The position numbers and the translations under genes are program-made. From Algoriphagus vanfongensis DSM 17529 (GTDB taxonomy: Bacteria; Bacteroidota; Bacteroidia; Cytophagales; Cyclobacteriaceae), in assembly GCF_000429465.1 (NCBI RefSeq), contig NZ_AUBX01000011.1:124001-188000 (forward strand): a DNA stretch of 64,000 nucleotides, in the 5' to 3' direction. Shown piece after piece: positions 1-64,000 of the stretch. Numbering within the stretch: position 1 is the stretch's first letter; the number at the start of each line of letters is the position of its first letter. The notes under the pieces were generated by a model, which was not told the origin of the DNA, did no database searches, and saw nothing but the letters and a program-made list of their open reading frames with translations.

Positions 1-217
1 ATCCTTCAAGACTGTAATTGCCATCCATGTCTGTGACAGTCGAGATCGTGGTGTTATTGACGAATACATTGCAGTAAGGGAGCGTTTCCCCTGTTCCGGC
101 ATCTTTGATAGTGCCTTTGACAGCGGCAGTTTGGCTCCATGCTGAAAAGTGAATCGAAAAGAGAATTAAAAGTAAGCTGATCCCTCTTGTAGAATGGGAT
201 GTCGAGAAAAAGAACAT
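1..217 (-). CDS. N-terminal fragment of a CarboxypepD_reg-like outer-membrane protein (partial)
   Basis: Reading the minus strand from the ATG at 217 gives 72 open codons that run off the window start. The first 30 or so residues form a signal peptide ending in SAWSQ. A carboxypeptidase-regulatory-like beta-sandwich follows, with the characteristic V-K-G-T-I-K-D...G-E-T-L-P-Y-C-N-V opening and a T-D-M-D-G-N-Y-S-L turn. In Bacteroidota this domain usually sits at the N-terminus of TonB-dependent receptors or of surface proteins that carry a DUF5686-like barrel. Which of these applies cannot be decided because the C-terminus lies outside the window. It is separated from the next minus-strand gene by a terminator hairpin, so it is probably its own transcription unit. 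Confidence 0.7.
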   Translation of the reverse strand, partial: MFFFSTSHSTRGISLLLILFSIHFSAWSQTAAVKGTIKDAGTGETLPYCNVFVNNTTISTVTDMDGNYSLEG

Positions 218-285
218 AGGCTGAGAAGTGAAGCTATCCGAATATATCCTTGAAAAATAAGAGATTAATTCTAGTATGAAAAAAT

Positions 286-309
286 AAAAGCTCCTCAATA
301 GGAGCTTTT
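286..309 (-). terminator. Hairpin terminator after the gltX unit
   Basis: A perfect 10-bp stem (286-295 with 300-309) closes a 4-base loop. The stem ends are A/T-rich on both strands, so it can act in both directions. It follows the stop codon of the 65-residue gene at 318. Confidence 0.8.
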
Positions 310-317
310 TATACTGT

Positions 318-515
318 TTATGACTTTTTCACATCATCCAAATCGTCTCGATCTTTGAGCTTCTTATCTTCGACATTTTGATTTAGAAATTCGTTGATCT
401 TGTCGATAGGGAAGGAGGAACTGATTTCACCAAAGGAATTGATTTCCATTTTAAAGCCTTTCAACTCTTCGTGTACTTTTGGATCCTCGTCCTTCTTTTT
501 CTTCTTTTTGCTCAT
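318..515 (-). CDS. Small lysine/aspartate-rich conserved hypothetical protein
   Basis: A 65-residue protein that opens with a run of six lysines (MSKKKKKK), followed by alternating acidic and basic stretches. No signal peptide, membrane segment or recognised domain is visible. It begins 11 bases downstream of the gltX stop codon and is followed directly by a rho-independent terminator, so it is probably the last gene of the gltX transcript. The ATG start and the terminator placement support it being a real gene. The polylysine start might bind nucleic acid or the ribosome, but that is only a guess. Family unknown. Confidence 0.6.
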   Translation of the reverse strand: MSKKKKKKDEDPKVHEELKGFKMEINSFGEISSSFPIDKINEFLNQNVEDKKLKDRDDLDDVKKS

Positions 516-526
516 GGCTTTGGTCT

Positions 527-2065
527 TTATCCCGCTAAAGGTAACGTATCCAAGGCGAATCGGATGCGTTTGGCTACTTCGGCCGTACCCAAGATAGCAA
601 ATATCTCCATCAAATCCGGTCCGCCACCGACTCCGGTGACAGCCAGACGGACAGCTTGCATCACTTTGCCCAACTTGATTTCTTCCGCTTCCGCTGATTC
701 GCCCAATAGCGTTTTGGCTGTTTCTGCATCAAATGTCCCGCTATGCATATCCAGTACCCCGGCGTAGTGAGTTAATACTTTGACTGCGTCCTCATTCCAT
801 TTTTTAGAAGCCACTTGCTCGTCAAATGTCTCTGGAGCTATGACAATGTAGTGATAGTCTTTCCAAAATTCCGAAGGGAAGGTCACTCTCTCTTTGGTCA
901 AGCGCACCACATTTTCGGCTAATTCTTGAGAGATTTCAGTGCCAGATGATTTGGCATCAGCTACCACGAAGTCCGCCAATTCTGAATCTGGCTTGGATCT
1001 CAAATATTGCTCATTGTACCATTTGGCTTTCGCAATGTCAAATTTAGTACCTGACTTGCCGATTCGTTCTACTGAGAAAGCCTCAACCAATTCTTCTTTG
1101 GAGAAAATCTCCTGATCATTGCCGGGATTCCATCCCAAGAATGCCAAGAAGTTTAAGAAAGCATCAGGAAGGTAACCCTGCTCTCTGAAACCTGCAGCTG
1201 TTTCACCAGTGGCTTTGTTTTCCCAGTTGAGAGGGAATACAGGAAAGCCTAATTTATCTCCATCACGCTTGGATAGTTTGCCATTTCCATCAGGCTTTAG
1301 AAGCAAAGGTAAATGGGCAAATTGAGGCATGGTGTCTTCCCAGCCGAAGAATTTGTAGAGCAAAACGTGCAAAGGTGCGGATGGCAACCATTCCTCGCCA
1401 CGGATCACATGGGTGATTCCCATCAAATGATCATCGACGATATTCGCCAAGTGATAGGTAGGCATGCCGTCTGATTTCATCAGAACTTTATCATCCAAAG
1501 TAGAAGTATGAACCATCACCCAGCCACGAATCATATCGTTTAGACGAACTTCCTCTTTGCGGGGGATTTTCACCCGGATGACATAAGGCTCTCCAGAAGC
1601 CAATCTCTCTTTTACTTCCTCTTCAGAAAGTGTCAGGGAGTTTTTCATCTGAGTCCTGGTGATGCTATTGTATTGAGGCTGAACTACGCGAGCGGCGGTC
1701 AGCCTTTCTCTCATGGCTTCCAGTTCCTCAGAAGTGTCAAAAGCATAGTATGCATGACCTTTTTCTACTAGGTCCAATGCGTACTGCATGTAGTCTGGCT
1801 TACGCTCAGATTGACGATATGGTCCTACAGTACCTGGATTCCAAGGGCTTTCGTCTGGATTGATTCCCAGCCACTCCAAGGACTCTTTGATATATTCCTC
1901 TGCTCCGGGTACGAAGCGAGTTTGATCAGTGTCCTCGATTCTAAGAAGGAATTTCCCTCCCAGTTTTTTGGCAAAAAGGTAATTGTAAAGGGCGGTTCTC
2001 ACGCCTCCGATATGCAGTGGCCCTGTCGGGGATGGGGCAAACCGTACTCGAACTTCTGTACTCAT
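527..2065 (-). CDS. gltX: Glutamyl-tRNA synthetase
   Basis: Cytoplasmic class I aminoacyl-tRNA synthetase that charges tRNA-Glu with glutamate using ATP. At 512 residues it has the usual family length. The HIGH-type signature reads H-I-G-G near residue 18, in the context APSPTGPLHIGG. The KMSKS-type signature is K-L-S-K-R near residue 265. The Rossmann catalytic domain is followed by an alpha-helical anticodon-binding domain. ATG start at 2065. The signatures do not tell whether the enzyme is strictly discriminating or also charges tRNA-Gln; the latter would require GatCAB elsewhere in the genome. The gene is followed by a small basic protein and a terminator. Confidence 0.97.
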   Translation of the reverse strand: MSTEVRVRFAPSPTGPLHIGGVRTALYNYLFAKKLGGKFLLRIEDTDQTRFVPGAEEYIKESLEWLGINPDESPWNPGTVGPYRQSERKPDYMQYALDLVEKGHAYYAFDTSEELEAMRERLTAARVVQPQYNSITRTQMKNSLTLSEEEVKERLASGEPYVIRVKIPRKEEVRLNDMIRGWVMVHTSTLDDKVLMKSDGMPTYHLANIVDDHLMGITHVIRGEEWLPSAPLHVLLYKFFGWEDTMPQFAHLPLLLKPDGNGKLSKRDGDKLGFPVFPLNWENKATGETAAGFREQGYLPDAFLNFLAFLGWNPGNDQEIFSKEELVEAFSVERIGKSGTKFDIAKAKWYNEQYLRSKPDSELADFVVADAKSSGTEISQELAENVVRLTKERVTFPSEFWKDYHYIVIAPETFDEQVASKKWNEDAVKVLTHYAGVLDMHSGTFDAETAKTLLGESAEAEEIKLGKVMQAVRLAVTGVGGGPDLMEIFAILGTAEVAKRIRFALDTLPLAG

Positions 2066-2122
2066 GCTTAGCTAGTATTTCTTAAAGAGGTCAAAGCCTC
2101 ATCAATTCATAAATCTTAGCTG

Positions 2123-2130
2123 CAAAGATA
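2123..2130 (-). promoter_or_regulatory. Candidate Bacteroidota -7 element for gltX
   Basis: The minus strand reads TATCTTTG, an exact match to TAnnTTTG, about 58 bases upstream of the gltX ATG. No TTG-type -33 box is found at the ideal spacing, so this rests on the -7 match alone. Confidence 0.45.
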
Positions 2131-2183
2131 GAGAAATGTAAGGGAAGGGAAATTTCAATGAAAGAATATTCTGTAGAGGAAGC

Positions 2184-2474
2184 CTATTCTTTTTTGATGT
2201 GGTTTTTGAGAAAGGCAAGAACAAAAAAGCCTACGATAGCAGCCAATCCGGGGACTGAGAAAAACACCATGTGCCAAAAACGAGATCCTTCTTCTGGGCT
2301 GAAGTGGAAGAAGTGGTGGTTCATCGAGAGGCTCCAGTCAGTCAAAAGATCCAAATAGGCCAAATACGCCATGTAAATCGAAATAGAGAGAATAATGGCA
2401 GCCCCTACTTGCAATATGGTAATAAAAACAGTGGCCAAATTTTTGGCAGGATCGAGCATGCTGGGAGTATTCAT
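2184..2474 (-). CDS. Small two-helix membrane protein, unknown function
   Basis: A 96-residue protein. The ATG at 2474 is chosen over a TTG six bases upstream. Two hydrophobic segments are clear, roughly residues 14-42 and 70-90. A short soluble loop between them contains a W-S-L-S-M-N-H-H-F-F-H-F stretch with three histidines. The C-terminus is basic (KNHIKKE), suggesting a cytoplasmic end. It stands alone between gltX and rplS, on the same strand as both but more than 100 bases from each. The gap from 2475 to 2637 upstream shows no gene. The histidine-rich loop might bind a metal or heme, but nothing else supports this. I do not recognise the family. Confidence 0.65.
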   Translation of the reverse strand: MNTPSMLDPAKNLATVFITILQVGAAIILSISIYMAYLAYLDLLTDWSLSMNHHFFHFSPEEGSRFWHMVFFSVPGLAAIVGFFVLAFLKNHIKKE

Positions 2475-2637
2475 GGGCAAAAAGTTTAGATTAAAGCTAC
2501 AAGTTTCTATTTGTAATTCAGATTTTTTCGGTCTTAAAACTGGTTAATTGACTGATAGTAAGTGTCTATTGGCTAAAAGTGAAACGAACGCGAGAGGAGA
2601 AATATTTTTTGATAGAAAAAATGTAGGCCAGATATAA

Positions 2638-2669
2638 AAAAAAGGAACCCATTGCTGAGTTCCTTTTTT
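2638..2669 (-). terminator. Rho-independent terminator of the rpsP-rimM-trmD-rplS operon
   Basis: An 11-bp perfect stem (2638-2648 with 2659-2669) with a 10-base loop and long A/T tracts on both flanks, 19 bases past the rplS stop codon. Confidence 0.85.
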
Positions 2670-2688
2670 AGGGGAAGAGTATGCACTC

Positions 2689-3054
2689 TTAGTGCTTCAC
2701 TCTGATTTTTTCCTTGATACGAGCAGCTTTACCTTGACGTCCTCTCAAGTAGAACAATCTAGCTCTTCTTACTCTACCTTGTCTCAATACGTCGATTTGC
2801 TCGATAGATGGAGAAAGGATAGGGAAGATACGCTCTACACCGATACCATTGGAGATTTTTCTTACTGTGAAAGTCTCACCATTGGAGTTCGGGTTTTTAC
2901 GCTGGATCACAGTTCCTTGGAACTGCTGGATTCTTTCCTTATTACCTTCTTTGATACGTACGTGTACGTTGATGGTATCACCAGCTTTGAATGAAGGGAA
3001 TTTAGCTCTTGCTTCGCTGTATTCCGCTTCTACAATTTTCAATAGTTCGCTCAT
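2689..3054 (-). CDS. rplS: 50S ribosomal protein L19
   Basis: 121 residues, the standard size for bL19, a large-subunit protein at the 30S-50S interface. The family signature is visible as [19 protein letters not shown], then the basic segment [13 protein letters not shown]. It is the last gene of the rpsP-rimM-trmD-rplS cluster, which is widely conserved in bacteria, and it is followed by a strong terminator. The 51-base gap behind trmD holds no terminator, so it is most likely cotranscribed with it. ATG start at 3054. Confidence 0.97.
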
Positions 3055-3105
3055 AGCTTTTATATTTTATGCTTTCGCTGTTTGGCCAACGCGTGGCTTT
3101 TTCAA

Positions 3106-3822
3106 TTACTTCTTGTTCGATTTTGTTTCGCTTTTCCCCAATCCTGACTTGGCCAGCAAATCAGGCCTTCGTTCTTGGGTTCGGCGAACCGATGCTTCAA
3201 ATCTCCATTCGTTGATCTTGGCTTCATGACCTGAAAGCAATACCGGCGGTACTTCCATTCCTTGCCATTCGGCAGGCCTTGTATACACTGGAGGTGCTAG
3301 CAGGTGATCTTGGAAGCTGTCAGTCAGTGCCGAGGTCTCATCATTGAGTACTCCGGGTATCAGTCGGATCAAAGCATCAGCCACTACTGCGGCTGCCAAT
3401 TCTCCTCCGGATAGGACAAAGTCCCCAATACTGATCTCTTTGGTGATATAGCGCTTTCTGATTCGTTCATCCACTCCTTTGTAGTGACCACAGAGGATCA
3501 GGAGATTTTGATTCATAGAAAGGGCATTGGACATGGGTTGATCAAAAGTCTCACCATCAGGAGTCATATAGATGATCTCATCATATGTTCTTTCCTGCTG
3601 TAGCGTTTCGATGCAAAGTGAAATCGGCTCAATCATTAGGACCATTCCGGCTCCACCTCCAAAGGCATAATCATCCACTTGCTTTTGCTTGCCTGTGGCA
3701 TAATCGCGTAAGTTGTGCACTCTGACTGTGGCCAGCCCTTTTTCTTCGGCTCTTTTGATAATCGAATGTGAAAAGGGACCTTCCAGCAATCCGGGTACTA
3801 CGCTGATGATGTCAATATGCAT
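3106..3822 (-). CDS. trmD: tRNA (guanine-37-N1)-methyltransferase
   Basis: TrmD methylates G37 next to the anticodon of tRNAs that read CCN and CGG codons, which prevents +1 frameshifting. It is a SPOUT (knotted) SAM-dependent enzyme that works as a dimer. Visible family motifs are F-G-G-G-A-G-M-V near residue 55, [11 protein letters not shown] near 110, and [13 protein letters not shown] near 130. The last includes the conserved aspartate region and trefoil knot residues. At 238 residues its length is normal. It starts two bases after the rimM stop, indicating cotranscription. Confidence 0.97.
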
Positions 3823-3824
3823 GC

Positions 3825-4355
3825 TCAGTCTTCCAGATAAATGTCAAGTAAACCTTCGGGTAGTCGGCAGAAAACTTTCTTTGCTGCCTTGTCCACCTTG
3901 AGAATGATCCCGTCCTGAATCGGAATGAGAACTTCTTTCTCTTGGTGTTTGACTCCGAGGAGATCTTGGGTTTCCAGATCGTAGATGACTTCCACGGGTC
4001 CGATGAGACCTCTGGATTCATCTTCTACTTCAAACCCAACTAGTTCGTGGTAGTAGTATTGATCTTCTTCGAGCTTGGGAAGTGCCGTGAGAGGAAGAAA
4101 GACTTCCGATCCCACTAGGCTTTCTACTTGCTCGAGAGAATCCAACTCTTCAAATTTCGCCAGTACTTTATTTCCCGGCTGCAGAACGAAGTGTTCCAAA
4201 AAGAAAGGAACCATTCGGCCTTTTTGATCTAAGAAAAGATGTTCTAGGTCTTCGTACTCTTCTGGATAATCTACATCCAATACGATGACTAGTTCACCAC
4301 GAAGTCCATGAACCTTGGCTACATAGCCCAATTGAAAGCATTGCTCCTTGTTCAT
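3825..4355 (-). CDS. rimM: Ribosome maturation factor RimM
   Basis: 176 residues. RimM binds S19 and assists late maturation of the 30S head domain. The N-terminal beta-barrel begins [17 protein letters not shown], the usual opening of the family. The C-terminal PRC-barrel begins around residue 98 with [10 protein letters not shown] and runs to the end, with the conserved V-L-I-P segment. It lies between rpsP (14-base gap) and trmD (2-base gap), the canonical order. ATG start at 4355. Confidence 0.95.
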
Positions 4356-4369
4356 GGGGAGAATATCTA

Positions 4370-4933
4370 TTAAGCTTGAGCTTCGTCGCCTTCTGCGGAA
4401 GCCTCAGGAGCAGCCTCTTCTGGTGCATTTTCAGCAGCAGCTTCAGCTTCAGCGGCTGCAGCAGCAGCTTTTGCTTCTTCTTCTCTTGCTTTGATAGCGT
4501 CCAGACGAGCCTGATTTTTAGCGGTCTCAGCTTCCAAAGCTTTCTTACGAGCTTCGTCTTTCGCCTTACCGATAGAATCAACTTTACCAGCGATTTTGGT
4601 TTCTTTTTCGGTCAACCACGCTTCGAATTTCGCATCAGCTTGTTCTTGAGTGATAGCACCTTTTACCACACCGATTTGAAGGTGTTTTTTCAGCATGACA
4701 CCTCTGTAAGAAAGCATAGCTTTCACAGTGTCGGTAGGCTGAGCTCCGTTCAACAACCACTGTAGAGCGCGCTCATTGTTGATGTTGATGGATGCAGGGT
4801 TTGTGTTCGGATTGTAAGTTCCGATTTTCTCGATGAAGCGTCCATCACGTGGAGCTCTAGCATCTGCGATAACCACGTCATAGATAGCCATTTTCTTTCT
4901 ACCTCTACGTGCTAATCTGATTTTAACTGCCAT
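4370..4933 (-). CDS. rpsP: 30S ribosomal protein S16 with long Ala/Glu-rich tail
   Basis: The first 80 or so residues are canonical bS16, starting [14 protein letters not shown] and including [13 protein letters not shown]. The protein is 187 residues, about twice the length of the E. coli homologue. The extra part from about residue 105 is rich in Ala, Glu and Lys and should form a helix or coiled coil, ending in a low-complexity Ala/Glu tract. Extended S16 tails of this type are a known feature of Bacteroidota. It is the first gene of the rpsP-rimM-trmD-rplS operon, with a -7 element about 55 bases upstream. Confidence 0.95.
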
Positions 4934-4987
4934 AATTTATCTGTGTTTGTTAAGCGGATGGAACCCGTCCATCCTAAATTTGGAGTG

Positions 4988-4995
4988 CAAAGATA
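4988..4995 (-). promoter_or_regulatory. Candidate -7 element for the rpsP operon
   Basis: The minus strand reads TATCTTTG, the same octamer as upstream of gltX and an exact match to TAnnTTTG. It lies 55 bases before the rpsP ATG. No clear -33 TTG was found at 19-21 bases. Confidence 0.5.
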
Positions 4996-5113
4996 GGTTA
5001 ATTCCCTGTAATGCCATAAGTTGGCTGTAAATTATTTGCAGGAAAATGAGTATTTCCTTATTCTTGAGACCCTGATTTGTTACAAATTTAAAGAAATTTG
5101 ATTTTCAGGTTCT

Positions 5114-5185
5114 GGCCTCGTAGTTCAACGGATAGAACAAGCGTTTCCTAAACGCTAGATCCAAGTTCGATTCTTGGCGGGGCTA
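5114..5185 (+). tRNA. tRNA-Arg (anticodon CCU)
   Basis: A complete cloverleaf can be drawn. The 7-bp acceptor stem is 5114-5120 with 5178-5184, with G-U at the first and fifth pairs. The D stem GTTC/GAAC, the 5-bp anticodon stem AGCGT/ACGCT and the 5-bp T stem CCAAG/CTTGG with loop TTCGATT are all present. The 7-base anticodon loop 5145-5151 places CCT at positions 34-36, which reads AGG. Discriminator A is at 5185. CCA is not encoded. The gene is isolated, and no promoter with an exact TAnnTTTG was found just upstream. Confidence 0.95.
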
Positions 5186-5202
5186 TTTTACTAGTCAAGA
5201 CT

Positions 5203-5226
5203 TAAAAAATCAGCCTTCTTGGCCTG
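5203..5226 (-). terminator. Possible terminator of the sulfatase operon
   Basis: The minus strand carries a short hairpin, CA(G)GCC / GGCTG with a 5-base loop and one bulged G. It is followed by ATTTTTT. The position is right, 22 bases past the sulfatase stop, but the stem is weak. Confidence 0.45.
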
Positions 5227-5247
5227 TCGTTTACTTAATTTGATCAC

Positions 5248-6792
5248 TCACTTCCCTCTTTTTACTGTTGATTCACTCGTTCTGTAATCCTCCAAAAGGG
5301 TTTTTAACTCCGCGACTTTTTCGGGATTTTGCTCAAATAAATTGGCTCTCTGCTCCGGATCTTTTTTCATATCAAAGAGGAGACCTGGCGTATTGAAATC
5401 AGTATATCCGGTCAATTCTTTGAATGATTCTGGCAAAGGTCTAAGTCCTCCTGTCGAATCATTGATATAGAGCCAATTGCCTTTTCTGATTCCCCAGATT
5501 TTTGGATTCGTATTGTGTATGGTAGCATCTCTGAGAGGTGAGTTATATTCTTTTCCAGTGAAAACAGCAGTGAAATCATAACTGTCTGGAGCTGCTTTTT
5601 CTGGTAGTTCTATCCCCACAATATTGGCAATGGTTGCCATGATATCTATTTGAGAAATCAGTTCGTGGGAAACGGTCTCAGCCTGAATGTGCCCTGGCCA
5701 TTTGACAATGAATGGCACATGATGTCCTCCTTCCCAAACATCCCTTTTTAAACCTCGAAAATCACCCATACTGAAGTGATCAAACTTTTCCGCTCTTTCC
5801 CATGCATAATGCTCTGGGCCATTGTCTGCACTGAAAATGACGATAGTGTTTTCTTCCAAGCCACGATCCTTGAGGGTAGCCAATACTTCACCAATCACCC
5901 AGTCCGTTTGAACCATAAAATCTCCATATGCTCCGGCCTGTGATTTCCCGTCAAATTCATCATTTGGAATAATTGGAGCGTGTGGCGAAGGCAAAGCAAA
6001 GTATAAAAAGAAAGGTTTGTTTTTATCTTGGTTTTTGATCCATTCCTTGGTTTTCTGAGCCAAAGTGGGCAATACTTCATAAGGATTCCAGTCCTTGACT
6101 TTTGGTCCCGGTCTGAATTCCCAACTTCCTTCCTTTACTTCAAACCCGATGTTGTGGATATCCATGGTTTCGGTTGGAGCTTGGACGATTCGGTCATTTT
6201 CTACCCATGCATAGGGAGGGAAATTGATGGTGCCATCGCCGAAATAGTAATCAAAACCTCTGTCCAAAGGACCTCCTTTGACAGGCTTGCTCCAGTCGAT
6301 ATCCTCAGGGAGATAGTACTTGGTTTTATTTTCCCATTGTTCTACCTCAGCAGTGGGTTGATTTTTGAACTCCCAGTCCCAACCCAAATGCCACTTACCG
6401 ATAATGGCGGTAGAATAGCCTTCAGTTTGTAGAAGTTGAGGTAAGGTGATGTCAGTTTCTGCGAAAAACGGTTCCCCAAAAGCTCCCACTATACCGAACT
6501 GCCTCCTCCAGTGATAGGTCCCCGTCAAAAGTGCATATCTACTTGGAGAGCAGATTCCTGAAGAACTATGCGCATCCGAAAATCGCATTCCCTCTCTGGC
6601 CAACCTGTCGAGATTTGGGGTAGGGATTTTGGAGTTAGGGTTTTGGATAGCCAAATCTCCATAGCCCATGTCATCGGCATAGATAATAATGATATTTGGA
6701 GGGGTAGACCTGTTTTTTGAACAGGCAGATATACAAAGAATTAAAAAAAGGAATGTAATGATGCTTGATTTGGATAAAGAAAATGCGCGCAT
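5248..6792 (-). CDS. Sulfatase, lipoprotein-anchored (FGly type I family)
   Basis: 514 residues from the ATG at 6792. A GTG eight codons upstream is rejected because the ATG gives a clean lipoprotein signal peptide (hydrophobic residues 11-23, lipobox I-S-A-C, lipidated Cys24). The sulfatase signature C-S-P-S-R lies at residues 81-85, and Cys81 should be converted to formylglycine. The metal-binding D-D is at residues 40-41. The alkaline-phosphatase-like fold continues with G-K-W-H-L-G near 140 and S-A-D-N-G near 330. It removes sulfate esters from a sugar or polysaccharide at the cell envelope. It is the last gene of a six-gene operon, 66 bases behind the lactonase, so the substrate is probably a sulfated sugar oxidised by its neighbours. 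Substrate not inferable from the sequence. Confidence 0.9.
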
Positions 6793-6882
6793 GTATATGA
6801 TTGAAGATCGAGTCACGTAATTAGTCCAAATACCCTAAAAATTCAAATCGTTTGAATTAAAATGTTTTCAACTCTCTTTCAT

Positions 6883-7776
6883 CTAAGGGTTTTGTGGCTC
6901 TATGTGGGCTTGGTTTGTAGCCGTCCCGCCCACTTCGACTTTCACCAGAAAAACATTCCCGCTCTCCGGAAATTGCATGAGCAATTCAGGGCTAAGATTT
7001 TCTTGAGCAGTTGTAATTAGAAGTTGATCCAGATTAGGACCACCAAAAGCGCAAGAAGTCACATGAGGTACAGGGAGGTCAATTTTATCCAGAAGATTCC
7101 CGGATTTGGGATTCCAGCGGTAGACTCCAGATCCACCATAATGGGCTATCCATAGCATTCCTTCCTGATCGATACACATGCCATCAGGAGTTCCGATTTC
7201 TTTAGGGACATTTATAGCAATTCTTTTAAAACTGATTTCACCCGATACCACATCAAAGCCAAATTCTTGCACTTTTTGGGTAGGCGAGTCAATAAAATAA
7301 AAACTCGATTGATCCTCGGTCCAAGCCATTCCGTTGGAAATCGTCAGGTTTTCCAATTTCTTTTCAATAATCAAATCTTCAGAAATACGGTATAAAGAAC
7401 CGGCCCCTTCGGTAAACAAAGTGCTTAAAGTTCCTATCCAGATTCGCCCTCTTGGATCTACTTTTCCATCATTGAATCGGTGTAGAGGAAATTCATGTTC
7501 CACTTCTAGTAATGTTTCCTGCTTTCCAGTTTCGAGATCAAAACGAATCAAACTTCGGTCTAATCCCAAAATCAATTCATTTTCTTTTCCCTCTAGCACG
7601 ACTGCTAATCTTCCAGGAAATTTCTTGGTGGTTATAGTTTGAGAAGGCCACACCATTTGAAAAAGGGTACCGCTTTCAATATCCACCCAGAAAAAGGATT
7701 GATGCTTGGCAATCCAAATGGGACCTTCCCCAAGGAAGCATTGAGATGGGAAAGAGGTAAGGTTAAAAGGTTGCAA
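6883..7776 (-). CDS. SMP-30/gluconolactonase family lactone hydrolase
   Basis: A six-bladed beta-propeller of 297 residues without a signal peptide, so cytoplasmic. Family motifs are G-E-G-P-I-W near residue 18 (metal-ligand Glu), F-N-D-G-K-V-D-P-R-G-R-I-W near 107, I-S-N-G-M-A-W near 142 and G-T-P-D-G-M near 195 (metal-ligand Asn and Asp). These enzymes open sugar lactones made by sugar dehydrogenases, giving aldonates. The start is a TTG inside a tandem GGTAAGGTT sequence. No ATG lies upstream before a stop codon, so the start is less certain than for its neighbours. It is fifth in the operon, 103 bases behind the isomerase. In this context it should hydrolyse the lactone produced by the SDR or the zinc dehydrogenase. 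Confidence 0.85.
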   Translation of the reverse strand: MQPFNLTSFPSQCFLGEGPIWIAKHQSFFWVDIESGTLFQMVWPSQTITTKKFPGRLAVVLEGKENELILGLDRSLIRFDLETGKQETLLEVEHEFPLHRFNDGKVDPRGRIWIGTLSTLFTEGAGSLYRISEDLIIEKKLENLTISNGMAWTEDQSSFYFIDSPTQKVQEFGFDVVSGEISFKRIAINVPKEIGTPDGMCIDQEGMLWIAHYGGSGVYRWNPKSGNLLDKIDLPVPHVTSCAFGGPNLDQLLITTAQENLSPELLMQFPESGNVFLVKVEVGGTATNQAHIEPQNP

Positions 7777-7879
7777 AGTGGTAAGGTTTATAATTTTTGT
7801 TTAGGAATGAATTCCTTGATAAAACTTCGAGGGTACACTAACCTCAAAGACTATTAGTATGGCCCTAATTCTCATTTCA

Positions 7880-8764
7880 TTAATGCCAATATTGAGCGAT
7901 TTTTTTCTTCAAAAAGGCCACGCTGCGTTCCAATTGATCCATGCCGTCAACACCATCTTCAATACTGATCCATGAGTCAAAACCGACTCTTTTGAGCTCT
8001 GTGAAAATCGCATCATAATCGTTCATCCCTTTTCCGATTTCACCATGACTGAGTCGCTTTGCATATCCTTGTGCACCTCCTTCTTCTTTGCGAAGGTCTT
8101 CGATGGTTCCATATTTCAAGAACCTGTCACTCGCATGCATGGTGACTACTCTTTCAGACACATCATACAACAAATCCAAAGGATCTTCTCCTGCCAAAAA
8201 GGTATTACTTGGATCATAATTGACTCCAAAATTCGGATGATGGATGCTATTGACTAGCTGAGTGAATATGGCTCTTTTCTGTGCAAACTCAGGGTATTCC
8301 CAGAAGTCATCTTTGTAATGATTTTCGATGATCAAAGTGATCCCGAGCGATTGCGCATAGGGAAGGCAAGACTCGATGCATTCTTTAGCTAATTGAATTC
8401 CCTCTTCTACCGAAAGTTCAGGTCTGTACTGACCGGAAAGAACTCGGCAATAGGAGCCTCCCAAAACATCGGTCATTTCGATCCATCGCTTCTGTTTTTG
8501 GATTTCTTTTTCTCGGAATTTTTTGTCCCGATGCGTGAAATCAGGAGAACAGCACATCATGGGAATGACCATGCCTTCATCTTCTGCCATTCGGCGAAAA
8601 AGTGGCCAGTTCTTTTCGTCTTCCATTTCTAAAAATCCTGCATACCACTCCAATCCTTCGATTTCAAGAGGGGCTGCGAGTTGGATCCATTCGGAAATTT
8701 TCATACTTCCGTCTTTGCAGAGGGCCTGCATAAATGCTTTGGGAAAAGCTGCGAGTTTGGGCAT
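7880..8764 (-). CDS. Sugar phosphate isomerase/epimerase (xylose-isomerase-like TIM barrel)
   Basis: 294 residues with the AP-endonuclease-2/xylose-isomerase-like barrel. The metal-binding strands are visible: I-I-E-N-H near residue 157, G-V-N-Y-D-P-S-N near 195, M-H-A-S-D near 230, G-E-I-G-K-G near 257 and S-I-E-D near 278. These supply the Glu, Asp, His and Glu ligands. No signal peptide. Members of this fold isomerise or epimerise free or phosphorylated sugars, inositol derivatives and 3-keto sugars. It follows the SDR by 5 bases, so the two are cotranscribed. Substrate unknown; position in the operon suggests it acts on the oxidised sugar. Confidence 0.82.
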   Translation of the reverse strand: MPKLAAFPKAFMQALCKDGSMKISEWIQLAAPLEIEGLEWYAGFLEMEDEKNWPLFRRMAEDEGMVIPMMCCSPDFTHRDKKFREKEIQKQKRWIEMTDVLGGSYCRVLSGQYRPELSVEEGIQLAKECIESCLPYAQSLGITLIIENHYKDDFWEYPEFAQKRAIFTQLVNSIHHPNFGVNYDPSNTFLAGEDPLDLLYDVSERVVTMHASDRFLKYGTIEDLRKEEGGAQGYAKRLSHGEIGKGMNDYDAIFTELKRVGFDSWISIEDGVDGMDQLERSVAFLKKKIAQYWH

Positions 8765-8769
8765 TGTTG

Positions 8770-9561
8770 TTAGATTATGGTACTAGTGTCTTTTGGGGCA
8801 TTTCTGCCAATCATGGGGTGCTGCTCGAGATCCACGACTTGACCGCTGATTGGGCCACTTTCATCGCTAATCCAATAAATCGCTGCGGACGCAATTTCCT
8901 CAGGCCATAGAATTCTTCCGGATGGAGCATACATGGCAGGGAGTTTTTCATACCAAGTTTCGGAAAGTCCATGTTGCTTTTTCCTTTCTCTTTCCCGCTC
9001 AGTTAAAACCCAGCCTGGATTGATTTGATTGACCCGGACTCCATAGTCCCGCATCAAGGCATCACCCAGATTTCGTGTCATGGTCATCAATCCACCTTTG
9101 GAAATGCTATATCCGAGCAAATTGGGCTCGCCACTATAGGCGTTAACAGAGCCGATATTGAGTACACATCCTCTTGATTTTTGCAATTCTTCCAATCCAG
9201 CTTGGATCAAAAGGAATGGTGCAATTGTGTTGACGTCTATTACTTTTTGAAGTAATGTTTTATCTGTGGTTTGAATATCTGAAGAAACAACCCATGCGGC
9301 ATTGTTGACGATTGCGTCTAATTTTCCAAAGCTTTTTTTGGCAAGCGTAACCAATCGGTCTGCACAACCTATTGCGGAAATATCTTCCGCATGGAAAATG
9401 GCATTAGCTTCTCCAATTTCTGCTAAAACTTCCTTTCCCAGATTTTCTTCCAACCCGGTTAAAACGACTTTGGCTCCTTCGCGTACACATCGCTTGGCAA
9501 TGGCTTTTCCAATCCCGGTTGTGCTCCCCGTGACGATGATGACTTTATTTTCGAGTCTCAT
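8770..9561 (-). CDS. SDR-family sugar dehydrogenase (NAD(P)-dependent)
   Basis: 263 residues, a classical short-chain dehydrogenase. The cofactor motif T-G-S-T-T-G-I-G is at residues 11-18, N-N-A-A near 86, the catalytic Ser in N-I-G-S-V-N near 138, and Y-S-I-S-K near 151. The C-terminal segment E-Q-H-P-M-I-G-R is unusual. The gene begins 2 bases after the dehydrogenase upstream and lies 5 bases before the isomerase. In oxidative sugar pathways such enzymes oxidise the anomeric carbon of fucose, rhamnose, arabinose or galactose to the lactone, and the SMP-30 lactonase downstream fits that role. Alternatively it reduces a keto intermediate. Confidence 0.85.
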   Translation of the reverse strand: MRLENKVIIVTGSTTGIGKAIAKRCVREGAKVVLTGLEENLGKEVLAEIGEANAIFHAEDISAIGCADRLVTLAKKSFGKLDAIVNNAAWVVSSDIQTTDKTLLQKVIDVNTIAPFLLIQAGLEELQKSRGCVLNIGSVNAYSGEPNLLGYSISKGGLMTMTRNLGDALMRDYGVRVNQINPGWVLTERERERKKQHGLSETWYEKLPAMYAPSGRILWPEEIASAAIYWISDESGPISGQVVDLEQHPMIGRNAPKDTSTII

Positions 9562-9563
9562 CT

Positions 9564-10601
9564 TTAGACAGGTTTCAAAACTGATTTCACTACATCTCCA
9601 TGATGCATTTTTTCAAAAGCTTCTTTCCATTCTGTAATCGGCCACACACCGCCAATAATTGGTTTGACATTCAAAGCTCCAGAGGTCAAAAGAGCCAAAA
9701 CCCTTTCCCAAGTCGGCCAATTGTGGCTAAAGCTCCCCTGTAGTCTTACATTTTTTTGGACGATGGGGTCTATGGAAAAATTCAAAGGTTTTGGTCCCCA
9801 GCCTACTTTGGTAATTTGACCATTTGGGCGAACTAGTTTCATGGCCATTTGAAGGGTGGCGCTAACTCCGGCAGCATCAATAATCAGGTCTGCGCCCATA
9901 CCGTCCCGTTTTCTAGCCCAGGTTTCTGTGGCATCTTCTCCGACTAAAGGATCACAGCCATAGGCTTGTTGGGCTATTCCCAACCTGCCTTTATCCGCTT
10001 CCAGACCAACTATTCCGACTTCTGCTCCACAGATTTTTGCCACTGCTGCACAAAGGATTCCAATAGTTCCAGGACCTATCACAATCACGCGGTCACCGGG
10101 TTTGATGGAGGAATTTCCGACAACTGCATTGTAAGCAACACAGCAAGGTTCTGTCAGGCAAGCTTCCTCGAATGACAAAGTCTCAGGCACGCTGTGTAGG
10201 CATCTTGCTGGAACACGCACAAATCTGGTCATGGCCCCATTTACTCCATAGCCGAATCCTTTTCGGGTTGGATCCAGGTTATAAAGCCCCACTTTACTCA
10301 TGGGGTTCATCGGATCAATGATGGCGGCGGTTTCACTCACCACTCTATCGCCTACTTTCCAAGTGGAAACATTGGAGCCCAAAGAGGCTATTTTACCTCC
10401 AAATTCATGTCCCAATACCACGGGGTAATTGACAGGCCAACTATGGTCAGAGGTCCATTGGTGGAGATCCGATCCGCAGACACCTACGTTTTCTACTTCC
10501 AATAAAATATCATCGGGACCAATTTCCGGAACCGGGATTTCGCGTATTTCTACAGAATATTTTTCCTCTGAAAAATTTACAACTGCTGCTGATTTAGACA
10601 T
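9564..10601 (-). CDS. Zinc-dependent medium-chain dehydrogenase (sorbitol/threonine dehydrogenase-like)
   Basis: 345 residues. Catalytic zinc ligands are Cys42 (G-V-C-G-S-D), His65 and Glu66 (G-H-E-F). The NAD-binding Rossmann motif is G-P-G-T-I-G near residue 177. The lobe that usually binds the structural zinc with four cysteines contains no cysteine here (about residues 93-122), as in mammalian sorbitol dehydrogenase. It should oxidise a secondary alcohol of a sugar or aldonate with NAD. It sits 3 bases after the HUMPS-family gene and 2 bases before the SDR. Substrate unknown. Confidence 0.85.
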   Translation of the reverse strand: MSKSAAVVNFSEEKYSVEIREIPVPEIGPDDILLEVENVGVCGSDLHQWTSDHSWPVNYPVVLGHEFGGKIASLGSNVSTWKVGDRVVSETAAIIDPMNPMSKVGLYNLDPTRKGFGYGVNGAMTRFVRVPARCLHSVPETLSFEEACLTEPCCVAYNAVVGNSSIKPGDRVIVIGPGTIGILCAAVAKICGAEVGIVGLEADKGRLGIAQQAYGCDPLVGEDATETWARKRDGMGADLIIDAAGVSATLQMAMKLVRPNGQITKVGWGPKPLNFSIDPIVQKNVRLQGSFSHNWPTWERVLALLTSGALNVKPIIGGVWPITEWKEAFEKMHHGDVVKSVLKPV

Positions 10602-10604
10602 GAA

Positions 10605-11312
10605 TTAGGATTTGGATGGGATTACTGTTTCTTGGCTGTGAATCGCTTCACAAATCATACGGAGGGAACTTTCCAGATCTCCGCTTGCGGTCTTGAAGGA
10701 GTCCGCATCAATGGTAAGTGGAGCTCCCAAAACCACCAAAGGAGCCCCATATTGTGGGCATTGAATAGCCTGCTCAAGGGATAGTCCACCTACCGCTTGA
10801 ACTGGAATGTCAACAGCCGTAACAACTTCTCTTAATTGATCAAGAGGGCTGGGCATGCGATGACCAGCAGCCGCAATTCCTCTTCTTTCATCGTATCCGA
10901 TATGGTGTATGACATAGTCACAACCTAGATCTTCTAAAAATTTTGCGCCTGCGACCATGTCTGGACAGACCATATTGTCACCCATTACTTTGGCTCCGAA
11001 GTCTTTTCCAGCCTGGACTACACATTTGATGGTTTCAGCATGAGCTCTCGCCATCACCACGACATGAGTCGCTCCGGCTTTAGCCATCATTTCAGCTTCG
11101 AGATAGCCCCCATCCATGGTCTTCAGGTCGGCTACTATTGGAATACCGGGAAAAGCTTCTCTTAATTTTCGGACTCCGTGGAGGCCTTCTGCAAGAATTA
11201 ATGGGGTTCCCGCCTCCAGCCAATCCACTCCGGCCCGCATTGCCATTGCGGCAGTTTCGAGCGCTTCATCAATATTGGTAAGGTCTAGGGATATTTGTAC
11301 AATAGGTTTCAT
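10605..11312 (-). CDS. HUMPS-family aldolase/decarboxylase, hexulose-6-phosphate-synthase-like
   Basis: 235-residue TIM barrel of the orotidine-5-phosphate decarboxylase suprafamily. The invariant D-L-K-T-M-D motif is at residues 62-67, and the Mg-binding Glu33 lies in L-E-A-G-T-P. The H-x-G-Y-D segment near residue 137 and the D-L-K-T-M-D form resemble 3-hexulose-6-phosphate synthase. 3-Keto-L-gulonate-6-phosphate decarboxylase instead shows D-A-K-I-A-D and a different His/Arg loop. Known enzymes either condense formaldehyde with ribulose-5-phosphate (or the reverse) or decarboxylate 3-keto-gulonate-6-phosphate. No 6-phospho-3-hexuloisomerase (SIS domain) or sugar kinase gene is nearby, so a plain ribulose monophosphate role is unlikely. 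It is the first gene of the sulfatase operon. Confidence 0.8.
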   Translation of the reverse strand: MKPIVQISLDLTNIDEALETAAMAMRAGVDWLEAGTPLILAEGLHGVRKLREAFPGIPIVADLKTMDGGYLEAEMMAKAGATHVVVMARAHAETIKCVVQAGKDFGAKVMGDNMVCPDMVAGAKFLEDLGCDYVIHHIGYDERRGIAAAGHRMPSPLDQLREVVTAVDIPVQAVGGLSLEQAIQCPQYGAPLVVLGAPLTIDADSFKTASGDLESSLRMICEAIHSQETVIPSKS

Positions 11313-11430
11313 TTTGGGTTAAATTTTAAAAGTAATACCCTGAAAAACAGGATTTGGACTAAGCTTTTTAAGATAAGGATTTTGACTTTATATCTAGTCC
11401 TGATCCAACGGGGAGAGCCTTGGTCGCTTT

Positions 11431-11438
11431 CAAACGTA
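11431..11438 (-). promoter_or_regulatory. Candidate -7 element for the sulfatase operon
   Basis: The minus strand reads TACGTTTG, an exact TAnnTTTG match, about 119 bases upstream of the first operon gene. A TTTG lies only 13 bases further upstream, shorter than the usual 19-21 spacing, so the assignment is tentative. Confidence 0.35.
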
Positions 11439-11451
11439 CGATTAGAAACCC

Positions 11452-11488
11452 CAAAAAAAGAAAACCTCAAGGGGTTGCCTTGAGGTTT
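11452..11488 (-). terminator. Rho-independent terminator of the PEGA-domain gene
   Basis: A perfect 10-bp stem (11462-11471 with 11479-11488) with a 7-base loop. On the minus strand it is followed by a T-rich run (TTCTTTTTTT). It separates the PEGA gene from the sulfatase operon. Confidence 0.88.
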
Positions 11489-11510
11489 AAGTTGATTGTT
11501 TGGTATTTGC

Positions 11511-12842
11511 TTATTGAAGTCTCGCCTGAATTTCCTGGACGAGTCCTTCGTATTTTTTGAGGATACGTGACCAATCTTCAAATTTCTCATCGTCTTTTAC
11601 CGTGACTGAGTTTTGACCATCCAGAAAAGCTTCCTGGCTGATCAGTTTGACAGCATAAGCCAACTGATCTGAATTGCCTCCGCTACTGACAATTACCCTA
11701 GTACGAATTACGCTGGAAGCGAAATTTTCCACTTGCCAAGAGGTGGTCAAGTAGCCCGTGTTGTAATCTACAGTTTCGAGGATGTCGAAGTATCTGGTAA
11801 CGATAGAAGATAAGATTCTCCAGGCCTCTTCGGAGCTGTGCGCGGAATTTACCGGAACTGTGATTCGTACATTGGCTAGGTCGGAAGAAACAGAAGATGT
11901 GTAGGCTTCATCGACTGCCATCTCGATGAAATCAGTCGCAGGTGGCTCTTGCATATTTGCTTGGTTAAAATATGTTTTGGCATAGCGCACGTAGCCATCT
12001 TTGAGAACTCTGATCTCCACGCTACCATTTAGAGGAACTTTGAGATCATAAGATCCCGTACCGACTGTTTTGCCATTGATCTGTACCAAAGCATCACTCG
12101 GGTTGGTCGTGATTTTGACCAGTCGGTCTTCAAGTTTTGCCTGCTCTCTTACTGGAGGTTCAGGATCTGTGTCAGGTTTGTTGCAAAATACCTTCGTGTA
12201 TTCCACATATCCATCTTTATTGACGGTCACCGTGACGCATTCTCCGAGTGGGACATTGATGTCTTGATTCCCTCTTCCCACAGAGATTCCATTGGCTGTC
12301 ACATTGCCATCCGCTGGCAATACTTCCAGTCTTACTTGCCTGTCTTCTAGTTTAAAGAAGTCTTTGAAGGGTGGTGTTTCCCGGTCTGGAGAGTTGTAGT
12401 ATGTTTTGGTAATAGGTGCGTATCCTGATTTTTTGATTTCGATGGTATGAAATCTATCTTTTTCGATGACCAAGTAGATGCCCTTGGTACCGATACTTCT
12501 TCCGTCAACAAAGATTTCTGCATCGTAGGGCTCAGCCGCTATTTCTACTCTTCTGGAGTCCAATGACACTCGCTGGTCTTTGTCCCACTTGAGGTCTTTG
12601 TTGTACTCTTTGATCACTGGCTGGTAGCCAGGCTTGGTGATTTTGATTCTGTTTTTGGAGTTTTTTTCGAGTTTGTACTCGATCGTGCCTGTGCCTAGCT
12701 CCTGCATGTCAGAGTCATCATAATCATTGAGAAGGATGAATTTGGCGTCGGAATGGTTGGCAGTGATTTGTAATTTTTGAGCGTGGGCAGAAACAACAAA
12801 AAGTCCCAGCACCCAAAGGGAGAGTAAAGGTCTATAATTCAT
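11511..12842 (-). CDS. Secreted PEGA-domain repeat protein
   Basis: 443 residues from the ATG at 12842. A possible ATG 39 bases upstream is rejected because it lies inside an inverted repeat and would put 13 extra residues before a clear signal peptide (L-L-S-L-W-V-L-G-L-F-V-V, cleaved after S-A-H-A). The mature protein has four tandem beta-sandwich repeats (about residues 22-95, 96-170, 171-245, 246-320). Each has a P-x-D-A or P-A-D-G start, a G-x-x-I/V-G turn, and a K-x-G-Y followed by K-x-Y/F and a P-P-x-x-D-F/x-x-x-E-D stretch, as in PEGA domains. The last third is a separate, unrecognised domain. PEGA proteins are extracytoplasmic and probably bind carbohydrate or envelope material. Monocistronic. 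Confidence 0.8.
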   Translation of the reverse strand: MNYRPLLSLWVLGLFVVSAHAQKLQITANHSDAKFILLNDYDDSDMQELGTGTIEYKLEKNSKNRIKITKPGYQPVIKEYNKDLKWDKDQRVSLDSRRVEIAAEPYDAEIFVDGRSIGTKGIYLVIEKDRFHTIEIKKSGYAPITKTYYNSPDRETPPFKDFFKLEDRQVRLEVLPADGNVTANGISVGRGNQDINVPLGECVTVTVNKDGYVEYTKVFCNKPDTDPEPPVREQAKLEDRLVKITTNPSDALVQINGKTVGTGSYDLKVPLNGSVEIRVLKDGYVRYAKTYFNQANMQEPPATDFIEMAVDEAYTSSVSSDLANVRITVPVNSAHSSEEAWRILSSIVTRYFDILETVDYNTGYLTTSWQVENFASSVIRTRVIVSSGGNSDQLAYAVKLISQEAFLDGQNSVTVKDDEKFEDWSRILKKYEGLVQEIQARLQ

Positions 12843-12870
12843 AAGTAATGGGTTGGCAAATGAGGTACGC

Positions 12871-12893
12871 AAATAATTCAATTCGAATTATTT
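12871..12893. promoter_or_regulatory. Perfect 9-5-9 inverted repeat upstream of the PEGA gene
   Basis: AAATAATTC and its exact complement GAATTATTT flank a 5-base spacer. The repeat ends 28 bases before the chosen ATG. An operator is the likeliest reading. It is not followed by a T tract and is not a terminator. Confidence 0.5.
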
Positions 12894-12926
12894 ATGCAAC
12901 CCTTTCACAGATTGATTTGTACAAAA

Positions 12927-14006
12927 TCAAGTAAAATCAGTCCAGTGATTCTTTAAAAAATTCAACCAATTTCCATGCATGACCTTCTGGACATCTGATT
13001 CGGAATAACCTCTCTTTGCCAAGAGATGCGGGATTTTTTGGAGATCAGCGATGGTTTCTAGGTCCCAAGGGCACTGTTCTCTTCCGAATGCTCCATCCAA
13101 ATCTGAGCCGATTCCAATATGATTGGCATTGCCAGCAAGCTGACAAATGTGGTCTAGGTGATCTAAAACAGTGGCGATTTGGACATCCCTTTCTTTGGGA
13201 GTGCTCTTCCCTCTTTCCCAATTGGGGCTGAGCATCCATGCATCAAAAGCTCCCCCGATGACGGCGCCTCGCTCTATCAATGCTTTGATCATGTCATCAG
13301 AAAATTGGCGATTGTGATCCACAATGCTACGGCAATTATTGTGACTGGCCCATACCGGACCCTGGTAAATCTCCAAAGCATCCCAAAAAGCCAAATCACA
13401 TAAATGGGTGGCGTCGAGTATGATTCCCAACTCATCCATTTTCTTGACGAGCTCCTTTCCTTGGGGATTGAGTGGGGCAGATGCATCCGTGCCATGCGCA
13501 TAGCGACCCGGTCCATAGTGAGCAGGGCCTAGGGCGCGAAGTCCACTTTCGTAGGCCTTGTCTAGATAGTCAAGATTGACAATGGAATCAGCTCCTTCGA
13601 GTGATAGGATGAAGCCTACAGGTTTGGTGTCATTGTCCTTTCCATCCATCCAAAGCGCCAAGTGATTTTTCAAATCCTCCCCATTTTTGATCTGGGCCAT
13701 TTCACCTATTTCGACCATGACCTGATACCAAGCCAATTGCCCTTGGGTTTGGGCCCAAGCCTGCTCGGGAGAATGCCAACCTGGGAGTGAGTTGTCTGGG
13801 GCCACATATCGGGCGATTTGGGTAGCGACCACTAATCCGATATTGCCTTTTCGGAGCTCTGGAAGCGAAACGACCGCTTTGGCACGATCAGGCTTGTCAG
13901 TCAAGCCTTTCTCTCTCGAGTTGATTTCGGAGACGGGTTTTGTCAAATCACGGTTCCACTCAAGCGCATTCATGCTCAAGTCCAAATGGGCATCGATTGT
14001 AAACAT
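12927..14006 (-). CDS. Membrane dipeptidase (peptidase family M19, renal dipeptidase-like)
   Basis: 359 residues from the ATG at 14006 (a TTG two codons upstream is the alternative). The binuclear zinc site is visible: H-x-D in D-A-H-L-D-L-S near residue 8, the bridging Glu in S-L-E-G-A-D near 140, H in D-A-T-H-L-C near 202, and A-S-H-N-N-C-R near 224. I-G-S-D-L-D-G-A near 305 supplies the late aspartate. M19 enzymes hydrolyse dipeptides, including L,D forms. No signal peptide is visible, so it is probably cytoplasmic. It begins 2 bases after the RsmI-like gene and is cotranscribed with it. Confidence 0.9.
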   Translation of the reverse strand: MFTIDAHLDLSMNALEWNRDLTKPVSEINSREKGLTDKPDRAKAVVSLPELRKGNIGLVVATQIARYVAPDNSLPGWHSPEQAWAQTQGQLAWYQVMVEIGEMAQIKNGEDLKNHLALWMDGKDNDTKPVGFILSLEGADSIVNLDYLDKAYESGLRALGPAHYGPGRYAHGTDASAPLNPQGKELVKKMDELGIILDATHLCDLAFWDALEIYQGPVWASHNNCRSIVDHNRQFSDDMIKALIERGAVIGGAFDAWMLSPNWERGKSTPKERDVQIATVLDHLDHICQLAGNANHIGIGSDLDGAFGREQCPWDLETIADLQKIPHLLAKRGYSESDVQKVMHGNWLNFLKNHWTDFT

Positions 14007-14008
14007 GG

Positions 14009-14719
14009 TCAAAAACTTTGGAGGATGAAGACTGTAGGGATTTTGTGTAGATCAATGCTTGACTTCTTCCAATCCTGGACTGTTTTGGTTTGGATCAGTT
14101 CGTCTTTTGCAGTGATATTTTTAGCGATGCAAAGTTTGGTCTGTGGATTCAAGCTTTGGATCACATCCTGAAGCAGTTGATTGTTGCGAAAGGGGGTTTC
14201 CATAAAAATCTGTGCCCGTTGCTCTTTGAGCGATTCCGATTCCAGCTTTCGCAATGCCTGAGATCTTTCCTTTTTATCAATCGGAAGATAGCCATGAAAT
14301 GCAAAGGATTGGCCTGAAAATCCGGATCCCATCAAAGCCATAAACATGGAGCTGGGTCCTGAGAGAGGAACGACTTGGATACCGCGTGTATGGGCATGGG
14401 CCACTGCCAATGCTCCCGGATCAGCGATTCCCGGGCAGCCCGCTTCAGAAATGATGCCGACGTCTGCACCTTTGAAAAGAGGCTGGAGCAGTCTGTTCAT
14501 GGATTCAGGAGAAGTGTTTTTATCCAAAATCTCCATATGAACTTCCTCTAGATTGACTCCCAATTTCAGACTGGAAATATAGCGTCTGGTAGTCCTCATA
14601 TTTTCTACCAAAAATACTTTAGTGTGCTGGATGACTTCCCTCACTTGGGGAGTGATCACGGCATCGGCGGTATTTTCAGCAAGAATATTGGGGATTAGAA
14701 AGAGTTTTCCGTGAGGCAT
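14009..14719 (-). CDS. RsmI-like tetrapyrrole-type SAM methyltransferase (paralog)
   Basis: 236 residues of the tetrapyrrole (corrin/porphyrin) methylase fold. It has the RsmI features G-K-L-F-L-I-P-N at the start, V-E-N-M-R-T-T-R-R-Y near residue 38, I-S-E-A-G-C-P-G-I-A-D-P-G near 94, P-L-S-G-P-S-S near 118 and F-x-E-T-P-F-R near 175. RsmI 2'-O-methylates C1402 of 16S rRNA. This protein begins with I-P-N-I-L-A rather than the typical V-x-T-P-I-G-N-L, which marks the second RsmI-type paralog common in Bacteroidota, whose target is uncertain. It is cotranscribed with the M19 dipeptidase. Confidence 0.82.
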   Translation of the reverse strand: MPHGKLFLIPNILAENTADAVITPQVREVIQHTKVFLVENMRTTRRYISSLKLGVNLEEVHMEILDKNTSPESMNRLLQPLFKGADVGIISEAGCPGIADPGALAVAHAHTRGIQVVPLSGPSSMFMALMGSGFSGQSFAFHGYLPIDKKERSQALRKLESESLKEQRAQIFMETPFRNNQLLQDVIQSLNPQTKLCIAKNITAKDELIQTKTVQDWKKSSIDLHKIPTVFILQSF

Positions 14720-14835
14720 TTTTAATTGATTTTTGAATTACGAAGTTAAAGCTAATCCTCGTATCCCTATTTTTCTTTTGTGCAATTCTGGTGTTTTGAT
14801 ATCAGTTGAATTGCTTCATTAATTCAGGAGAAGGT

Positions 14836-15231
14836 TTATTTCAAGTGTAGAATTAACTCCTGAATTCGCTTCTCAATGAAAAGAGCTTTTTCATTATAAG
14901 TAAACATTCGATCATCTTGACTTACCATTCCATCTACTTTAGCTAAAGAGTCTAACCGATTGTTAAGTAAGTTGGATTGATGCTCCCTCCTAAGCTCCCA
15001 ATCTTTCTGATTTTGAAGTAGAGAGTCGACTTGTTCATTGGTAAAGCTTTCTTTAATATCAGTTAGAACCTCATACAACAGTTGATCCATTTCTGATAGA
15101 AAGGTCTGGGAGCAGTTTACCATAATCTTTCCTTCATCTAGACAATTCTGATAGGATGTGTTGATTTCGTCGAGCTTTTTTTGGCAATCGGCTGGTTGAA
15201 TGAATGTTAGCAAAAGAATGAAATAAAGCAT
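14836..15231 (-). CDS. Secreted LprI-like (DUF1311) protein
   Basis: 131 residues. A short signal peptide is followed by a mostly helical domain. The heptad-like pattern Y-Q-N-C-L-D...C-S-Q near residues 27-45 and the Q-K-D-W-E-L-R-R motif near 91 are typical of the lysozyme-inhibitor LprI/DUF1311 group. Three cysteines (the first just after the signal peptide, then about 31 and 41) could form a disulfide or one could be a lipid anchor. It lies 9 bases from the alpha/beta hydrolase upstream, so the two are likely cotranscribed. A lysozyme-inhibitor role is known for some relatives only; here it is inference. The 116-base gap to the RsmI-like gene holds nothing recognisable. Confidence 0.6.
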   Translation of the reverse strand: MLYFILLLTFIQPADCQKKLDEINTSYQNCLDEGKIMVNCSQTFLSEMDQLLYEVLTDIKESFTNEQVDSLLQNQKDWELRREHQSNLLNNRLDSLAKVDGMVSQDDRMFTYNEKALFIEKRIQELILHLK

Positions 15232-15240
15232 AGCTTTTGA

Positions 15241-15999
15241 TTATTTCAAAAACTTCTTGACTTCCTGAATAACAGCCGCTGGCTGCTCGGCGTGTAGCCA
15301 ATGTCCGGCATTGGAGAGAAACTCGATTTCGTACTCAGGGAAATGTTCGTGAATGTCCTCCAGATCACTTTGCTGGATATAGTTGGAGTTGGCACCTGCT
15401 AAAAAGAGAGTTGGGCCTTCGAATCGGTCATCTGAGTCTAGCGCTTTGCCTACTTCTTCTATTTTTTCTGTGATTACTGGCAGGTTGATTTTCCAGACGA
15501 AACCATTGCTGTCCCGGCTTAGACTTTTGAGAAGAAACTGACGGATGCCCAACTCTGAAATAAACTGAGCCAGCTGGTCATCGGCCTCCTTTCTGGACTT
15601 GATTTGATCTAGTTTGATGGAGTTGAGCCCCGCCAAGATGGTTTGATGATGGATGGGATAATATCTTGGGGCAATGTCTGCCACAATTAATTTTGCGACC
15701 CGACTGGGATGCTCCACCGCAAATTTCATTGCCGTTTTTCCTCCCATAGAATGTCCCATGAGGTAGAACTTGTTTAAGCCTTCTGCATCTGCAAGCTCCA
15801 GAAGGTCTTCTACCATCACGTCGTAGTTCCACTCATCGGACTGAGGCGAATCACCGTGATTTCGCTGATCCACGAGGTATAGGGTGAAGTTTTTTTCCAG
15901 TTCTTTGGCAATGCTAAACCAGTTGTCTGCCGAACCAAATAATCCGTGGAGGATGATCAAAGGTTCTCCAGATCCGGTTTTTTTAAAATTTAATTTCAT
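15241..15999 (-). CDS. Alpha/beta hydrolase (YbfF-type esterase)
   Basis: 252 residues. The fold opens with I-L-H-G-L-F-G-S near residue 16 (oxyanion hole). The D-Q-R-N-H-G-D-S motif near 44 is typical of YbfF/ABHD11-type esterases. The nucleophile is in G-H-S-M-G-G near residue 91, and the catalytic His in G-H-W-L-H near 236. No signal peptide, so cytoplasmic. It probably cleaves short acyl esters or thioesters; the natural substrate is unknown. First of a likely two-gene unit with the LprI-like gene. Confidence 0.85.
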   Translation of the reverse strand: MKLNFKKTGSGEPLIILHGLFGSADNWFSIAKELEKNFTLYLVDQRNHGDSPQSDEWNYDVMVEDLLELADAEGLNKFYLMGHSMGGKTAMKFAVEHPSRVAKLIVADIAPRYYPIHHQTILAGLNSIKLDQIKSRKEADDQLAQFISELGIRQFLLKSLSRDSNGFVWKINLPVITEKIEEVGKALDSDDRFEGPTLFLAGANSNYIQQSDLEDIHEHFPEYEIEFLSNAGHWLHAEQPAAVIQEVKKFLK

Positions 16000-16035
16000 T
16001 CGATATACGATTTATGAATTACGATTTAAGGGCCG
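16000..16035. repeat. Degenerate tandem ATTACGATTTA-like string
   Basis: TACGATTTA occurs at 16005-16013 and again at 16019-16027, joined by TGAAT. A related GAATTACGA lies at 14734-14742. The rest of the 194-base gap up to pdxJ contains no gene or strong hairpin. Confidence 0.4.
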
Positions 16036-16193
16036 ATGAGGTAAAAATGAAGCACCAAGTTAAAGCAATGTCCATGACAATTTTAAATAAGTACGAGCTT
16101 CGAATCTCAAGGGTTAATTTGAGGACATTCGAAAATTTATCGACTCTACCAGATCATGAGTGCCAATTTTTCAATGTTCAAATTTTCTAATCT

Positions 16194-16910
16194 TTACAAC
16201 TCCAGCCTCCTTCTATACATCTGAATCGTATTTTCCAATCCATAATAGAGGGCATCACAAACCAATGCATGGCCAATAGAAACCTCGTCCAAGAAGGGGA
16301 TGCTATGCTTCAAAAACGCCAGATTTTCCAGATCCAGATCATGTCCGGCGTTCAGTCCCAAACCCAGTTCTTTGGCTAGGTTGGCCACTTCGACATACGG
16401 CTTGACTGCTTTTTCTCTATCTGAGGGATATTGGGAAGCATAGGGCTCGGTATAGAGTTCGACGCGATCTGCGCCAGTTTCCTTGGCAGGTTCGAAATAC
16501 TTGATTTCCGGATTGATGAAAATAGATACCCGGCAACCAGACTCCTTCAGTTCAGCCACGATATCTTGGAGCATGCTTTGATGGGCTATCGTGTCCCATC
16601 CGGTATTGGAAGTGATGGCCTCCGGTGGATCCGGGACTAGAGTAGCTTGGGCTGGCTTGACCAGTTTTACCATCTCTAGATAGCGTTTGTCAGGGTATCC
16701 CTCGATGTTGAACTCGGTGGTGACTACTTTGGAAAGGTCCAGTACATCTTGATAGCGGATGTGTCTTTCATCGGGACGCGGGTGAACTGTGATGCCCTGA
16801 GCTCCGAATCTTTCTGCATCCAGTGCCACTTGTACCAGATTCGGATTATTGGCGCCACGCGCATTTCTGATCGTAGCGATTTTGTTAATATTTACGCTTA
16901 GCTTAGTCAT
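16194..16910 (-). CDS. pdxJ: Pyridoxine 5'-phosphate synthase
   Basis: 238 residues. PdxJ condenses 1-deoxy-D-xylulose-5-phosphate with 3-amino-2-oxopropyl phosphate to give pyridoxine 5'-phosphate, in DXP-dependent vitamin B6 synthesis. Family features are the start L-S-V-N-I-N-K-I-A-T-I-R-N-A-R-G, I-T-V-H-P-R-P-D-E-R-H-I near residue 40 (catalytic His and Arg), and G-L-N-A-G-H-D-L-D-L-E-N-L near 190. It is divergent from yqeY with 60 bases between the two start codons. Length and start are normal. Confidence 0.97.
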   Translation of the reverse strand: MTKLSVNINKIATIRNARGANNPNLVQVALDAERFGAQGITVHPRPDERHIRYQDVLDLSKVVTTEFNIEGYPDKRYLEMVKLVKPAQATLVPDPPEAITSNTGWDTIAHQSMLQDIVAELKESGCRVSIFINPEIKYFEPAKETGADRVELYTEPYASQYPSDREKAVKPYVEVANLAKELGLGLNAGHDLDLENLAFLKHSIPFLDEVSIGHALVCDALYYGLENTIQMYRRRLEL

Positions 16911-16926
16911 AAATGAGTCAAAAAGG

Positions 16927-16934
16927 TATTTTTG
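16927..16934 (+). promoter_or_regulatory. Candidate -7 element for yqeY
   Basis: TATTTTTG matches TAnnTTTG exactly, 36 bases before the yqeY ATG. An unusually good SD-like TTAGGAG sits just before that ATG. No -33 box is evident. Confidence 0.4.
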
Positions 16935-16970
16935 TCAAAATAACAATCGTATAACACAAACTTAGGAGTA

Positions 16971-17423
16971 ATGAGTTTAAAGCAGAAGATAGAAAGTGAA
17001 ATTAAATCGGCAATGATCGCCAAAGACAAAAGCAGATTGACTGCCTTGAGGGCTGTGAAGTCGCTGATTTTGCTGGAAGAGACCAAGGGTGGTGCTAAAG
17101 CAGACCTTTCTGCCGAAGATGAAATGAAGCTTTTGACCAAAGCTGCCAAGCAGCGTAAGGACTCTGCGGATATCTATGAGCAGCAGGGACGATTTGATCT
17201 TTTGGAAGTGGAAATGGCCGAGCTGAAAGTCATTCAGGAATTTTTGCCTGAAGCCATGTCTGATGAAGAATTGACACAAGCTATTCAGGATATCATCGCT
17301 CAGACTGGTGCATCCAGTCCCAAGGATATGGGAAAAGTGATGGGAGTAGCCAGCAAGCAGTTGGCAGGAAAGGCCGATGGCAAAGCGATCGCGGATAAAG
17401 TAAAAACTCTATTGAATAGTTAA
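16971..17423 (+). CDS. GatB/YqeY domain-containing protein
   Basis: 150 residues. This is the free-standing tRNA-binding-type helical domain related to the C-terminus of GatB. Family features are S-R-L-T-A-L-R-A-V-K-S near residue 23, K-Q-R-K-D-S-A-D-I-Y near 62, the central L-x-V-I-Q-E-F-L-P motif near 86, and D-M-G-K-V-M-G near 119. The exact role of stand-alone YqeY proteins is unsettled, but a link to tRNA-dependent amidation is usually proposed. It is first of a three-gene run, yqeY-cvpA-pabA; the next gene starts 1 base after its stop. Confidence 0.9.
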   Translation: MSLKQKIESEIKSAMIAKDKSRLTALRAVKSLILLEETKGGAKADLSAEDEMKLLTKAAKQRKDSADIYEQQGRFDLLEVEMAELKVIQEFLPEAMSDEELTQAIQDIIAQTGASSPKDMGKVMGVASKQLAGKADGKAIADKVKTLLNS

Positions 17424-17424
17424 A

Positions 17425-17982
17425 TTGGAGATCAAGTCCATTGTAGATATTGTGATCGTATGCTGTCTGCTATTGGGAGCATACGAAGGATATAAGCGAG
17501 GATTCCTGCTGGGGATCCTCGGACTTTTTGGGTTTGTGATAGCGGTGATCTTGGGTTTTTATTTCATGGATCCAATGGCTACATGGCTCGGAGAAAATGT
17601 AGACTCGGTCAATATTTCTTATCCTCTCATCGGGTTCTTTTTGATTTTCATCCTTGCGAGTCTTTTGATCAATGTAGTCGGGTGGCTCCTTAAAAAAATA
17701 ATGGATTTGACGATTTTGGGGACTTTTGACTCTTTTGCAGGGATTCTATTTGGAGTGGTGAAAGCGGGTTTTTTCCTCAGTCTATTTTTATGGTTTACCA
17801 AAGAGTTTGATCTCGATCTTCCTAAGAAATGGGAGAGAGAATCCGAACTCATCTCCTATGTAGAGCCTTGGGCTCCTGCTATCATTGATTTTGTGGAGCC
17901 ATTTGTGCCAGAGGTGGAGTCCACCAAAAGTAAGTTGGAAGAGCTAGTGGAGAAGGTCAAAGATGCTGCTACTGATAGATAA
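17425..17982 (+). CDS. CvpA family inner-membrane protein
   Basis: 185 residues with four hydrophobic segments (about 5-25, 30-50, 65-87 and 100-122). It has the family pattern D-I-V-I-V...G-x-x-G-Y-K-R-G-F at the start and F-A-G-I-L-F-G-V-V-K-A near residue 103. CvpA proteins were linked to colicin V export and to envelope stress resistance. The start is TTG at 17425, one base after the yqeY stop; no ATG lies nearby in frame. The last 20 bases overlap the amidotransferase gene, indicating translational coupling. Confidence 0.85.
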   Translation: MEIKSIVDIVIVCCLLLGAYEGYKRGFLLGILGLFGFVIAVILGFYFMDPMATWLGENVDSVNISYPLIGFFLIFILASLLINVVGWLLKKIMDLTILGTFDSFAGILFGVVKAGFFLSLFLWFTKEFDLDLPKKWERESELISYVEPWAPAIIDFVEPFVPEVESTKSKLEELVEKVKDAATDR

Positions 17983-18526
17983 TTTTGACTCCTTTAGCCA
18001 TATCCTCGCCGATTTGATTAGACAGACTGGTCGAGAGCTATTGGTTGTCCGAAATGATATTTCGCTAGAAGAAATGGAGGCCATTTCGTTTGATGGATTG
18101 ATTCTCTCTCCCGGACCTGGGCTTCCAAGACAAGCCGGAAATTTAATGGCAATTTTCGAAGCCTATTATCAAAAAGTGCCTGTTTTGGGAGTGTGCCTGG
18201 GACATCAGGCGATTGGAGAATTTTTCGGAGCGAAGATTGTCCCGAATGCAAGTCCTACTCATGGCAAGGTCCGTGAAGTACGAAAAGTAGGCGATCCGGC
18301 ATGCTTGAGGGATTTTCCTCCTAGTTTTCAAGTTACTCGATATCACTCACTCCAGCTGGCAGGTTTACCTGATTGCCTTCCTATTATTTTGGAAACGGAG
18401 GGAAAGGAAGTGATGGCATTTCAGCATGATTCCTTGCCGATAGTGGGCGTTCAGTATCATCCGGAAGCTTTGTTGACTGAATTTGGATTGGAACTGATTC
18501 AGGCTTGGTTGAGGCTTTTTCCTTAA
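17963..18526 (+). CDS. pabA: Class I glutamine amidotransferase, anthranilate/aminodeoxychorismate synthase component II
   Basis: 187 residues. It hydrolyses glutamine and passes ammonia to chorismate-using partners to make p-aminobenzoate (folate) or anthranilate (tryptophan). Motifs: L-L-I-D-N-F-D-S-F-S at the start, S-P-G-P-G-L-P near residue 52, the nucleophile Cys in G-V-C-L-G-H-Q near 76, and the catalytic His/Glu in Q-Y-H-P-E-A near 167. No component I gene is adjacent, so PabA versus TrpG cannot be told with certainty; separation from any trp gene favours PabA. The start overlaps cvpA by 20 bases. Confidence 0.85.
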   Translation: MLLLIDNFDSFSHILADLIRQTGRELLVVRNDISLEEMEAISFDGLILSPGPGLPRQAGNLMAIFEAYYQKVPVLGVCLGHQAIGEFFGAKIVPNASPTHGKVREVRKVGDPACLRDFPPSFQVTRYHSLQLAGLPDCLPIILETEGKEVMAFQHDSLPIVGVQYHPEALLTEFGLELIQAWLRLFP

Positions 18527-18569
18527 AAATTCATTCAACTTCCCGCATCCAACCTCCAACTTCCAGCTT
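18527..18569. repeat. Pyrimidine-rich intergenic string at a convergent junction
   Basis: Between the ends of pabA and lolA the plus strand reads a run of CAACTTCC, CAACCTCC and CAACTTCC units ending in AGCTTTTA. Similar strings occur at 26203-26246 and 30960-31100, also between converging genes. Confidence 0.35.
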
Positions 18570-19223
18570 TTACCTCAAATCAATCACCTCGATTCCTGGA
18601 TATTTTTTGGTGTCAAATGCGAAATAGGTGGACGGTAAACTGGAGTTTTGCTTCAGGTTTTTGAAAGTGTAAGAAAACATTCCTCCCTGACCATCATACA
18701 TTTCCCAGCCGAGTAGGTCTTTGCTGATCTTGTCGATCATGAGCTTGACACTGTCAAAAGGACGACTTCCAGAAGTAGCAATGAGCTCTACAACCTGTAC
18801 GGCTTTGCCTTGATATTGCTTTTCTCCGATCAGCCTGTAGTCAAATCCAGACTGATACATCTTATAGATATTGGATGGGGTCAGTTCTCCTTCCATTTGG
18901 GTCACGTCATTGATAGTGACTTCCTTGTATCCGTCGGCTTGGATAAAAGTCCATACAGTCTTCCCGTCATTGTAGATTTCCTGTTCGGGTAATTTGAGTC
19001 GGTATTGCTCTCCTTTCACGGCGATTTCTCCGCTTTGACGGTCGCTGGCACCGGCATCATCTTGATACACAAAGTCAAATTCGGCAGTGAAACCATTCAT
19101 GCTTTGGAATTTTTGGCTCATTGCATCCAAGACAGTTTTAGCCTTTGGATCCTTTTGTGCAAAGGATGAAAATGCCAATAGGAAAGAGAATATAATGGTG
19201 AAAACCAGGGCTTGTTTGTTCAT
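18570..19223 (-). CDS. lolA: Outer-membrane lipoprotein carrier protein LolA
   Basis: 217 residues from the ATG at 19223. An upstream in-frame ATG at 19256 is rejected because the 19223 start gives a clean signal peptide, N-K-Q-A-L-V-F...F-S-S-F-A-Q. The mature protein shows the half-barrel family pattern: D-A-M-S-Q-K-F-Q-S-M-N-G-F-T-A-E-F, G-E-I-A-V-K-G near residue 70, Y-R-L-K-L-P, and a D-G-K-T-V-W-T segment near 88. LolA carries lipoproteins across the periplasm. The gene follows ftsK closely on the same strand, an arrangement often seen in Bacteroidota. Confidence 0.9.
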   Translation of the reverse strand: MNKQALVFTIIFSFLLAFSSFAQKDPKAKTVLDAMSQKFQSMNGFTAEFDFVYQDDAGASDRQSGEIAVKGEQYRLKLPEQEIYNDGKTVWTFIQADGYKEVTINDVTQMEGELTPSNIYKMYQSGFDYRLIGEKQYQGKAVQVVELIATSGSRPFDSVKLMIDKISKDLLGWEMYDGQGGMFSYTFKNLKQNSSLPSTYFAFDTKKYPGIEVIDLR

Positions 19224-19256
19224 TGTATTGCTGCCGAAAGTATTCGAAATCGGCAC

Positions 19257-21755
19257 TTACAGGCTGTTCAATAACTGTTCCAAACTAGCCTCGTCTTGAA
19301 TCAATACCTCTCTAGCCTTGGATCCTTCGAAAGGTCCTACGACTCCGGCGGCCTCCAGCTGGTCTACGATCCTGCCAGCTCTATTATAGCCGAGCTTCAG
19401 TTTTCGTTGGATCAGGGAAGTACTGCCTTGCTGATGCATCACGATCAGTCTAGCGGCATCATCAAAGAGCGGATCACGATCTGAAAGATCTACTTCACCG
19501 ATGTTGCTATCCCCGTCTTCGCCTTCAAACTCTGGAAGTAGGTAGGCGTCTGAATATCCTTTTTGCTCACCGATCCAGTCACAGATGGCATCCACCTCTG
19601 GGGTATCCAAGAATGCGCATTGAAGGCGCGTCATATCAGATCCATGTGAAAGCAGCATGTCACCCATACCGATCAATTGATCTGCGCCACCGGCATCTAG
19701 GATGGTACGGGAGTCTATTTTGGAAGTCACTCTGAAAGAAAGTCTTGCTGGGAAGTTGGCTTTGATAATCCCCGTGATCACATTGACAGATGGTCTCTGA
19801 GTGGCTACTACCAAGTGAATCCCGATGGCTCTGGCCAGCTGTGCTAGCCGGGCAATTGGCGCTTCGATTTCTTTCCCAGCGGTCATCATCAAATCTGCCA
19901 ATTCATCGATTACCAAGACAATGTAAGGCATGAAACGATGGCCTTTCTCAGGATTGAGCTTTCTGGCTATGAATTTCCCATTGTACTCCTTCAGGTTTCT
20001 GGCACCAGCATCCTTGAGGAGGTTGTAGCGATTGTCCATCTCGATACAGAGGGAGTTCAAGGTGTAAATTACCTTCTTCGTATCGGTGATAATAGCTTCT
20101 TCTGATCCCGGTAGTTTGGCCAAAAAGTGTCGCTCGATTTTGTTGAAAAGCGTCAATTCTACCTTTTTCGGATCGACTAGGACAAACTTCAGCTGGGCTG
20201 GATGCTTTTTGTAAATCAATGAAGCCAAGATCATGTTTAAGCCGACGGATTTACCCTGCCCTGTGGCACCAGCCATGAGTAGGTGAGGCATTTTTGCCAA
20301 GTCTACTACAAAGACTTCATTGGAAATCGTTTTGCCCAAAGCAACTGGCAGATCCTTGTCCGAGCGCATAAACTTCTCGGTGCCCAATACTGCTCTGGCA
20401 GGAACGAGTTCCCTGTTTTTGTTTGGTACTTCAATACCGATGGTTCCTTTCCCTGGGATAGGCGCGATGATTCTGATCCCCAAAGCTGCCAAACTCAAGG
20501 CGATGTCGTCTTCCAGGTTCTTGATTTTGGAAATTTTGACTCCTGGTTCTGGGACGATTTCATAGAGTGTTACAGTCGGTCCGATTGTCGCTTTGATCTC
20601 TTGAATTCCTATTTTGAAATTCTCGAGAGTCTCTACGATTTTATTTTTGTTTTCCTCAAGTTCGGAGCGTGTCACTGTGACCTTTTGGACATCGTATTCA
20701 TTCAGAAGGTCCAAAGATGGGTATTGGTATTTAGGTAAATCTAATGTAGGATCATAGGGATCGAGATTTTCGACTTCTTCGGCAGTTTTCTCTTCCTGGA
20801 CAGGTTTTGTCACCGAAAATTGTTTTTCCTCTACCGGTTTAGGGTTTTCTGATTTGGATTTTTCAGCCAAAAGATTCACCTGATTGAGGGCAAAAGGATC
20901 TTCCTCTGGCTCTTCGACCACCTTTGTTTTTTCTGGCTGGAGAGGGATAGGTTCATCATTGCCGGAGACTACCCAGTCAGATCCATCGTCTTCCAAATCT
21001 TCTTCCTCCTCTTGGTTGAATGGGTCTTCATTTTTTCCAGTGGGCTTGATAGCCATGTCTTCCTTGAGTTCCTCATCCTCTTCGTAAGGGATGTCATCTC
21101 CGGTGTTTTTCAAACTGAACCAATCCAGTTTGTCAATGTCAAAGAAGAAAATTACAAAGATCAGAAGAGCTCCTCCGATCAGGATAAAGGTGCCCCATCC
21201 CAAGAAATCAGAGGATAGCTTGGCCAGTTCATAGCCAAAACCTCCAGACAGAAAGCTCCAATAAGAGTAGCCTTGCACCAAAATCACAATGTAGCCAGTC
21301 AGCAGGCCCAGCCAAAAGGTGAAAAATAAGGCGAAAGTAGAGTATCTGGTGAGCGATACGATAGAGATCTTAAATGCCCATCTGAAACCCAAAATAAAGA
21401 GGAGTGGAGGAAAGAGAAATGCCGCTAGGCCAAACCATCTATAGATCATCCAGTGTCCTGCCTGAGCTCCTAAGTATCCTAGCCAATTTCTGGACTCTCT
21501 GGCTGTTTCCCGGATTTCTTCCGAGGGATTGTTCATGACGAGACTTTGATCCGATGGCCCATTCAGAAGGTAGCTGACAAAGGCTATAAACAAGAAAATA
21601 CCAGCAGACATCAAGATGATGCCTAGCGTCAGGACTAGTTTGGAGCTTTTGAATCCACCGAAAGATGACTTCCAGCTAGTCTTGGCGGAGCTAGTTTTTT
21701 TTGTTTTTTCTCCTTTTTTCCTAAAAGTATTGGTCCTGGGTGAATTGGTGGCCAT
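19257..21755 (-). CDS. ftsK: DNA translocase FtsK/SpoIIIE
   Basis: 832 residues. Four to five membrane helices lie in the first 215 residues. An acidic, low-complexity linker follows (about 215-330). The motor domain has Walker A G-A-T-G-Q-G-K-S near residue 490 and Walker B-type V-L-V-I-D-E-L-A-D-L near 615. The C-terminal winged-helix gamma domain contains S-T-S-L-I-Q-R-K-L-K-L-G-Y-N-R-A-G-R-I near 790, which reads KOPS. FtsK pumps chromosome dimers through the septum and activates XerCD. The linker is short compared with E. coli FtsK, as in other Bacteroidota. lolA follows within 35 bases. Confidence 0.97.
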   Translation of the reverse strand: MATNSPRTNTFRKKGEKTKKTSSAKTSWKSSFGGFKSSKLVLTLGIILMSAGIFLFIAFVSYLLNGPSDQSLVMNNPSEEIRETARESRNWLGYLGAQAGHWMIYRWFGLAAFLFPPLLFILGFRWAFKISIVSLTRYSTFALFFTFWLGLLTGYIVILVQGYSYWSFLSGGFGYELAKLSSDFLGWGTFILIGGALLIFVIFFFDIDKLDWFSLKNTGDDIPYEEDEELKEDMAIKPTGKNEDPFNQEEEEDLEDDGSDWVVSGNDEPIPLQPEKTKVVEEPEEDPFALNQVNLLAEKSKSENPKPVEEKQFSVTKPVQEEKTAEEVENLDPYDPTLDLPKYQYPSLDLLNEYDVQKVTVTRSELEENKNKIVETLENFKIGIQEIKATIGPTVTLYEIVPEPGVKISKIKNLEDDIALSLAALGIRIIAPIPGKGTIGIEVPNKNRELVPARAVLGTEKFMRSDKDLPVALGKTISNEVFVVDLAKMPHLLMAGATGQGKSVGLNMILASLIYKKHPAQLKFVLVDPKKVELTLFNKIERHFLAKLPGSEEAIITDTKKVIYTLNSLCIEMDNRYNLLKDAGARNLKEYNGKFIARKLNPEKGHRFMPYIVLVIDELADLMMTAGKEIEAPIARLAQLARAIGIHLVVATQRPSVNVITGIIKANFPARLSFRVTSKIDSRTILDAGGADQLIGMGDMLLSHGSDMTRLQCAFLDTPEVDAICDWIGEQKGYSDAYLLPEFEGEDGDSNIGEVDLSDRDPLFDDAARLIVMHQQGSTSLIQRKLKLGYNRAGRIVDQLEAAGVVGPFEGSKAREVLIQDEASLEQLLNSL

Positions 21756-21808
21756 GTATGAAGTCTAGATCCGATGAATAGTTAAGGCTAATGGGGAATT
21801 TAGGCTAA

Positions 21809-22849
21809 TTACCTTGAAAAATAAGCCAATAATCCCTTTTTGATGCGCTTGATCAGTCCTGGTCCTTCATAAATCATGCCTGAATAAACTTGTACCAAGC
21901 TGGCGCCTGCTTCTAATTTTTCGATGGCATCCTCTGGGGAGTAGATTCCTCCCACGCCGATGATGGGAAAGGCTTTGTTGGACTTTTCTGATAAATAGCG
22001 GATTACTTCAGTGCTTCTTTTTTTCAGAACTTTGCCACTCACTCCTCCTGCACCGATGGCTTCTACTTCATTTTTGTCCGTTTGCAGTTGACTCCGGTCA
22101 ATGGTGGTGTTGGTTGCGATCACTCCGTCGATGTTGGTTTCACGCACGATTTCTATGATATCATCGAGCTGGCCATCTGTCAAGTCAGGGGCGATTTTGA
22201 GCAGGATTGGTTTTGGGTGACTTTTGGAGTCATTGGCTGTCTTTACAGCAGTCAAAAGCGCTTTGAGTGGTTCTTTCTCTTGGAGATCTCTCAGGTTGGG
22301 AGTGTTTGGCGAGCTGACATTGACCACAAAATAGTCGACATAGGGATGTAACGCATCGAGGCAGATCAGGTAGTCATCTACTGCTTTTTCGTTGGGAGTG
22401 TTTTTGTTTTTGCCGATGTTTCCGCCAACTAGCACATCTGATTTTCGCTTTTTGAGCCTTTCGACGGCAGCTAAGACTCCACCGTTGTTGAAGCCCATTC
22501 GGTTGATCAAAGCTTCATCCTGAGGGAGCCTGAACAATCTTGGTTTTGGATTGCCATCTTGTGGTTTGGGTGTCAAAGTGCCGATTTCGATAAAACCGAA
22601 ACCTAGCATGGCCATCTCGTCGATCAGTTTGGCATCCTTGTCAAATCCTGCTGCTAAGCCAACGGGGTTTTTAAATTTCAGTCCGAAAACTTCCCTTTCC
22701 AATCTGGGATCATCCAATTTGAAGCTCGCTCTTACGATAGAAGAAACAATCGGAAAATTGAAAGAAAACCTGGTCAGATCTACAGTAAAATGATGAGCGT
22801 CCTCCGGTTTCTTTAGAAAAAAGAGAGGTTTGAGCAGGGATTTGTACAC
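21809..22849 (-). CDS. pyrD: Dihydroorotate dehydrogenase, quinone-dependent (class 2)
   Basis: 346 residues. It oxidises dihydroorotate to orotate in pyrimidine synthesis, passing electrons to menaquinone. The N-terminal membrane-association helices of class 2 are present ([17 protein letters not shown]). FMN-barrel motifs are G-L-A-A-G-F-D-K-D near residue 65, I-N-R-M-G-F-N-N near 115, and V-N-V-S-S-P-N-T-P near 178 with the class 2 catalytic Ser. I-G-V-G-G-I-Y near 300 binds the FMN phosphate. The start is GTG; no ATG is available upstream. A -7 element 27 bases upstream fits that start. Confidence 0.96.
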
Positions 22850-22875
22850 GATGCGCTTGATTTTTTGTCCAAATG

Positions 22876-22883
22876 CAAAGGTA
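22876..22883 (-). promoter_or_regulatory. Candidate -7 element for pyrD
   Basis: The minus strand reads TACCTTTG, the same octamer as in the tRNA-Phe promoter, giving a short leader of about 20 bases before the GTG start. No good -33 box is seen. Confidence 0.5.
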
Positions 22884-22921
22884 ATATTCCCGTCGGAAAT
22901 TGAGCTTATGGCAAGGCTAAA

Positions 22922-23581
22922 TCAGCAACCACAATCCTCTATCAGATGACGCATGCCTTTGCGGGTGGCAATGGTGATGGCTTGGGAAATCGAACCGAAA
23001 TTGAGGTCCATTGATTCTTCATCTCCGATAGGAATGGGTATTCCGTTTTGAGTAGTTTGGATGACATAATCTGCCAAAATATCGGCACTATGTGTATCGA
23101 TCAGTGCGAGCCTGAGGAAGGCAGAAACTGACTCATCGCTTTCCCAATAGGTAGGAGAGTTTAAGTCATTTTTGTCTTGAAGCTGCCATTGCCCATTCCA
23201 TTCTGCTTCGCCCAAACTCAATCCCAGGAGATAGGGATATCCTAAGCCTGTATGAAGTTCGGCTCTCTGAACGGGATCATTGAGATCTTTGATGCCTGCT
23301 TTGAGTAGCTCGTAGTCCAGTCGGTCCAGCAGTTCTACTTTTTCAAAACCCTGCTCCCGGAGATTGGAGAGGATCATTTCTTCCAATTCATTTTGCTGTG
23401 CTATACTGAGTGTTCTGAAACTTGGCTCCCAGCTCAGGGGAAGCAGAAGGATTCCGTCGGTTTGACTCATGCAGACATGACAGTTGATTTTGGGGAAAAT
23501 CTTCGTCTTACTGATGCAAGAGCTTATTAGACCTAAAGTGATGACTAGGAGATAAAAAGTAAAATACTTGGTCAATGACAT
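22922..23581 (-). CDS. Hypothetical lipoprotein
   Basis: 219 residues. A hydrophobic N-terminus (about residues 7-20) ends in the lipobox L-I-S-S-C, so Cys22 is probably lipidated. The mature part contains C-H-V-C near residue 35, a two-cysteine motif, and the chain ends E-D-C-G-C. These four cysteines could bind metal or form disulfides. The middle carries a nucleotide- or ligand-free alpha/beta pattern reminiscent of lipoproteins of the curli-assembly or GNA1162 type (P-x-x-x-P-S-F-R-T-L-S; E-M-I-L-S-N-L-R-E-Q-G), but I cannot confirm a family. It is divergent from the TonB receptor at 23765. Confidence 0.6.
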   Translation of the reverse strand: MSLTKYFTFYLLVITLGLISSCISKTKIFPKINCHVCMSQTDGILLLPLSWEPSFRTLSIAQQNELEEMILSNLREQGFEKVELLDRLDYELLKAGIKDLNDPVQRAELHTGLGYPYLLGLSLGEAEWNGQWQLQDKNDLNSPTYWESDESVSAFLRLALIDTHSADILADYVIQTTQNGIPIPIGDEESMDLNFGSISQAITIATRKGMRHLIEDCGC

Positions 23582-23659
23582 GAAATACTTGGGATAAAAT
23601 AGCTGAGGGAAAAGCTGAATCGGTGCACTCGGCTGAGAAGAATCGAATTTTTAACATTA

Positions 23660-23676
23660 TTTAGAAAAATTCTAAA
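23660..23676. promoter_or_regulatory. Perfect 7-3-7 palindrome, operator-like, upstream of the TonB receptor
   Basis: TTTAGAA, three A, TTCTAAA. It lies 7 bases upstream of the -33 box of the TonB-receptor promoter, a position suited to a repressor or activator. A metal-responsive regulator is plausible given the siderophore-type receptor, but the regulator is not identified. Confidence 0.55.
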
Positions 23677-23682
23677 CAGTCA

Positions 23683-23713
23683 TTTGATTTTTAAAAATCC
23701 ACCCCCATCTTTG
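23683..23713 (+). promoter_or_regulatory. Promoter of the TonB-dependent receptor
   Basis: TTTG, then exactly 19 bases, then CATCTTTG (one mismatch from TAnnTTTG). This matches the spacing seen at tRNA-Phe and at the 38718 gene. The predicted leader is about 45 bases. Confidence 0.6.
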
Positions 23714-23764
23714 CTGTCGATTTTTGTTATTTGTATTCAATCTAAATAAAAACACCAAACAGAC

Positions 23765-26140
23765 ATGAGAAAAATATACTCATCGGTTTTGATTTTCCTG
23801 CTGGTTTGCGAGGCAATATTAGCGCAAAGCAAGGGTAAAATCCAAGGAAAAGTAGAAACTGCAGACGGCAATCCCGTCGAATTCGTCAGTGTATTGCTCA
23901 AAGGAACTTCCAAAGGATCCATCACCAATTCTTCGGGAGGCTTTGAAATCGGCGGTTTGAATCCAGGCTCTTACACCGTAGTGGCTTCTTTTGTGGGCTT
24001 GGATACCCAAGAGAAAAATGTGACTGTCACAGCTGGGCAAGCGGCGGTAGTCAATTTCAGCTTGTCAGAAAGCTCAGGAGACTTGGAAGAGATCTTGGTT
24101 TCGGGAGCTCGTGAAAACTACAATGAGACGAGAGTGTCCTCTTCCTTGAGGGTCAATTCACCTCTCATCGAAGTACCTCAAAATATTCAGGTCATCAATG
24201 GAGACTTGCTTCATGATCAGCAGGTGATCAGCATGAGTGATGGACTGGTCAGAAATGTCAGTGGCGCCGTTAGGATGGAGCACTGGGGAGATTTGTATAC
24301 CAATATTTCAGCAAGAGGATCGCAGATTCAGGCTATGAGAAATGGCTTCAATATCGTGACATCGTATTGGGGGCCATTGACCGAGGATATGAGTTTTGTA
24401 GAGCGGATTGAGTTTGTCAAGGGACCGGCAGGTTTTATGCTTTCTTCTGGAGATGGAAGTGGACTCTACAATGTCGTGACCAAAAAACCAACTGGTCAGA
24501 CGCAGGGTGAGGTTTCGTTTACGGTCGGTAGTTTTGATCTGTACAGAACAGCCGTGGATTTGGATGGGAAGTTGAGTCAGGATGGCAAGCTCCTCTATCG
24601 CCTCAATGTCGCTGGTCAGCAAAAGAAATCGCATCGTGCCAATGAGTACAATAATAGATATACCATCGCTCCGGTAATCAGCTACCGTGTACAGCCGAGT
24701 ACATTGGTGACTTTTGAATACGTCTACCAGCGTGCCAATATGAGTGATGTGGGGTCTTATTATGTCTTTTCCCCATTTGGTTTTGGGACATTGCCCGTAG
24801 AGTCTACCCAACTTCCTGTAGGGATGCCAGGTACGAAAATCAACGACCACAGTTTCTTGGTGAATCTACAGCACGATTTTTCACCGAATTGGAAATTGAC
24901 CGCACAGGCTTCCCATATGCTCTACAATCAAGAAGGCTCCTCGATGTGGCCAGCTTCAGTAAATCCTGATGGAACTATGCTCCGTGCTGTATCCAGCTGG
25001 GAAGCATTGAGTAAAATGACCATGGCACAGGTGTTTTTGAATGGTGAATTTCACACGGGAGGAGTCAGACACAAAATCCTCACCGGCTTAGATATGTCCA
25101 ATAAAGCCTATTGGGCTGACTGGAACCAATACCATATGCTAGATTCTGTCGGAGCTGAATTTGATCCGCTAAATCCATACCTAGGCGCGCCTGTCAACGG
25201 CTATCCAAACTTTGACTATAGCACTCCGATCGAGCAGAGAGCGAGTACCATCGATCAGCGATATAGCTCCTTCTATTTGCAGGATGAGTTGGCTTTCATA
25301 CAGGACAAAATAAGACTGACACTAGCAGGTCGCTATACGGATATTTCTCAAGCGGCCTATGGTGGAGCGCCAAATACTGCCAGTAGATTTTCTCCAAGAA
25401 TCGGCTTGAGTGCATCTGTCACTCCTAATACCTCGGTGTATGCCTTGTATGATCAGGCTTTCAATCCACAGTCTGGCACTCTCGCAAGTGGGGATGATGT
25501 GAAACCCATTACGGGAAACAATATGGAATTGGGAATCAAGCGTGATTGGTTTGACAAGAAATGGAATACCACTGTAGCAATCTATCAAATCGTGAAGAGA
25601 AATGAATTGACAGCAGATCCCAATAGCCCGCCTAATTCCGGCTTGAGTGTTGAATTGGGAGAGAAGACGGCCAAAGGTTTTGAATTTGACCTGAAAGGGA
25701 CCATTCTTCCTGGCTTGAATACCGTTTTGAATTATGCTTATACAGACTCTCGTGTCACAGATGTGACTCCAGGAGTGGAGATCATTGAAGAAGGAGATAT
25801 CATTCCGGGTTATGCCAAACATGTATTCAATACTTGGCTGGGATACAGCATCCAAGATGGAGTTTTGGAAGGCTTGGGATTCTCGGCAGGGCTGACTGTC
25901 ATGGGAGGAAGAGAAACCTACTGGGATCCATCACCAGATCCTGAGCAGGTGTTGCCTACATACACCAAAGTCGATGCAGGAGTATTCTATGGCAAAGGCA
26001 ATTTCAAGGTAAATCTGAATGTATTCAACCTACTGGATGAGTACTTGTACAGCGGTTCTTATTATGCTTGGCTCAATGCCTACAACTGGCAGACTGATCC
26101 ACCAAGAAATGCCCGCTTGAGCGTGTCGTATAAATTTTAA
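23765..26140 (+). CDS. TonB-dependent siderophore receptor with CarboxypepD_reg domain
   Basis: 791 residues. A signal peptide (1-20, ending I-L-A-Q) is followed by a carboxypeptidase-regulatory-like domain (about 25-105), typical of Bacteroidota. The plug domain begins around residue 115. Its segment L-I-E-V-P-Q-N-I-Q-V-I-N is the signature of the FhuA/FpvA siderophore-receptor group rather than SusC. The 22-strand barrel fills the rest and ends with Y-K-F, the aromatic terminus used for outer-membrane assembly. It should import ferric siderophore or a similar metal complex. No FecR or ECF sigma gene is adjacent; a palindromic operator-like site lies upstream instead. Monocistronic with a strong terminator. 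Confidence 0.92.
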   Translation: MRKIYSSVLIFLLVCEAILAQSKGKIQGKVETADGNPVEFVSVLLKGTSKGSITNSSGGFEIGGLNPGSYTVVASFVGLDTQEKNVTVTAGQAAVVNFSLSESSGDLEEILVSGARENYNETRVSSSLRVNSPLIEVPQNIQVINGDLLHDQQVISMSDGLVRNVSGAVRMEHWGDLYTNISARGSQIQAMRNGFNIVTSYWGPLTEDMSFVERIEFVKGPAGFMLSSGDGSGLYNVVTKKPTGQTQGEVSFTVGSFDLYRTAVDLDGKLSQDGKLLYRLNVAGQQKKSHRANEYNNRYTIAPVISYRVQPSTLVTFEYVYQRANMSDVGSYYVFSPFGFGTLPVESTQLPVGMPGTKINDHSFLVNLQHDFSPNWKLTAQASHMLYNQEGSSMWPASVNPDGTMLRAVSSWEALSKMTMAQVFLNGEFHTGGVRHKILTGLDMSNKAYWADWNQYHMLDSVGAEFDPLNPYLGAPVNGYPNFDYSTPIEQRASTIDQRYSSFYLQDELAFIQDKIRLTLAGRYTDISQAAYGGAPNTASRFSPRIGLSASVTPNTSVYALYDQAFNPQSGTLASGDDVKPITGNNMELGIKRDWFDKKWNTTVAIYQIVKRNELTADPNSPPNSGLSVELGEKTAKGFEFDLKGTILPGLNTVLNYAYTDSRVTDVTPGVEIIEEGDIIPGYAKHVFNTWLGYSIQDGVLEGLGFSAGLTVMGGRETYWDPSPDPEQVLPTYTKVDAGVFYGKGNFKVNLNVFNLLDEYLYSGSYYAWLNAYNWQTDPPRNARLSVSYKF

Positions 26141-26156
26141 CTACCACTAACCACCA

Positions 26157-26187
26157 AAAACCTCCCGATGCTGTCGGGAGGTTTTTT
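26157..26187 (+). terminator. Rho-independent terminator of the TonB receptor
   Basis: A stem of at least 12 bp (26157-26168 with 26174-26185) with a 5-base loop, GC core CCTCCCGA, and a T run on the plus strand. Confidence 0.93.
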
Positions 26188-26202
26188 CATTTAGAGTCGT
26201 TT

Positions 26203-26246
26203 AGGCTTTTTCATCTTCCAGCTTCCAAAGCTCCAACTTCCTGCCT
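26203..26246. repeat. Pyrimidine-rich intergenic string at a convergent junction
   Basis: CATCTTCCAGCTTCCAAAGC followed by CTCCAACTTCC. It resembles the string at 18527-18569 and lies between converging genes. Confidence 0.35.
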
Positions 26247-26993
26247 CTATTCTACAATTTTAAATTTCTCACCGGCTTCTTTTCGGGAATAGGCATTGAA
26301 ATGCCACCATTCCGAGCCGATTCCGGAAAAACCATTCGCTTTCATGACTTTGCGAAGAATGCTTCTATTGGCGATGTGCTTTAGTTGCAGCTTTTTCTCC
26401 AAAAGCATCTGCTCCTCCCGGTCAGGATAGGCCGGATATCCAAAGAAGTCATAAGTCGTCCCCATATCCAGTGTGCTATCTGCCGCTGTGTCATAGATAG
26501 TCAAATCGATGGCAACTCCGAAATTGTGAAGACTTCCTTCTTCTGGGTTGGCGACATAGAGAGGCTTGAGACTATCTGGCTTGTCGAGGTTGTCCCAAAG
26601 GATCTGCTGCACAGATCGGGGTCTGACTCCGTCGTAGATGAGTAAGGTGTAGGTTGGATGTTCTGATTGAAGCATTTCCTGGGCTTTTTTGAGCTGCTCC
26701 ACTACGATGGGCTGCAGATAAGCCTCGGTGAGATCACCATAGACATCCATGCCAAAAAAATTGTCAGTAGTGGAGTATTTGAGCTCAACCATGATCCCTG
26801 GGATGGCGTCTTTTACATTTGTCATCCCTTGATCGATCAATTGCTGCTCTAAGGCAGAAAGTGTCGGCTCGAGATCTGGTTTTTTGATAGGGTCCAATAC
26901 TTCGCGTTGCTGTTCTGAAAAAATCTCTTGTTCGCTTTTGGGGGAAGAACAAGCTAGGGTCAGAAGGAGGGCGGGGAACAGTAAATTTTTCAT
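26247..26993 (-). CDS. ddpX: D-alanyl-D-alanine dipeptidase-like lipoprotein (peptidase M15D, VanX/DdpX type)
   Basis: 248 residues. A lipoprotein signal peptide with lipobox L-T-L-A-C puts the anchor at Cys15. The M15 zinc site is visible: S-L-H-N-F-G-V-A-I-D near residue 150 gives the His and Asp ligands, and E-W-W-H-F near 230 gives the catalytic Glu and the third ligand His. I-Y-D-G-V-R-P near 118 carries the substrate-binding Arg. VanX/DdpX enzymes cleave D-Ala-D-Ala. Here the envelope location suggests peptidoglycan turnover rather than vancomycin resistance, since no vanHA genes are nearby. It follows the SDR gene by 1 base. Confidence 0.88.
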   Translation of the reverse strand: MKNLLFPALLLTLACSSPKSEQEIFSEQQREVLDPIKKPDLEPTLSALEQQLIDQGMTNVKDAIPGIMVELKYSTTDNFFGMDVYGDLTEAYLQPIVVEQLKKAQEMLQSEHPTYTLLIYDGVRPRSVQQILWDNLDKPDSLKPLYVANPEEGSLHNFGVAIDLTIYDTAADSTLDMGTTYDFFGYPAYPDREEQMLLEKKLQLKHIANRSILRKVMKANGFSGIGSEWWHFNAYSRKEAGEKFKIVE

Positions 26994-26994
26994 T

Positions 26995-27753
26995 TTACAG
27001 ATTTTTATGGACTGTAGTAGCAGTCGCTTGAGCGGTAGGAAGTACGAGAATGTCTGCCAATACTACGTGAGAAGGCCGATTGACGCAGAACTCTACGATT
27101 TCCGCTATGTCTTGCGCAAGCAGTGGCTCAAAGCCTTGATAGACTTTTTCGGCACGTTCTTCATCTCCTTTGAATCTTACCACAGAAAACTCAGTCTCTA
27201 CTAAGCCAGGGTGGATTCCGATGACTTTGATCCCGTAAGGATTGAGGTCAATCCGCATGCCTTTGGTGATCGCGTCTACAGCATGTTTGGAGCCGCAATA
27301 CACATTTCCGTTGGGATAGACTTCCTTGCCGGCAATAGAGCCTATATTGATGATCATGCCAGATTTGCGGGCTGTCATACCGGGGATCACCGCTTTGGAA
27401 ACATACAGAAGACCTTTGACATTGATGTCCATCATAGCATCCCAATCGTCCAGACTTCCCGTTTGGATCGGGTCCATGCCGTGTGCATTTCCTGCATTAT
27501 TGATGAGGAGGTCAATATTTTTCCACGAATCAGGAAGGTTTTCGATCAACTTGAAAACGGCTTCTTTGTCTCTCACATCAAACACAAGGGGAAGAACTTC
27601 GATTCCATCAGGAACCTCACTCTTCAGTCCGTCGAGGCGATCGGACCTTCTCCCCGTGGCGATGATATGATATCCATTCTTGGCCAAGATAAGCGCACAG
27701 GCTTTTCCTATTCCTGAAGTCGCTCCGGTGACCATTGCTATTTTTCTTTCCAT
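26995..27753 (-). CDS. SDR-family oxidoreductase (YdfG/serine-dehydrogenase-like)
   Basis: 252 residues. The cofactor motif T-G-A-T-S-G-I-G is at residues 9-16. An Arg-Arg pair after the second strand (A-T-G-R-R-S-D-R) suggests NADP preference. N-N-A-G is near 86, the catalytic Ser in I-G-S-I-A-G near 138 and Y-C-G-S-K near 151. The form is close to YdfG, the NADP-dependent 3-hydroxy acid dehydrogenase that oxidises L-allo-threonine and also reduces malonic semialdehyde. It is cotranscribed with the dipeptidase gene, which begins 1 base after its stop. Confidence 0.82.
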   Translation of the reverse strand: MERKIAMVTGATSGIGKACALILAKNGYHIIATGRRSDRLDGLKSEVPDGIEVLPLVFDVRDKEAVFKLIENLPDSWKNIDLLINNAGNAHGMDPIQTGSLDDWDAMMDINVKGLLYVSKAVIPGMTARKSGMIINIGSIAGKEVYPNGNVYCGSKHAVDAITKGMRIDLNPYGIKVIGIHPGLVETEFSVVRFKGDEERAEKVYQGFEPLLAQDIAEIVEFCVNRPSHVVLADILVLPTAQATATTVHKNL

Positions 27754-27891
27754 GTGTTGAAGTTACAGGAAAAGAGAAAACTTAAACAGAATTGAGTGTT
27801 TTTGTCCCACAATCCCTCTTCCCTTTGTTTTGAGGGAGAGAAGAAAGAAGACGGAAGTTCGGGTGAATCTAATTCCCTTCAAAAATCCCGC

Positions 27892-28698
27892 TTACTGGAA
27901 ATTCAGGTAGATGGTGATTGTTTTTCTTCGGATAGATTCGATTGCGTTTTGGATGTCCGGATGGGTGTTTTCAGCCTGGTAGAGGTTGTTGAGCCCATGT
28001 GAAAAACGAATCTCTGGAGCAAACTTGAAAAACTTGAAATAGATCTCAAATCCCATCCCCATCTCAATAGTGAAATCCTGTCCGGTGGTCACTATGTCTT
28101 CCAGATTGGCTTCCTCTTGGGTTTTGGTGCGAAACTGATAGCTACCTCCCCCCAACAAATACATCCGGGTATTGTTGAATCGGACTGAGCGATATTTGAA
28201 AAGTAGCGGGAGCTCGATTAGCGTCGCCTCAGAGGTGTAATTAATGGTTTTACCTAGGTTTTCCTGACCTACTACGAGATCTCCACCTACTATTTCTAAA
28301 TCTATCTGATCATTGAAATACTCCACTTCCGTATTGAACTCATAGAATCCGATTTTCGGAGTGAAGAGCAATTGCATCTGGTCGTGAAAGCGGAGCATAC
28401 CGATGAAACCTAGTGAAAACCCCGGAGAATATTTGGGGAAAATCGCTCGGACATTTGGGGATGCAGGATTATTGGCATCCATGAAGGCATCGGTGTATTC
28501 GATGCGGTAGGTGCTATTGTGTCCTGCTAAAAAGAAACCGTAGGAAATCGTCTTATGGTCCGAGCCAGAAGTACTGGTCAGCCCAAAAAGTCCCTGTCCA
28601 AAAGAATAGCTGGAAGTGCCAAGAAAAGCTACGAAGAGTAGGGGGATTATTTTTCCCCTACATAGATCGAGCTGATTCCAAAAGTGAGTGGTTTGCAT
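27892..28698 (-). CDS. porT: PorT/SprT-family outer-membrane protein of the type IX secretion system
   Basis: 268 residues. A signal sequence (hydrophobic [10 protein letters not shown], ending S-Y-S-F-G-Q) precedes an eight-stranded beta-barrel pattern with alternating strands to the C-terminus. The barrel ends with a strand finishing N-F-Q, typical of the PorT family. PorT is required for type IX secretion and gliding-type protein export in Bacteroidota. The gene overlaps the end of ubiE by 52 bases; the ubiE-porT order is known from other members of the phylum and supports the call. No shorter Met start is available, so the overlap is probably real. Confidence 0.75.
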
Positions 28699-29369
28699 AC
28701 AGTGCTGTGAAATCCTACCTTTTTCAATACCGCCAGAAAATCCTGTCCATCTGGAAATGCCTGTACGGATTCGGGAAGATAAGTATACGCAGAATTGTCC
28801 TTGGATACAATCTTTCCTACTTGAGGCAAAATGGTGTTGGAATAAAAGGAGTAAGCTTGCTTCATCGGGAAGGCTTTGGGTTTGCTGAATTCCAGAATGA
28901 CAGTCTTACCTCCTGGCTTCAGGACTCGGTACATATCCGCAAGGCCTTTTTCCAAATTTTCGAAGTTTCTGACACCAAAAGAAACGATGACTGCATCAAA
29001 CTTATTATCCTCAAAAAGCAATCCTTCGGAATCTCCAAGCTGCATTTCGATTTTGTCCTGGAGACCTCGTTTTTCCATTTTTTTTCTGCCTTCGGAAAGC
29101 ATCCCTTCGGAAATATCTACACCGATGATTTTGTCAGGATTCAGCGCCAAAGCTTCGATTGCAAAGTCACCTGTTCCAGTTGCGATATCTAAAATCAGCT
29201 TAGGCTGATGCTTTTGAAGCATCTTGATCGCTTTTTTTCTCCAGATGATATCGATGCCCATGCTGAGTACATGATTGAGCAAATCATACTTCGGGCTGAT
29301 GTTATTGAACATCTCAGCCACCTGGGCTTTTTTAGGGTCTTCTTTATCTTTGTAGGGGACGACAGACAT
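28647..29369 (-). CDS. ubiE: Demethylmenaquinone methyltransferase
   Basis: 240 residues from the ATG at 29369 (a GTG one codon upstream is the alternative). The SAM-dependent C-methyltransferase converts demethylmenaquinone to menaquinone. Motifs: [15 protein letters not shown] near residue 17, the SAM-binding D-I-A-T-G-T-G-D-F near 60, and G-V-R-N-F-E near 128. Also R-V-L-K-P-G-G near 145 and [10 protein letters not shown] near 193. With menaquinone as the usual Bacteroidota quinone, this is the MenG role. It overlaps porT. Confidence 0.95.
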
Positions 29370-29467
29370 CACTTTTCGATCTAATGGGATGCAATATTAC
29401 TCAAGAAACCCGAGGAATCGAAAAATGTTGGGAAGCTTCCCTAGTCGAATGTCAAAGAATAAAGCCT

Positions 29468-29475
29468 TATTTTTG
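29468..29475 (+). promoter_or_regulatory. Candidate -7 element for engB
   Basis: TATTTTTG matches TAnnTTTG. It overlaps an upstream in-frame GTG at 29475. If used, that GTG lies before the transcript start, which supports the ATG at 29493 as the true start of engB. Confidence 0.45.
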
Positions 29476-29492
29476 TGCCGAACTCAAAAATC

Positions 29493-30104
29493 ATGATCCA
29501 CAAAGCAGAATTTGTAGTCTCCAATACCAATCCAGGAAATTGCCCCAAACCTGATCGGGCAGAGATCGCCTTCATCGGCAGATCCAATGTCGGCAAAAGC
29601 TCCCTGATCAATATGCTGTGCAACAAAAAGGAATTGGCCAAGACCTCTCAAAAGCCTGGAAAAACTCAATTGATCAATCATTTCAAAATAGATGACCGTT
29701 GGTTTTTGGTGGATTTGCCAGGCTATGGCTTCGCCAAAGTAAATGTCAAAGTCAAGCAGGGTTGGGAGCAGATGATCAGTACGTACCTGACCAAACGTGA
29801 AAATCTCTGCGGTGTCTTTGTCCTGATCGACAGCCGTCTGGAGCCTCAGCGCATTGATTTGGAATTTTTGCTGTGGTGCGGGACCGAGGGAGTGCCCACT
29901 GCGATTGTTTTTACCAAAGCAGATAAGCAGTCCAAGAATAAGACCCAGCAGAATATCCAGAAATTTCTCAAAAAGATGCGGGAGGTATTTGAGGAGACTC
30001 CGGACTTTTTCATAACCAGCTCTGAGACAGGTGAAGGGAAGGAGGAGTTGCTGGCCTTCTTGGAAGGGCTGGTGAATGAATATGAAAATGAAGAGCGAAT
30101 TTGA
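29493..30104 (+). CDS. engB: Ribosome biogenesis GTP-binding protein EngB/YsxC
   Basis: 203 residues from the ATG at 29493. An essential GTPase for large-subunit assembly. G1 is F-I-G-R-S-N-V-G-K-S near residue 28. The G3 region D-L-P-G-Y-G-F-A near 72 is the EngB signature. G4 T-K-A-D-K is near 145 and G5 S-S-E-T-G near 175. The ATG is preferred over a GTG six codons upstream because a -7 promoter element overlaps the GTG. It is divergent from ubiE. Confidence 0.96.
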   Translation: MIHKAEFVVSNTNPGNCPKPDRAEIAFIGRSNVGKSSLINMLCNKKELAKTSQKPGKTQLINHFKIDDRWFLVDLPGYGFAKVNVKVKQGWEQMISTYLTKRENLCGVFVLIDSRLEPQRIDLEFLLWCGTEGVPTAIVFTKADKQSKNKTQQNIQKFLKKMREVFEETPDFFITSSETGEGKEELLAFLEGLVNEYENEERI

Positions 30105-30114
30105 TCTCAAATTC

Positions 30115-30122
30115 TATATTTG
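30115..30122 (+). promoter_or_regulatory. Candidate -7 element for the DUF5606 gene
   Basis: TATATTTG, an exact TAnnTTTG match, 21 bases before the ATG. A TTTG lies 11 bases upstream, too close for a canonical -33 box. Confidence 0.4.
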
Positions 30123-30143
30123 CAAGCTGAAAATTAAAGTAGA

Positions 30144-30581
30144 ATGAATTTTAAAGACATAGCGACAGTATCCGGCAAGCCCGGATTGTACAAAGTATTG
30201 AAGCCTTCGAGAACAGGCGTGATCCTAGAGAGCATGGATTCCAAAAAAGCCAAATTGGTGGCGGGGATGTCTCATCGGGTTTCCATCTTAAGCGATATTT
30301 CGATCTACACGCTGACTGAAGAGGGAGCAGAGCCTTTGGAAGCGGTAATGCAGAAAATTGAAACGGAATTTGAAGGTGACTTGGGGCTAGATGCCAATCC
30401 AGATGATACCGAGCTTCGGGCATTTATGAAGCACGTCCTACCTGATGTAGATGAGGATAGAGTATACACCTCAGATATCAAGAAGCTGATCTCTTGGTAC
30501 AAAATCATCCGCGTTCAGGCTCCGGAAGTCTTGCAGGAGTCAGATGAGTCTTCTGAAGAATCAGAAGAAAAAGAATCTTAA
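30144..30581 (+). CDS. DUF5606 domain-containing protein
   Basis: 145 residues. The conserved opening is D-I-A-T-V-S-G-K-P-G-L-Y-K-V-L. An SH3-like beta domain (about 1-60) is followed by a helical part (about 65-125) and a Ser/Glu-rich tail (E-S-D-E-S-S-E-E-S-E-E-K-E-S). This family is conserved in Bacteroidota with unknown function. The small barrel resembles RNA- or protein-binding folds, but this is only suggestive. It is followed by a terminator that lies just before the next gene. Confidence 0.85.
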   Translation: MNFKDIATVSGKPGLYKVLKPSRTGVILESMDSKKAKLVAGMSHRVSILSDISIYTLTEEGAEPLEAVMQKIETEFEGDLGLDANPDDTELRAFMKHVLPDVDEDRVYTSDIKKLISWYKIIRVQAPEVLQESDESSEESEEKES

Positions 30582-30585
30582 AATG

Positions 30586-30614
30586 AAAGCCCCGACTGAT
30601 TCGGGGCTTTTTTG
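30586..30614 (+). terminator. Rho-independent terminator after the DUF5606 gene
   Basis: A perfect 10-bp stem AAAGCCCCGA/TCGGGGCTTT (30586-30595 with 30601-30610), 5-base loop, followed by T. It ends only 6 bases before the next ATG, so expression of the next gene depends on read-through or an unseen promoter. Confidence 0.92.
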
Positions 30615-30619
30615 ATCTT

Positions 30620-30934
30620 ATGGAAGAAAAGAAGGAAGTGACGCCAGTATCCCAGGCGGCGTTTGAGTTGTTTCAAAAGGAAGTAGAATTGCCGCAAGTG
30701 GACGTAGGTACTTCAGAGGATGACTATGTCCGTATACTTTCCAAAGCAATAGAAATGATGCTCAATCGGGATTTTGAGCGGTTGCTTCAGATCTGCTATC
30801 GCATAGACTTGGGAGAAGGAAAGCTAAAGAAAATCCTAAATGAGTCTGATCCAGAAATGGTCTCTTCCGACCTCGCTCGAGCACTTTGGGATCGTCAAAA
30901 ACAGAAGATTGAAACGAGGAGGAAGTATTCCTGA
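30620..30934 (+). CDS. Conserved hypothetical protein, small and helical
   Basis: 104 residues, soluble and mostly alpha-helical. It contains V-R-I-L-S-K-A-I-E-M-M-L-N-R-D-F-E-R-L-L-Q-I-C-Y-R-I-D and a C-terminal D-L-A-R-A-L-W-D-R-Q-K-Q-K-I-E-T-R. No signal peptide or membrane segment. I recognise the general form as a short protein found in Cytophagales, but know no function. The start codon follows a strong terminator by 6 bases, so the transcript must read through the hairpin, or the terminator attenuates this gene. The 193 bases downstream hold only degenerate repeat-like sequence. Confidence 0.7.
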   Translation: MEEKKEVTPVSQAAFELFQKEVELPQVDVGTSEDDYVRILSKAIEMMLNRDFERLLQICYRIDLGEGKLKKILNESDPEMVSSDLARALWDRQKQKIETRRKYS

Positions 30935-30959
30935 TATTTTTGTTTACCAACCTTTGATA

Positions 30960-31100
30960 TTGGTCCCCGCTTCGGTCTTCCGTCTAGGAAATAGTACCAG
31001 GTACAATGTACAAAGTACCAAGCATCCGACTTCGGTCAACGGGAATCAAGCACAATCTCTTCAGTCTCCCGTCTCCGGGCTTCCGTCCAAAATTTAGTGC
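30960..31100. repeat. Low-complexity C/T-rich and GTAC-rich string at a convergent junction
   Basis: Repeated TCTTCCGTCT, CTCCCGTCTCCGGGCTTCCGTCC and a stretch with three GTAC tetranucleotides (GGTACAATGTACAAAGTACC). No open reading frame or stable hairpin with a T tract is present. It belongs with the similar strings at 18527 and 26203. Confidence 0.4.
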
Positions 31101-31127
31101 CCAAGCATCGGACATGGGGCATAACTA

Positions 31128-33059
31128 CTACTCCTTAATCTCAATCACCTTAAACTCGGTTCTACGATTGACTTGGTGCTCCTCTTCTGTAGTGGCATTT
31201 TGGATGATCAGCTGAGACTCGCCGTAGCCTTTGGCTACCAAACGATCGGCAGCGATACCTTGAGAGACTATGTAATCTACCGCAGATTGAGCCCTTCTTT
31301 GGGACAAGTTTTGATTGTATTCGTCGGAAGACCTATCGTCCGTATGGGAGCTCAACTCGATGCGAATGGCCGGATTGTCTTTTAGGATTTGGACTAGTTT
31401 GTCCAGTTCTACCGCTGCATCAGCTCGGATATCCGCTTTGTCTAGATCGTAGTAGATGTTTTCCAAAATGATGGATTTGTCTAAAATCAATTGATCCAAG
31501 ACCAAGGTAGTGTCCAGAGACACATTGGTCACATCCTGCACCAAAGTCGCTGGATCAGGAGTCTTGCCACGTGTGGTGTAAGGAATGGATTTGGAGAAAT
31601 AACCGTTTTTGGAAGCGATAATCGTATAATCTGCCTGAGGCTCCATGGTGAATCGGACACGCCCGGTAGAGTTGGAGAAATCACCTCCGATTTGTTTGTT
31701 GTTTCCATCATAAAGCACCACTCTGGCTTGTTCCAAAATCTGATCTGGCTCGCCTGCTACCCGCTCTTTGGTAGTCACTGTCAGCAATACGTTGATGATT
31801 TTCGGCTTGGGAGTTTTGTCCTCAAATGAGTAAATATCATCATTTCCCTGACCACCTTCCCGGTTGGAAGATAGAAATCCTTCTTTTGGGTAATTGGTGA
31901 AGAAAATTCCAAAATCATCTGCCATGCTATTGATATTCTCTCCCAGGTTGATGATTTTTTGCTGACCATTTTCTCCAGATTCAGCCACGAAAATATCCAA
32001 CTTACCATAGCCCGGATGTCCATCCGAAGCGAAGAAAAATTTGCCATCAGGAGCCATTCTTGGGAATAATTCATTGCCTGGGGTATTGATGGTAGGGCCA
32101 AGGTTGACTGCATTTCCAAAGTCTCCATTCGCAAGTTTGGTAGCTTTGTAGAGGTCGATTCCGCCGTATCCCCCAGGTCTGTTGGATGCAAAATACAGAG
32201 CTTCCCCATCTGGACTGAAAGCAGGGGTGGAGTTCCACCAAAACTCATCTTCATTCACTGGCATCCAGATAGGCTGCGTAAATCCGCCTCCTCTGAAATA
32301 GGAGACAAACAGGGCTGTTTCTGGCAAATCTTTGGGGGAAGTGGAATTTCCTCTGGAATAGATAATCGTATTGCCGTCAGGACTGATTGCCATTGCGGCT
32401 TGATTTAGTCCTTCTTCGTTTTGGAATTCCGGAAGAGCGGATATCCCACTCACATCCACACGGAGGTCTTCAGCTCTGGCGCGGAACAGCTTGGTATAGG
32501 GAGTGCCCGTGGCTGCGTAGATTCCTGAGGCTTGTCTGGCACTCGTGAAATAGAAGAAATTTTCGCTGACGATGGGAGCATAGTCATCTCCAGCAGTATT
32601 AAGATCTTTGTAATTGACTAGCTCATGATAGGGCCAGTATTCTTCGATTCCTGCTGCAAGATTGATTGCCTCGATTTGTCGCTGAGTTTGTGCAAGGAGG
32701 CTTTCATCTTGCGTATAGTCTTTGGCTTTTTCAAAAGCAGCTCTAGCTTCTTCGTCTTTTTGCTGGGCTTTTAAGCTTTGGCCTAGGTGGAAGTAATTTT
32801 GAAAGGAAGGGCTTTCCTCAACTAGTTTTTCGTAATAGGGAGAAGCGAGCTCGACCCGATTGGAGAGGCGATAACTTTCTGCAACGATCCGATTGGCTTC
32901 CTGATTTTCTGGATCCTCATCCAGAATTTGAGAGAAGGTGCCGATCGCATACTGGTATTGGCCTGAGAGAAACTGGTCATTTCCTTTCTCTTGTAGGCTT
33001 TTGCATGAGCCTAAAAGAAAGGTGACTGAAATGATGGTCCATAAAAAATTGTTTTTCAT
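31128..33059 (-). CDS. PorE-like OmpA-family lipoprotein (TPR, PD40 propeller, CRD, OmpA)
   Basis: 643 residues. A lipoprotein signal has lipobox L-G-S-C (Cys19). TPR-like helices run from about 20 to 130. A beta-propeller of PD40/WD40-like blades follows (about 150-410), shown by I-S-P-D-G-N-T-I-I-Y-S, F-S-P-D-G-E-A-L-Y-F-A-S and M-A-P-D-G-K-F-F-F-A-S. A carboxypeptidase-regulatory-like domain spans about 430-510. The OmpA peptidoglycan-binding domain (about 530-643) has S-S-H-T-D-D-R and N-x-x-L-S-x-R-R-A-x-x-V. This four-domain order is that of PorE, which anchors the type IX machine to peptidoglycan. Paralogs of this architecture exist, so a PorE-like relative is possible. Confidence 0.8.
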   Translation of the reverse strand: MKNNFLWTIISVTFLLGSCKSLQEKGNDQFLSGQYQYAIGTFSQILDEDPENQEANRIVAESYRLSNRVELASPYYEKLVEESPSFQNYFHLGQSLKAQQKDEEARAAFEKAKDYTQDESLLAQTQRQIEAINLAAGIEEYWPYHELVNYKDLNTAGDDYAPIVSENFFYFTSARQASGIYAATGTPYTKLFRARAEDLRVDVSGISALPEFQNEEGLNQAAMAISPDGNTIIYSRGNSTSPKDLPETALFVSYFRGGGFTQPIWMPVNEDEFWWNSTPAFSPDGEALYFASNRPGGYGGIDLYKATKLANGDFGNAVNLGPTINTPGNELFPRMAPDGKFFFASDGHPGYGKLDIFVAESGENGQQKIINLGENINSMADDFGIFFTNYPKEGFLSSNREGGQGNDDIYSFEDKTPKPKIINVLLTVTTKERVAGEPDQILEQARVVLYDGNNKQIGGDFSNSTGRVRFTMEPQADYTIIASKNGYFSKSIPYTTRGKTPDPATLVQDVTNVSLDTTLVLDQLILDKSIILENIYYDLDKADIRADAAVELDKLVQILKDNPAIRIELSSHTDDRSSDEYNQNLSQRRAQSAVDYIVSQGIAADRLVAKGYGESQLIIQNATTEEEHQVNRRTEFKVIEIKE

Positions 33060-33095
33060 CGGGTCGCTGAAATGATCTATCCTGAATATTACTAA

Positions 33096-33584
33096 TTAAT
33101 TTGGAAAGAATTTGTTTAACCAACTATTTCCGGCGGAAATCCAAATGGTTGAAAGATCCGCTTTGGTCTGTATCATCGGATTGATGATTGGTGTTTCTGC
33201 CTGAATTTCACCCGCTAACACTTTTGACTTGATCCCTAGAGCAGGAGTGACCTCAATGGATCCTTCTGAAGATTTGAAGCTGACTTTTCCACTATTGGTC
33301 AAGTCGATCTGAAGCTGACTCTCGATTTCGCGGAGAGTTCTGACGGAGCTGTCGATCGAGCAGCCAGAGGCTCCTGCCTGCGTTTCGTCCACTGCAAGTA
33401 CAATCAACTGTCCATCCAGTACATCAAAGGATGTGGGAAGGGGATTGCCGTGTACATTCCAGCCTTCGCAGAATCTAGTCAATTTGTCAACGATGAAATC
33501 GACTTCGTCAGGACGAAATTTTCTTTCGGATTGATACAGCCAAACTCGGCTGGATTCGGGCATTGAGGAAAAGGGTACAAACAT
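33096..33584 (-). CDS. Conserved hypothetical protein of the Fe-S pair neighbourhood
   Basis: 162 residues from the ATG at 33584. A longer reading frame starting at 33629 is rejected because its start lies inside the terminator of the upstream gene. The sequence contains P-E-S-S-R-V-W-L-Y-Q-S, F-C-E-G-W-N-V-H-G-N-P-L near residue 40 and V-D-E-T-Q-A-G-A-S-G-C-S-I-D-S near 70. The last has a single cysteine in a conserved-looking loop. Proteins of this kind are sometimes named ABC transporter ATPase, but no Walker motif is present here. Soluble, no signal peptide. Function unknown. Confidence 0.7.
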   Translation of the reverse strand: MFVPFSSMPESSRVWLYQSERKFRPDEVDFIVDKLTRFCEGWNVHGNPLPTSFDVLDGQLIVLAVDETQAGASGCSIDSSVRTLREIESQLQIDLTNSGKVSFKSSEGSIEVTPALGIKSKVLAGEIQAETPIINPMIQTKADLSTIWISAGNSWLNKFFPN

Positions 33585-33604
33585 GAATGAAATTTTAGGT
33601 AAAG

Positions 33605-33635
33605 AAAAACCCTTTCTACCTAACGGCAAAAAGGG
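33605..33635 (-). terminator. Terminator of the Fe-S oxidoreductase pair
   Basis: On the minus strand ACCCTTT pairs with AAAGGGT across a loop of about 13 bases, then TTTTTCTTT. It begins 24 bases past the end of the gene at 33660. Confidence 0.7.
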
Positions 33636-33659
33636 TCTAATTGATTCAATTTATTTTGA

Positions 33660-34451
33660 TCAAATTCCCATGTCTTTGGCGATCATTTCTGCCAAATCAT
33701 AGACTTTGACCTCGTTTTCTTTTTCTTTGTTTTTGACTCCGTCAGTCATCATGGTGAGACAGAAAGGGCACCCCACCGCAATCGCTGAAGCGCCAGTAGA
33801 CAGGGCCTCTTCAGTTCTTTCTACATTGATGTCTTTTTTGCCGGGCTCTGGTTCTTTGAACATCTGGGCTCCACCGGCCCCACAGCATAGTCCCTTGGTA
33901 CGGCAGCGCTTCATTTCTACCAATTCTACATCGAGGGCTTTGATCACCTCACGGGGAGCTTCATAGACATTGTTGGCTCGGCCGAGATAGCAGGAATCAT
34001 GAAAGGTGATTTTCTTGCCTTTGAATTCACCACCACCTTGGAGAGCTACTTTGCCCTCGTTGATCAGCTGCTGAAGGAACTGTGAATGGTGAATCACCTC
34101 GTAGTTTCCGCCTAGGGCTGGGTATTCATTTTTTATGGTATTGAAGCAGTGAGGGCAAGCCGTGACGACCTTTTTTACCTCGTAGCCATTCATGACTTGG
34201 ATATTGGCGACAGCCTGCATCTGAAAGAGGAATTCATTCCCGGCTCTTCGCGCAGGATCACCGGTGCAGGTTTCTTCTGGTCCTAATACGGCAAATGAAA
34301 CGCCGACCTTGTTCAATATTTTAACGAAAGCTTGGGTGACAGCTTTGTATCGCTCATCAAAAGACCCTGCACAACCTACCCAAAATAAAACTTCTGGACT
34401 TTCACCTTTTGAGGCCATTTCGGCCATTGTTGGGACTGTATAGCTTGACAT
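33660..34451 (-). CDS. CCG-domain Fe-S protein (HdrB/GlpC/LutA-like)
   Basis: 263 residues with two cysteine-rich CCG domains. The first has G-C-A-G-S near residue 27, C-T-G-D near 62 and C-P-H-C near 99. The second has C-Y-L-G near 152, C-C-G-A-G-G near 189 and C-P-F-C near 230. These motifs bind noncubane or [4Fe-4S] clusters and mark the catalytic part of thiol/disulfide and menaquinone-linked oxidoreductases. No membrane segment. It is 65 bases behind the membrane protein at 34517 and almost certainly forms a complex with it. Substrate partner unknown; an ETF or lactate-type dehydrogenase is a possibility. Confidence 0.88.
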   Translation of the reverse strand: MSSYTVPTMAEMASKGESPEVLFWVGCAGSFDERYKAVTQAFVKILNKVGVSFAVLGPEETCTGDPARRAGNEFLFQMQAVANIQVMNGYEVKKVVTACPHCFNTIKNEYPALGGNYEVIHHSQFLQQLINEGKVALQGGGEFKGKKITFHDSCYLGRANNVYEAPREVIKALDVELVEMKRCRTKGLCCGAGGAQMFKEPEPGKKDINVERTEEALSTGASAIAVGCPFCLTMMTDGVKNKEKENEVKVYDLAEMIAKDMGI

Positions 34452-34516
34452 ATTATTAACTATTTTTTTTCATCAAATTGAAACCTGATGTGTGGAGTCA
34501 GGCTCTTTATCTGAAA

Positions 34517-35851
34517 TCACTTCATTTCTTCTTCTTTGACAGATTCTGCCCAGTTGAAGCGATCCTGTGGACTGAATTTCCAAGGGGAGAAGCTCGTCTC
34601 CATATTTTGGAACATGGCATTCCATTGTGCTGGTGAGCCGGATTCCTCCATGGCTACATATCGGCGCATCTGCAAGATGATGGACAAGGGGTCGATATTG
34701 ACAGGGCAGGCTTCTACGCAGGCGTTGCAAGAGGTACAGGCATTGATTTCCTCTTTTGAAATATAGTCTCCCAAAAGTGATTTGCCGTCTTCCAATCCAG
34801 GACCACCGGCATCCATACTTTTACCTACCTCTTCCGCACGGTCCCTTACGTCCATCATGATTTTCCGTGGAGAAAGCTGTTTTCCGGTCAGGTTGGCAGG
34901 GCATTCTGCCGTACATCTGCCACATTCTGTACAGGAGTAGGCATTGAGGACATTGACCCAGGAGAGGTCATTGATGTCTTTGGCTCCAAATCTTCCGATC
35001 TCTGCGGGAGGATCAGTAGAAGTCTCCGATGGGATTCCCAGCATCATATTGACTTCATTGGTTACTTCCGGCATGTTGGCCATTTCACCCTTAGGCTTGA
35101 GGTTGGTATACCACGTGTTTGGGAAGGCTAAGAAGATGTGCAGGTGCTTTGAATAGGTGACATAGATAGCAAAAGCTAGGATGCCAATGATATGAAACCA
35201 CCATGCAAATCGCTCTATGAAAATCAAGGTTCCGTCGGACATGCCGTCAAATATCCCATGGAGCGGAGCGCTGAATGCCAGGGTTCCTAAAAGCGTGTAA
35301 TGCTCGATTCCCCTGGCAGCTAAGATTTGGTCTGTGGCATTCATAGTCAAAATCGCTGCCATCAGAATGCACTCGATGACCAAGATCAGGTTCCCGTCCA
35401 TCGCTGGCCATCCTTTCATTTCGGGCTTTTGGAATCGTTCGACTTTTAGGATGTTTCTTCTGATTAGGAATACGAGGCAGGCAAGTAAAACTGCCACAGC
35501 AAGAAACTCAAATACGTTCATCGCTAGGGTATAGGCAGATCCCAAGATAGGCGCAAACAATCTGTGGGATCCAAAGAGTCCGTCTAAAACAAACTCCAAG
35601 ACTTCCAGATTGATCACGACAAAGCCCACATAAATGAAGAGGTGGAGCACGGCCGGAATCAGTCTTTTGAACATCTTCTTTTGCCCAAAGGCCACCAGTA
35701 GCATGGTCTTCCACCGGTTGTCAGGTTGGTCATTTCGGGTTTCGGCTTTTCCCAATAGAATATTTCTTTTCAGGAATATGACCCTTTTGGTCAATATGTA
35801 GCTCGCCGCTCCTAAAATGATCAAAAATACGAGTTGAGGTAAAAAGCTCAT
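34517..35851 (-). CDS. Membrane cytochrome b/ferredoxin fusion, NarI/DsrM-HdrC-like
   Basis: 444 residues. About five to six membrane helices occupy residues 1-255. Candidate heme b ligands are His in A-V-L-H-L-F-I-Y near residue 62, W-W-F-H-I-I-G near 230 and K-H-L-H-I-F near 247. The soluble C-terminal part has two [4Fe-4S] motifs, C-T-E-C-G-R-C-T-A-E-C-P near residue 312 and C-T-S-C-N-A-C-V-E-A-C-P near 376. The layout matches the membrane half of DsrMK/HdrDE-type complexes. With the adjacent CCG protein it should move electrons between a soluble donor and menaquinone. Confidence 0.85.
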   Translation of the reverse strand: MSFLPQLVFLIILGAASYILTKRVIFLKRNILLGKAETRNDQPDNRWKTMLLVAFGQKKMFKRLIPAVLHLFIYVGFVVINLEVLEFVLDGLFGSHRLFAPILGSAYTLAMNVFEFLAVAVLLACLVFLIRRNILKVERFQKPEMKGWPAMDGNLILVIECILMAAILTMNATDQILAARGIEHYTLLGTLAFSAPLHGIFDGMSDGTLIFIERFAWWFHIIGILAFAIYVTYSKHLHIFLAFPNTWYTNLKPKGEMANMPEVTNEVNMMLGIPSETSTDPPAEIGRFGAKDINDLSWVNVLNAYSCTECGRCTAECPANLTGKQLSPRKIMMDVRDRAEEVGKSMDAGGPGLEDGKSLLGDYISKEEINACTSCNACVEACPVNIDPLSIILQMRRYVAMEESGSPAQWNAMFQNMETSFSPWKFSPQDRFNWAESVKEEEMK

Positions 35852-35906
35852 AGTGATGAGATTAGCGAATTGTTTCTATTTTATTGAATTTTTTTTCTGC
35901 AAATGA

Positions 35907-35937
35907 TTTGGTTCGAAACGTCTAATACCTACCTTTG
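35907..35937 (+). promoter_or_regulatory. Promoter of tRNA-Phe
   Basis: TTTG, exactly 19 bases, TACCTTTG. The -7 octamer ends 16 bases before the mature tRNA. This is the textbook Bacteroidota promoter, and the octamer is identical to that upstream of the gene at 38718. Confidence 0.8.
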
Positions 35938-35953
35938 CATCACTTTACGAAAC

Positions 35954-36026
35954 GGTGATGTAGCTCAGTTGGTAGAGCATCGGACTGAAAATCCGTGAGT
36001 CGGTGGTTCGAGTCCACTCATCACCA
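35954..36026 (+). tRNA. tRNA-Phe (anticodon GAA)
   Basis: Cloverleaf of 73 nt. The 7-bp acceptor stem is GGTGATG (35954-35960) with CATCACC (36019-36025). D arm GCTC...GAGC. Anticodon stem CGGA/TCCG with loop CTGAAAA gives GAA. T stem 36002-36006 with 36014-36018 and loop TTCGAGT. Discriminator A at 36026; CCA not encoded. It has its own promoter and terminator. Confidence 0.97.
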
Positions 36027-36027
36027 C

Positions 36028-36056
36028 AAGCCCTGAAGAAATTCAGGGCTTTTTTT
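36028..36056 (+). terminator. Terminator of tRNA-Phe
   Basis: A perfect 10-bp stem AAGCCCTGAA/TTCAGGGCTT (36028-36037 with 36042-36051), 4-base loop, then T tract, directly after the tRNA. The 227 bases from here to the sigma-factor gene hold no gene; a TGTAAC at 36247-36252 could be an ECF -35 box. Confidence 0.92.
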
Positions 36057-36283
36057 ATGCGTTCTATTTTTATTTCGATTGCTTTCATTGATTTCAAAAT
36101 TACTTGATGCAAAGTAAGAAATAGTCTGCATGCATACTATTTTTCTCTCGAATTTTATCGTTCCCCACCCTAAGTGCTTGAAAGCAATCGCTCTGGCTGG
36201 CTCACGGCTTCTGATTTTTTAATTAATTGAAAAAAAACTCAAGATTGTGTAACATTCCGTTTGTCACTGCATCATCTACCTGA

Positions 36284-36772
36284 ATGAAGTCATTTTTCGA
36301 AGGACATATCTGGCCTCTCAGAAACAAAATGTACCGGATGGTATTGCTTTGGGTCAAAGACCGCGATATAGCGGAGGATGTGCTCCAAAATGTCTTCGAG
36401 CGTTCTTTTGAAAGAGAAACTGAGCTTCAGCAGCATCCCAATCTGGTAGGGTGGCTAGTCAAAAGCCTGAAAAACGAGGCCATGATGTATTTCAGAAAGT
36501 CGGGTCAGACCTTGACGTTGGATGGTCTCGAGGCAGTGCCGGTCCCGGAAACTGTCTCTGAGGAAGTGGAGGATCGCGTTTCGCAAGTCTTTCTGCTCTT
36601 GAAGAATCTTCCTCTGAAACAGCAGGAAATATTTCAGTTGAGAGAAGTAGAAGGATTGAGCTATGAGGAAATAGCCGACTATCTGGAGATCAGCCTGGAG
36701 CAGGTAAAAGTCAATTTGCACCGGGCGAGGAAGTCTATTCGCAACCAATTAATCAACCAAACAACAGCATGA
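36284..36772 (+). CDS. ECF-type RNA polymerase sigma factor
   Basis: 162 residues with sigma-70 region 2 (about 10-75) and region 4 (about 100-155). Region 2 includes D-I-A-E-D-V-L-Q-N-V-F-E-R. Region 4 includes L-P-L-K-Q-Q-E-I-F-Q-L-R-E-V-E-G-L-S-Y-E-E-I-A. The helix-turn-helix is Y-L-E-I-S-L-E-Q-V-K-V-N-L-H-R-A-R. Short sigma factors of this kind respond to envelope or extracellular signals. The gene overlaps the next one by 4 bases (ATGA), typical of sigma/anti-sigma pairs. It may direct its own operon. Confidence 0.92.
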   Translation: MKSFFEGHIWPLRNKMYRMVLLWVKDRDIAEDVLQNVFERSFERETELQQHPNLVGWLVKSLKNEAMMYFRKSGQTLTLDGLEAVPVPETVSEEVEDRVSQVFLLLKNLPLKQQEIFQLREVEGLSYEEIADYLEISLEQVKVNLHRARKSIRNQLINQTTA

Positions 36773-37191
36773 AGTCGAGATTGAACCAATTATTGGATAA
36801 ATACTGGGAGGCTGAAAGTAGCCTGGAGGAAGAGAAGGAGTTGAGAGGTTTGCTCAGTCAGACAGAGGGCTTTGAGGCTGAAAAGAAACTGTTTGGGGTC
36901 ATAGATGCCTATGCCTCCGAGGAAACTCAGATGAAAATGCCTCGAAGATCTGCCAAGGTGAGAAAGTTTGCCTGGCTCAATTGGGCTGCTTCCGTTGCAA
37001 TTTTGATCGGCACTTTTGTGGGCTGGAGGGCTTACGAAAGACATCAGCAGGAGCAAGCATACCAAGAAGTAGTGGCTGCGCTTTCTCTGATTCAGGAGAA
37101 TTGGTCCAAGGGGCAGCAAGAAATGGATAAGATGAGTGATTTTAAGTATCTCAGCACTCCGGGTGATTTATTTGAAAAGAAAGAAAAGTAA
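36769..37191 (+). CDS. Putative single-span anti-sigma factor
   Basis: 140 residues. A soluble, acidic N-terminal helical part (1-70) precedes a basic stretch R-R-S-A-K-V-R-K and one membrane helix (about 76-95). A short periplasmic C-terminus with a coiled-coil-like Gln/Glu-rich region follows. No zinc-binding H-x3-C-x2-C motif is seen. The position directly behind an ECF sigma gene, with a 4-base overlap, and the topology (cytoplasmic N-terminus, one span) argue for an anti-sigma role. Sequence alone does not prove it. Confidence 0.65.
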   Translation: MKSRLNQLLDKYWEAESSLEEEKELRGLLSQTEGFEAEKKLFGVIDAYASEETQMKMPRRSAKVRKFAWLNWAASVAILIGTFVGWRAYERHQQEQAYQEVVAALSLIQENWSKGQQEMDKMSDFKYLSTPGDLFEKKEK

Positions 37192-37196
37192 GAGCT

Positions 37197-37739
37197 ATGA
37201 AAAAGTTAATCCTGATACCGATGGTGTTGTTCGCCTTTATAATAAAGGTGCAGGCACAAGATGATGCGATCCAGAAGTTTTTCTCCAACTACATGGATGA
37301 TGATAGGTTTAGCCGAGTTTATATCTCGTCCAAAATGATGCAGATGGCGGGAGGTTTCCTCAAAAGCAATGCAGAAGAGCAGGAGTCTGAGGATTTGGGA
37401 GTGCTCTTGCAAAAGGTGAAGGGAATACGAATACTCTCCTCGGAAGAGGTCGATGGCATGAAGCTTTACAATGAAGCTTATGGTACTTTGACTAAAAATA
37501 AATATGAAGAGCTGATGGATGTCCAAGATAAGGGTACAAAGCTCAAGTTTTTGGTGAGAGAGGAGGGAGGCTTGGTCAAGGAACTCCTTATGATATCGGG
37601 AGAGTCAAGGGACTTTACACTCTTATCTATGCTCGGGAGCTTTACCTATGACGATTTAAATCTCCTGGCAGAGCATACCGAGATTCCGGGGATGGAGCAG
37701 TACGGTAAGGGGTCGAAAGGTCCAAAAGGGAAGAAATAA
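37197..37739 (+). CDS. DUF4252 secreted protein (first copy)
   Basis: 180 residues with a signal peptide (1-20, ending K-V-Q-A-Q). The DUF4252 domain shows F-S-R-V-Y-I-S-S-K-M-M-Q-M near residue 38 and G-I-R-I-L-S near 80, ending in a lysine/glycine-rich tail G-K-G-S-K-G-P-K-G-K-K. Genes of this family in Bacteroidota are often found with ECF sigma genes. It follows the putative anti-sigma gene by 5 bases and is probably cotranscribed. Function unknown; likely periplasmic or surface-exposed. Confidence 0.82.
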   Translation: MKKLILIPMVLFAFIIKVQAQDDAIQKFFSNYMDDDRFSRVYISSKMMQMAGGFLKSNAEEQESEDLGVLLQKVKGIRILSSEEVDGMKLYNEAYGTLTKNKYEELMDVQDKGTKLKFLVREEGGLVKELLMISGESRDFTLLSMLGSFTYDDLNLLAEHTEIPGMEQYGKGSKGPKGKK

Positions 37740-37760
37740 ATAAACTAAACCATAAAAGAA

Positions 37761-38240
37761 ATGAAAAAGCTATTGTTTGTGATTGCCATGTTGGGTTTTG
37801 TATTCACGGCCCAGGCACAAAGTAAATCCGTGAAAACACTCTATGAGAAATACAAAGGGGATGATGATTTCTTCCATCTTGAATTGGGTGGCAACTTCAT
37901 GAATTTTGCTGAGGGGTTTAAGATCGATATTGACGAGGATGATATGGCCACAGTAGCCAAGTCTATTGAGCGTCTGAATTTTTTTACATTACCTGATCAT
38001 GCGGACGAGGGGCGGTTGGAGTTTAAGGCTTTGCAGAAGGGCTTGGAAAAAGAGCGCTATGATCTCTTGATGGAGATGAGTGATGAAGGAGATATTCTGG
38101 TTTTCTCCAAAGGAGGAAAGAAAATATCAGATCTTGTAGTCATGGTAGGGGGCAAAGATGGTGACTTGATGGTGGTAGAGCTCAAGGGTGCCTTTGATCA
38201 GCAGGTGGTAGCCAAAGCAATTGATAAGGGCAGGAATTAA
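37761..38240 (+). CDS. DUF4252 secreted protein (second copy)
   Basis: 159 residues with a signal peptide (ending F-T-A-Q-A-Q). A paralog of the preceding protein: the F-F-H-L-E-L-G-G-N-F-M and I-E-R-L-N-F-F-T-L-P segments line up with the corresponding parts of the first copy. It lacks the basic tail. It begins 21 bases after the first copy and ends the ECF operon, followed by a hairpin with a T tract. Tandem paralogs of this type probably arose by duplication. Confidence 0.82.
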   Translation: MKKLLFVIAMLGFVFTAQAQSKSVKTLYEKYKGDDDFFHLELGGNFMNFAEGFKIDIDEDDMATVAKSIERLNFFTLPDHADEGRLEFKALQKGLEKERYDLLMEMSDEGDILVFSKGGKKISDLVVMVGGKDGDLMVVELKGAFDQQVVAKAIDKGRN

Positions 38241-38260
38241 TCGGGGGATATTTGAACTGG

Positions 38261-38287
38261 AAGCGGCTGTAATGGTCGCTTTTTTTG
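38261..38287 (+). terminator. Terminator of the ECF sigma operon
   Basis: A 7-bp stem AAGCGGC/GTCGCTT (one G-T pair), 7-base loop, followed by seven T residues, 20 bases past the last stop codon. Confidence 0.75.
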
Positions 38288-38351
38288 TTTTTGAGGTATT
38301 TTTTGAACCCTCATTCTGATTTTTTTGAAAAATTTTAAAATTTTTTTCACC

Positions 38352-38482
38352 CATACAATCGATTGCGATCTCTGGATAAAAATCTAGTTCATATTTTTAA
38401 TATTCTGCGCTTGCTTTTTCTACAAAATAATATTTTGATCAATCGATTGTATGCATAATAACTAGTGTTTCGCAATCGATAG
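38352..38482. promoter_or_regulatory. Cluster of three CAATCGATTG-type palindromes
   Basis: CAATCGATTG at 38356-38365 and 38440-38449, and CAATCGATAG at 38473-38482. The first two, extended to CATACAATCGATTG and CAATCGATTGTATG, form a perfect 14-bp inverted repeat 75 bases apart. They lie 80-230 bases upstream of the promoter at 38563 in an A/T-rich 477-base intergenic region (38241-38717) with no open reading frame. Confidence 0.55.
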
Positions 38483-38562
38483 CGGAAGTAAATTGTTATA
38501 TTTTCAATAAATACTCGTTATCATTGATGATTATCAAATAAATCAATTATTTCATTGAAACA

Positions 38563-38593
38563 TTTGCAATTCAGCTTCCGTAAGCTACCTTTG
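38563..38593 (+). promoter_or_regulatory. Promoter of the secreted protein at 38718
   Basis: TTTG (38563-38566), 19 bases, TACCTTTG (38586-38593). A perfect Bacteroidota promoter with a leader of about 120 bases. Confidence 0.8.
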
Positions 38594-38649
38594 TAATGTA
38601 ATTAATACCTAATCCATCAGACCCGATGGACCCTGTAGCCCAAAATATC

Positions 38650-38675
38650 CCCAAAAAAGGAAATGCCTTTTTGGG
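38650..38675 (+). promoter_or_regulatory. Leader hairpin in the 5' UTR of the secreted protein gene
   Basis: CCCAAAAAAGG pairs with CCTTTTTGGG across a 5-base loop with one bulged A. It lies in the transcribed leader and lacks a T tract after it, so it is more likely a stabilising or regulatory structure than a terminator. Confidence 0.45.
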
Positions 38676-38717
38676 TTACACTTTCAAATTGCTAAGAACC
38701 TATTAAACCAATTTATT

Positions 38718-39281
38718 ATGAAAAAATTATTGACATTGCTTTTCGTTGCCGGGATGGCAGCTGGAGCTTTTGCAACAGGAACAGAGAAGACTGTAGAAAT
38801 CAGACAGTCTGAGCCTACCAAAGTAACTGTGGCTGTATCTGAAGCGCCACAAGGTACTGTGATTGTCAAAATCACGGACAATGAAAACAGATTGGTCCTA
38901 AGAGACAGAATCGTCAAAGAAGAAGCTTTTGCTAAAAGATATGATTTGACTGCTCTTCCTAAAGGAACTTATTCTGTAGAAGTTTTGGATCAGTCTGGTG
39001 TATTGAGAACAGCTACTTTCGAAAACTATGTGGCTGAAGCTCCAACTGTATACTCTAGAGTATCTAAAATCTCCGACAATCAATATAGATTGCTAGTAAG
39101 CAACCTAGATGCAAAAGACATCACAGTTTCTATTTTTGACGGAGACCACTTGATCCATACTGAGAAAGTAAACAATCCTCAAGGACTTCATAAAATCTAC
39201 AGCATCAAAAAGCCAGGAGCAAACATCAGCTTCAAGGTTTCTACTGCTGAAGGTTTCGACAGATTTGTCACTGCCCTTTGA
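38718..39281 (+). CDS. Secreted protein with two T9SS-CTD-like beta-sandwich repeats, unknown function
   Basis: 187 residues. A signal peptide (residues 1-20, M-K-K-L-L-T-L-L-F-V-A-G-M-A-A-G-A-F-A). The rest reads as two similar beta domains (about 30-100 and 108-187). Both have the order V-x-V-S/N-x-A-x-x-x-x-V-x-V-x-I-x-D, then a loop, then Y-x-L/I, G/K-x-x-S-x-x-V. This pattern resembles type A C-terminal sorting domains of the type IX system, but here it is duplicated and makes up the whole protein. It has a strong promoter, a long leader and an efficient terminator, suggesting high expression. Function unknown. Confidence 0.75.
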   Translation: MKKLLTLLFVAGMAAGAFATGTEKTVEIRQSEPTKVTVAVSEAPQGTVIVKITDNENRLVLRDRIVKEEAFAKRYDLTALPKGTYSVEVLDQSGVLRTATFENYVAEAPTVYSRVSKISDNQYRLLVSNLDAKDITVSIFDGDHLIHTEKVNNPQGLHKIYSIKKPGANISFKVSTAEGFDRFVTAL

Positions 39282-39302
39282 GACTAAACCAATTATAAAA
39301 TG

Positions 39303-39337
39303 TAACCCCGCTTGGTCTGAGGCGGGGTTATTTTTTT
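39303..39337 (+). terminator. Terminator of the secreted protein gene
   Basis: A perfect 9-bp stem TAACCCCGC/GCGGGGTTA (39303-39311 with 39322-39330), 10-base loop, then seven T residues. Confidence 0.93.
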
Positions 39338-39355
39338 GCCTTTTTTGAATAGATC

Positions 39356-39925
39356 CTAAGGATTGAATTTTTTAGTCACTTCGGCGACTCTCTTCCCAAG
39401 ACCGAATCCCTTTTCCAAAAAAATGGGAGCAAGCTTTCCCTTGTCAAATGGAGCTTCGCCAGTAATGCCGGAAGCACCGAATGCAGACTCAGTTTGATCT
39501 CCTCCGACGATGATCATGCCTTGAATTAACATCGCTTGGATCAATTGCTGCAGCACTAATTCTTCACCAATGGAAATGCCTCCTCCGGTTGAAAATGCCG
39601 CTCCAAGCTTGTTTTTGAGTGGTTTTCCCTCAAATGGCCAGGAGTTGATATACTCCATCACAGCTGGAGCTACGGAGGCATTGTAAACCGGGGATCCGAT
39701 GATGATCGCATCCGCATCCAGAATGTCTTTTTCTGAGGCTTCATCCGTCCTTAAGAGTTTGACCTTCACGTCCTCAACTGATGTTGCCCCTTCTGCAATA
39801 GCCTCTGCCATGAGTTGCGTATTGCCAGATGAAGAATAGTAGACGACCAATATTGTTTTAGGCTGCTGTGCTAAGATACTGGAGCTGAGGAGTAGGAAAG
39901 CGACTATCAGGAAGTTCTTTTTCAT
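39356..39925 (-). CDS. Flavodoxin-fold protein with a signal peptide
   Basis: 189 residues. The N-terminal 20 residues (K-K-N-F-L-I-V-A-F-L-L-L-S-S-S-I-L-A-Q) form a secretion signal. The mature part is a flavodoxin/WrbA-like fold. The FMN phosphate loop is Y-S-S-S-G-N-T near residue 31, I-I-I-G-S-P-V-Y-N near 76 and F-S-T-G-G-G-I near 112. WrbA-type relatives are NAD(P)H:quinone oxidoreductases and are normally cytoplasmic. An exported flavodoxin is unusual, since FMN is not free in the periplasm. It is transcribed separately; its start lies 31 bases from the M14 terminator. Confidence 0.8.
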   Translation of the reverse strand: MKKNFLIVAFLLLSSSILAQQPKTILVVYYSSSGNTQLMAEAIAEGATSVEDVKVKLLRTDEASEKDILDADAIIIGSPVYNASVAPAVMEYINSWPFEGKPLKNKLGAAFSTGGGISIGEELVLQQLIQAMLIQGMIIVGGDQTESAFGASGITGEAPFDKGKLAPIFLEKGFGLGKRVAEVTKKFNP

Positions 39926-39949
39926 AAGGAAAAGGTATAAACGTGATGG

Positions 39950-39987
39950 GTAAAAATAAAACCGACCCTGAAAGAAGAGTCGGTTTT
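39950..39987 (-). terminator. Terminator of the tandem M14 carboxypeptidase genes
   Basis: A perfect 9-bp stem AAAACCGAC/GTCGGTTTT (39958-39966 with 39979-39987), 12-base loop; on the minus strand followed by ATTTTTA. Confidence 0.85.
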
Positions 39988-40009
39988 GATGTGTCTGAGT
40001 GAGGTGATT

Positions 40010-41752
40010 TTACTTTTTCCAGCTGGCTTTGCCTCCTTTGGCAGAGTCTACGGTGATGCTGTAGTTGTTGCCGCCAGAGACGATCCAGCGTACTTTCACG
40101 CCTTCCATACCTGGGATATTAGATAGAGCCATCTTCTCAGGAGAGTGAACTTGCTCCTCATATCTTTTGAAGTCTTCGTCTTCCACGATAAAACCAGCGA
40201 CCACATTGGCTCCGGAAATAGAAACGTAGTCTGGTCGCTCTATTTTGTGCTTTACATCTTGAGAGGAGTGAGTAGGCATCAAGCGTTCATTGAAAATGGT
40301 GGCTGTGATAGCTTTAAGACCACCTCCTAGATCTTCCTCTTTGACGTCAATGATAGAAAGCTTCGGTGTGTGATAAGCATGATAGATCGTGAAAGCGGCA
40401 TTGCGATGCGCATCCTGCTCCAAGAGGAATCCAGGGTGAGCCCGTCCAAATGTCTTTTTGAACCCTCCGATTTCGACTTCTCCGTATTGTGGGTGATCAT
40501 AGGTGTGCCACTCGACAAATGCATCTCCAAATGTCAGAAGCTGATCGACTTTGTACATATCGTCCTGACCTCTTCCGCCACTATTTTGATGGAAATACAA
40601 ATAGGGAGTCATCAGTTCATTGGAGTAAGTAAAGATCCCTCTATTTCCATAGAACCAATCCAGTTCGCCTCCAAAGACAGAATACATGTCTTTGTAAACA
40701 GTCAGGTAGCGATAGCCCGGCATCATCTCTTCGCCAGTTTTGGCGATGGCGTCATAGATGCGAATATCATCCCGATTGTAGGTGTCGGCATCCTCTTCTG
40801 CGCCAGGTCCTCTGAGGATCATTCCGCCACTGTTGTGATAGCTTTGAGCTCCTGCGATATTTGGATGCTTGACGACAAACTCCATGACAGAACGGTTTTC
40901 CGGTAGTGTAAATGGATAGCGCATCGCTCCTCGCTGAATGTAATCTGGCTGCCAGTTCCAGCCCCAGTCTCTATTGGGATCATAGTAGCCAACGTCATCG
41001 TCATTGACTCTACCGTCTCCGTCTAGATCGGTTCCTTCCTGCCCGAGCATTTCGTATTCGCCGACTTGATCAGGTCCTACAGGCATCAGCCTTCTCGGGT
41101 CCAATGGATTTTTGATAAATCTACCTGTAGGCGACTTGCGGATCATCATGGTGATATGTCCGTCTCCGTCTAGATCGTCCATTTCATCCTCTCCGGCCAG
41201 TCCATCCCCATCGTTATCCAGTTTGATCATGCCGGATCGTGGAGTATTGGCGGTGTTGGGCTCCAAGAAAAAATCATTCCGCGCATCTGGATTGATGGTT
41301 GGAGTGATATAGAAAGCTTTGTCACGGAGTAGTTCTTGGATGAATTTGGTATCTGCGTGCATTTCGGTCAAGTACCAAGCCGTGTAGAGTGCAAATTCTC
41401 CTCCTTGTACTTCATTGGAATGGATGTTTCCATCGATCCACATTCCTGGTTTGTCGGTATCTTTACCCGTAGAGAAATCCGTAATCGTCAGAGTCATGAT
41501 GTCTCTTCCTTCATAGGATTTACCGATAGATTCGATTTTGGTGAGTTCAGGGTATGCCTTTGCGATTTTTTGCATCACATCGACGATTCCTTCATACGTA
41601 TGATAACGATTCCAGGCTGTTTCTACTTTGGGTAGATGCGGTGTGCCGACCGCTTTGAAAAACTTGTCTTGGGCATTTGTCTCGAGGCTACCCAAGCTCA
41701 ATGCACTGATCGCCAAGGCTAGCACGGTTTTCTTTTTTGTCAATAGTTTCAT
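40010..41752 (-). CDS. Secreted M14 family zinc carboxypeptidase
   Basis: 580 residues with a signal peptide (about 1-28, L-E-T-N-A-Q). The M14 zinc motif H-S-N-E is at residues 111-114, with the third ligand His306 in S-Y-H-N-S-G-G. Three D-x-D-G-D-G-type acidic loops (about 179, 193 and 242) sit inserted between the metal ligands and look like calcium-binding EF-hand/dockerin-type turns, an odd decoration of the catalytic domain. The C-terminal 100 residues form a separate beta domain. It probably digests peptides or cross-linked material outside the cytoplasm. Second gene of a two-gene unit with the paralog at 41762, 9 bases apart. Confidence 0.9.
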   Translation of the reverse strand: MKLLTKKKTVLALAISALSLGSLETNAQDKFFKAVGTPHLPKVETAWNRYHTYEGIVDVMQKIAKAYPELTKIESIGKSYEGRDIMTLTITDFSTGKDTDKPGMWIDGNIHSNEVQGGEFALYTAWYLTEMHADTKFIQELLRDKAFYITPTINPDARNDFFLEPNTANTPRSGMIKLDNDGDGLAGEDEMDDLDGDGHITMMIRKSPTGRFIKNPLDPRRLMPVGPDQVGEYEMLGQEGTDLDGDGRVNDDDVGYYDPNRDWGWNWQPDYIQRGAMRYPFTLPENRSVMEFVVKHPNIAGAQSYHNSGGMILRGPGAEEDADTYNRDDIRIYDAIAKTGEEMMPGYRYLTVYKDMYSVFGGELDWFYGNRGIFTYSNELMTPYLYFHQNSGGRGQDDMYKVDQLLTFGDAFVEWHTYDHPQYGEVEIGGFKKTFGRAHPGFLLEQDAHRNAAFTIYHAYHTPKLSIIDVKEEDLGGGLKAITATIFNERLMPTHSSQDVKHKIERPDYVSISGANVVAGFIVEDEDFKRYEEQVHSPEKMALSNIPGMEGVKVRWIVSGGNNYSITVDSAKGGKASWKK

Positions 41753-41761
41753 GGCGTTGGC

Positions 41762-43354
41762 TTAGAGTTTAAAGGTTGCATTGATGATACCTGCATGAGA
41801 TGCACCTGCTTTTAGCTTCACATCTCCTTTTCCTTTGATGATCCAGCTGAGGCTTTCTTTGCCATAGGCAGGAATCACGTCGATCAATTGGATTTTTTCA
41901 CCTGAGATCAGGCGATCTTCCGAAGCATCCAGATCGACTCTGATTTTGCGTAGCCATCTGGATCTCTCTCCCATTTCCGAATGAGTCGGTAGCGGGGAAT
42001 TGTTGAATAGATCCAAGCTAATGCGGGTCAAGCCATTGCCTATTGATTCGATTTTTAGATTTTGAACTTCCAGTGAAGGTTGGATAGCTGCCAGTTTGAG
42101 AATGAACTCGGTATGTTCGTTGGCGATTTCCGCCACTTGCTCATAGGGAGGATTGCTCATGGCAAAAGGCTTGATGCCGCCTACTTCCACTTTTTTCCCG
42201 GGAAAGTCTGGATGGGAAACCTCTGTCCAAGGAATGAATACATCTTCTTGTCCCAAAGAGTCTGCCCATGCCAAGAAATTAGCTTGACTGTCTGTTTTTC
42301 CTTTGAAATCAGGTGTCCAGTAGCCCGGTGTGCTGAAGCTCAACCTAGCAAAATGGAAATAAGCCCACTGGAAAAAGTCCCCGTCTGTGCCCTGATTGGT
42401 TTGTTCGTAGGCTTTGGCTGAGATCGTCTCATTATAGATGTCAGAGACCATGGCATTGATCGCTTGATCTTGCTCCAGAATAGAAGTGACCACCCGTTTT
42501 CTGGCGTTGCCAGCATTGTACTTTAGGGGAGATGAGAGGTTGTTTGCCGGAGAGAAAGTGACAAAAGCAAAGATGTTCCACTGCTCAAATAGATAGTCCA
42601 ATAGAGCCCTTGATTCTAGCTGAGAAACTGGGATATCTCCTGCCAAAGGCTCAAAAACCGGAAATTTATAAGTTAGGGATTTATTGAAGGCGATGCCTTC
42701 TTTGAGGTCTTCTGCAAACTTGCCGTCCTTGTCATCGTCCCGGCTTTCTGGATAGAGACTATACTGTCCCGCTTCACCTTTGGATCTGTCTGCTTTGACC
42801 AATACCCGCTCGTCTTCTTTGGAGATAGTGTATGCTCCCATGGGATCTTCTACTCGCATGAGGGTGATAAATCCGTCGCCATTCAGGTCAGTATAGCCAT
42901 TGTCTCCCGGGCTTCCATCACGGTCATGATCCACGGAGATAGCATTTCCTCTTCTTTCATATTTGAGAGATGCATGGTACTGCTCGTATGCATCGGGTGA
43001 CATATTGGGGAAAATGTAAAAAGTGGTGTTTTCCAATGCCTCCGAATGGTCAGCGATGAGTTTTTCTGCAAACTGTGTGGCCAGCTCTACGCTGAGCACG
43101 TCGTAGCCCTCGACTCCACCTACCACGGCGATGGCTGGTTTATAATCGAGATTTCCGGTGCCGATTTTGAGTGCCCAGATATCCTTTCCTCCGGCAGTTT
43201 TGGTGAGGGAGGTGAGGGTGGCCGATGCATCGGAACTGACTCGCTGGAGTCGCTGATTGAGTTGACTGAGTGTAGGGTAGTCAGACTGGGCAAATCCCGC
43301 CGTCGACCATCCCATACTCGCTGTCAACAGAAAGCCAAGTAAGGTTTTTTTCAT
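41762..43354 (-). CDS. M14-like paralog with lost zinc ligands (pseudo-carboxypeptidase)
   Basis: 530 residues from the ATG at 43354. An in-frame start 37 codons upstream is rejected because the 43354 ATG begins a clean signal peptide (M-K-K-T-L-L-G-F-L-L-T, ending A-G-F-A-Q). Overall it aligns with the next gene, including D-L-N-G-D-G and D-D-D-K-D-G acidic loops. At the H-S-N-E site, however, it reads V-E-G-Y-D, and the S-Y-H-N-S-G segment is replaced by F-S-P-A-N-N. The enzyme should therefore be inactive as a metallopeptidase. It may bind the same substrates as its active neighbour or chaperone it. Confidence 0.82.
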   Translation of the reverse strand: MKKTLLGFLLTASMGWSTAGFAQSDYPTLSQLNQRLQRVSSDASATLTSLTKTAGGKDIWALKIGTGNLDYKPAIAVVGGVEGYDVLSVELATQFAEKLIADHSEALENTTFYIFPNMSPDAYEQYHASLKYERRGNAISVDHDRDGSPGDNGYTDLNGDGFITLMRVEDPMGAYTISKEDERVLVKADRSKGEAGQYSLYPESRDDDKDGKFAEDLKEGIAFNKSLTYKFPVFEPLAGDIPVSQLESRALLDYLFEQWNIFAFVTFSPANNLSSPLKYNAGNARKRVVTSILEQDQAINAMVSDIYNETISAKAYEQTNQGTDGDFFQWAYFHFARLSFSTPGYWTPDFKGKTDSQANFLAWADSLGQEDVFIPWTEVSHPDFPGKKVEVGGIKPFAMSNPPYEQVAEIANEHTEFILKLAAIQPSLEVQNLKIESIGNGLTRISLDLFNNSPLPTHSEMGERSRWLRKIRVDLDASEDRLISGEKIQLIDVIPAYGKESLSWIIKGKGDVKLKAGASHAGIINATFKL

Positions 43355-43567
43355 AGGTGGTTGGTTTTTATGAAATTGTGATTCGTTGATTTTTTTCAAA
43401 ATCGGATACATGAATTTTATTAAAATTTCTGCAGAAATAGAGCGTCTGTTTTTCTGAAAGTACAATTTGTGCTTAAATGGAGGCCAGCTTGGATAAGTGG
43501 CCCGGACAAAATTTTAGTTGGACAGCTTACGAAATTTCACTTATTTCAGGGGAACCCAAGAAGTCCT

Positions 43568-44398
43568 ATGTATACTAAAATAGCCCTGGCCATTGCTTTT
43601 TCCCCGAGGATAGAAGCGCTCATTTCGGAGGTCAAACGACTGGTGACGGCCTTTGATTCGGAATTGGTGCTGATCCATGTCGGGATCAAAACCCCGGAAT
43701 TGGAAAAAAAATTAGCTGAGTTGCTGGCAAAGCATGACTGCGATCAGCCACGCGTCAAGGTACTCTGGAAAGAAGGGAAACCTGTGAAAATGATCCTGCA
43801 AGCCTGTCGTGAGGAAAAAGTGGATCTGCTTGTGGCTGGCGCACTCAAGCGAGAGGGACTGTTCAAATACTACATGGGCTCTGTGGGGAGGAAGATCATT
43901 CGAAAAGCTCCCTGCTCGGTACTGACCTTGATTGAACCAAAAGTGGAGACTTCGGAGTTTGTCAGGGTAGTCATCAATGGTACGCAGCTGGAAATCACAC
44001 CGGATGTGATCCGTCATGGGCTGAAGTTTTCGCAGGTCATCCTGGCAGATCAGGTGTCTATCCTGAATGAAATAAAAATGTATGGTCTTCAGATGGGGAC
44101 TGCCAGTGAGGATTCGGAGGAGGAGATAGCGCAGACCAGAAGGCAGCTTGTGCAGAATGAGATAGACTATGTGGAGCAGATTTTAGATAAACTTGACAAA
44201 GGAAATTTGAAAATAAATATCAAAGTGACCGGAGGGAAATGGGCGGTGGAATTGGCCCGCTTCTGTGAAAAAACGGATGCCAAACTTTTGGTGGTAGGAG
44301 ATGAAAGGAAATTGAATTTCTTTGACCGCATTTTCCCTCATGACTTGGAAGAGTTGCTCAGTACACTTCCTTGCAATCTTTTAATCGTAAAAAAATAA
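43568..44398 (+). CDS. Universal stress protein with two Usp domains
   Basis: 276 residues from the ATG at 43568. The reading frame continues 33 codons upstream, but that part is not Usp-like. The first Usp domain (about 1-135) has L-V-A-G-A near residue 86 and the nucleotide-loop G-S-V-G-R-K-I-I-R-K-A-P-C-S-V near 104. The second, more degenerate domain (about 140-276) ends with L-L-V-V-G-D and L-P-C-N-L-L-I-V. Tandem Usp proteins bind ATP or sense stress. It lies 6 bases before an antiporter gene and is cotranscribed with it, suggesting regulation of ion exchange. Confidence 0.85.
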   Translation: MYTKIALAIAFSPRIEALISEVKRLVTAFDSELVLIHVGIKTPELEKKLAELLAKHDCDQPRVKVLWKEGKPVKMILQACREEKVDLLVAGALKREGLFKYYMGSVGRKIIRKAPCSVLTLIEPKVETSEFVRVVINGTQLEITPDVIRHGLKFSQVILADQVSILNEIKMYGLQMGTASEDSEEEIAQTRRQLVQNEIDYVEQILDKLDKGNLKINIKVTGGKWAVELARFCEKTDAKLLVVGDERKLNFFDRIFPHDLEELLSTLPCNLLIVKK

Positions 44399-44404
44399 AC
44401 CTCC

Positions 44405-45640
44405 ATGGAAACGCTCAACCATAAGGAGGTCATCAATCTCCTCCTCCAGCTTGCGGCCATGCTGATCATGGCCAGAATTTTTGCGGAAATAGCGAGAAAG
44501 CTCAAACAGCCTGCAGTCGTGGGAGAGATCCTTGCAGGGATAGTTTTGGGGCCTACTATTTTGGGCTCACTCATGCCCGGATTTCATGAGTATCTATTTG
44601 GATCTCATGAGATGTCCAATATTGCGTTGGATGGATTTGTGCAGATTTCAGTGGTTTTGCTGCTGTTCATAGCAGGACTGGAAGTGGAGCTACAGATTGT
44701 CTGGAGTCAGGGCAAAAATGCACTGAGGATAGCAGTGGCTTCGATGGTGCTGCCAATTATTGCCGGTTTCGTAGTCGCTTATGCCTTTCCCGAATTTTTG
44801 GGAGTCAATATCAATGACCGGATAGTGGCTTCTACCTTTTTCGGTTTGGCGATCAGTATTACCGCTTTGGCAGTAGTGGCGAGAGTCTTAATGGACCTGA
44901 ATCTTTTCAAGACGCAAACGGGCCTTCTCATCATCGCTGCAGCAATGATTGTAGATGTGTTGGGTTGGATTGTTTTCTCTGTGATACTGTCTCTTTCGGA
45001 GTCTGGAAGTGGAGGGCTGGGAGTATGGCCGACGATAGGCTTGACACTGGCATTTACCCTGATCATGCTCACAGCCGGCAAGGGGCTGATCAATCGTACC
45101 CTTCCCTGGGTCAACAAGAAAATGGCCTGGCCTGGAGGCTTGCTTTCCCTCTCTTTGGCGACTTGCTTTCTGGCGGCTTCCTTTACTGAGTTTATAGGCA
45201 TCCACGCTATTTTTGGAGCATTTATCATTGGTGTGGCTCTGGGAGATTCGGAGTACCTGACGGAGAAGGCCAAAGAGATTTTGCATCAGTTTATCAATAA
45301 TATCTTTGCTCCCATATTTTTTGTTTCGATAGGCTTGAAAGTCAATTTTATCGAAAGCTTTGACTTGGGAGTCACGGGAGTAGTAGTGATAGTGGGATTG
45401 CTTACCAAGTTTTATGGAGCCTATCTGGGTGGACGACTTGCCAACGTGGGACGAAAAGAATCGATAATTACTGGTTTTGGACTGAGTACTAGAGGGAGTA
45501 TGGATATTATTTTGGGCTTGATCGCACTGGAGTATGGGCTGGTCTCTGATTCGCTCTTTATTGGCTTGGTTATCTTGGCCTTGGTGTCGTCTATTGCCTC
45601 AGGACCTTTGATGGGATGGGCTGGGAAATTGAAGCTATGA
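44405..45640 (+). CDS. CPA2-family cation:proton antiporter (KefB/GerN-like)
   Basis: 411 residues with about 12 membrane helices and no C-terminal TrkA-N domain, so it is the short form. Family patterns: V-V-G-E-I-L-A-G-I-V-L-G-P near residue 38, F-I-A-G-L-E-V near 82, A-S-T-F-F-G-L-A-I-S-I-T-A near 140, and F-G-A-F-I-I-G-V near 270. It exchanges Na+ or K+ for protons across the inner membrane. The upstream universal stress protein, 6 bases away, probably senses or modulates its activity. ATG start at 44405. Confidence 0.92.
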   Translation: METLNHKEVINLLLQLAAMLIMARIFAEIARKLKQPAVVGEILAGIVLGPTILGSLMPGFHEYLFGSHEMSNIALDGFVQISVVLLLFIAGLEVELQIVWSQGKNALRIAVASMVLPIIAGFVVAYAFPEFLGVNINDRIVASTFFGLAISITALAVVARVLMDLNLFKTQTGLLIIAAAMIVDVLGWIVFSVILSLSESGSGGLGVWPTIGLTLAFTLIMLTAGKGLINRTLPWVNKKMAWPGGLLSLSLATCFLAASFTEFIGIHAIFGAFIIGVALGDSEYLTEKAKEILHQFINNIFAPIFFVSIGLKVNFIESFDLGVTGVVVIVGLLTKFYGAYLGGRLANVGRKESIITGFGLSTRGSMDIILGLIALEYGLVSDSLFIGLVILALVSSIASGPLMGWAGKLKL

Positions 45641-45673
45641 ATGATTTTATCAATCACTCATCCAATAGATCAA

Positions 45674-45705
45674 TTGGCTGAAGTTAACTTTCTGGGTTAA
45701 TTTTG
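45674..45705 (+). promoter_or_regulatory. Candidate promoter of hemH
   Basis: TTG, 21 bases, TAATTTTG (exact TAnnTTTG), about 43 bases before the hemH ATG. The spacer is two bases longer than the 19 seen elsewhere. Confidence 0.45.
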
Positions 45706-45748
45706 AGTTGTGATTGAAAATTCAACCAAATCAACGAAAAGGTAAAAG

Positions 45749-46777
45749 ATGGCGAAAACCGGAAAAATTGGCGTTTTGCTGGTCAATTTGGGTACACCCG
45801 ATAGCACCAAAACTGCGGATGTAAGAAAATACCTGCGGGAATTTCTAATGGATGGAAGGGTGATTGACATCCCTTGGTTTTCCAGGTGGATGCTGGTCAA
45901 TCTGATCATAGCCCCGTTTAGAGCTCCCAAATCAGCGCATGAATATCAGAAACTTTGGACGGACCGAGGATCTCCCTTGCTTTTTCATACCCAGGATTTG
46001 GAACAAAAACTAGCCGAAAAACTGGATTCCTCCAGCTATGAAGTGGCTATCGGGATGCGGTATCAGAGTCCCAGTATTCAGTCGGGTCTTGAGAAGTTGC
46101 AAAAAGCCAATGTCAGTAAAATCATCGTGCTGCCGCTTTTTCCTCAATATGCATCAGCGACCAATGGATCTGTTATCGATAGGGTCATGGAGATCGTCCG
46201 CGAATGGCAGATTATCCCGGAGATGTCTTTCATTTCCAATTTCATAGAGCACCCGCTATTTATCAAGGCTTGGGTTGAGATGGGGCAAGAAATGATCAAA
46301 AAGGCGGATTATGATTACTACATTTTTTCCTACCATGGCTTGCCCGAGCGGCAAATCATGAAAGGCGCAGTCGATCATTATTGCCAGCTAGGCGCCTGCT
46401 GCAACAAATATCACAGCAAGAATCAGTTTTGCTATCGTGCCCAATGCTACCAGACAACGAGACTGCTGGCCGAAAAAATGAATTTACCTGAGGAGAAAGT
46501 AAAAACATGCTTTCAGTCCAGACTTGGCAATGATCCTTGGGTGAGGCCTTACACAGAAGATGTGATCAAAGAACTGGCAGCTCAGGGTGCCAAAAAGGTT
46601 TTGGCTTTTTCTCCGGCATTTGTGGCCGACTGTTTGGAAACCACGGTAGAGGTAGGCGAAGAGTACAAGGAAGTATTTATGGAGTTGGGAGGAGAGCAAT
46701 GGGACTTGGTGCCCAGCTTAAACTCCAATGATACCTGGGTCTCCTGTGTGGAGGATTTGGTAGTGAGCCATTCCTGA
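45749..46777 (+). CDS. hemH: Ferrochelatase
   Basis: 342 residues. It inserts Fe2+ into protoporphyrin IX, the last step of protoheme synthesis. Features: G-V-L-L-V-N-L-G-T-P-D near the start, W-T-D-R-G-S-P-L near residue 70, and the catalytic F-S-Y-H-G-L-P-E-R near 194. The motif C-x6-C-C-x12-C (Q-L-G-A-C-C-N-K-Y-H-S-K near 214) and the late E-T-T-V-E-V-G-E-E near 293 are also present. It has its own promoter and terminator. Confidence 0.96.
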   Translation: MAKTGKIGVLLVNLGTPDSTKTADVRKYLREFLMDGRVIDIPWFSRWMLVNLIIAPFRAPKSAHEYQKLWTDRGSPLLFHTQDLEQKLAEKLDSSSYEVAIGMRYQSPSIQSGLEKLQKANVSKIIVLPLFPQYASATNGSVIDRVMEIVREWQIIPEMSFISNFIEHPLFIKAWVEMGQEMIKKADYDYYIFSYHGLPERQIMKGAVDHYCQLGACCNKYHSKNQFCYRAQCYQTTRLLAEKMNLPEEKVKTCFQSRLGNDPWVRPYTEDVIKELAAQGAKKVLAFSPAFVADCLETTVEVGEEYKEVFMELGGEQWDLVPSLNSNDTWVSCVEDLVVSHS

Positions 46778-46798
46778 TAGAGACGACCCGATTTGACT

Positions 46799-46830
46799 AA
46801 AAGGAAGAGGGGAATTCTCTTCCTTTTTTG
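46799..46830 (+). terminator. Terminator of hemH
   Basis: An 11-bp perfect stem (46799-46809 with 46817-46827), 7-base loop, followed by T. It separates hemH from the MFS gene. Confidence 0.9.
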
Positions 46831-46858
46831 ATTTTGTTACCAAGAGAATATAAGTCGA

Positions 46859-48019
46859 TTGAAAAAGGATACACATTTTTGGCTGATTTTGGGAGTGATT
46901 TTGATTTCGGTCAATCTCCGGACTTCCATTGCTTCTGTCGGACCTTTGATTCCGTTTATTCGGGAAGACTTGGGTATTTCCAACGGACTTGCCGGATTCC
47001 TGACCACTTTGACCTTATTGACTTTTGCGTGTTTTTCTCTTTTTGCTCCTACTATTGGGAGAAATTTGGGGACTGGAAGAGCGATTTTTCTCGGGATAGT
47101 ACTCTTGATCGCAGGTGTTGTGATCCGAGTTTTGGGTGGAGTCGAACTACTCTTTGTAGGGACGGCGCTGACAGGAGTAGGGATTGTCATCGCCAATGTG
47201 TTGATGATTCCTTTTTTCAAAGCAAGGATTCCAGAGCGTTTGGGACTTATGACGGCGATATTGTCAACGGGCATGTCCCTATTTGCGGCTATTGCTTCGG
47301 GCCTGAGTGTGCCGCTGGCAGTGGATCTTGGACTTGGCTGGAGGGGCTCCTTACTCTCTTGGGCCAGTGTCATGATATTAGCCTTACTCGTATGGATTCC
47401 CCAGATGGGACCTCGGCCAACTGCTGCTCAGAGGGCGATGGGTCGAGGTGAAAATGTCTGGAAATCTCCTTTGGCCTGGCAGGTGACTCTATTCATGGGC
47501 TCTCAGTCAGTGATGTATTTTACGATGATTACTTGGATTCCTGACTTGCTTATCTCTAGAGGGATGAGTCCAGTTTTGGCAGGGTTGGCACTATCCTATA
47601 TGCAGCTTATTTCTTTGCTGGGGACGTTTTTCATCCCGGGATTTCTCGAAAAACTCAGGAGCCAATCAGGAGTCATACTAGTTATTGGATTATCCTATTT
47701 TTTGGGTTTTGGGTTGCTTTTTGTCCAGTTGGACACTGCCGCCTTCGTAGCGCTGACGATCATCGGAATAGGTAGTGGAGCGAGTCTTAGTATGGCGTAC
47801 ATGCTGATTTCGCTACGGACTGCAGATGATCAGACCACTGCCCGGCTATCTGGGATGGTTCAGTCCGCTGGATATATCCTTGCTGCAATAGGGCCATTGC
47901 TTTTTGGGATTTCATTGGATCTGATCGGAAACTGGGATTTATTGATCTGGTTTTTAATTCTTATGGCGGGAATGTTTTTGATTTTTGGAATCCCTGCTGG
48001 TAGAGACAAGAAGATTTGA
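46859..48019 (+). CDS. MFS transporter of the CynX/NimT type
   Basis: 386 residues with about 12 membrane helices. The first part S-V-N-L-R-T-S-I-A-S-V-G-P-L near residue 17 and L-A-G-F-L-T-T-L-T-L-L near 42 are typical of the CynX/YycB (cyanate/nitroimidazole-type) branch. The start is TTG; no ATG is present in frame upstream in the 82 bases before it. Substrate unknown. The terminator of hemH and the distance to the next gene make it a separate unit. Confidence 0.85.
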   Translation: MKKDTHFWLILGVILISVNLRTSIASVGPLIPFIREDLGISNGLAGFLTTLTLLTFACFSLFAPTIGRNLGTGRAIFLGIVLLIAGVVIRVLGGVELLFVGTALTGVGIVIANVLMIPFFKARIPERLGLMTAILSTGMSLFAAIASGLSVPLAVDLGLGWRGSLLSWASVMILALLVWIPQMGPRPTAAQRAMGRGENVWKSPLAWQVTLFMGSQSVMYFTMITWIPDLLISRGMSPVLAGLALSYMQLISLLGTFFIPGFLEKLRSQSGVILVIGLSYFLGFGLLFVQLDTAAFVALTIIGIGSGASLSMAYMLISLRTADDQTTARLSGMVQSAGYILAAIGPLLFGISLDLIGNWDLLIWFLILMAGMFLIFGIPAGRDKKI

Positions 48020-48059
48020 GAGTGTTGAATTAGATACCGCAGAACTCAGAGCTTTGGCT

Positions 48060-48067
48060 TACCTTTG
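48060..48067 (+). promoter_or_regulatory. Candidate -7 element for the UPF0316 gene
   Basis: TACCTTTG, identical to the tRNA-Phe -7 octamer, 25 bases before the ATG. No -33 TTG at the expected spacing. Confidence 0.45.
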
Positions 48068-48091
48068 CAGTGAAAATTTGACCTGAAGAAA

Positions 48092-48694
48092 ATGCAAGAT
48101 TTCCTCTTAGAGTTAGGGGTTTCTCCCCAGCTTTTCAACTATGTGATCATGCCGGCATTGATTTTCTTTGCCAGGATAGGTGATGTCTCCATCAATACCC
48201 TGCGGATCATGCTCATGATGAATGGCAAGCGAAATATCGCTCCGATTCTGGGCTTCTTTGAGGCCTTGATCTGGCTGATGGCGATAGGACAGATTTTTCA
48301 AAATATAGACAATCCTCTCAGCTACATCGCTTATGCGGCGGGCTTTGGGACGGGCACTTATGTCGGGATGTATTTCGAAGAAAAGCTTGCTTTGGGTCGG
48401 GTTTTGGTCCGCGTGATCACTCCCAAGCCACAGGTTGAGCTCTTGGATTTTATGAAAGAGAAAAACTACCGCTTCACCAATGTGGGTGCGGAAGGACGCT
48501 ATGGTAAGGTGAATTTGCTTTTCACGGTAATGAAAAGAGAGAACCTGAAGGAGTTTGTCACCAAAGTCAAAGAAGTAGACGAGCGGGCATTTTATACAAT
48601 CGAAAGTGTCAAAAGAGTGTCCGAAGATGACCTGAATGTGATGGAAGATAGACCTCGCTTCAAAAGCAGACTCTTCAGCAAGGCCCGAACCTGA
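48092..48694 (+). CDS. UPF0316 membrane protein (DUF5698 plus DUF2179)
   Basis: 200 residues. Three membrane helices cover about residues 15-95, with the family pattern I-F-F-A-R-I-G-D-V-S-I-N-T-L-R near 25 and F-F-E-A-L-I-W near 53. The C-terminal soluble DUF2179 domain (about 105-185) has an ACT-like beta-alpha layout. UPF0316 proteins are of unknown function; the C-terminal domain may bind a small ligand. The stop overlaps the ATG of trmN6 by one base (TGATG), so the two are cotranscribed. Confidence 0.88.
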   Translation: MQDFLLELGVSPQLFNYVIMPALIFFARIGDVSINTLRIMLMMNGKRNIAPILGFFEALIWLMAIGQIFQNIDNPLSYIAYAAGFGTGTYVGMYFEEKLALGRVLVRVITPKPQVELLDFMKEKNYRFTNVGAEGRYGKVNLLFTVMKRENLKEFVTKVKEVDERAFYTIESVKRVSEDDLNVMEDRPRFKSRLFSKART

Positions 48695-49401
48695 TGGGGA
48701 ATACTTGGTTTCAATTTCAGGAATTCCGAGTGGTGCAGGAGAAATCCGCCATGAAGATTTCCACGGATGCGATTCTGTTAGGAGCTTTGGCGGAAGGAGA
48801 AAAGGCAAGAAAAATTCTGGATATCGGAACTGGTACTGGAGTGATTGCCTTGATGCTTGCACAACGATTTGAGAATGCAGAATTGGTGGCTGTGGAGTTG
48901 GATGAAGAGGCAGCAGCAGAAGCAAAGAGCAATTTTGAAAACAGCAGATTCCAGTCGAGAATTGAACTTTGGCAAGGACAAATACAGGATTTTCAGTCAG
49001 AGGAGAATTTTGAGCTGATTGTCTCCAATCCTCCATTTTTTCCGGATCATCTCAAGTCAAGCAATGCAAAAAGAAATCAGGCGCTGCACACGGACAGGCT
49101 TTCTTTTGAAGAGCTGGCCAAGACCATCGACCAACTTCTGAGTGCTGAAGGTCAGGCTTGGATCATCTTGCCGCCAAGACAGATGGGGGAGTTGGAAGAG
49201 GAGTTTTTGAAGTTTGGGTTTTCTCTTCAAAAGGAGTTTTCTGTTCGGGACAATCCTTCCAAACCCATTCATAGAAAGGTGAGCTGCTTTAGTAGAACTC
49301 CAAAAAATGCCGAAAAAATGGAATTTTCTCTGAAAGATCCCAATGGCCAGTATTCGGTCTTTTACAAAGGGCTTTTGTCTGGATTTTTGTTGGGGTATTA
49401 G
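48694..49401 (+). CDS. trmN6: tRNA1(Val) (adenine-37-N6)-methyltransferase
   Basis: 235 residues. It methylates A37 of tRNA-Val. The SAM-binding motif L-D-I-G-T-G-T-G-V-I is near residue 44. The N6-adenine motif N-P-P-F-F is near residue 111, and the YfiC start F-x-Q-F-x-V...A-M-K-I-S-T-D is present. The next gene is 153 bases downstream; nothing else is seen there except A/T-rich sequence. ATG start overlaps the preceding stop. Confidence 0.9.
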   Translation: MGNTWFQFQEFRVVQEKSAMKISTDAILLGALAEGEKARKILDIGTGTGVIALMLAQRFENAELVAVELDEEAAAEAKSNFENSRFQSRIELWQGQIQDFQSEENFELIVSNPPFFPDHLKSSNAKRNQALHTDRLSFEELAKTIDQLLSAEGQAWIILPPRQMGELEEEFLKFGFSLQKEFSVRDNPSKPIHRKVSCFSRTPKNAEKMEFSLKDPNGQYSVFYKGLLSGFLLGY

Positions 49402-49554
49402 ATTGAGGGTGTTTTTGATTCGAAATTGACTAGAAACTCCAGTTTTTTTTAATCTTCAAGTTTATTTATCTCAGAGGAAATGGTGAGAAATGAACTCGCT
49501 GATTATATTGTTGGGTATTAATCTTTAGGGACTTATCGCGATGATTCCTGGCCT

Positions 49555-50628
49555 ATGAATAGAAATTTACTCTTCCTTTTTCTTTTGGTTTTTTCAGCCT
49601 GTGTGGACCCATACGAGGTGGATTTGGATGAAGGAAAACAACTGCTGACAGTGGAAGGCTTGGTGACGAGCCTGCCAGGCAGACAGATGATTCGCTTGAC
49701 ACGGAGTGATACTTACGGTTCAGTTTTCGAAGGATTGATTCGTCCTGTAAGCAATGCTACTGTCATCATCCGGGATAACCTGGGGAAAGTCACTTTTCTG
49801 GAAGAAAGTACGGTGGAGGATGAAAAAGGAACATACTATACTCAGGGTGACTTTTCAGTTGAGGTGGGCAAATCTTACACACTGCAAATCCAGACTTCTG
49901 ATGGGACAGTCTATACCTCACTTCCCGAAAAAGTGGAATCAGTGCCTGAAATCAACAGTTTGGTGCCGCGGACTGTGAGGATACCAGTAGAAGGAGAGCT
50001 CACAGACAGATCTGGAGTCCAGTTGGTCGCAGAAATCTCCGACCCAGTCGAACAGAATAACTTTTACTATTGGAAAAACGGCCCCTCCGTCTATGTCCTT
50101 AAGACTAGACCGGATCTTTACACTCCGAGGCCATCCGATACCAATCCCAGCAGAGAACCTCAGCCCAAAGATTGCTGTATCACCTGCTATCAGTCCGAAT
50201 ACTTGGCAAGTGCCGGGGTGTATATCGCTCAAGATGACAATTTCAATGGCCTCACCACGCAGATTCCTGTGGCTTTCATCGAAGATGACGGGCTGAGATT
50301 TATCACCACCTATCGAATTGATTTGAGACAAATCAGCATCAGTCAAGATGCGTATCGTTTTTTAAGGTTGGTCAAACAGCAAGTAGAGGTCAGTGGATCG
50401 GTATTTGATCCGCCACCAGCCTCTATCAAAGGGAATATGATCAATCTGGTCAATCCAGAGGAGACGGTTTTAGGTTATTTTATTGCCGGTGCAGAGACTG
50501 TGAGGAGAGTTTATATCAATCAGGACCAGTTGACCTATGCCCAAGCGGAAGCGATTATTCCAGATGATTGTCGGGAGGTGCCGGGTGCAGCTATAGATCC
50601 GCCTACTGACTGGGTCGAGCAGGATTGA
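49555..50628 (+). CDS. DUF4249 lipoprotein
   Basis: 357 residues. A lipoprotein signal has lipobox L-V-F-S-A-C (Cys16). The DUF4249 domain opens with V-D-P-Y-E-V-D-L...L-L-T-V-E-G-L-V-T, then a beta-rich region with two close cysteines in D-C-C-I-T-C near residue 205. In Bacteroidota these proteins usually sit next to a TonB-dependent receptor with a CarboxypepD_reg domain and act at the outer membrane. Here no receptor gene is adjacent. The 3' end overlaps the saccharopine dehydrogenase gene by 26 bases on the opposite strand. Confidence 0.85.
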   Translation: MNRNLLFLFLLVFSACVDPYEVDLDEGKQLLTVEGLVTSLPGRQMIRLTRSDTYGSVFEGLIRPVSNATVIIRDNLGKVTFLEESTVEDEKGTYYTQGDFSVEVGKSYTLQIQTSDGTVYTSLPEKVESVPEINSLVPRTVRIPVEGELTDRSGVQLVAEISDPVEQNNFYYWKNGPSVYVLKTRPDLYTPRPSDTNPSREPQPKDCCITCYQSEYLASAGVYIAQDDNFNGLTTQIPVAFIEDDGLRFITTYRIDLRQISISQDAYRFLRLVKQQVEVSGSVFDPPPASIKGNMINLVNPEETVLGYFIAGAETVRRVYINQDQLTYAQAEAIIPDDCREVPGAAIDPPTDWVEQD

Positions 50629-51952
50629 TGATTTCTTTTTCTACAAATTTGATCCCCAAAGTCTCCAGATGGGAGAGAATAGGTAGGTAAATTTCCCGGA
50701 CAACAGGCACATGCAGGCCGGTGAGTTTGATTTTCCCGTCTAGAAACAAATCAACGGCAATGGCTAAAGGCAAGCCTACTGTCTGGGCCATTGCGGTGTG
50801 TGTGGCGTCTTTTCCCAAGCATACCAGACTCGAAAGGATTTGTTTTTTGCCGCTTACTCCTTCGATCTCAAACTGATGCTGCATCACGATCATATCCCGG
50901 TCTTCAGGCTCCAAAGCCCAATCTGTTTCCAAGATCGCCTGTAAGATTTGTGCGGGGCTTCCTTTGGTTTTGGGGAGCTTTCGGTCACTGAAAAAGCCCA
51001 ACCACTGGATTTTCTCGAATGTCGGAAAGTCCAACTCAGGGATCAGTTCTGCCAGTTTTTCTTCCACGGATAATGTTTTGTGATAGGGTAGGAAAGCATT
51101 CATCAACTGTCTGAGTGTACTATTTTCCGGCATTTCCATCACAAAACTATCATCTGTCATACCCAATTGGATAAATACATTCCAAGCTTTGCAATAACCA
51201 GCTCTACGCAGAGTACCACGAAGCATGGTGGGGATTTCTTGCAGTCCATAGACTTTTCTGTAGCTCAGAGAATCCCTATTGGGATAGCCGTCAAAATCTC
51301 CCAAGCCAGGAAAATTGACGGTTTCCAGTCTTTTGAAAAGCTGATGATAGGGAACGAACTTCAAATCACCTTTTTCGATATATCGGGAAGTCCCCTGACC
51401 GGCTAAAACAACATTCCGAGGGTTCCAGGTAAACTTATATTTCCAAGGATTACTTTCGCTCTGAGGTGACAAAAGTCCTCCGCAGAAAGACTTGAAAGAA
51501 GTGATTTTTTCTCCTTTGTCATGAGCTTCATGGATCACTTTCATGGCAGACATATGGTCGATTCCGGGATCCAATCCACATTCATTAAGAAAGAAAAGTC
51601 CTTTTTGCTCGATGTTCTCCTTCATTGATTTCATCTCATCGGACTCGTAGGATGCGGAGAAAAAATGTTTGCCCAATTCGAGACAGTCCCTCGCTACGAT
51701 CGGATGCATGAATGCCGGGAGCATGGAAATCACAACGTCTGCTTCTGAAATCAGCTTTTTTCGACTGGGTTCGTCTTGGATATCTAGAGAAACTGCCGCA
51801 GTATTGGATCTATTTTGAAGCTTCGCTGCCGCAGCTTTTGCGTCCAAATCCGCCAAGGTCAAAAAGCGGTTTTTGCTTTCGCAAGTGTCTGCTAAATAGT
51901 CGATTAAAAAAGTGGAGGACTTCCCTCCTCCCAAAATCAAAATATGGTTCAT
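50603..51952 (-). CDS. Saccharopine dehydrogenase family protein
   Basis: 449 residues. The N-terminal Rossmann motif is G-G-G-K-S-S near residue 8. The family features are I-S-M-L-P-A-F-M-H near 76 and N-E-C-G-L-D-P-G-I-D-H near 122. The C-terminal part has the D-G-Y-P-N-R-D-S segment near 216. Such enzymes reduce the imine linking lysine-derived aldehyde to glutamate, or the reverse. In organisms without the alpha-aminoadipate pathway they act in lysine breakdown or are of unknown role. It overlaps the convergent DUF4249 gene by 26 bases. Confidence 0.88.
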   Translation of the reverse strand: MNHILILGGGKSSTFLIDYLADTCESKNRFLTLADLDAKAAAAKLQNRSNTAAVSLDIQDEPSRKKLISEADVVISMLPAFMHPIVARDCLELGKHFFSASYESDEMKSMKENIEQKGLFFLNECGLDPGIDHMSAMKVIHEAHDKGEKITSFKSFCGGLLSPQSESNPWKYKFTWNPRNVVLAGQGTSRYIEKGDLKFVPYHQLFKRLETVNFPGLGDFDGYPNRDSLSYRKVYGLQEIPTMLRGTLRRAGYCKAWNVFIQLGMTDDSFVMEMPENSTLRQLMNAFLPYHKTLSVEEKLAELIPELDFPTFEKIQWLGFFSDRKLPKTKGSPAQILQAILETDWALEPEDRDMIVMQHQFEIEGVSGKKQILSSLVCLGKDATHTAMAQTVGLPLAIAVDLFLDGKIKLTGLHVPVVREIYLPILSHLETLGIKFVEKEIINPARPSQ

Positions 51953-52068
51953 GGATGTGGTGAATTGGTGATCAGGTCTATAAATCTGGCAGGAAAAAGG
52001 CAGAAATCCATTTTTTGTGGAACAAATGATTACTTTGTTCGTTCGATTTCTCCCTAGTTCAATCGATT

Positions 52069-52548
52069 ATGAAGTATTTGGATTCCAATCAGAAAATAGA
52101 AGTTTTGGCCCTGCAGGAGCTATCTCCGGAAGAAATGAAATTACTGCAGAGAGCTCAGGAAATTTCGAAAAACTCCTATTCACCATACTCTCATTTCCAT
52201 GTGGGGGCGGCTGTGCTTTTGGAAAATGGCGAGATCCTGCAGAGCAGCAATCAGGAGAATGTAAGTTTTCCATCGGGCGTATGTGCAGAGCGATTGGTGT
52301 TGGGGTATGCAGGAGCTAATTTTCCTGATCTAGCTCCCAAAATGATGGCCGTGGTCGCACAGAGGGATGGAGAGGAGAGTTGGGCTGGAGTATCACCCTG
52401 CGGCAATTGCCGTCAGACAATCAATGAAACTGAAAATCGTTTTGGCAAAGAGATCACGATGTTGTTTTTGCAGCCTGGCGGAGAAGTCTATCGGGTACAT
52501 GGGATCTCGACTTTGCTACCATTGAAGTTTGATGATCTGAAAAGTTAA
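52069..52548 (+). CDS. cdd: Cytidine deaminase
   Basis: 159 residues, homotetrameric type. It deaminates cytidine and deoxycytidine in pyrimidine salvage. The zinc site is C-A-E near residue 73 (Cys ligand and catalytic Glu) and S-P-C-G-N-C-R-Q near 108. The substrate loop S-P-Y-S-H-F-H-V-G-A-A-V near 38 is present. It lies 2 bases before the hydrolase gene and is cotranscribed with it. Confidence 0.96.
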   Translation: MKYLDSNQKIEVLALQELSPEEMKLLQRAQEISKNSYSPYSHFHVGAAVLLENGEILQSSNQENVSFPSGVCAERLVLGYAGANFPDLAPKMMAVVAQRDGEESWAGVSPCGNCRQTINETENRFGKEITMLFLQPGGEVYRVHGISTLLPLKFDDLKS

Positions 52549-52550
52549 GC

Positions 52551-53204
52551 ATGAAAAAAAGCTTTTATTTTAGCTATGAAGCTCATTATGCCCTGTCTCA
52601 GGAGCCAAGTTTTCAGGAGTCTGAGATTTGGTTGGTGCTGCATGGCTATGGACAATTAGCAGAGTTTTTTATCCGGAAATTCAATCCGTTTTTTAATTCA
52701 GAAAGGCTCTTTGTCGCTCCAGAGGCAACCAATTATGCATATCTCCAGGACTTTCAAGGAAGAGTGGGAGCCAATTGGATGACCAAGCATGAGCGGGAGA
52801 CTGCTATTGCAAATAATCATCGCTACTTGGACGGGTTAATGGATTCTTTGCTTCAGCAGTATTCTCAACCTCCCAAAATCAACGTCTTGGGCTTTTCGCA
52901 AGGTGCCGCCACTGCTACCAGATGGGCGAGCTGCTGGGAGAAGTCAGTCTCCAAGTTGGTGCTATGGGCGGGAGGGTTTGCGCATGATATGCAGCTGGAT
53001 CTAGCCCGGGAAAAATTTTCGGACACAGAGCTCATTTTGGTATTGGGAAATCAGGATCAACTGATCACTGAAAAAAGTCTGGAAATGCAACAGAAGTTGA
53101 TTCAAAGTCTTGAAAAAGAGGTGCAATACCTCCATTTTGAAGGTGGGCATGAGCTAGATCATGAAACTCTCCAGAGTCTGATGGATTCTTCCGACCATTG
53201 CTAG
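52551..53204 (+). CDS. Alpha/beta hydrolase (carboxylesterase/phospholipase type)
   Basis: 217 residues. G-x-S-x-G nucleophile in L-G-F-S-Q-G-A-A near residue 120, oxyanion loop V-L-H-G-Y-G near 31, and a late D-Q/H pair in G-N-Q-D-Q near 163 and G-G-H-E-L near 199 that fits the catalytic Asp/His. Short and cytoplasmic, of the same group as bacterial phospholipase/carboxylesterases. Natural substrate unknown. It is translated directly after cdd. Confidence 0.82.
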   Translation: MKKSFYFSYEAHYALSQEPSFQESEIWLVLHGYGQLAEFFIRKFNPFFNSERLFVAPEATNYAYLQDFQGRVGANWMTKHERETAIANNHRYLDGLMDSLLQQYSQPPKINVLGFSQGAATATRWASCWEKSVSKLVLWAGGFAHDMQLDLAREKFSDTELILVLGNQDQLITEKSLEMQQKLIQSLEKEVQYLHFEGGHELDHETLQSLMDSSDHC

Positions 53205-53290
53205 GATTTGGCTGTTCAAAATGCTTTATTGAAACTATTGCTACACAAATCGACATTCACTATTTTTCTGAAAATTTTCTAACACCACCA

Positions 53291-53725
53291 ATGCTTTCGC
53301 TTACAGAAAAAGAAGTAGACTTCATCGCTGCTCAACTGATCAAAGGAATGGTCTGCTTCTATCAGATCGACAAAAAGAAAGTCCACTTCATGCCTGATGA
53401 TGAGGATTATTTCAACTATGACCTCACACCCGACGAGGAGGATATCCTGGATGAGATTGATGCAGAGCCGGATAATTATGCGGAATTTACTCGAATGGAG
53501 GTGCCTCAGGAACATCAGATGATGCAAGATTTCATTGACCGAAAAGTGAAAGAGAAAAACTTGGCAGAGGACCTGGTAAATGCACTAACAAAGCCGAAGT
53601 CATTGACGGCATTCAAATTTTTGATCGATGAATCGAAATACAAGACAGAATGGATCGAGTTTCGCAAGTCCCGCTACCTAGACTGGGTACGGGAGCAGGT
53701 CGACGGATTCAATTACGCAGAATAA
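53291..53725 (+). CDS. UPF0158 family protein
   Basis: 144 residues from the ATG at 53291; the open frame 31 codons upstream is not conserved-looking. Acidic and helical. It has the family pattern I-L-D-E-I-D-A-E-P-D-N-Y near residue 57 and V-N-A-L-T-K-P-K-S-L-T-A-F-K-F-L near 99, ending R-Y-L-D-W-V-R-E. UPF0158 proteins are of unknown function. Followed by a terminator. Confidence 0.85.
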   Translation: MLSLTEKEVDFIAAQLIKGMVCFYQIDKKKVHFMPDDEDYFNYDLTPDEEDILDEIDAEPDNYAEFTRMEVPQEHQMMQDFIDRKVKEKNLAEDLVNALTKPKSLTAFKFLIDESKYKTEWIEFRKSRYLDWVREQVDGFNYAE

Positions 53726-53735
53726 CACTTTATTG

Positions 53736-53764
53736 CCGCCCGGATGTTTTCGGGCGGTTTTCTT
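53736..53764 (+). terminator. Terminator after the UPF0158 gene
   Basis: A perfect 7-bp GC stem CCGCCCG/CGGGCGG (53736-53742 with 53751-53757), 8-base loop, followed by TTTTCTTTTT. Confidence 0.9.
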
Positions 53765-53806
53765 TTTGCTTGATTTTAAGTAGTTTCAGGGACTTTTGAA
53801 ATTTTT

Positions 53807-54304
53807 ATGTCCGAGAAACCATCCATATCAATCCGCTACAATCTCAACCCCGGAGACCTTGGTCAAGTGGCGGCACTTCATGGGAAAATCTACGCCGAAG
53901 AACATGGCTTTGGGATGGGCTTCGAGGCCTATGTGATGGAGAGTCTGCTGGAATTTTACCGGCAATACAATACCAACAAAGACCGGGTCTGGGTGGTGGA
54001 GTCTCATGGCAAAATGATCGGGTTTTTACTGTTGATGCACAGGCAAGACGAGCAGGCTCAGCTTCGGTATTTTATTCTCGAAAAAGCCTATCGGGGCATG
54101 GGGCTCGGAAAAAGACTGATGGAAGAATGGATGGGGTTCTATCAGGAAAAAGGCTACAGAGGCGCTTATTTATATACGACTTCTGGTTTGGATCCAGCTG
54201 TCAGGCTTTACGAGCGATTTGGATTCAAAAAGATCTCTCAGGTGAAATCCAGAAACTTTGGAGTTCCCTTGCTGGAGATGCTCTACCGGCTTTACCCATC
54301 CTGA
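53807..54304 (+). CDS. GNAT family N-acetyltransferase
   Basis: 165 residues. The acetyl-CoA motif is R-G-M-G-L-G-K-R-L near residue 100. The preceding strand L-R-Y-F-I-L and the late Y-E-R-F-G-F near 140 complete the GNAT fold. Residues near the start, H-G-K-I-Y-A-E-E-H-G-F near 25, resemble the MarR-associated GNAT group. Substrate unknown. It ends 22 bases before the M1 aminopeptidase start. Confidence 0.85.
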   Translation: MSEKPSISIRYNLNPGDLGQVAALHGKIYAEEHGFGMGFEAYVMESLLEFYRQYNTNKDRVWVVESHGKMIGFLLLMHRQDEQAQLRYFILEKAYRGMGLGKRLMEEWMGFYQEKGYRGAYLYTTSGLDPAVRLYERFGFKKISQVKSRNFGVPLLEMLYRLYPS

Positions 54305-54326
54305 GGGAATTCCGTATCTTGCCGTG

Positions 54327-55910
54327 ATGAAGCGCTATTCATTTCTATTCACCCTGCTTTTCTTGCTCTCTCATGTCTCCTTTTCCCAGAATTGGGATTG
54401 GGGAGGGCCTATCGATCCACTTCAGAAAAAATTTAAAGTCCTTCATTATAAGCTGGAGCTTGAACTTTTGCCTGAAACAAAATCTATAGCTGGGTCGAAT
54501 ACCGTGACACTCGAAGCGAAAGAGAAACTCGATACTATCCGTCTTCAATTGATTGATACATATGAGGTGTCGAATGTCACGATGAATGGAGAGCCTGTGG
54601 ATTTTTCGCATCATGATGACCTTTTGGATATCATTCCTATCGACTGTACCTGTAATTCGGTGAAGGTGGAGTATGCAGGAAAAACTCCCATTGCACAAAA
54701 CCCACCTTGGACAGGAGGATTTACCTGGATCAAAGATGAGCTTGACAATGATTGGATGGGACTCTCTTCTCAAGGGGAAGGAGCTAAGATTTTTATGCCT
54801 GCATTGGATCATCCAAGCAGCGAGCCTTCTGAAGGAGTCGATCTATTTTTCACTGTTCAGAAGCCTTACTTCGTAGCCGCCAATGGCCGATTGCTGGAGA
54901 CAAAAGAGGAAGGTGAGAAAGTGACTTATCATTGGGCTACCAGTTACCCGATCAATAATTACAATGTCAATTTTACCTTGGGAGTATTTCATGAAGAGAG
55001 CAAAATCTTCACTTCTTCCTCAGGTAATCAGGTCCCTATGACGGTCTATGTTTTGGAAGAAAACAAAGCCAAAGCTGCTTCTCTTTTGGCGGTGTTGGAG
55101 GAAAGTGCACAGACACATGAAAAATACTTTGGTCCTTATCCTTGGCCTGATGACAAGGTTGCTGTGGTAGAAACACCTTATTTGGGTATGGAACATCAGA
55201 CAATCAATGCCTATGGGAATAATTTCCAATATATTCCTCTGGGTGTAACCCAATACGACTGGTTGCTTCATCATGAGCTAGGACATGAATGGTTTGGAAA
55301 TAAGGTTTCTGTCGGAGACTGGGCAGATATGTGGATTCACGAGGGCTTGACGGCGTATGGAGATATTTTATTTTTCCTAGAGCATGGCGGAGAAGAGGAA
55401 TATCTGAAAAAAGCCAAGTCGGTGTTGCGTGGAATCCCGCACGAAAAACCTGTTCAAAGTCCCCCAAATAGTACCGAGGAAGAAGCCTATCATGGTGAAA
55501 TTTATAGCAAAGGCTCTTTCATTATCCATTCTCTTAGAGGTGTATTGGGAGATGAGATTTTCTTCCCAATGCTCAAGGCATTTGCGACGGATGAGCGATT
55601 TACCTACCAGAATCAGGTGACTACCAAAGATTTTACGGATTTTGTGCAAAACTACTCTGGCAAAGACTTAAATGGCTTTTTTGAACTCTATCTGAGGACG
55701 ACAGACTTGCCAAAAGTGGAGGTTAAAAAGAAAGGGAAGAAAGGCTGGCAAGTAGAGTTGACTGGGATCAACTTTGAACTTCCGGTAGAAGTTCAGACTT
55801 CAAACGGAATTCAAAAGGTGGTTTTGGGTAAAAAAGCGGTTCTGGTCCAAAGTGCTACCGATCCGATTGTCGATCCCAACTATTGGCTGATGCTGGAAAG
55901 GGAGGATTAA
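54327..55910 (+). CDS. Secreted M1 family aminopeptidase
   Basis: 527 residues from the ATG at 54327. A frame open 23 codons further upstream lies inside the GNAT gene and is rejected. Signal peptide K-R-Y-S-F-L-F...F-S-Q. The beta-saddle N-terminal domain (about 25-215) is followed by the thermolysin-like domain. The gluzincin site is H-E-L-G-H-E-W-F-G-N near residue 314 with the downstream Glu in I-H-E-G-L-T near 336. The exopeptidase motif appears as G-M-E-H-Q near 289 rather than GAMEN. It hydrolyses N-terminal residues of peptides outside the cytoplasm. Shorter than typical 850-residue members. Confidence 0.92.
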   Translation: MKRYSFLFTLLFLLSHVSFSQNWDWGGPIDPLQKKFKVLHYKLELELLPETKSIAGSNTVTLEAKEKLDTIRLQLIDTYEVSNVTMNGEPVDFSHHDDLLDIIPIDCTCNSVKVEYAGKTPIAQNPPWTGGFTWIKDELDNDWMGLSSQGEGAKIFMPALDHPSSEPSEGVDLFFTVQKPYFVAANGRLLETKEEGEKVTYHWATSYPINNYNVNFTLGVFHEESKIFTSSSGNQVPMTVYVLEENKAKAASLLAVLEESAQTHEKYFGPYPWPDDKVAVVETPYLGMEHQTINAYGNNFQYIPLGVTQYDWLLHHELGHEWFGNKVSVGDWADMWIHEGLTAYGDILFFLEHGGEEEYLKKAKSVLRGIPHEKPVQSPPNSTEEEAYHGEIYSKGSFIIHSLRGVLGDEIFFPMLKAFATDERFTYQNQVTTKDFTDFVQNYSGKDLNGFFELYLRTTDLPKVEVKKKGKKGWQVELTGINFELPVEVQTSNGIQKVVLGKKAVLVQSATDPIVDPNYWLMLERED

Positions 55911-55919
55911 AGCCTCCCT
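55899..55919. terminator. Shared hairpin at the stop codons of converging genes
   Basis: AGGGAGG (55899-55905) pairs with CCTCCCT (55913-55919). The loop ATTAAAG contains both TAA stop codons of the M1 gene and of the converging SDR gene, which overlap at TTAA. No strong T tract follows. Confidence 0.5.
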
Positions 55920-56677
55920 ATTGTCATTCCTCCGTCCAGAGTGATGATTTGGCCTGTTCCATAAGTCAAAGTTTCATCTGCCAAAGCGGCGACCATTTTG
56001 CCGATGTCTTCCGGTTTTCCCATTCGGGGCTCCAAAGTCAATCCTTTGCCGATTTGGCTTTCGTATTTTCCCTTGACTCCGGCAGTCATGTCTGTTTCGA
56101 TGATTCCGGGTCTTACTTCGAAAACAGGGATGTTAAATTCAGCCAGTCTCACAGCAAATGTCTGATTCATCATCGAGAGTCCGGTCTTGGACATGCAATA
56201 GGCCACCCGATTGGTGGAGGCTAAAACTGCCGAAACAGAGGTGATCGTGATGATGGAAAAGAAATCGTCAGGGTTTTCATTTTTCGAATCAATCATAGAT
56301 TTAGCTACTGCCTGACTGAGAAAAAATGTCCCCTTCATATTGGTATCCACCACATAGTCAAAGTCTTCCTCTGTCACCTCCAAAATATCCGCTCGGACTC
56401 TGGGAGCCACTCCGGCATTGTTGACCAGAACGTTGATTTTGCCAAACTTCTGACGAATCTCCATTAGGATCCGAGATCTATCTTCTGCACTCCCAATATT
56501 GCCTTGAAAGTAATCCGCCTGGATTCCTGATTTTTCTAATTCCTCCAAGACAGGTAAGACAGAATCTTTATCCCTCATCCCATTCAAAGCCAAATCAAAG
56601 CCTTTTTCGGCCAAAGACTTGGCTATTCCCAAACCGATCCCTCGAGTGCCTCCAGTGATGAATGCTACTTTGCTCAT
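55907..56677 (-). CDS. SDR-family oxidoreductase (FabG/KduD-like)
   Basis: 256 residues. The cofactor motif T-G-G-T-R-G-I-G is at residues 8-15, N-N-A-G near 90, the catalytic Ser in I-T-S-V-S-A near 146 and Y-C-M-S-K near 159. The C-terminal segment D-G-G-M-T-I-G is typical of FabG-like SDRs. It is often annotated as 3-ketoacyl-ACP reductase, but its place behind a GH88-like hydrolase and a flavin oxidoreductase argues for a sugar-acid reaction, as with KduD. It overlaps the preceding gene by 4 bases and is last in the operon. Confidence 0.82.
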   Translation of the reverse strand: MSKVAFITGGTRGIGLGIAKSLAEKGFDLALNGMRDKDSVLPVLEELEKSGIQADYFQGNIGSAEDRSRILMEIRQKFGKINVLVNNAGVAPRVRADILEVTEEDFDYVVDTNMKGTFFLSQAVAKSMIDSKNENPDDFFSIITITSVSAVLASTNRVAYCMSKTGLSMMNQTFAVRLAEFNIPVFEVRPGIIETDMTAGVKGKYESQIGKGLTLEPRMGKPEDIGKMVAALADETLTYGTGQIITLDGGMTIGRL

Positions 56678-58116
56678 GATTCTTTGACTTTTTTCAGTTC
56701 TTCGTGAATTGGCATTTTTTTATAAAAGGGATCTAATGGGAAACAACCTGAAATCATCCCGTTTCTCGGTGCTGTGGTACAATCCGAAAAAGTGCGGCAA
56801 ATCTTTGCTCTTTTCATCACTTCTCCGGTCAAGATATCTGCCGGCAATTCAGGATAGCTGAGAACCATCCTTCCCAAGCCGATAGAATCGGCTAATCCTT
56901 GCTCCAAAACAGCTTGTCCAACATGAGGAAGCCACTCTTGCAAGTAGGAATAAGCGGAGCCTACGATATAAAACTCAGGAAATGCTTTTTTCATTTCCCC
57001 TGCAATTTGGATTTGGCGGGCTACACCTTGCAAAGGATCTTCCGGGGGTAAATATCCATCAGAAGGAGGGAAAAGTGCAGGTCTTTGGATGTGAGGATTG
57101 TAATATGGACTTCCTGCTGTGGTGCACAAGAGCTCGATCCCTAACTCTCTGAGGAGCTCCAAAAACTGAAAAGTCTCCGATAGGTTTTCTTTGGTGCCCG
57201 ATTCATCTCCTCCAAAGGAATATTTATATTGAGAGGAGCTGGCCGGAATACCTTTTAAGTCCTCTCCTGGTTTAAAAGGAACCCAGTCAAATGTGCTTAG
57301 GCGAACCCCTATTTCCAATCCAGGAGCAGCCTTTCTGATTCCGGAAACTATCTCTTTCAAAAATCGACTTCTGTTTTCAAAACTTCCCCCGTATTTCCCG
57401 TCTCGGTCATAGGCACTTAGAAATTCATGTCCCAAATAGCCGTGACAATGTTTGATATCCACGAATTGGAATCCGGCTTTTTGTGCCAAAACTGCTGCCG
57501 CAATATATTTCTGGATGATATCCTCGATTTCATCATCTGTCAATAGAGGATAATCCTGACCCAAGCCAAATTTTTCATTTAGTACCGGGTGCGGATACAA
57601 GATTTTGGGCTCCATTTTCTTCTTGTCAAAAGGCTTGCAAAACCTCCCCGAATGGGTGAGTTGGAGGCCTGTGAGGAGTCCTTCAGTTGATCCAAATGAA
57701 ACAGCGTGTTCTTGTTGAATCATGTGAAAAAGGTCTTCGAAGTCTGGAAAAGTAGCTTCATTGATCATCAACTGATTCGGGTTGGCTCGTCCATCCGGGC
57801 AAACAGCCACCGCTTCACAGCCCCAAAGTAATTTGGCTCCGCTGATCGCAAAGTTTTTCCACCTTCTTTTGGTGAAATCAGTCGGTCTTCCATCAGTAGT
57901 TCCATCCCATCCTTCCATCGGCAGGATACAAAAAGCATTGCCGATGCTGTTGCCGGATCTTAATTGGTGACTGGTGGAATAGGGGGAATCTGTATCTGAT
58001 TTCAGGGCTGCTGCAAATGGCAATTGAATTCCTTCTTTTTCCAAATGGGCTTCGAAAAGCTCAGCTGTTTTCAGCTGCGCAACTCTCGGGTATTCGGGTC
58101 TGTATTTTCCACTCAT
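56674..58116 (-). CDS. Old-yellow-enzyme-type NADH:flavin oxidoreductase
   Basis: 480 residues with a TIM-barrel FMN domain of the OYE family. The characteristic H-C-H-G-Y-L-G-H-E-F-L-S-A near residue 224 and Y-G-G-S-F-E-N-R-S-R-F near 243 are present. The C-terminal segment has three cysteines (I-C-R-T-F-S-D-C ... S-G-C-F-P) where the [4Fe-4S] motif of 2,4-dienoyl-CoA-reductase-type members would lie. The FAD/NAD domain of those enzymes is absent. It would reduce an activated C=C bond or a related carbonyl. It overlaps both neighbours by 4 bases (ATGA), so it is made in step with the GH88-like enzyme. Substrate unknown. Confidence 0.85.
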   Translation of the reverse strand: MSGKYRPEYPRVAQLKTAELFEAHLEKEGIQLPFAAALKSDTDSPYSTSHQLRSGNSIGNAFCILPMEGWDGTTDGRPTDFTKRRWKNFAISGAKLLWGCEAVAVCPDGRANPNQLMINEATFPDFEDLFHMIQQEHAVSFGSTEGLLTGLQLTHSGRFCKPFDKKKMEPKILYPHPVLNEKFGLGQDYPLLTDDEIEDIIQKYIAAAVLAQKAGFQFVDIKHCHGYLGHEFLSAYDRDGKYGGSFENRSRFLKEIVSGIRKAAPGLEIGVRLSTFDWVPFKPGEDLKGIPASSSQYKYSFGGDESGTKENLSETFQFLELLRELGIELLCTTAGSPYYNPHIQRPALFPPSDGYLPPEDPLQGVARQIQIAGEMKKAFPEFYIVGSAYSYLQEWLPHVGQAVLEQGLADSIGLGRMVLSYPELPADILTGEVMKRAKICRTFSDCTTAPRNGMISGCFPLDPFYKKMPIHEELKKVKES

Positions 58117-59492
58117 GGCCGGACGCAGTTATAGAAGCTGTAATAGTTTTCTCCCTTGGCCATTCTTTGGATAAGCAATGCTAGTTCTCTAGCATGGTAG
58201 TCTCCCCACATACTCGACTCTCCATGTGCGGCCTGGTTTGGGTTAGGCTTATAATCCCATCCATTTGGCTGATGGTAAATCGAATGTAGGATTAGCCCCT
58301 GATGCTCTGGGTCATGGGAGAGATAGGGTTTTTGGAAAAGAGCTCTCGCTACCTGGAGTCCAGCTTGGACGTATGTCTCCCACTCTGCCTCTCCATTGAG
58401 CTTAAGCCAATTGCCGATTCGAATCAAACCCTGTGCTGCGATGCAGGCTGCTGAGGAATCCACCGGCTCATAGGAATTGTAGGGTTCGGCTGGTCTATTC
58501 AGGTAGTCTCCCATTTTGTAAAGATTTGGAGCGCCGGTGTCCCAATAAGGAATTCCGTCTGTCGGTGTGTTTTCCAGATAGAAATTGGCTGTTGCGATAG
58601 CTGCTTGTTTCATTTCAAGGATGAAATCTTCTTTGGAGATAATCTCCTCGTAATCCTTTTCTTCCAATTCGTCCAAGATTTCCAAAGTTTCTCCCAGTCC
58701 GCAAATCGCCCAGGCCAAACCTCTAGTCCAGGTGCTGAATCCGGTATAACCTTGCTGAGAATTGGGACAGCGATAGTTGCCATCATTTGTGTTGAAAATG
58801 ATTTCATGAGCAGTTCGCCCCGAGATGTCATAGCTGTCTCGTCCATTTCCCATATAAATTGAATAGCGCATGGTGCTCCGGATGTGCTGGACTGCGCGCT
58901 GGATCAAGGAGATTTTCTTGTCATTTTCTCCTTGAAGCACATGTCCCAAGCCATGGGATACAACCAGTGCTCTACAAGATCGAATCGTATCTACGAATAG
59001 CGAATGTGGTCCGTTGAATGAATAAATATATCCGCCATCCTGGGTTTTGGACCATCGAGTAGCTTGTACAGCGCCACTGATTTTCAGGGCTAATTTGTAA
59101 AAATCCTGCTCCCACTGCGAAGCTGAGATTTTCTTTTCACGAATCAAGCGAAGTAGATTTCCATAGGTGCTCACATTGTTGAATCCATGGTCATGAACTC
59201 CCGTATGAGTCAGATGCGGTGCCATTTTTTCCACCGTGTTTTTTCGGCCGATGTCTAGAAACTGTTCATTTCCTGTGGCATCAAATTGCAAAATGGCTGA
59301 TCCGTATTGAAAGCCTTGGGTCCATTCAGTCCAGCCACGAGTGACATATTTTCCTTTTTCGGTAAATACCGGTGCGCCGTTTTTTGGGTCAAAATGCTTT
59401 TCAATGGCAACTATTTTTTCACCGGAAAGCTTCCAGAATTCCTCCAATGAAGCAGAGAGATCTGATGGTGAAATCGCGTTTTGAAGTATCAT
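58113..59492 (-). CDS. GH88/UGL-like glycoside hydrolase
   Basis: 459 residues with an alpha/alpha6 barrel pattern and no signal peptide, so cytoplasmic. Family-like segments are R-G-W-T-E-W-T-Q-G-F near residue 52, H-D-H-G-F near 100-104 (Asp101, equivalent to the first catalytic Asp of unsaturated glucuronyl hydrolase) and F-V-D-T-I-R near 166 (Asp168, the second). S-Q-Q-G-Y-T-G-F-S-T-W-T-R-G-L-A-W near 245 matches the conserved substrate-binding stretch. UGLs remove 4,5-unsaturated uronic acids from lyase products by hydration of the double bond. Here the substrate may be an unsaturated or related uronyl disaccharide. Coupled to the OYE gene by a 4-base overlap. Confidence 0.8.
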   Translation of the reverse strand: MILQNAISPSDLSASLEEFWKLSGEKIVAIEKHFDPKNGAPVFTEKGKYVTRGWTEWTQGFQYGSAILQFDATGNEQFLDIGRKNTVEKMAPHLTHTGVHDHGFNNVSTYGNLLRLIREKKISASQWEQDFYKLALKISGAVQATRWSKTQDGGYIYSFNGPHSLFVDTIRSCRALVVSHGLGHVLQGENDKKISLIQRAVQHIRSTMRYSIYMGNGRDSYDISGRTAHEIIFNTNDGNYRCPNSQQGYTGFSTWTRGLAWAICGLGETLEILDELEEKDYEEIISKEDFILEMKQAAIATANFYLENTPTDGIPYWDTGAPNLYKMGDYLNRPAEPYNSYEPVDSSAACIAAQGLIRIGNWLKLNGEAEWETYVQAGLQVARALFQKPYLSHDPEHQGLILHSIYHQPNGWDYKPNPNQAAHGESSMWGDYHARELALLIQRMAKGENYYSFYNCVRP

Positions 59493-59496
59493 AGGT

Positions 59497-60894
59497 TTAA
59501 TGTGTTTTCTTGGAGTGCGTGATGAAAATAGCGGAGGTCGTGATGATCATGATGCCGTAAAGGATGAAATCCAGCGGAAATCCTCCGACGTGATTGGGAA
59601 CCCAGCTCAATAAAGATAGAATAAAGTAAGCTAGGGCAAATGTGGATAGGATCAGGACAGATTTGGGTGGTTTCTTGAAAATCACAGCCCCCAAAACGAC
59701 CGGAGCTACCATGGAAGTACCAGCAAAACTCACCCTTGCCAGCAAGACCAATTGATCACTCATGTAAGTGGAAAAAACCAATACGATGACCGAAAACACG
59801 AAAATTGAGAGTTTGGTGATGCGCATGTTGCGCTTGTCTCCTCCTTTGAGAAGGGATCTCAGTTCGGTGCCCAAAGCAAAAATCTGCGCATTGGTGGTGG
59901 AGAGGCAGGCGGCAAACAATCCTACTACGGCCAATGCCGCCACTGGGACTGCCTGATCATACATCAAGGCACCTGCTAGAAAGTCAGATGTGGAGGAGTC
60001 GGGATACTTAATCGCCCCATAAAGGCCGATAAATGCGGTCGGAAGAATCACTAAAATGGCGAAGATTCCAACGGCATAAGCCATACGGTGGACCGATTTC
60101 AGGCTTTTCATCACCACTAAGCGTGTGGTGAATTGCGGCTGAGTCACGGGAATCATCACGATAGCAATCGAAGATGCTATTAGAAACGGAGTGGTGAATA
60201 GTCCTTTGGGGCCGGGAAGCGTCGTCAAATCTGGATTCATTTCCATGACTCGCTGAGTGGCAGATTCAAATCCGCCTGCGAGGCTCAGGCAAGTCGCTCC
60301 GATGATCCATATGACTACCAGTAAAATCACTCCCTGGATGGCGTCACTGTACATGATGGCTTTCAGTCCACCGATTTCGGAATAGATCAACATGATGCCG
60401 ACCAGTAAAGATGCCCACGCCCAAAAAGGGAGAATTCCGGGAAATGCTGCTTCCAGAAAGATGGAGATTCCGCGTATTTGAATAGCTACGTAGGGGATCA
60501 GAAATAGAAAGCTGCTGATGAATAGCAGGATTCCGGCATACTTGTTTTGGTAGCATTTCTGCACAAAGCCCGCAACACCTTGATAGCCGACTACATGAGC
60601 TCTGCTTCTCAATTTGTATCCAAACCACACAATAAAGAAAACCATCAATGCATCGGAGAGGCCCAAGAAAATCCAGGCGCCTACACCGTGTGTTCTGAAG
60701 AAGTCTGGCATTCCCATGAATGTAAATGCGCTGAAGAGCGCTGCAGAAAATGTCAGAAACCCTAAAATAGACCCGATGTTGGAACCAGCCAGCATGAAGT
60801 CATCTGAGGTGCGGTTTTTTTGAAATGATTTGTATGATGCGTAGGCCAGAGAGATCAGAAATAATCCGAAGAATACTATGAGCCAGCCCGTCAT
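59497..60894 (-). CDS. Sodium:solute symporter (SSS family)
   Basis: 465 residues with about 13 membrane helices. The core shows D-F-M-L-A-G-S-N-I-G near residue 32, F-S-A-A-L-F-S-A-F-T near 49 and Y-S-E-I-G-G-L-K-A-I-M-Y-S-D-A-I-Q-G near 178, the last typical of SSS family members. It imports a sugar, oligosaccharide or uronate with Na+. The start overlaps the small gene upstream by 4 bases; it ends 4 bases before the GH88-like gene. Substrate should be the molecule cleaved by that enzyme. Confidence 0.92.
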   Translation of the reverse strand: MTGWLIVFFGLFLISLAYASYKSFQKNRTSDDFMLAGSNIGSILGFLTFSAALFSAFTFMGMPDFFRTHGVGAWIFLGLSDALMVFFIVWFGYKLRSRAHVVGYQGVAGFVQKCYQNKYAGILLFISSFLFLIPYVAIQIRGISIFLEAAFPGILPFWAWASLLVGIMLIYSEIGGLKAIMYSDAIQGVILLVVIWIIGATCLSLAGGFESATQRVMEMNPDLTTLPGPKGLFTTPFLIASSIAIVMIPVTQPQFTTRLVVMKSLKSVHRMAYAVGIFAILVILPTAFIGLYGAIKYPDSSTSDFLAGALMYDQAVPVAALAVVGLFAACLSTTNAQIFALGTELRSLLKGGDKRNMRITKLSIFVFSVIVLVFSTYMSDQLVLLARVSFAGTSMVAPVVLGAVIFKKPPKSVLILSTFALAYFILSLLSWVPNHVGGFPLDFILYGIMIITTSAIFITHSKKTH

Positions 60895-61103
60895 GATTTT
60901 TTAGATTCATGATATGGAAAAATCTTAGAAGCCAGCAAAGTAGCGATCACTATAAGGACGGTGATCAAAAAACCACTCCAAAAGACAAAGGAGATTCCGG
61001 CTAGTTGAGGTTCGAGTTGGTTTTCTTTGAAAACAAAAAGAAAGGAACAGATGGTGAGAATAAGGACACTGATCCATAAAAGATTCCAGGTTTTGGGTTT
61101 CAT
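60891..61103 (-). CDS. Small two-helix membrane protein, companion of the SSS symporter
   Basis: 70 residues with two hydrophobic segments (about 8-26 and 38-62). It overlaps the symporter start by 4 bases. Small two-helix proteins encoded just before SSS symporters are known (the YjcH/ActP and YhdT/PanF pairs). This one resembles them in size, topology and position, but the sequence family is not certain. It probably assists the symporter's assembly or stability. First gene of the operon. Confidence 0.65.
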   Translation of the reverse strand: MKPKTWNLLWISVLILTICSFLFVFKENQLEPQLAGISFVFWSGFLITVLIVIATLLASKIFPYHESKKS

Positions 61104-61284
61104 GTGTTTTAAAGTAGGATTGACTGATAGATTGTCGTAGATTTTATATTAAATTCTACAGAAAGCAAAAAATAGCAATTTTCCTTCTTGAAACCATCCT
61201 TAACTTGACAGAAGGAAGGCAAGTTTACGGAATCCATTTCAGCAAATGAGCTTTGGTTTTTAAGGGCTTTTTGATGGGGAAAGG

Positions 61285-61296
61285 CGATTTAAATCG
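61285..61296. promoter_or_regulatory. Perfect 12-bp palindrome CGATTTAAATCG
   Basis: It lies about 30 bases upstream of the carB -7 element and 180 bases upstream of the operon start on the other strand, in the 279-base divergent intergenic region. It could be an operator for either side. The remaining gap is A/T-rich without genes. Confidence 0.35.
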
Positions 61297-61327
61297 AATT
61301 TTCCCATGTCCCTTCCGAATAATTTTC

Positions 61328-61335
61328 TAATTTTG
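61328..61335 (+). promoter_or_regulatory. Candidate -7 element for carB
   Basis: TAATTTTG, an exact TAnnTTTG match, 47 bases before the carB ATG. No -33 TTG at the usual spacing. Confidence 0.45.
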
Positions 61336-61382
61336 GCCCAATTTGGACTTAAGTAAAATTATCTCTACAATCTCCCTCTCTA

Positions 61383-64000
61383 ATGCCTAAAGACAGTAGC
61401 ATCAAGCACGTACTAATCATTGGTTCAGGTCCCATCGTAATCGGTCAAGCTTGTGAGTTTGACTATTCAGGATCTCAGGCTTCCAGGTCACTTCGCGAAG
61501 AAGGTATCACCGTAACCCTGATCAATTCCAACCCCGCAACGATCATGACCGATCCAGTGACTGCAGATAATGTGTATTTGCTCCCACTGGAAAAGAAATC
61601 CATCAAGAAAATTCTAACAGAGCATCCGGACATCGATGCGGTACTTCCGACTATGGGAGGCCAGACCGCCTTGAACTTGGCGATCGATTGTGAAAAAGCC
61701 GGTATTTGGAAGCACTTCGACGTGAAAATGATCGGTGTAGATATCGACGCGATCGACACTGCCGAAGACCGTGAAAAATTCAAGGTTCTGATGGAAAAGA
61801 TCGGTGTTGGTGTCTGTAAAGGAGCCACAGCTACTTCTTTCCTTCAAGGAAAAGAAATCGCTCAGGAAATCGGGTTCCCGCTGATCATCAGAGCTTCCTA
61901 TACTCTAGGTGGTGCTGGTGGTGCTTTTGTGGAAAAACCGGAAGACTTCGAAAAATATCTAAGTGCTGGTTTGCAAGCCTCTCCAGTTCACGAAGTTTTG
62001 ATCGAGCAAAGTATTCTTGGCTGGAAAGAATATGAGCTTGAGGTCATGCGCGACAACATCGGGAACATGATCGTGATCTGTTCTATCGAGAACTTCGACC
62101 CAATGGGCGTTCACACAGGTGACTCCATCACGGTAGCTCCAGCGATGACTCTTCCTGATACAGTGTATCAAAGAATGAGAAACTATGCGATTACGATGAT
62201 GAACAGCATCGGTAATTTCGCAGGTGGATGTAACGTGCAGTTTGCGGTGAGCCCTGACAATCAGGAAATCATCGGTATCGAGATCAACCCACGAGTTTCC
62301 AGATCTTCAGCCTTGGCTTCCAAAGCTACAGGTTATCCAATCGCAAAAGTTGCCGCTAAATTGGCAATCGGATATAACTTGGACGAGTTGTCCAACTCCA
62401 TTACAGGGACCACTTCTGCGTACTTTGAGCCTTCTATCGACTATGTGATCGTGAAAATCCCTCGTTGGAACTTTGATAAATTCAAAGGTTCTGACAGAAG
62501 ATTGGGACTATCTATGAAAGCTGTAGGAGAAGTGATGGGTATCGGAAGAAACTTCCAAGAAGCCCTTCAAAAAGCCTGTCAGTCTCTTGAAATCAAGAGA
62601 AATGGTTTGGGTGCTGATGGGAAAGAATTGAGAGATCAAGCTCAGATTCTTTACTCTTTGGCCAATCCAAGCTGGAACAGATTGTTCCACGTTTATGACG
62701 CCTTCAAATTGGGTGTTTCATTCAGAACTATCCACGATCTGACCAAAATCGACAAGTGGTTCTTGAAGCAGATCGAAGACTTGATCCATTTCGAAGCTGA
62801 AATCGATAAATATACCATCGATACCATTCCATTTGATGTGATGGATACAGCCAAGAAAAAAGGTTATGCTGATAGACAAATCGCGCATTTGCTAGGATGT
62901 CTTGAGAGCGAAGTCTTCAACAAAAGATACGATGAGATGGGTATCAAGCGTGTGTACAAGTTAGTAGATACTTGTGCGGCGGAATTTGAAGCTCAGACTC
63001 CATATTACTACTCTTCTTTCGGGGAGGAAAACGAATCAGTCAAAACTGACAAGAAGAAAATCGTAGTGCTAGGTTCAGGTCCTAACCGTGTCGGTCAAGG
63101 GATTGAATTTGACTACTCTTGCGTTCACGGTGTCTTGGCAGCCAAAGAATGTGGCTACGAAACTATCATGATCAACTGTAACCCAGAGACAGTTTCTACT
63201 GACTTTGACGTGGCGGATAAATTGTACTTCGAGCCAGTTTTCTGGGAGCATATCTACGAAATCATCCTTCATGAGAAGCCGGAAGGCGTAATCGTTCAGT
63301 TGGGTGGTCAGACTGCCTTGAAATTGGCTGAAAAGCTAGAGAAATACGGAATCAAAATCATCGGTACTAGCTTCGAAGCTTTGGACTTGGCCGAAGATAG
63401 AGGACTGTTCTCTACGCTTTTGAAAGAAAACAATGTGCCTTACCCAGAGTTTGGAACCATTCACAATACTGACGAGGCGCTTGAGCTTTGCAAAACTATC
63501 GGATTCCCTCTTCTAGTTCGTCCTAGTTACGTTTTGGGTGGTCAGGGGATGAAGATTGTGATCAATGAGAAAGAGCTGGAAGAGCATGTGGTGAATGTAC
63601 TTCATGACATTCCAAACAATGAGATTCTTCTAGATCACTTCTTGGAAGGCGCGATTGAAGCGGAAGCTGATGCGATCTGTGACGGTGAAAACGTCTATAT
63701 CATCGGTATCATGCAGCATATCGAGCCAGCAGGTATTCACTCTGGAGACTCGTATGCGGTACTTCCTCCATACAACTTGGGAGATTTGGTGATCCGTCAG
63801 ATCGAGACTTACACGGAGAAAATTGCCTTGGCATTGAAAACTGTTGGTTTGATCAATATTCAGTTTGCGATCAAAAATGATAAAGTTTACGTGATCGAAG
63901 CCAACCCAAGAGCGTCGAGAACCGTTCCATTTATCTGCAAAGCCTACCAAGAGCCGTATGTCAACTATGCGACCAAGGTAATGCTTGGAGAGAAAAAAGT
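61383..64000 (+). CDS. carB: Carbamoyl-phosphate synthase large subunit (3' truncated by window end)
   Basis: At least 872 codons are open from the ATG at 61383; the C-terminal end lies outside the window. It makes carbamoyl phosphate from bicarbonate, ATP and ammonia passed by CarA, for pyrimidine and arginine synthesis. The two homologous halves both show the ATP-grasp opening: V-L-I-I-G-S-G-P-I-V-I-G-Q-A near residue 10 and I-V-V-L-G-S-G-P-N-R-V-G-Q-G near 560. The P-T-M-G-G-Q-T-A-L-N near 89 and the Q-L-G-G-Q-T-A near 639 mark the two synthetase units. No carA gene is adjacent in the window. Confidence 0.97.
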   Translation, partial: MPKDSSIKHVLIIGSGPIVIGQACEFDYSGSQASRSLREEGITVTLINSNPATIMTDPVTADNVYLLPLEKKSIKKILTEHPDIDAVLPTMGGQTALNLAIDCEKAGIWKHFDVKMIGVDIDAIDTAEDREKFKVLMEKIGVGVCKGATATSFLQGKEIAQEIGFPLIIRASYTLGGAGGAFVEKPEDFEKYLSAGLQASPVHEVLIEQSILGWKEYELEVMRDNIGNMIVICSIENFDPMGVHTGDSITVAPAMTLPDTVYQRMRNYAITMMNSIGNFAGGCNVQFAVSPDNQEIIGIEINPRVSRSSALASKATGYPIAKVAAKLAIGYNLDELSNSITGTTSAYFEPSIDYVIVKIPRWNFDKFKGSDRRLGLSMKAVGEVMGIGRNFQEALQKACQSLEIKRNGLGADGKELRDQAQILYSLANPSWNRLFHVYDAFKLGVSFRTIHDLTKIDKWFLKQIEDLIHFEAEIDKYTIDTIPFDVMDTAKKKGYADRQIAHLLGCLESEVFNKRYDEMGIKRVYKLVDTCAAEFEAQTPYYYSSFGEENESVKTDKKKIVVLGSGPNRVGQGIEFDYSCVHGVLAAKECGYETIMINCNPETVSTDFDVADKLYFEPVFWEHIYEIILHEKPEGVIVQLGGQTALKLAEKLEKYGIKIIGTSFEALDLAEDRGLFSTLLKENNVPYPEFGTIHNTDEALELCKTIGFPLLVRPSYVLGGQGMKIVINEKELEEHVVNVLHDIPNNEILLDHFLEGAIEAEADAICDGENVYIIGIMQHIEPAGIHSGDSYAVLPPYNLGDLVIRQIETYTEKIALALKTVGLINIQFAIKNDKVYVIEANPRASRTVPFICKAYQEPYVNYATKVMLGEKK

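Follow-up and report, generated by a model that had tools for sequence, protein, structure and literature searches.

What does an enzyme resembling 3-hexulose-6-phosphate synthase (HPS) do in an operon with two sugar dehydrogenases, an isomerase, a lactonase, and a sulfatase? The question arises from a locus in Algoriphagus vanfongensis DSM 17529, within the window (the whole stretch of 64,000 nucleotides analyzed). An earlier sequence-only reading proposed desulfation, followed by oxidation and C-C cleavage or decarboxylation of a sugar. The six reading frames that it described, all on the minus strand, were confirmed in position and domain content:

10605..11312, minus strand: HUMPS protein of clade X (defined below), 235 aa; candidate 3-keto-aldonate decarboxylase
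9564..10601, minus strand: zinc-type MDR dehydrogenase (threonine 3-dehydrogenase / sorbitol dehydrogenase / IolM group), 345 aa; candidate aldonate 3-dehydrogenase
8770..9561, minus strand: SDR dehydrogenase, 263 aa; candidate aldose 1-dehydrogenase
7880..8764, minus strand: AP_endonuc_2 TIM-barrel isomerase/epimerase, 294 aa; candidate pentulose 3-epimerase
6883..7776, minus strand: SMP-30/regucalcin-type lactonase, 297 aa, TTG start as called; accessory
5248..6816, minus strand: S1-type lipoprotein sulfatase, predicted exported, 522 aa from GTG; probable lineage-specific add-on
11462..11488, minus strand: terminator-like hairpin in the interval separating the PEGA and HUMPS genes; a consensus match only

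Profile searches identified the domains OMPdecase/HUMPS (80.9 bits), ADH_N with ADH_zinc_N, adh_short_C2, AP_endonuc_2, SGL (SMP-30), and Sulfatase, respectively. The intergenic gaps, in order of transcription from HUMPS to sulfatase, are 3, 2, 5, 103, and 66 nt, bearing out the tight spacing (2–5 nt) noted for the first four genes. The terminator-like structure, an 11-bp stem at 11488-11462, is situated a short way upstream of HUMPS, in a region with 12 such sites versus 7.0 in shuffled sequences. A promoter scan, uninformative for this phylum, found fewer sites than in shuffles.

The first four genes (HUMPS, MDR, SDR, and TIM) are a conserved unit, to which the SMP-30 and sulfatase genes do not belong. 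Across Bacteroidota, Verrucomicrobiota, and Planctomycetota this unit consists of HUMPS, the zinc dehydrogenase (MDR), and TIM, often joined by SDR. Of 108 loci overall, 86 have downstream sequence of 6.5 kb or more; within 6.5 kb of HUMPS and on the same strand, MDR is present in 69 of these, TIM in 57, and SDR in 52. Once the window and the Algoriphagus-type loci are set aside, the corresponding counts for the remaining 61 are 44, 32, and 27. In ten genomes MDR does not adjoin HUMPS (nine with HUMPS alone; and one, L105, with MDR about 6 kb off), yet MDR is still present in all ten and TIM in nine, versus 0/16 and 1/16 genomes without clade X (Fisher 1.9e-7 and 3e-5, respectively). This co-occurrence holds outside the deepest branches.

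Two aspects of the distribution count against the pathway proposed below. Five further genomes, with HUMPS proteins 57–75% identical, yielded no MDR at E 1e-80 (TIM was absent from one of the five). In Verrucomicrobiota and Planctomycetota, many HUMPS genes lack an adjoining SDR, which is near HUMPS in 11 of 54 such loci. (Median HUMPS identity to the window's protein in these 54 loci is 89%, in a sample picked partly by identity.) Spread by plasmids was considered and rejected: identity is below 60% in all 178 matching plasmid records, and of the 40 matches listed those that carry a name are hxlA.

Is the HUMPS protein an HPS? It scores below cut-off for the HPS model (TIGR03128, 141.5 bits, cut-off 200); for both models of 3-keto-gulonate-phosphate decarboxylase (KGPDC; PRK13306, 81.9, cut-off 250; PRK13305, 63.1, cut-off 294); and for orotidine 5'-phosphate decarboxylase models (TIGR01740, 22.7, cut-off 92.3; PRK13813, 37.9, cut-off 208). 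(A different frame in the genome, of 282 aa, gives a PF00215 match of its own at 89.4 bits.) Phylogenetic comparison, proposed earlier as a check, found no clustering with HPS: in a tree with 11 HPS, 14 fused HPS, and 2 KGPDC rows, the protein falls in a group here called clade X, which forms one side of a branch with support 100/100, apart from all three. It thus belongs to a distinct clade outside the curated HPS and KGPDC families.

The isomerase partner PHI (TIGR03127) was found above cut-off in none of 19 clade-X genomes including the window's, some of them draft or MAG genomes. The best score in the window's genome is 37.8 bits against a cut-off of 160. Of the refuting conditions set earlier, the two open to sequence analysis (grouping with HPS, and a phi gene elsewhere) both failed to appear. 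Two relatives of the same genus (G030 and G028, outside the 19) encode clade X plus a separate true hps-phi pair, in which PHI adjoins an HPS; the two HPS proteins score 251.6 and 253.4 bits on TIGR03128. The HPS cut-off, the tree, the lack of PHI above cut-off, and the separate pairs in these relatives together led us to reject the classical ribulose monophosphate (RuMP) role, as the sequence-only reading had judged.

Active-site residues nevertheless are shared. The D-L-K-T-M-D motif occupies residues 62–67, and the HPS/KGPDC catalytic residues D10, E33, D62, K64, D67, H137, and D141 (window numbering) are retained; the catalytic D, E, DxKxxD, and H are present in all readable clade-X rows (34–35 of 35). 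Residues specific to clade X include R143, Q172-A173-V174, and P198. Position 143 is Arg in 35/35 clade-X rows, and Gln in 27/27 HPS, fused-HPS, and KGPDC rows. The other changes cluster at the phosphate-loop glycines, with Q172-A173-V174 preceding G175-G176 and P198 following G196. The glycines themselves are kept, so the protein may yet bind phosphate. Three positions discriminate KGPDC from HPS: 112, 139, and 169 (compare the titles of 1xbx and 1xby). The KGPDC set E112, R139, and T169 is not kept in the 35 clade-X rows, which have D, Y/F/L, and V/I, respectively; the first two are HPS-like, and the third is new.

Because two of these three positions are HPS-like, aldol chemistry is favored on this point. 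HUMPS might then be an HPS-like aldolase, working in either the joining or the splitting direction with a C1 aldehyde and a 3-hexulose, phosphorylated or not, as its partners; the two dehydrogenases would prepare or clear the products. The best solved matches, by both sequence and fold, are the HPS enzymes 9lj9 and 3f4w; and a phosphofructokinase (PFK)-family gene lies directly upstream of HUMPS in three loci of one genus, a hint of sugar phosphates. Clade X resembles HPS (HxlA, including bifunctional and fused forms) in its catalytic Asp, Lys, and His, its DLKTMD motif, and its identity to 9lj9 (40% across the aligned model), but differs in its family score and separate position, the absence of PHI above cut-off, the exchange of Gln for Arg at 143, and the loop-side residues; moreover, G030 and G028 keep their own hps-phi pair besides. 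On balance we consider an aldolase unlikely.

We tentatively favor a different function, at somewhat short of an even chance: a free-sugar (unphosphorylated) analogue of the oxidative pentose-phosphate and Ula routes, in which HUMPS would decarboxylate a 3-keto acid to a pentulose. We infer from sequence not only each reaction and its place in the order but also the substrate, taken to be unphosphorylated. The core module would serve sugar catabolism without phosphorylated early intermediates. C1 of a hexose would be oxidized by SDR, and the lactone opened by the SMP-30 protein in loci that have one; the MDR would then oxidize the hexonate at C3 to a beta-keto acid. By way of the metal-stabilized enediolate used in its superfamily, HUMPS would decarboxylate this acid to a pentulose (for a D-gluco sugar, D-ribulose), which the TIM barrel would epimerize (for example, D-ribulose to D-xylulose). 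Finally, a pentulose kinase encoded elsewhere would feed the pentose-phosphate pathway. Sugar supply would be local and outside the core: by the sulfatase here, and in other relatives by a lyase-like protein, or by a GH13 enzyme together with a transporter. Oxidation with C-C cleavage or decarboxylation, as proposed earlier, accordingly is still the best overall description.

Several observations point to decarboxylation. HUMPS enzymes act on 3-keto sugars. The MDR is nearest the models for L-threonine 3-dehydrogenase (Tdh; 185.9 bits) and scyllo-inosose 3-dehydrogenase (174.2 bits), all below cut-off, and the Tdh product is a beta-keto acid. The clade-X changes beside the phosphate-loop glycines also favor this reading, as does gene layout: in the Escherichia coli Ula and Yia-Sgb systems, a HUMPS-superfamily decarboxylase (UlaD or SgbH) likewise adjoins a TIM-barrel epimerase (UlaE or SgbU). 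Those enzymes convert a 3-keto acid to a pentulose, but their substrates are phosphorylated and the epimerase is a 4-epimerase, whereas clade X lacks E112, R139, and T169. The relationship of UlaE to the TIM protein, moreover, is no more than remote (hhalign probability 83). The latter has the AP_endonuc_2 fold with a candidate metal-site tetrad, E147, D184, H210, and E269; no NCBIfam model matches above cut-off, and a fold search with its structural model did not separate epimerase from hydratase or dehydratase.

The proposal resembles the oxidative pentose-phosphate pathway, which proceeds by C1 oxidation, lactonase, C3 oxidation, decarboxylation (the 6-phosphogluconate dehydrogenase step), and epimerization. 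It differs in employing other protein families and, probably, free sugars.

The absence of a sugar kinase, as first read, holds for the operon but not for the genome. Elsewhere it encodes a ribulokinase (685 bits, cut-off 428), together with a XylB-like, xylulokinase-like protein (299.8 bits, below the cut-off of 380). These support the free-pentulose step. So does one relative in which the same-strand gene run reaches an FGGY pentulose kinase (661 bits, cut-off 408.7) and L-fucose isomerase; a kinase of this type would take free pentulose. Against the proposal, none of the four FGGY kinases in the window's genome passes the pentulose-kinase model TIGR01315 (best 171.3 versus 408.7). Might HUMPS instead decarboxylate a phosphorylated 3-keto acid, as in Ula, with the kinase encoded elsewhere? 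The retained loop glycines, the PFK-family genes, and the UlaD-UlaE layout all would suit such a substrate. But the conserved core has no kinase; P198 and residues 172–174, specific to the clade, adjoin the loop glycines; and in the one clade-X gene run where an FGGY kinase was found, it is a pentulose-type enzyme. We judge decarboxylation of a phosphorylated acid quite unlikely.

Free-sugar decarboxylation draws further support from 3-keto-glycoside genes (glucoside 3-dehydrogenase and PF06439 hydrolase), which share the theme of 3-keto sugars and occur in gene runs with clade X in a few other Bacteroidota. The 3-keto-disaccharide hydrolase (PF06439) is in the same run in 3 of 108 loci; a weak match follows MDR in another (L099, 32.7 bits, cut-off 26.8); and GMC plus gluconate-2-dh3 pairs lie near four loci. 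The enrichment of such genes is post hoc. Neither PF06439 hydrolase nor glucoside 3-dehydrogenase is among the window's six genes, and this absence, with the rarity of such genes elsewhere, argues against the proposed pathway. The same genes could mean that HUMPS acts directly on 3-keto-aldoses from 3-keto-glycoside degradation, splitting off C1 as formate. This would leave the MDR without a clear step, and we know of no precedent for such deformylation by a HUMPS enzyme; given also how rare the supporting genes are, it is very improbable. In its favor, PMC9007349 states that the fate of 3-ketogalactose is unknown.

The sulfatase is a separate matter. Its domain scores 208.1 bits, and inspection by eye reveals a formylglycine motif, C-S-P-S-R, and a lipobox-like LCISAC; translation probably starts about 8 codons downstream of the GTG. 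The nearest solved structures are S1_15 and GalNAc-6-O-sulfatases, with 9bau ('S1_15B sulfatase') among the top matches. The protein has the features of a sulfatase and appears to be of S1_15 type, a subfamily taken from the nearest match only.

Could a sulfated sugar be desulfated first, then oxidized and cleaved? Proximity speaks for it, the sulfatase gene following the SMP-30 gene by 66 nt. Distant sulfatases (24–37% identical) occur in the flanks of 8 more of the 108 loci, on the HUMPS strand only in two (L109 and L203), and in A. zhangzhouensis the sulfatase gene is followed by one for a 622-aa protein that clusters with a Hepar_II_III_C protein of L040. However, an orthologous sulfatase adjoins only 2 of the 86 loci (one being the window), plus the near relative L235, and none of the 61 non-Algoriphagus loci. 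The L031 copy sits about 1.3 kb past the gene for SMP-30. By eye, the sulfatase looks exported and the other pathway proteins cytosolic. Desulfation as entry step, the part of the sequence-only reading that found no support, was rejected on this distribution, and we regard a pathway led by desulfation as highly improbable. The sulfatase is probably a local add-on; the SMP-30 lactonase, too, is confined to Algoriphagus-type loci.

A highly conserved HUMPS enzyme that falls outside the curated HPS and KGPDC families, yet has recurring partners in three phyla, suggests that the pathway is real. Searches of open-access papers yielded no description of the gene set. Such a pathway could be mistaken for formaldehyde fixation, a warning against inferring RuMP from the gene. 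If the decarboxylase reading is true, clade X would be a free-sugar branch of the HUMPS superfamily, and a testable answer for the fate of 3-keto sugars. In its broadest form the idea is more doubtful: a route in all three phyla from free hexoses or 3-keto-hexoses to pentuloses, through C1 and C3 oxidation and phosphate-independent HUMPS decarboxylation, which would be a third way of hexose oxidation beside the pentose-phosphate and Entner-Doudoroff pathways, and would give the 3-keto sugars from 3-keto-glycoside degradation an onward path.

Attempts to read the substrate from neighboring genes were abandoned, since context outside the core varies and names no single sugar. Where TIM stands apart, in seven split genomes, its neighbors gave no pathway lead: esterases, a GGDEF protein, an FAD oxidoreductase, a pseudouridine synthase, and small proteins (of three, two have weak peptidase matches only and one has no match). 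Near HUMPS, an MFS transporter plus GH13 accompany 12 of 31 Algoriphagus-type loci; others have sulfatase or lyase-like proteins, GMC/PF06439, PFK, or SSF or MFS transporters. Regulators of XylR, LacI, or AraC type also lie near clade-X loci, as do HpcH/HpaI and PdxA genes on the opposite strand.

At the core of the operon lies a conserved module of three to four genes without an assigned function; searches of the open-access literature turned up nothing on such a set. An open-reading-frame check of the window located all six genes on the minus strand where the sequence-only reading had placed them: HUMPS, MDR (zinc dehydrogenase), SDR, TIM (AP_endonuc_2 barrel), SMP-30 lactonase, and sulfatase, separated, in the direction of transcription, by 3, 2, 5, 103, and 66 nt. 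Pfam places the expected domain in each of the six genes. The operon stands as first described. A consensus match marks a terminator-like hairpin upstream of the HUMPS gene. At the end of the operon's variable tail, between the sulfatase gene and rpsP, lies a tRNA gene:

Window 5113-5186, plus strand, tRNA-Arg (anticodon cct)

To define the conserved unit, 108 loci were examined: the best 80 from a scan of named genomes (at least 579 of 589 stretches being confirmed), a choice that biases the sample toward high identity, and 28 from other searches, including the window's own locus. Linkage was counted at the 86 loci with at least 6.5 kb downstream, a partner being a same-strand gene within 6.5 kb. 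Among these loci, which are not independent (24 are Algoriphagus-type, a label given in this analysis), HUMPS is accompanied by MDR at 69, TIM at 57, SDR at 52, and SMP-30 at 24; at 17 it has no partner. Outside the Algoriphagus-type loci and the window, MDR, TIM, and SDR are retained at 44, 32, and 27 of 61 loci, respectively. SMP-30 is absent from all 61 under the same criterion; across the 108 loci, it occurs at 27 of the 31 Algoriphagus-type loci plus the window, and at none of the remainder. The proposed link to a sulfatase finds no support as a general claim, the orthologue being present at 2 of 86 loci and 0 of 61. Distant sulfatases (24-37% identical) flank eight other loci, on the HUMPS strand only in L109 and L203. 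In three Algoriphagus loci (L032, L034, and L039, near 11766-12365), a 199-aa ORF, membrane-like by eye, lies between MDR and SDR.

The association extends to genomes in which the genes are unlinked. We searched genomes for 14 of the 17 HUMPS-alone loci (nine, plus five with HUMPS 57-75% identical) and for L105, whose MDR lies about 6 kb downstream and which was counted with the nine. MDR (E 1e-80) was found in 10/10 of this group versus 0/16 comparison genomes, which were hand-picked from Planctomycetota and Verrucomicrobiota genomes without a match; TIM (E 1e-30) was found in 9/10 versus 1/16. The five genomes with HUMPS 57-75% identical yielded TIM in four and MDR at that threshold in none. 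Thus HUMPS, MDR, and TIM co-occur also where they are not neighbors, with deeper branches lacking a close MDR.

By sequence, the window's HUMPS protein is a member of a separate clade, clade X. It scores 141.5 bits against the HPS model (cut-off 200), 81.9 against the 3-dehydro-gulonate-phosphate decarboxylase model (250), and 22.7 against the pyrF model (92.3); among the matches listed from named genomes, its closest is that of A. zhangzhouensis (99%). In a tree of 63 rows (35 clade X, 14 fused HPS, 11 HPS, 2 KGPDC, and 1 OMPDC), clade X forms one side of a branch with support 100/100; the relative order of the remaining groups is uncertain, and the one OMPDC row is very long. Clade X members are at least 57% identical to the window protein, except a partial second copy in one genome (G269, 53%); HPS and fused HPS reach about 31-46%. 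Catalytic residues are retained. Clade X has thirteen invariant residues (at least 34/35 rows) that no more than 10% of the 27 rows of HPS, fused HPS, and KGPDC share. Among them is R143, which is Gln in 27/27 of those rows; others, at positions 172-174 and 198, border the glycines of the phosphate loops. A197 does not vary within clade X, yet also occurs in 4/11 HPS.

PHI at the cut-off of at least 160 bits was found in 0/19 clade-X genomes; in the window's genome (99.96% complete), the best match scores 37.8 bits. Together, the HPS score, the tree, and this result uphold the earlier view that the protein is not an HPS. Two genomes of the same genus outside the 19, G030 and G028, contain clade X plus a separate HPS (251.6 and 253.4 bits) directly behind PHI (241.5 and 233.9 bits):

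L028 860-2118, true hxlB-hxlA pair
L030 858-2121, true hxlB-hxlA pair

Two HUMPS kinds therefore exist side by side in one genome. G032 likewise has both types.

By hit table, clade X occurs in 25/58 relatives (window's genome counted), 11/395 Bacteroidota, 16/294 Planctomycetota, and 12/288 Verrucomicrobiota. A further Bacteroidota match, split over two frames (G248:C30), is a possible pseudogene or sequencing error. The other 103 of 119 Planctomycetota genomes with any match have only 34-46% matches.

The best reading is putative decarboxylation of a free-sugar beta-keto acid by the conserved module. The simplest order using all conserved parts would run from oxidation at C1 through lactone opening and a second oxidation, at C3, to decarboxylation and epimerisation, with a kinase encoded elsewhere acting last. 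The closest models to MDR, both scoring under cut-off, are threonine 3-dehydrogenase and scyllo-inosose 3-dehydrogenase, enzymes that place the keto group at C3. HUMPS adjoins a TIM-barrel epimerase in UlaD-UlaE, the same layout as here. Against decarboxylation, clade-X positions 112 and 139 (UlaD numbering) are HPS-like, not KGPDC-like; position 169 resembles neither. Predicted models confirm the expected HUMPS fold (pLDDT 84; residues 197-210 below 50) and TIM fold (90.6), and leave the reactions unsettled. Four FGGY genes in the window's genome are ribulokinase-type, XylB-like, glycerol kinase, and one without assigned type. Sugar phosphates as substrates are favored by L206-L208 (three genomes, one genus), where a PFK-family gene lies directly upstream of HUMPS and a second elsewhere.

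In L212, extended by L231, the gene order is PF06439 hydrolase, HUMPS, MDR, SDR, TIM, GMC oxidoreductase, gluconate-2-dh3, YdjC, FGGY pentulose kinase, and L-fucose isomerase. L102 reads GMC, gluconate-2-dh3, Gfo/Idh/MocA, PF06439, a 186-aa frame, HUMPS, MDR, SDR, TIM, DUF386 (YiaL-like), and DHDPS; the E. coli yia-sgb operon likewise has DUF386. PF06439 sits between MDR and SDR in L204, and a weak member (32.7 bits, cut-off 26.8) follows MDR in L099 (Verrucomicrobiota). Among 22 non-Algoriphagus Bacteroidota loci, post hoc tests gave gluconate-2-dh3 near four, where genome density predicts 0.31, and PF06439 on the same strand and no more than 2.1 kb away at three, where it predicts 0.16; across whole flanks, PF06439 shows no clear enrichment (3 versus 1.3 expected). 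An MFS transporter (weak sucrose symporter match) and a GH13 enzyme lie near 12/31 Algoriphagus-type loci. According to PMC9007349, it is not known what becomes of 3-ketogalactose; the paper also counts Algoriphagus aquaeductus T4 (our locus L036) as one of the lactose users with LacA-like and DUF1080 proteins encoded in the genome.

An opposite-strand gene lies upstream of HUMPS in L057, L065, L073, L075, L080, and L087; the one scanned, in L075, belongs to the HpcH/HpaI aldolase family (56.3 bits). Five Verrucomicrobiota loci, among them L089 (10696-11712, 337.5 bits), have a gene of the PdxA family near HUMPS, likewise on the opposite strand. Planctomycetota L159-L172 encode 14 HPS-like proteins with a long added segment at the C terminus; their open frames span 431-625 aa, and they share 39-46% identity with clade X. 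The Planctomycetota match table contains many others of this kind.
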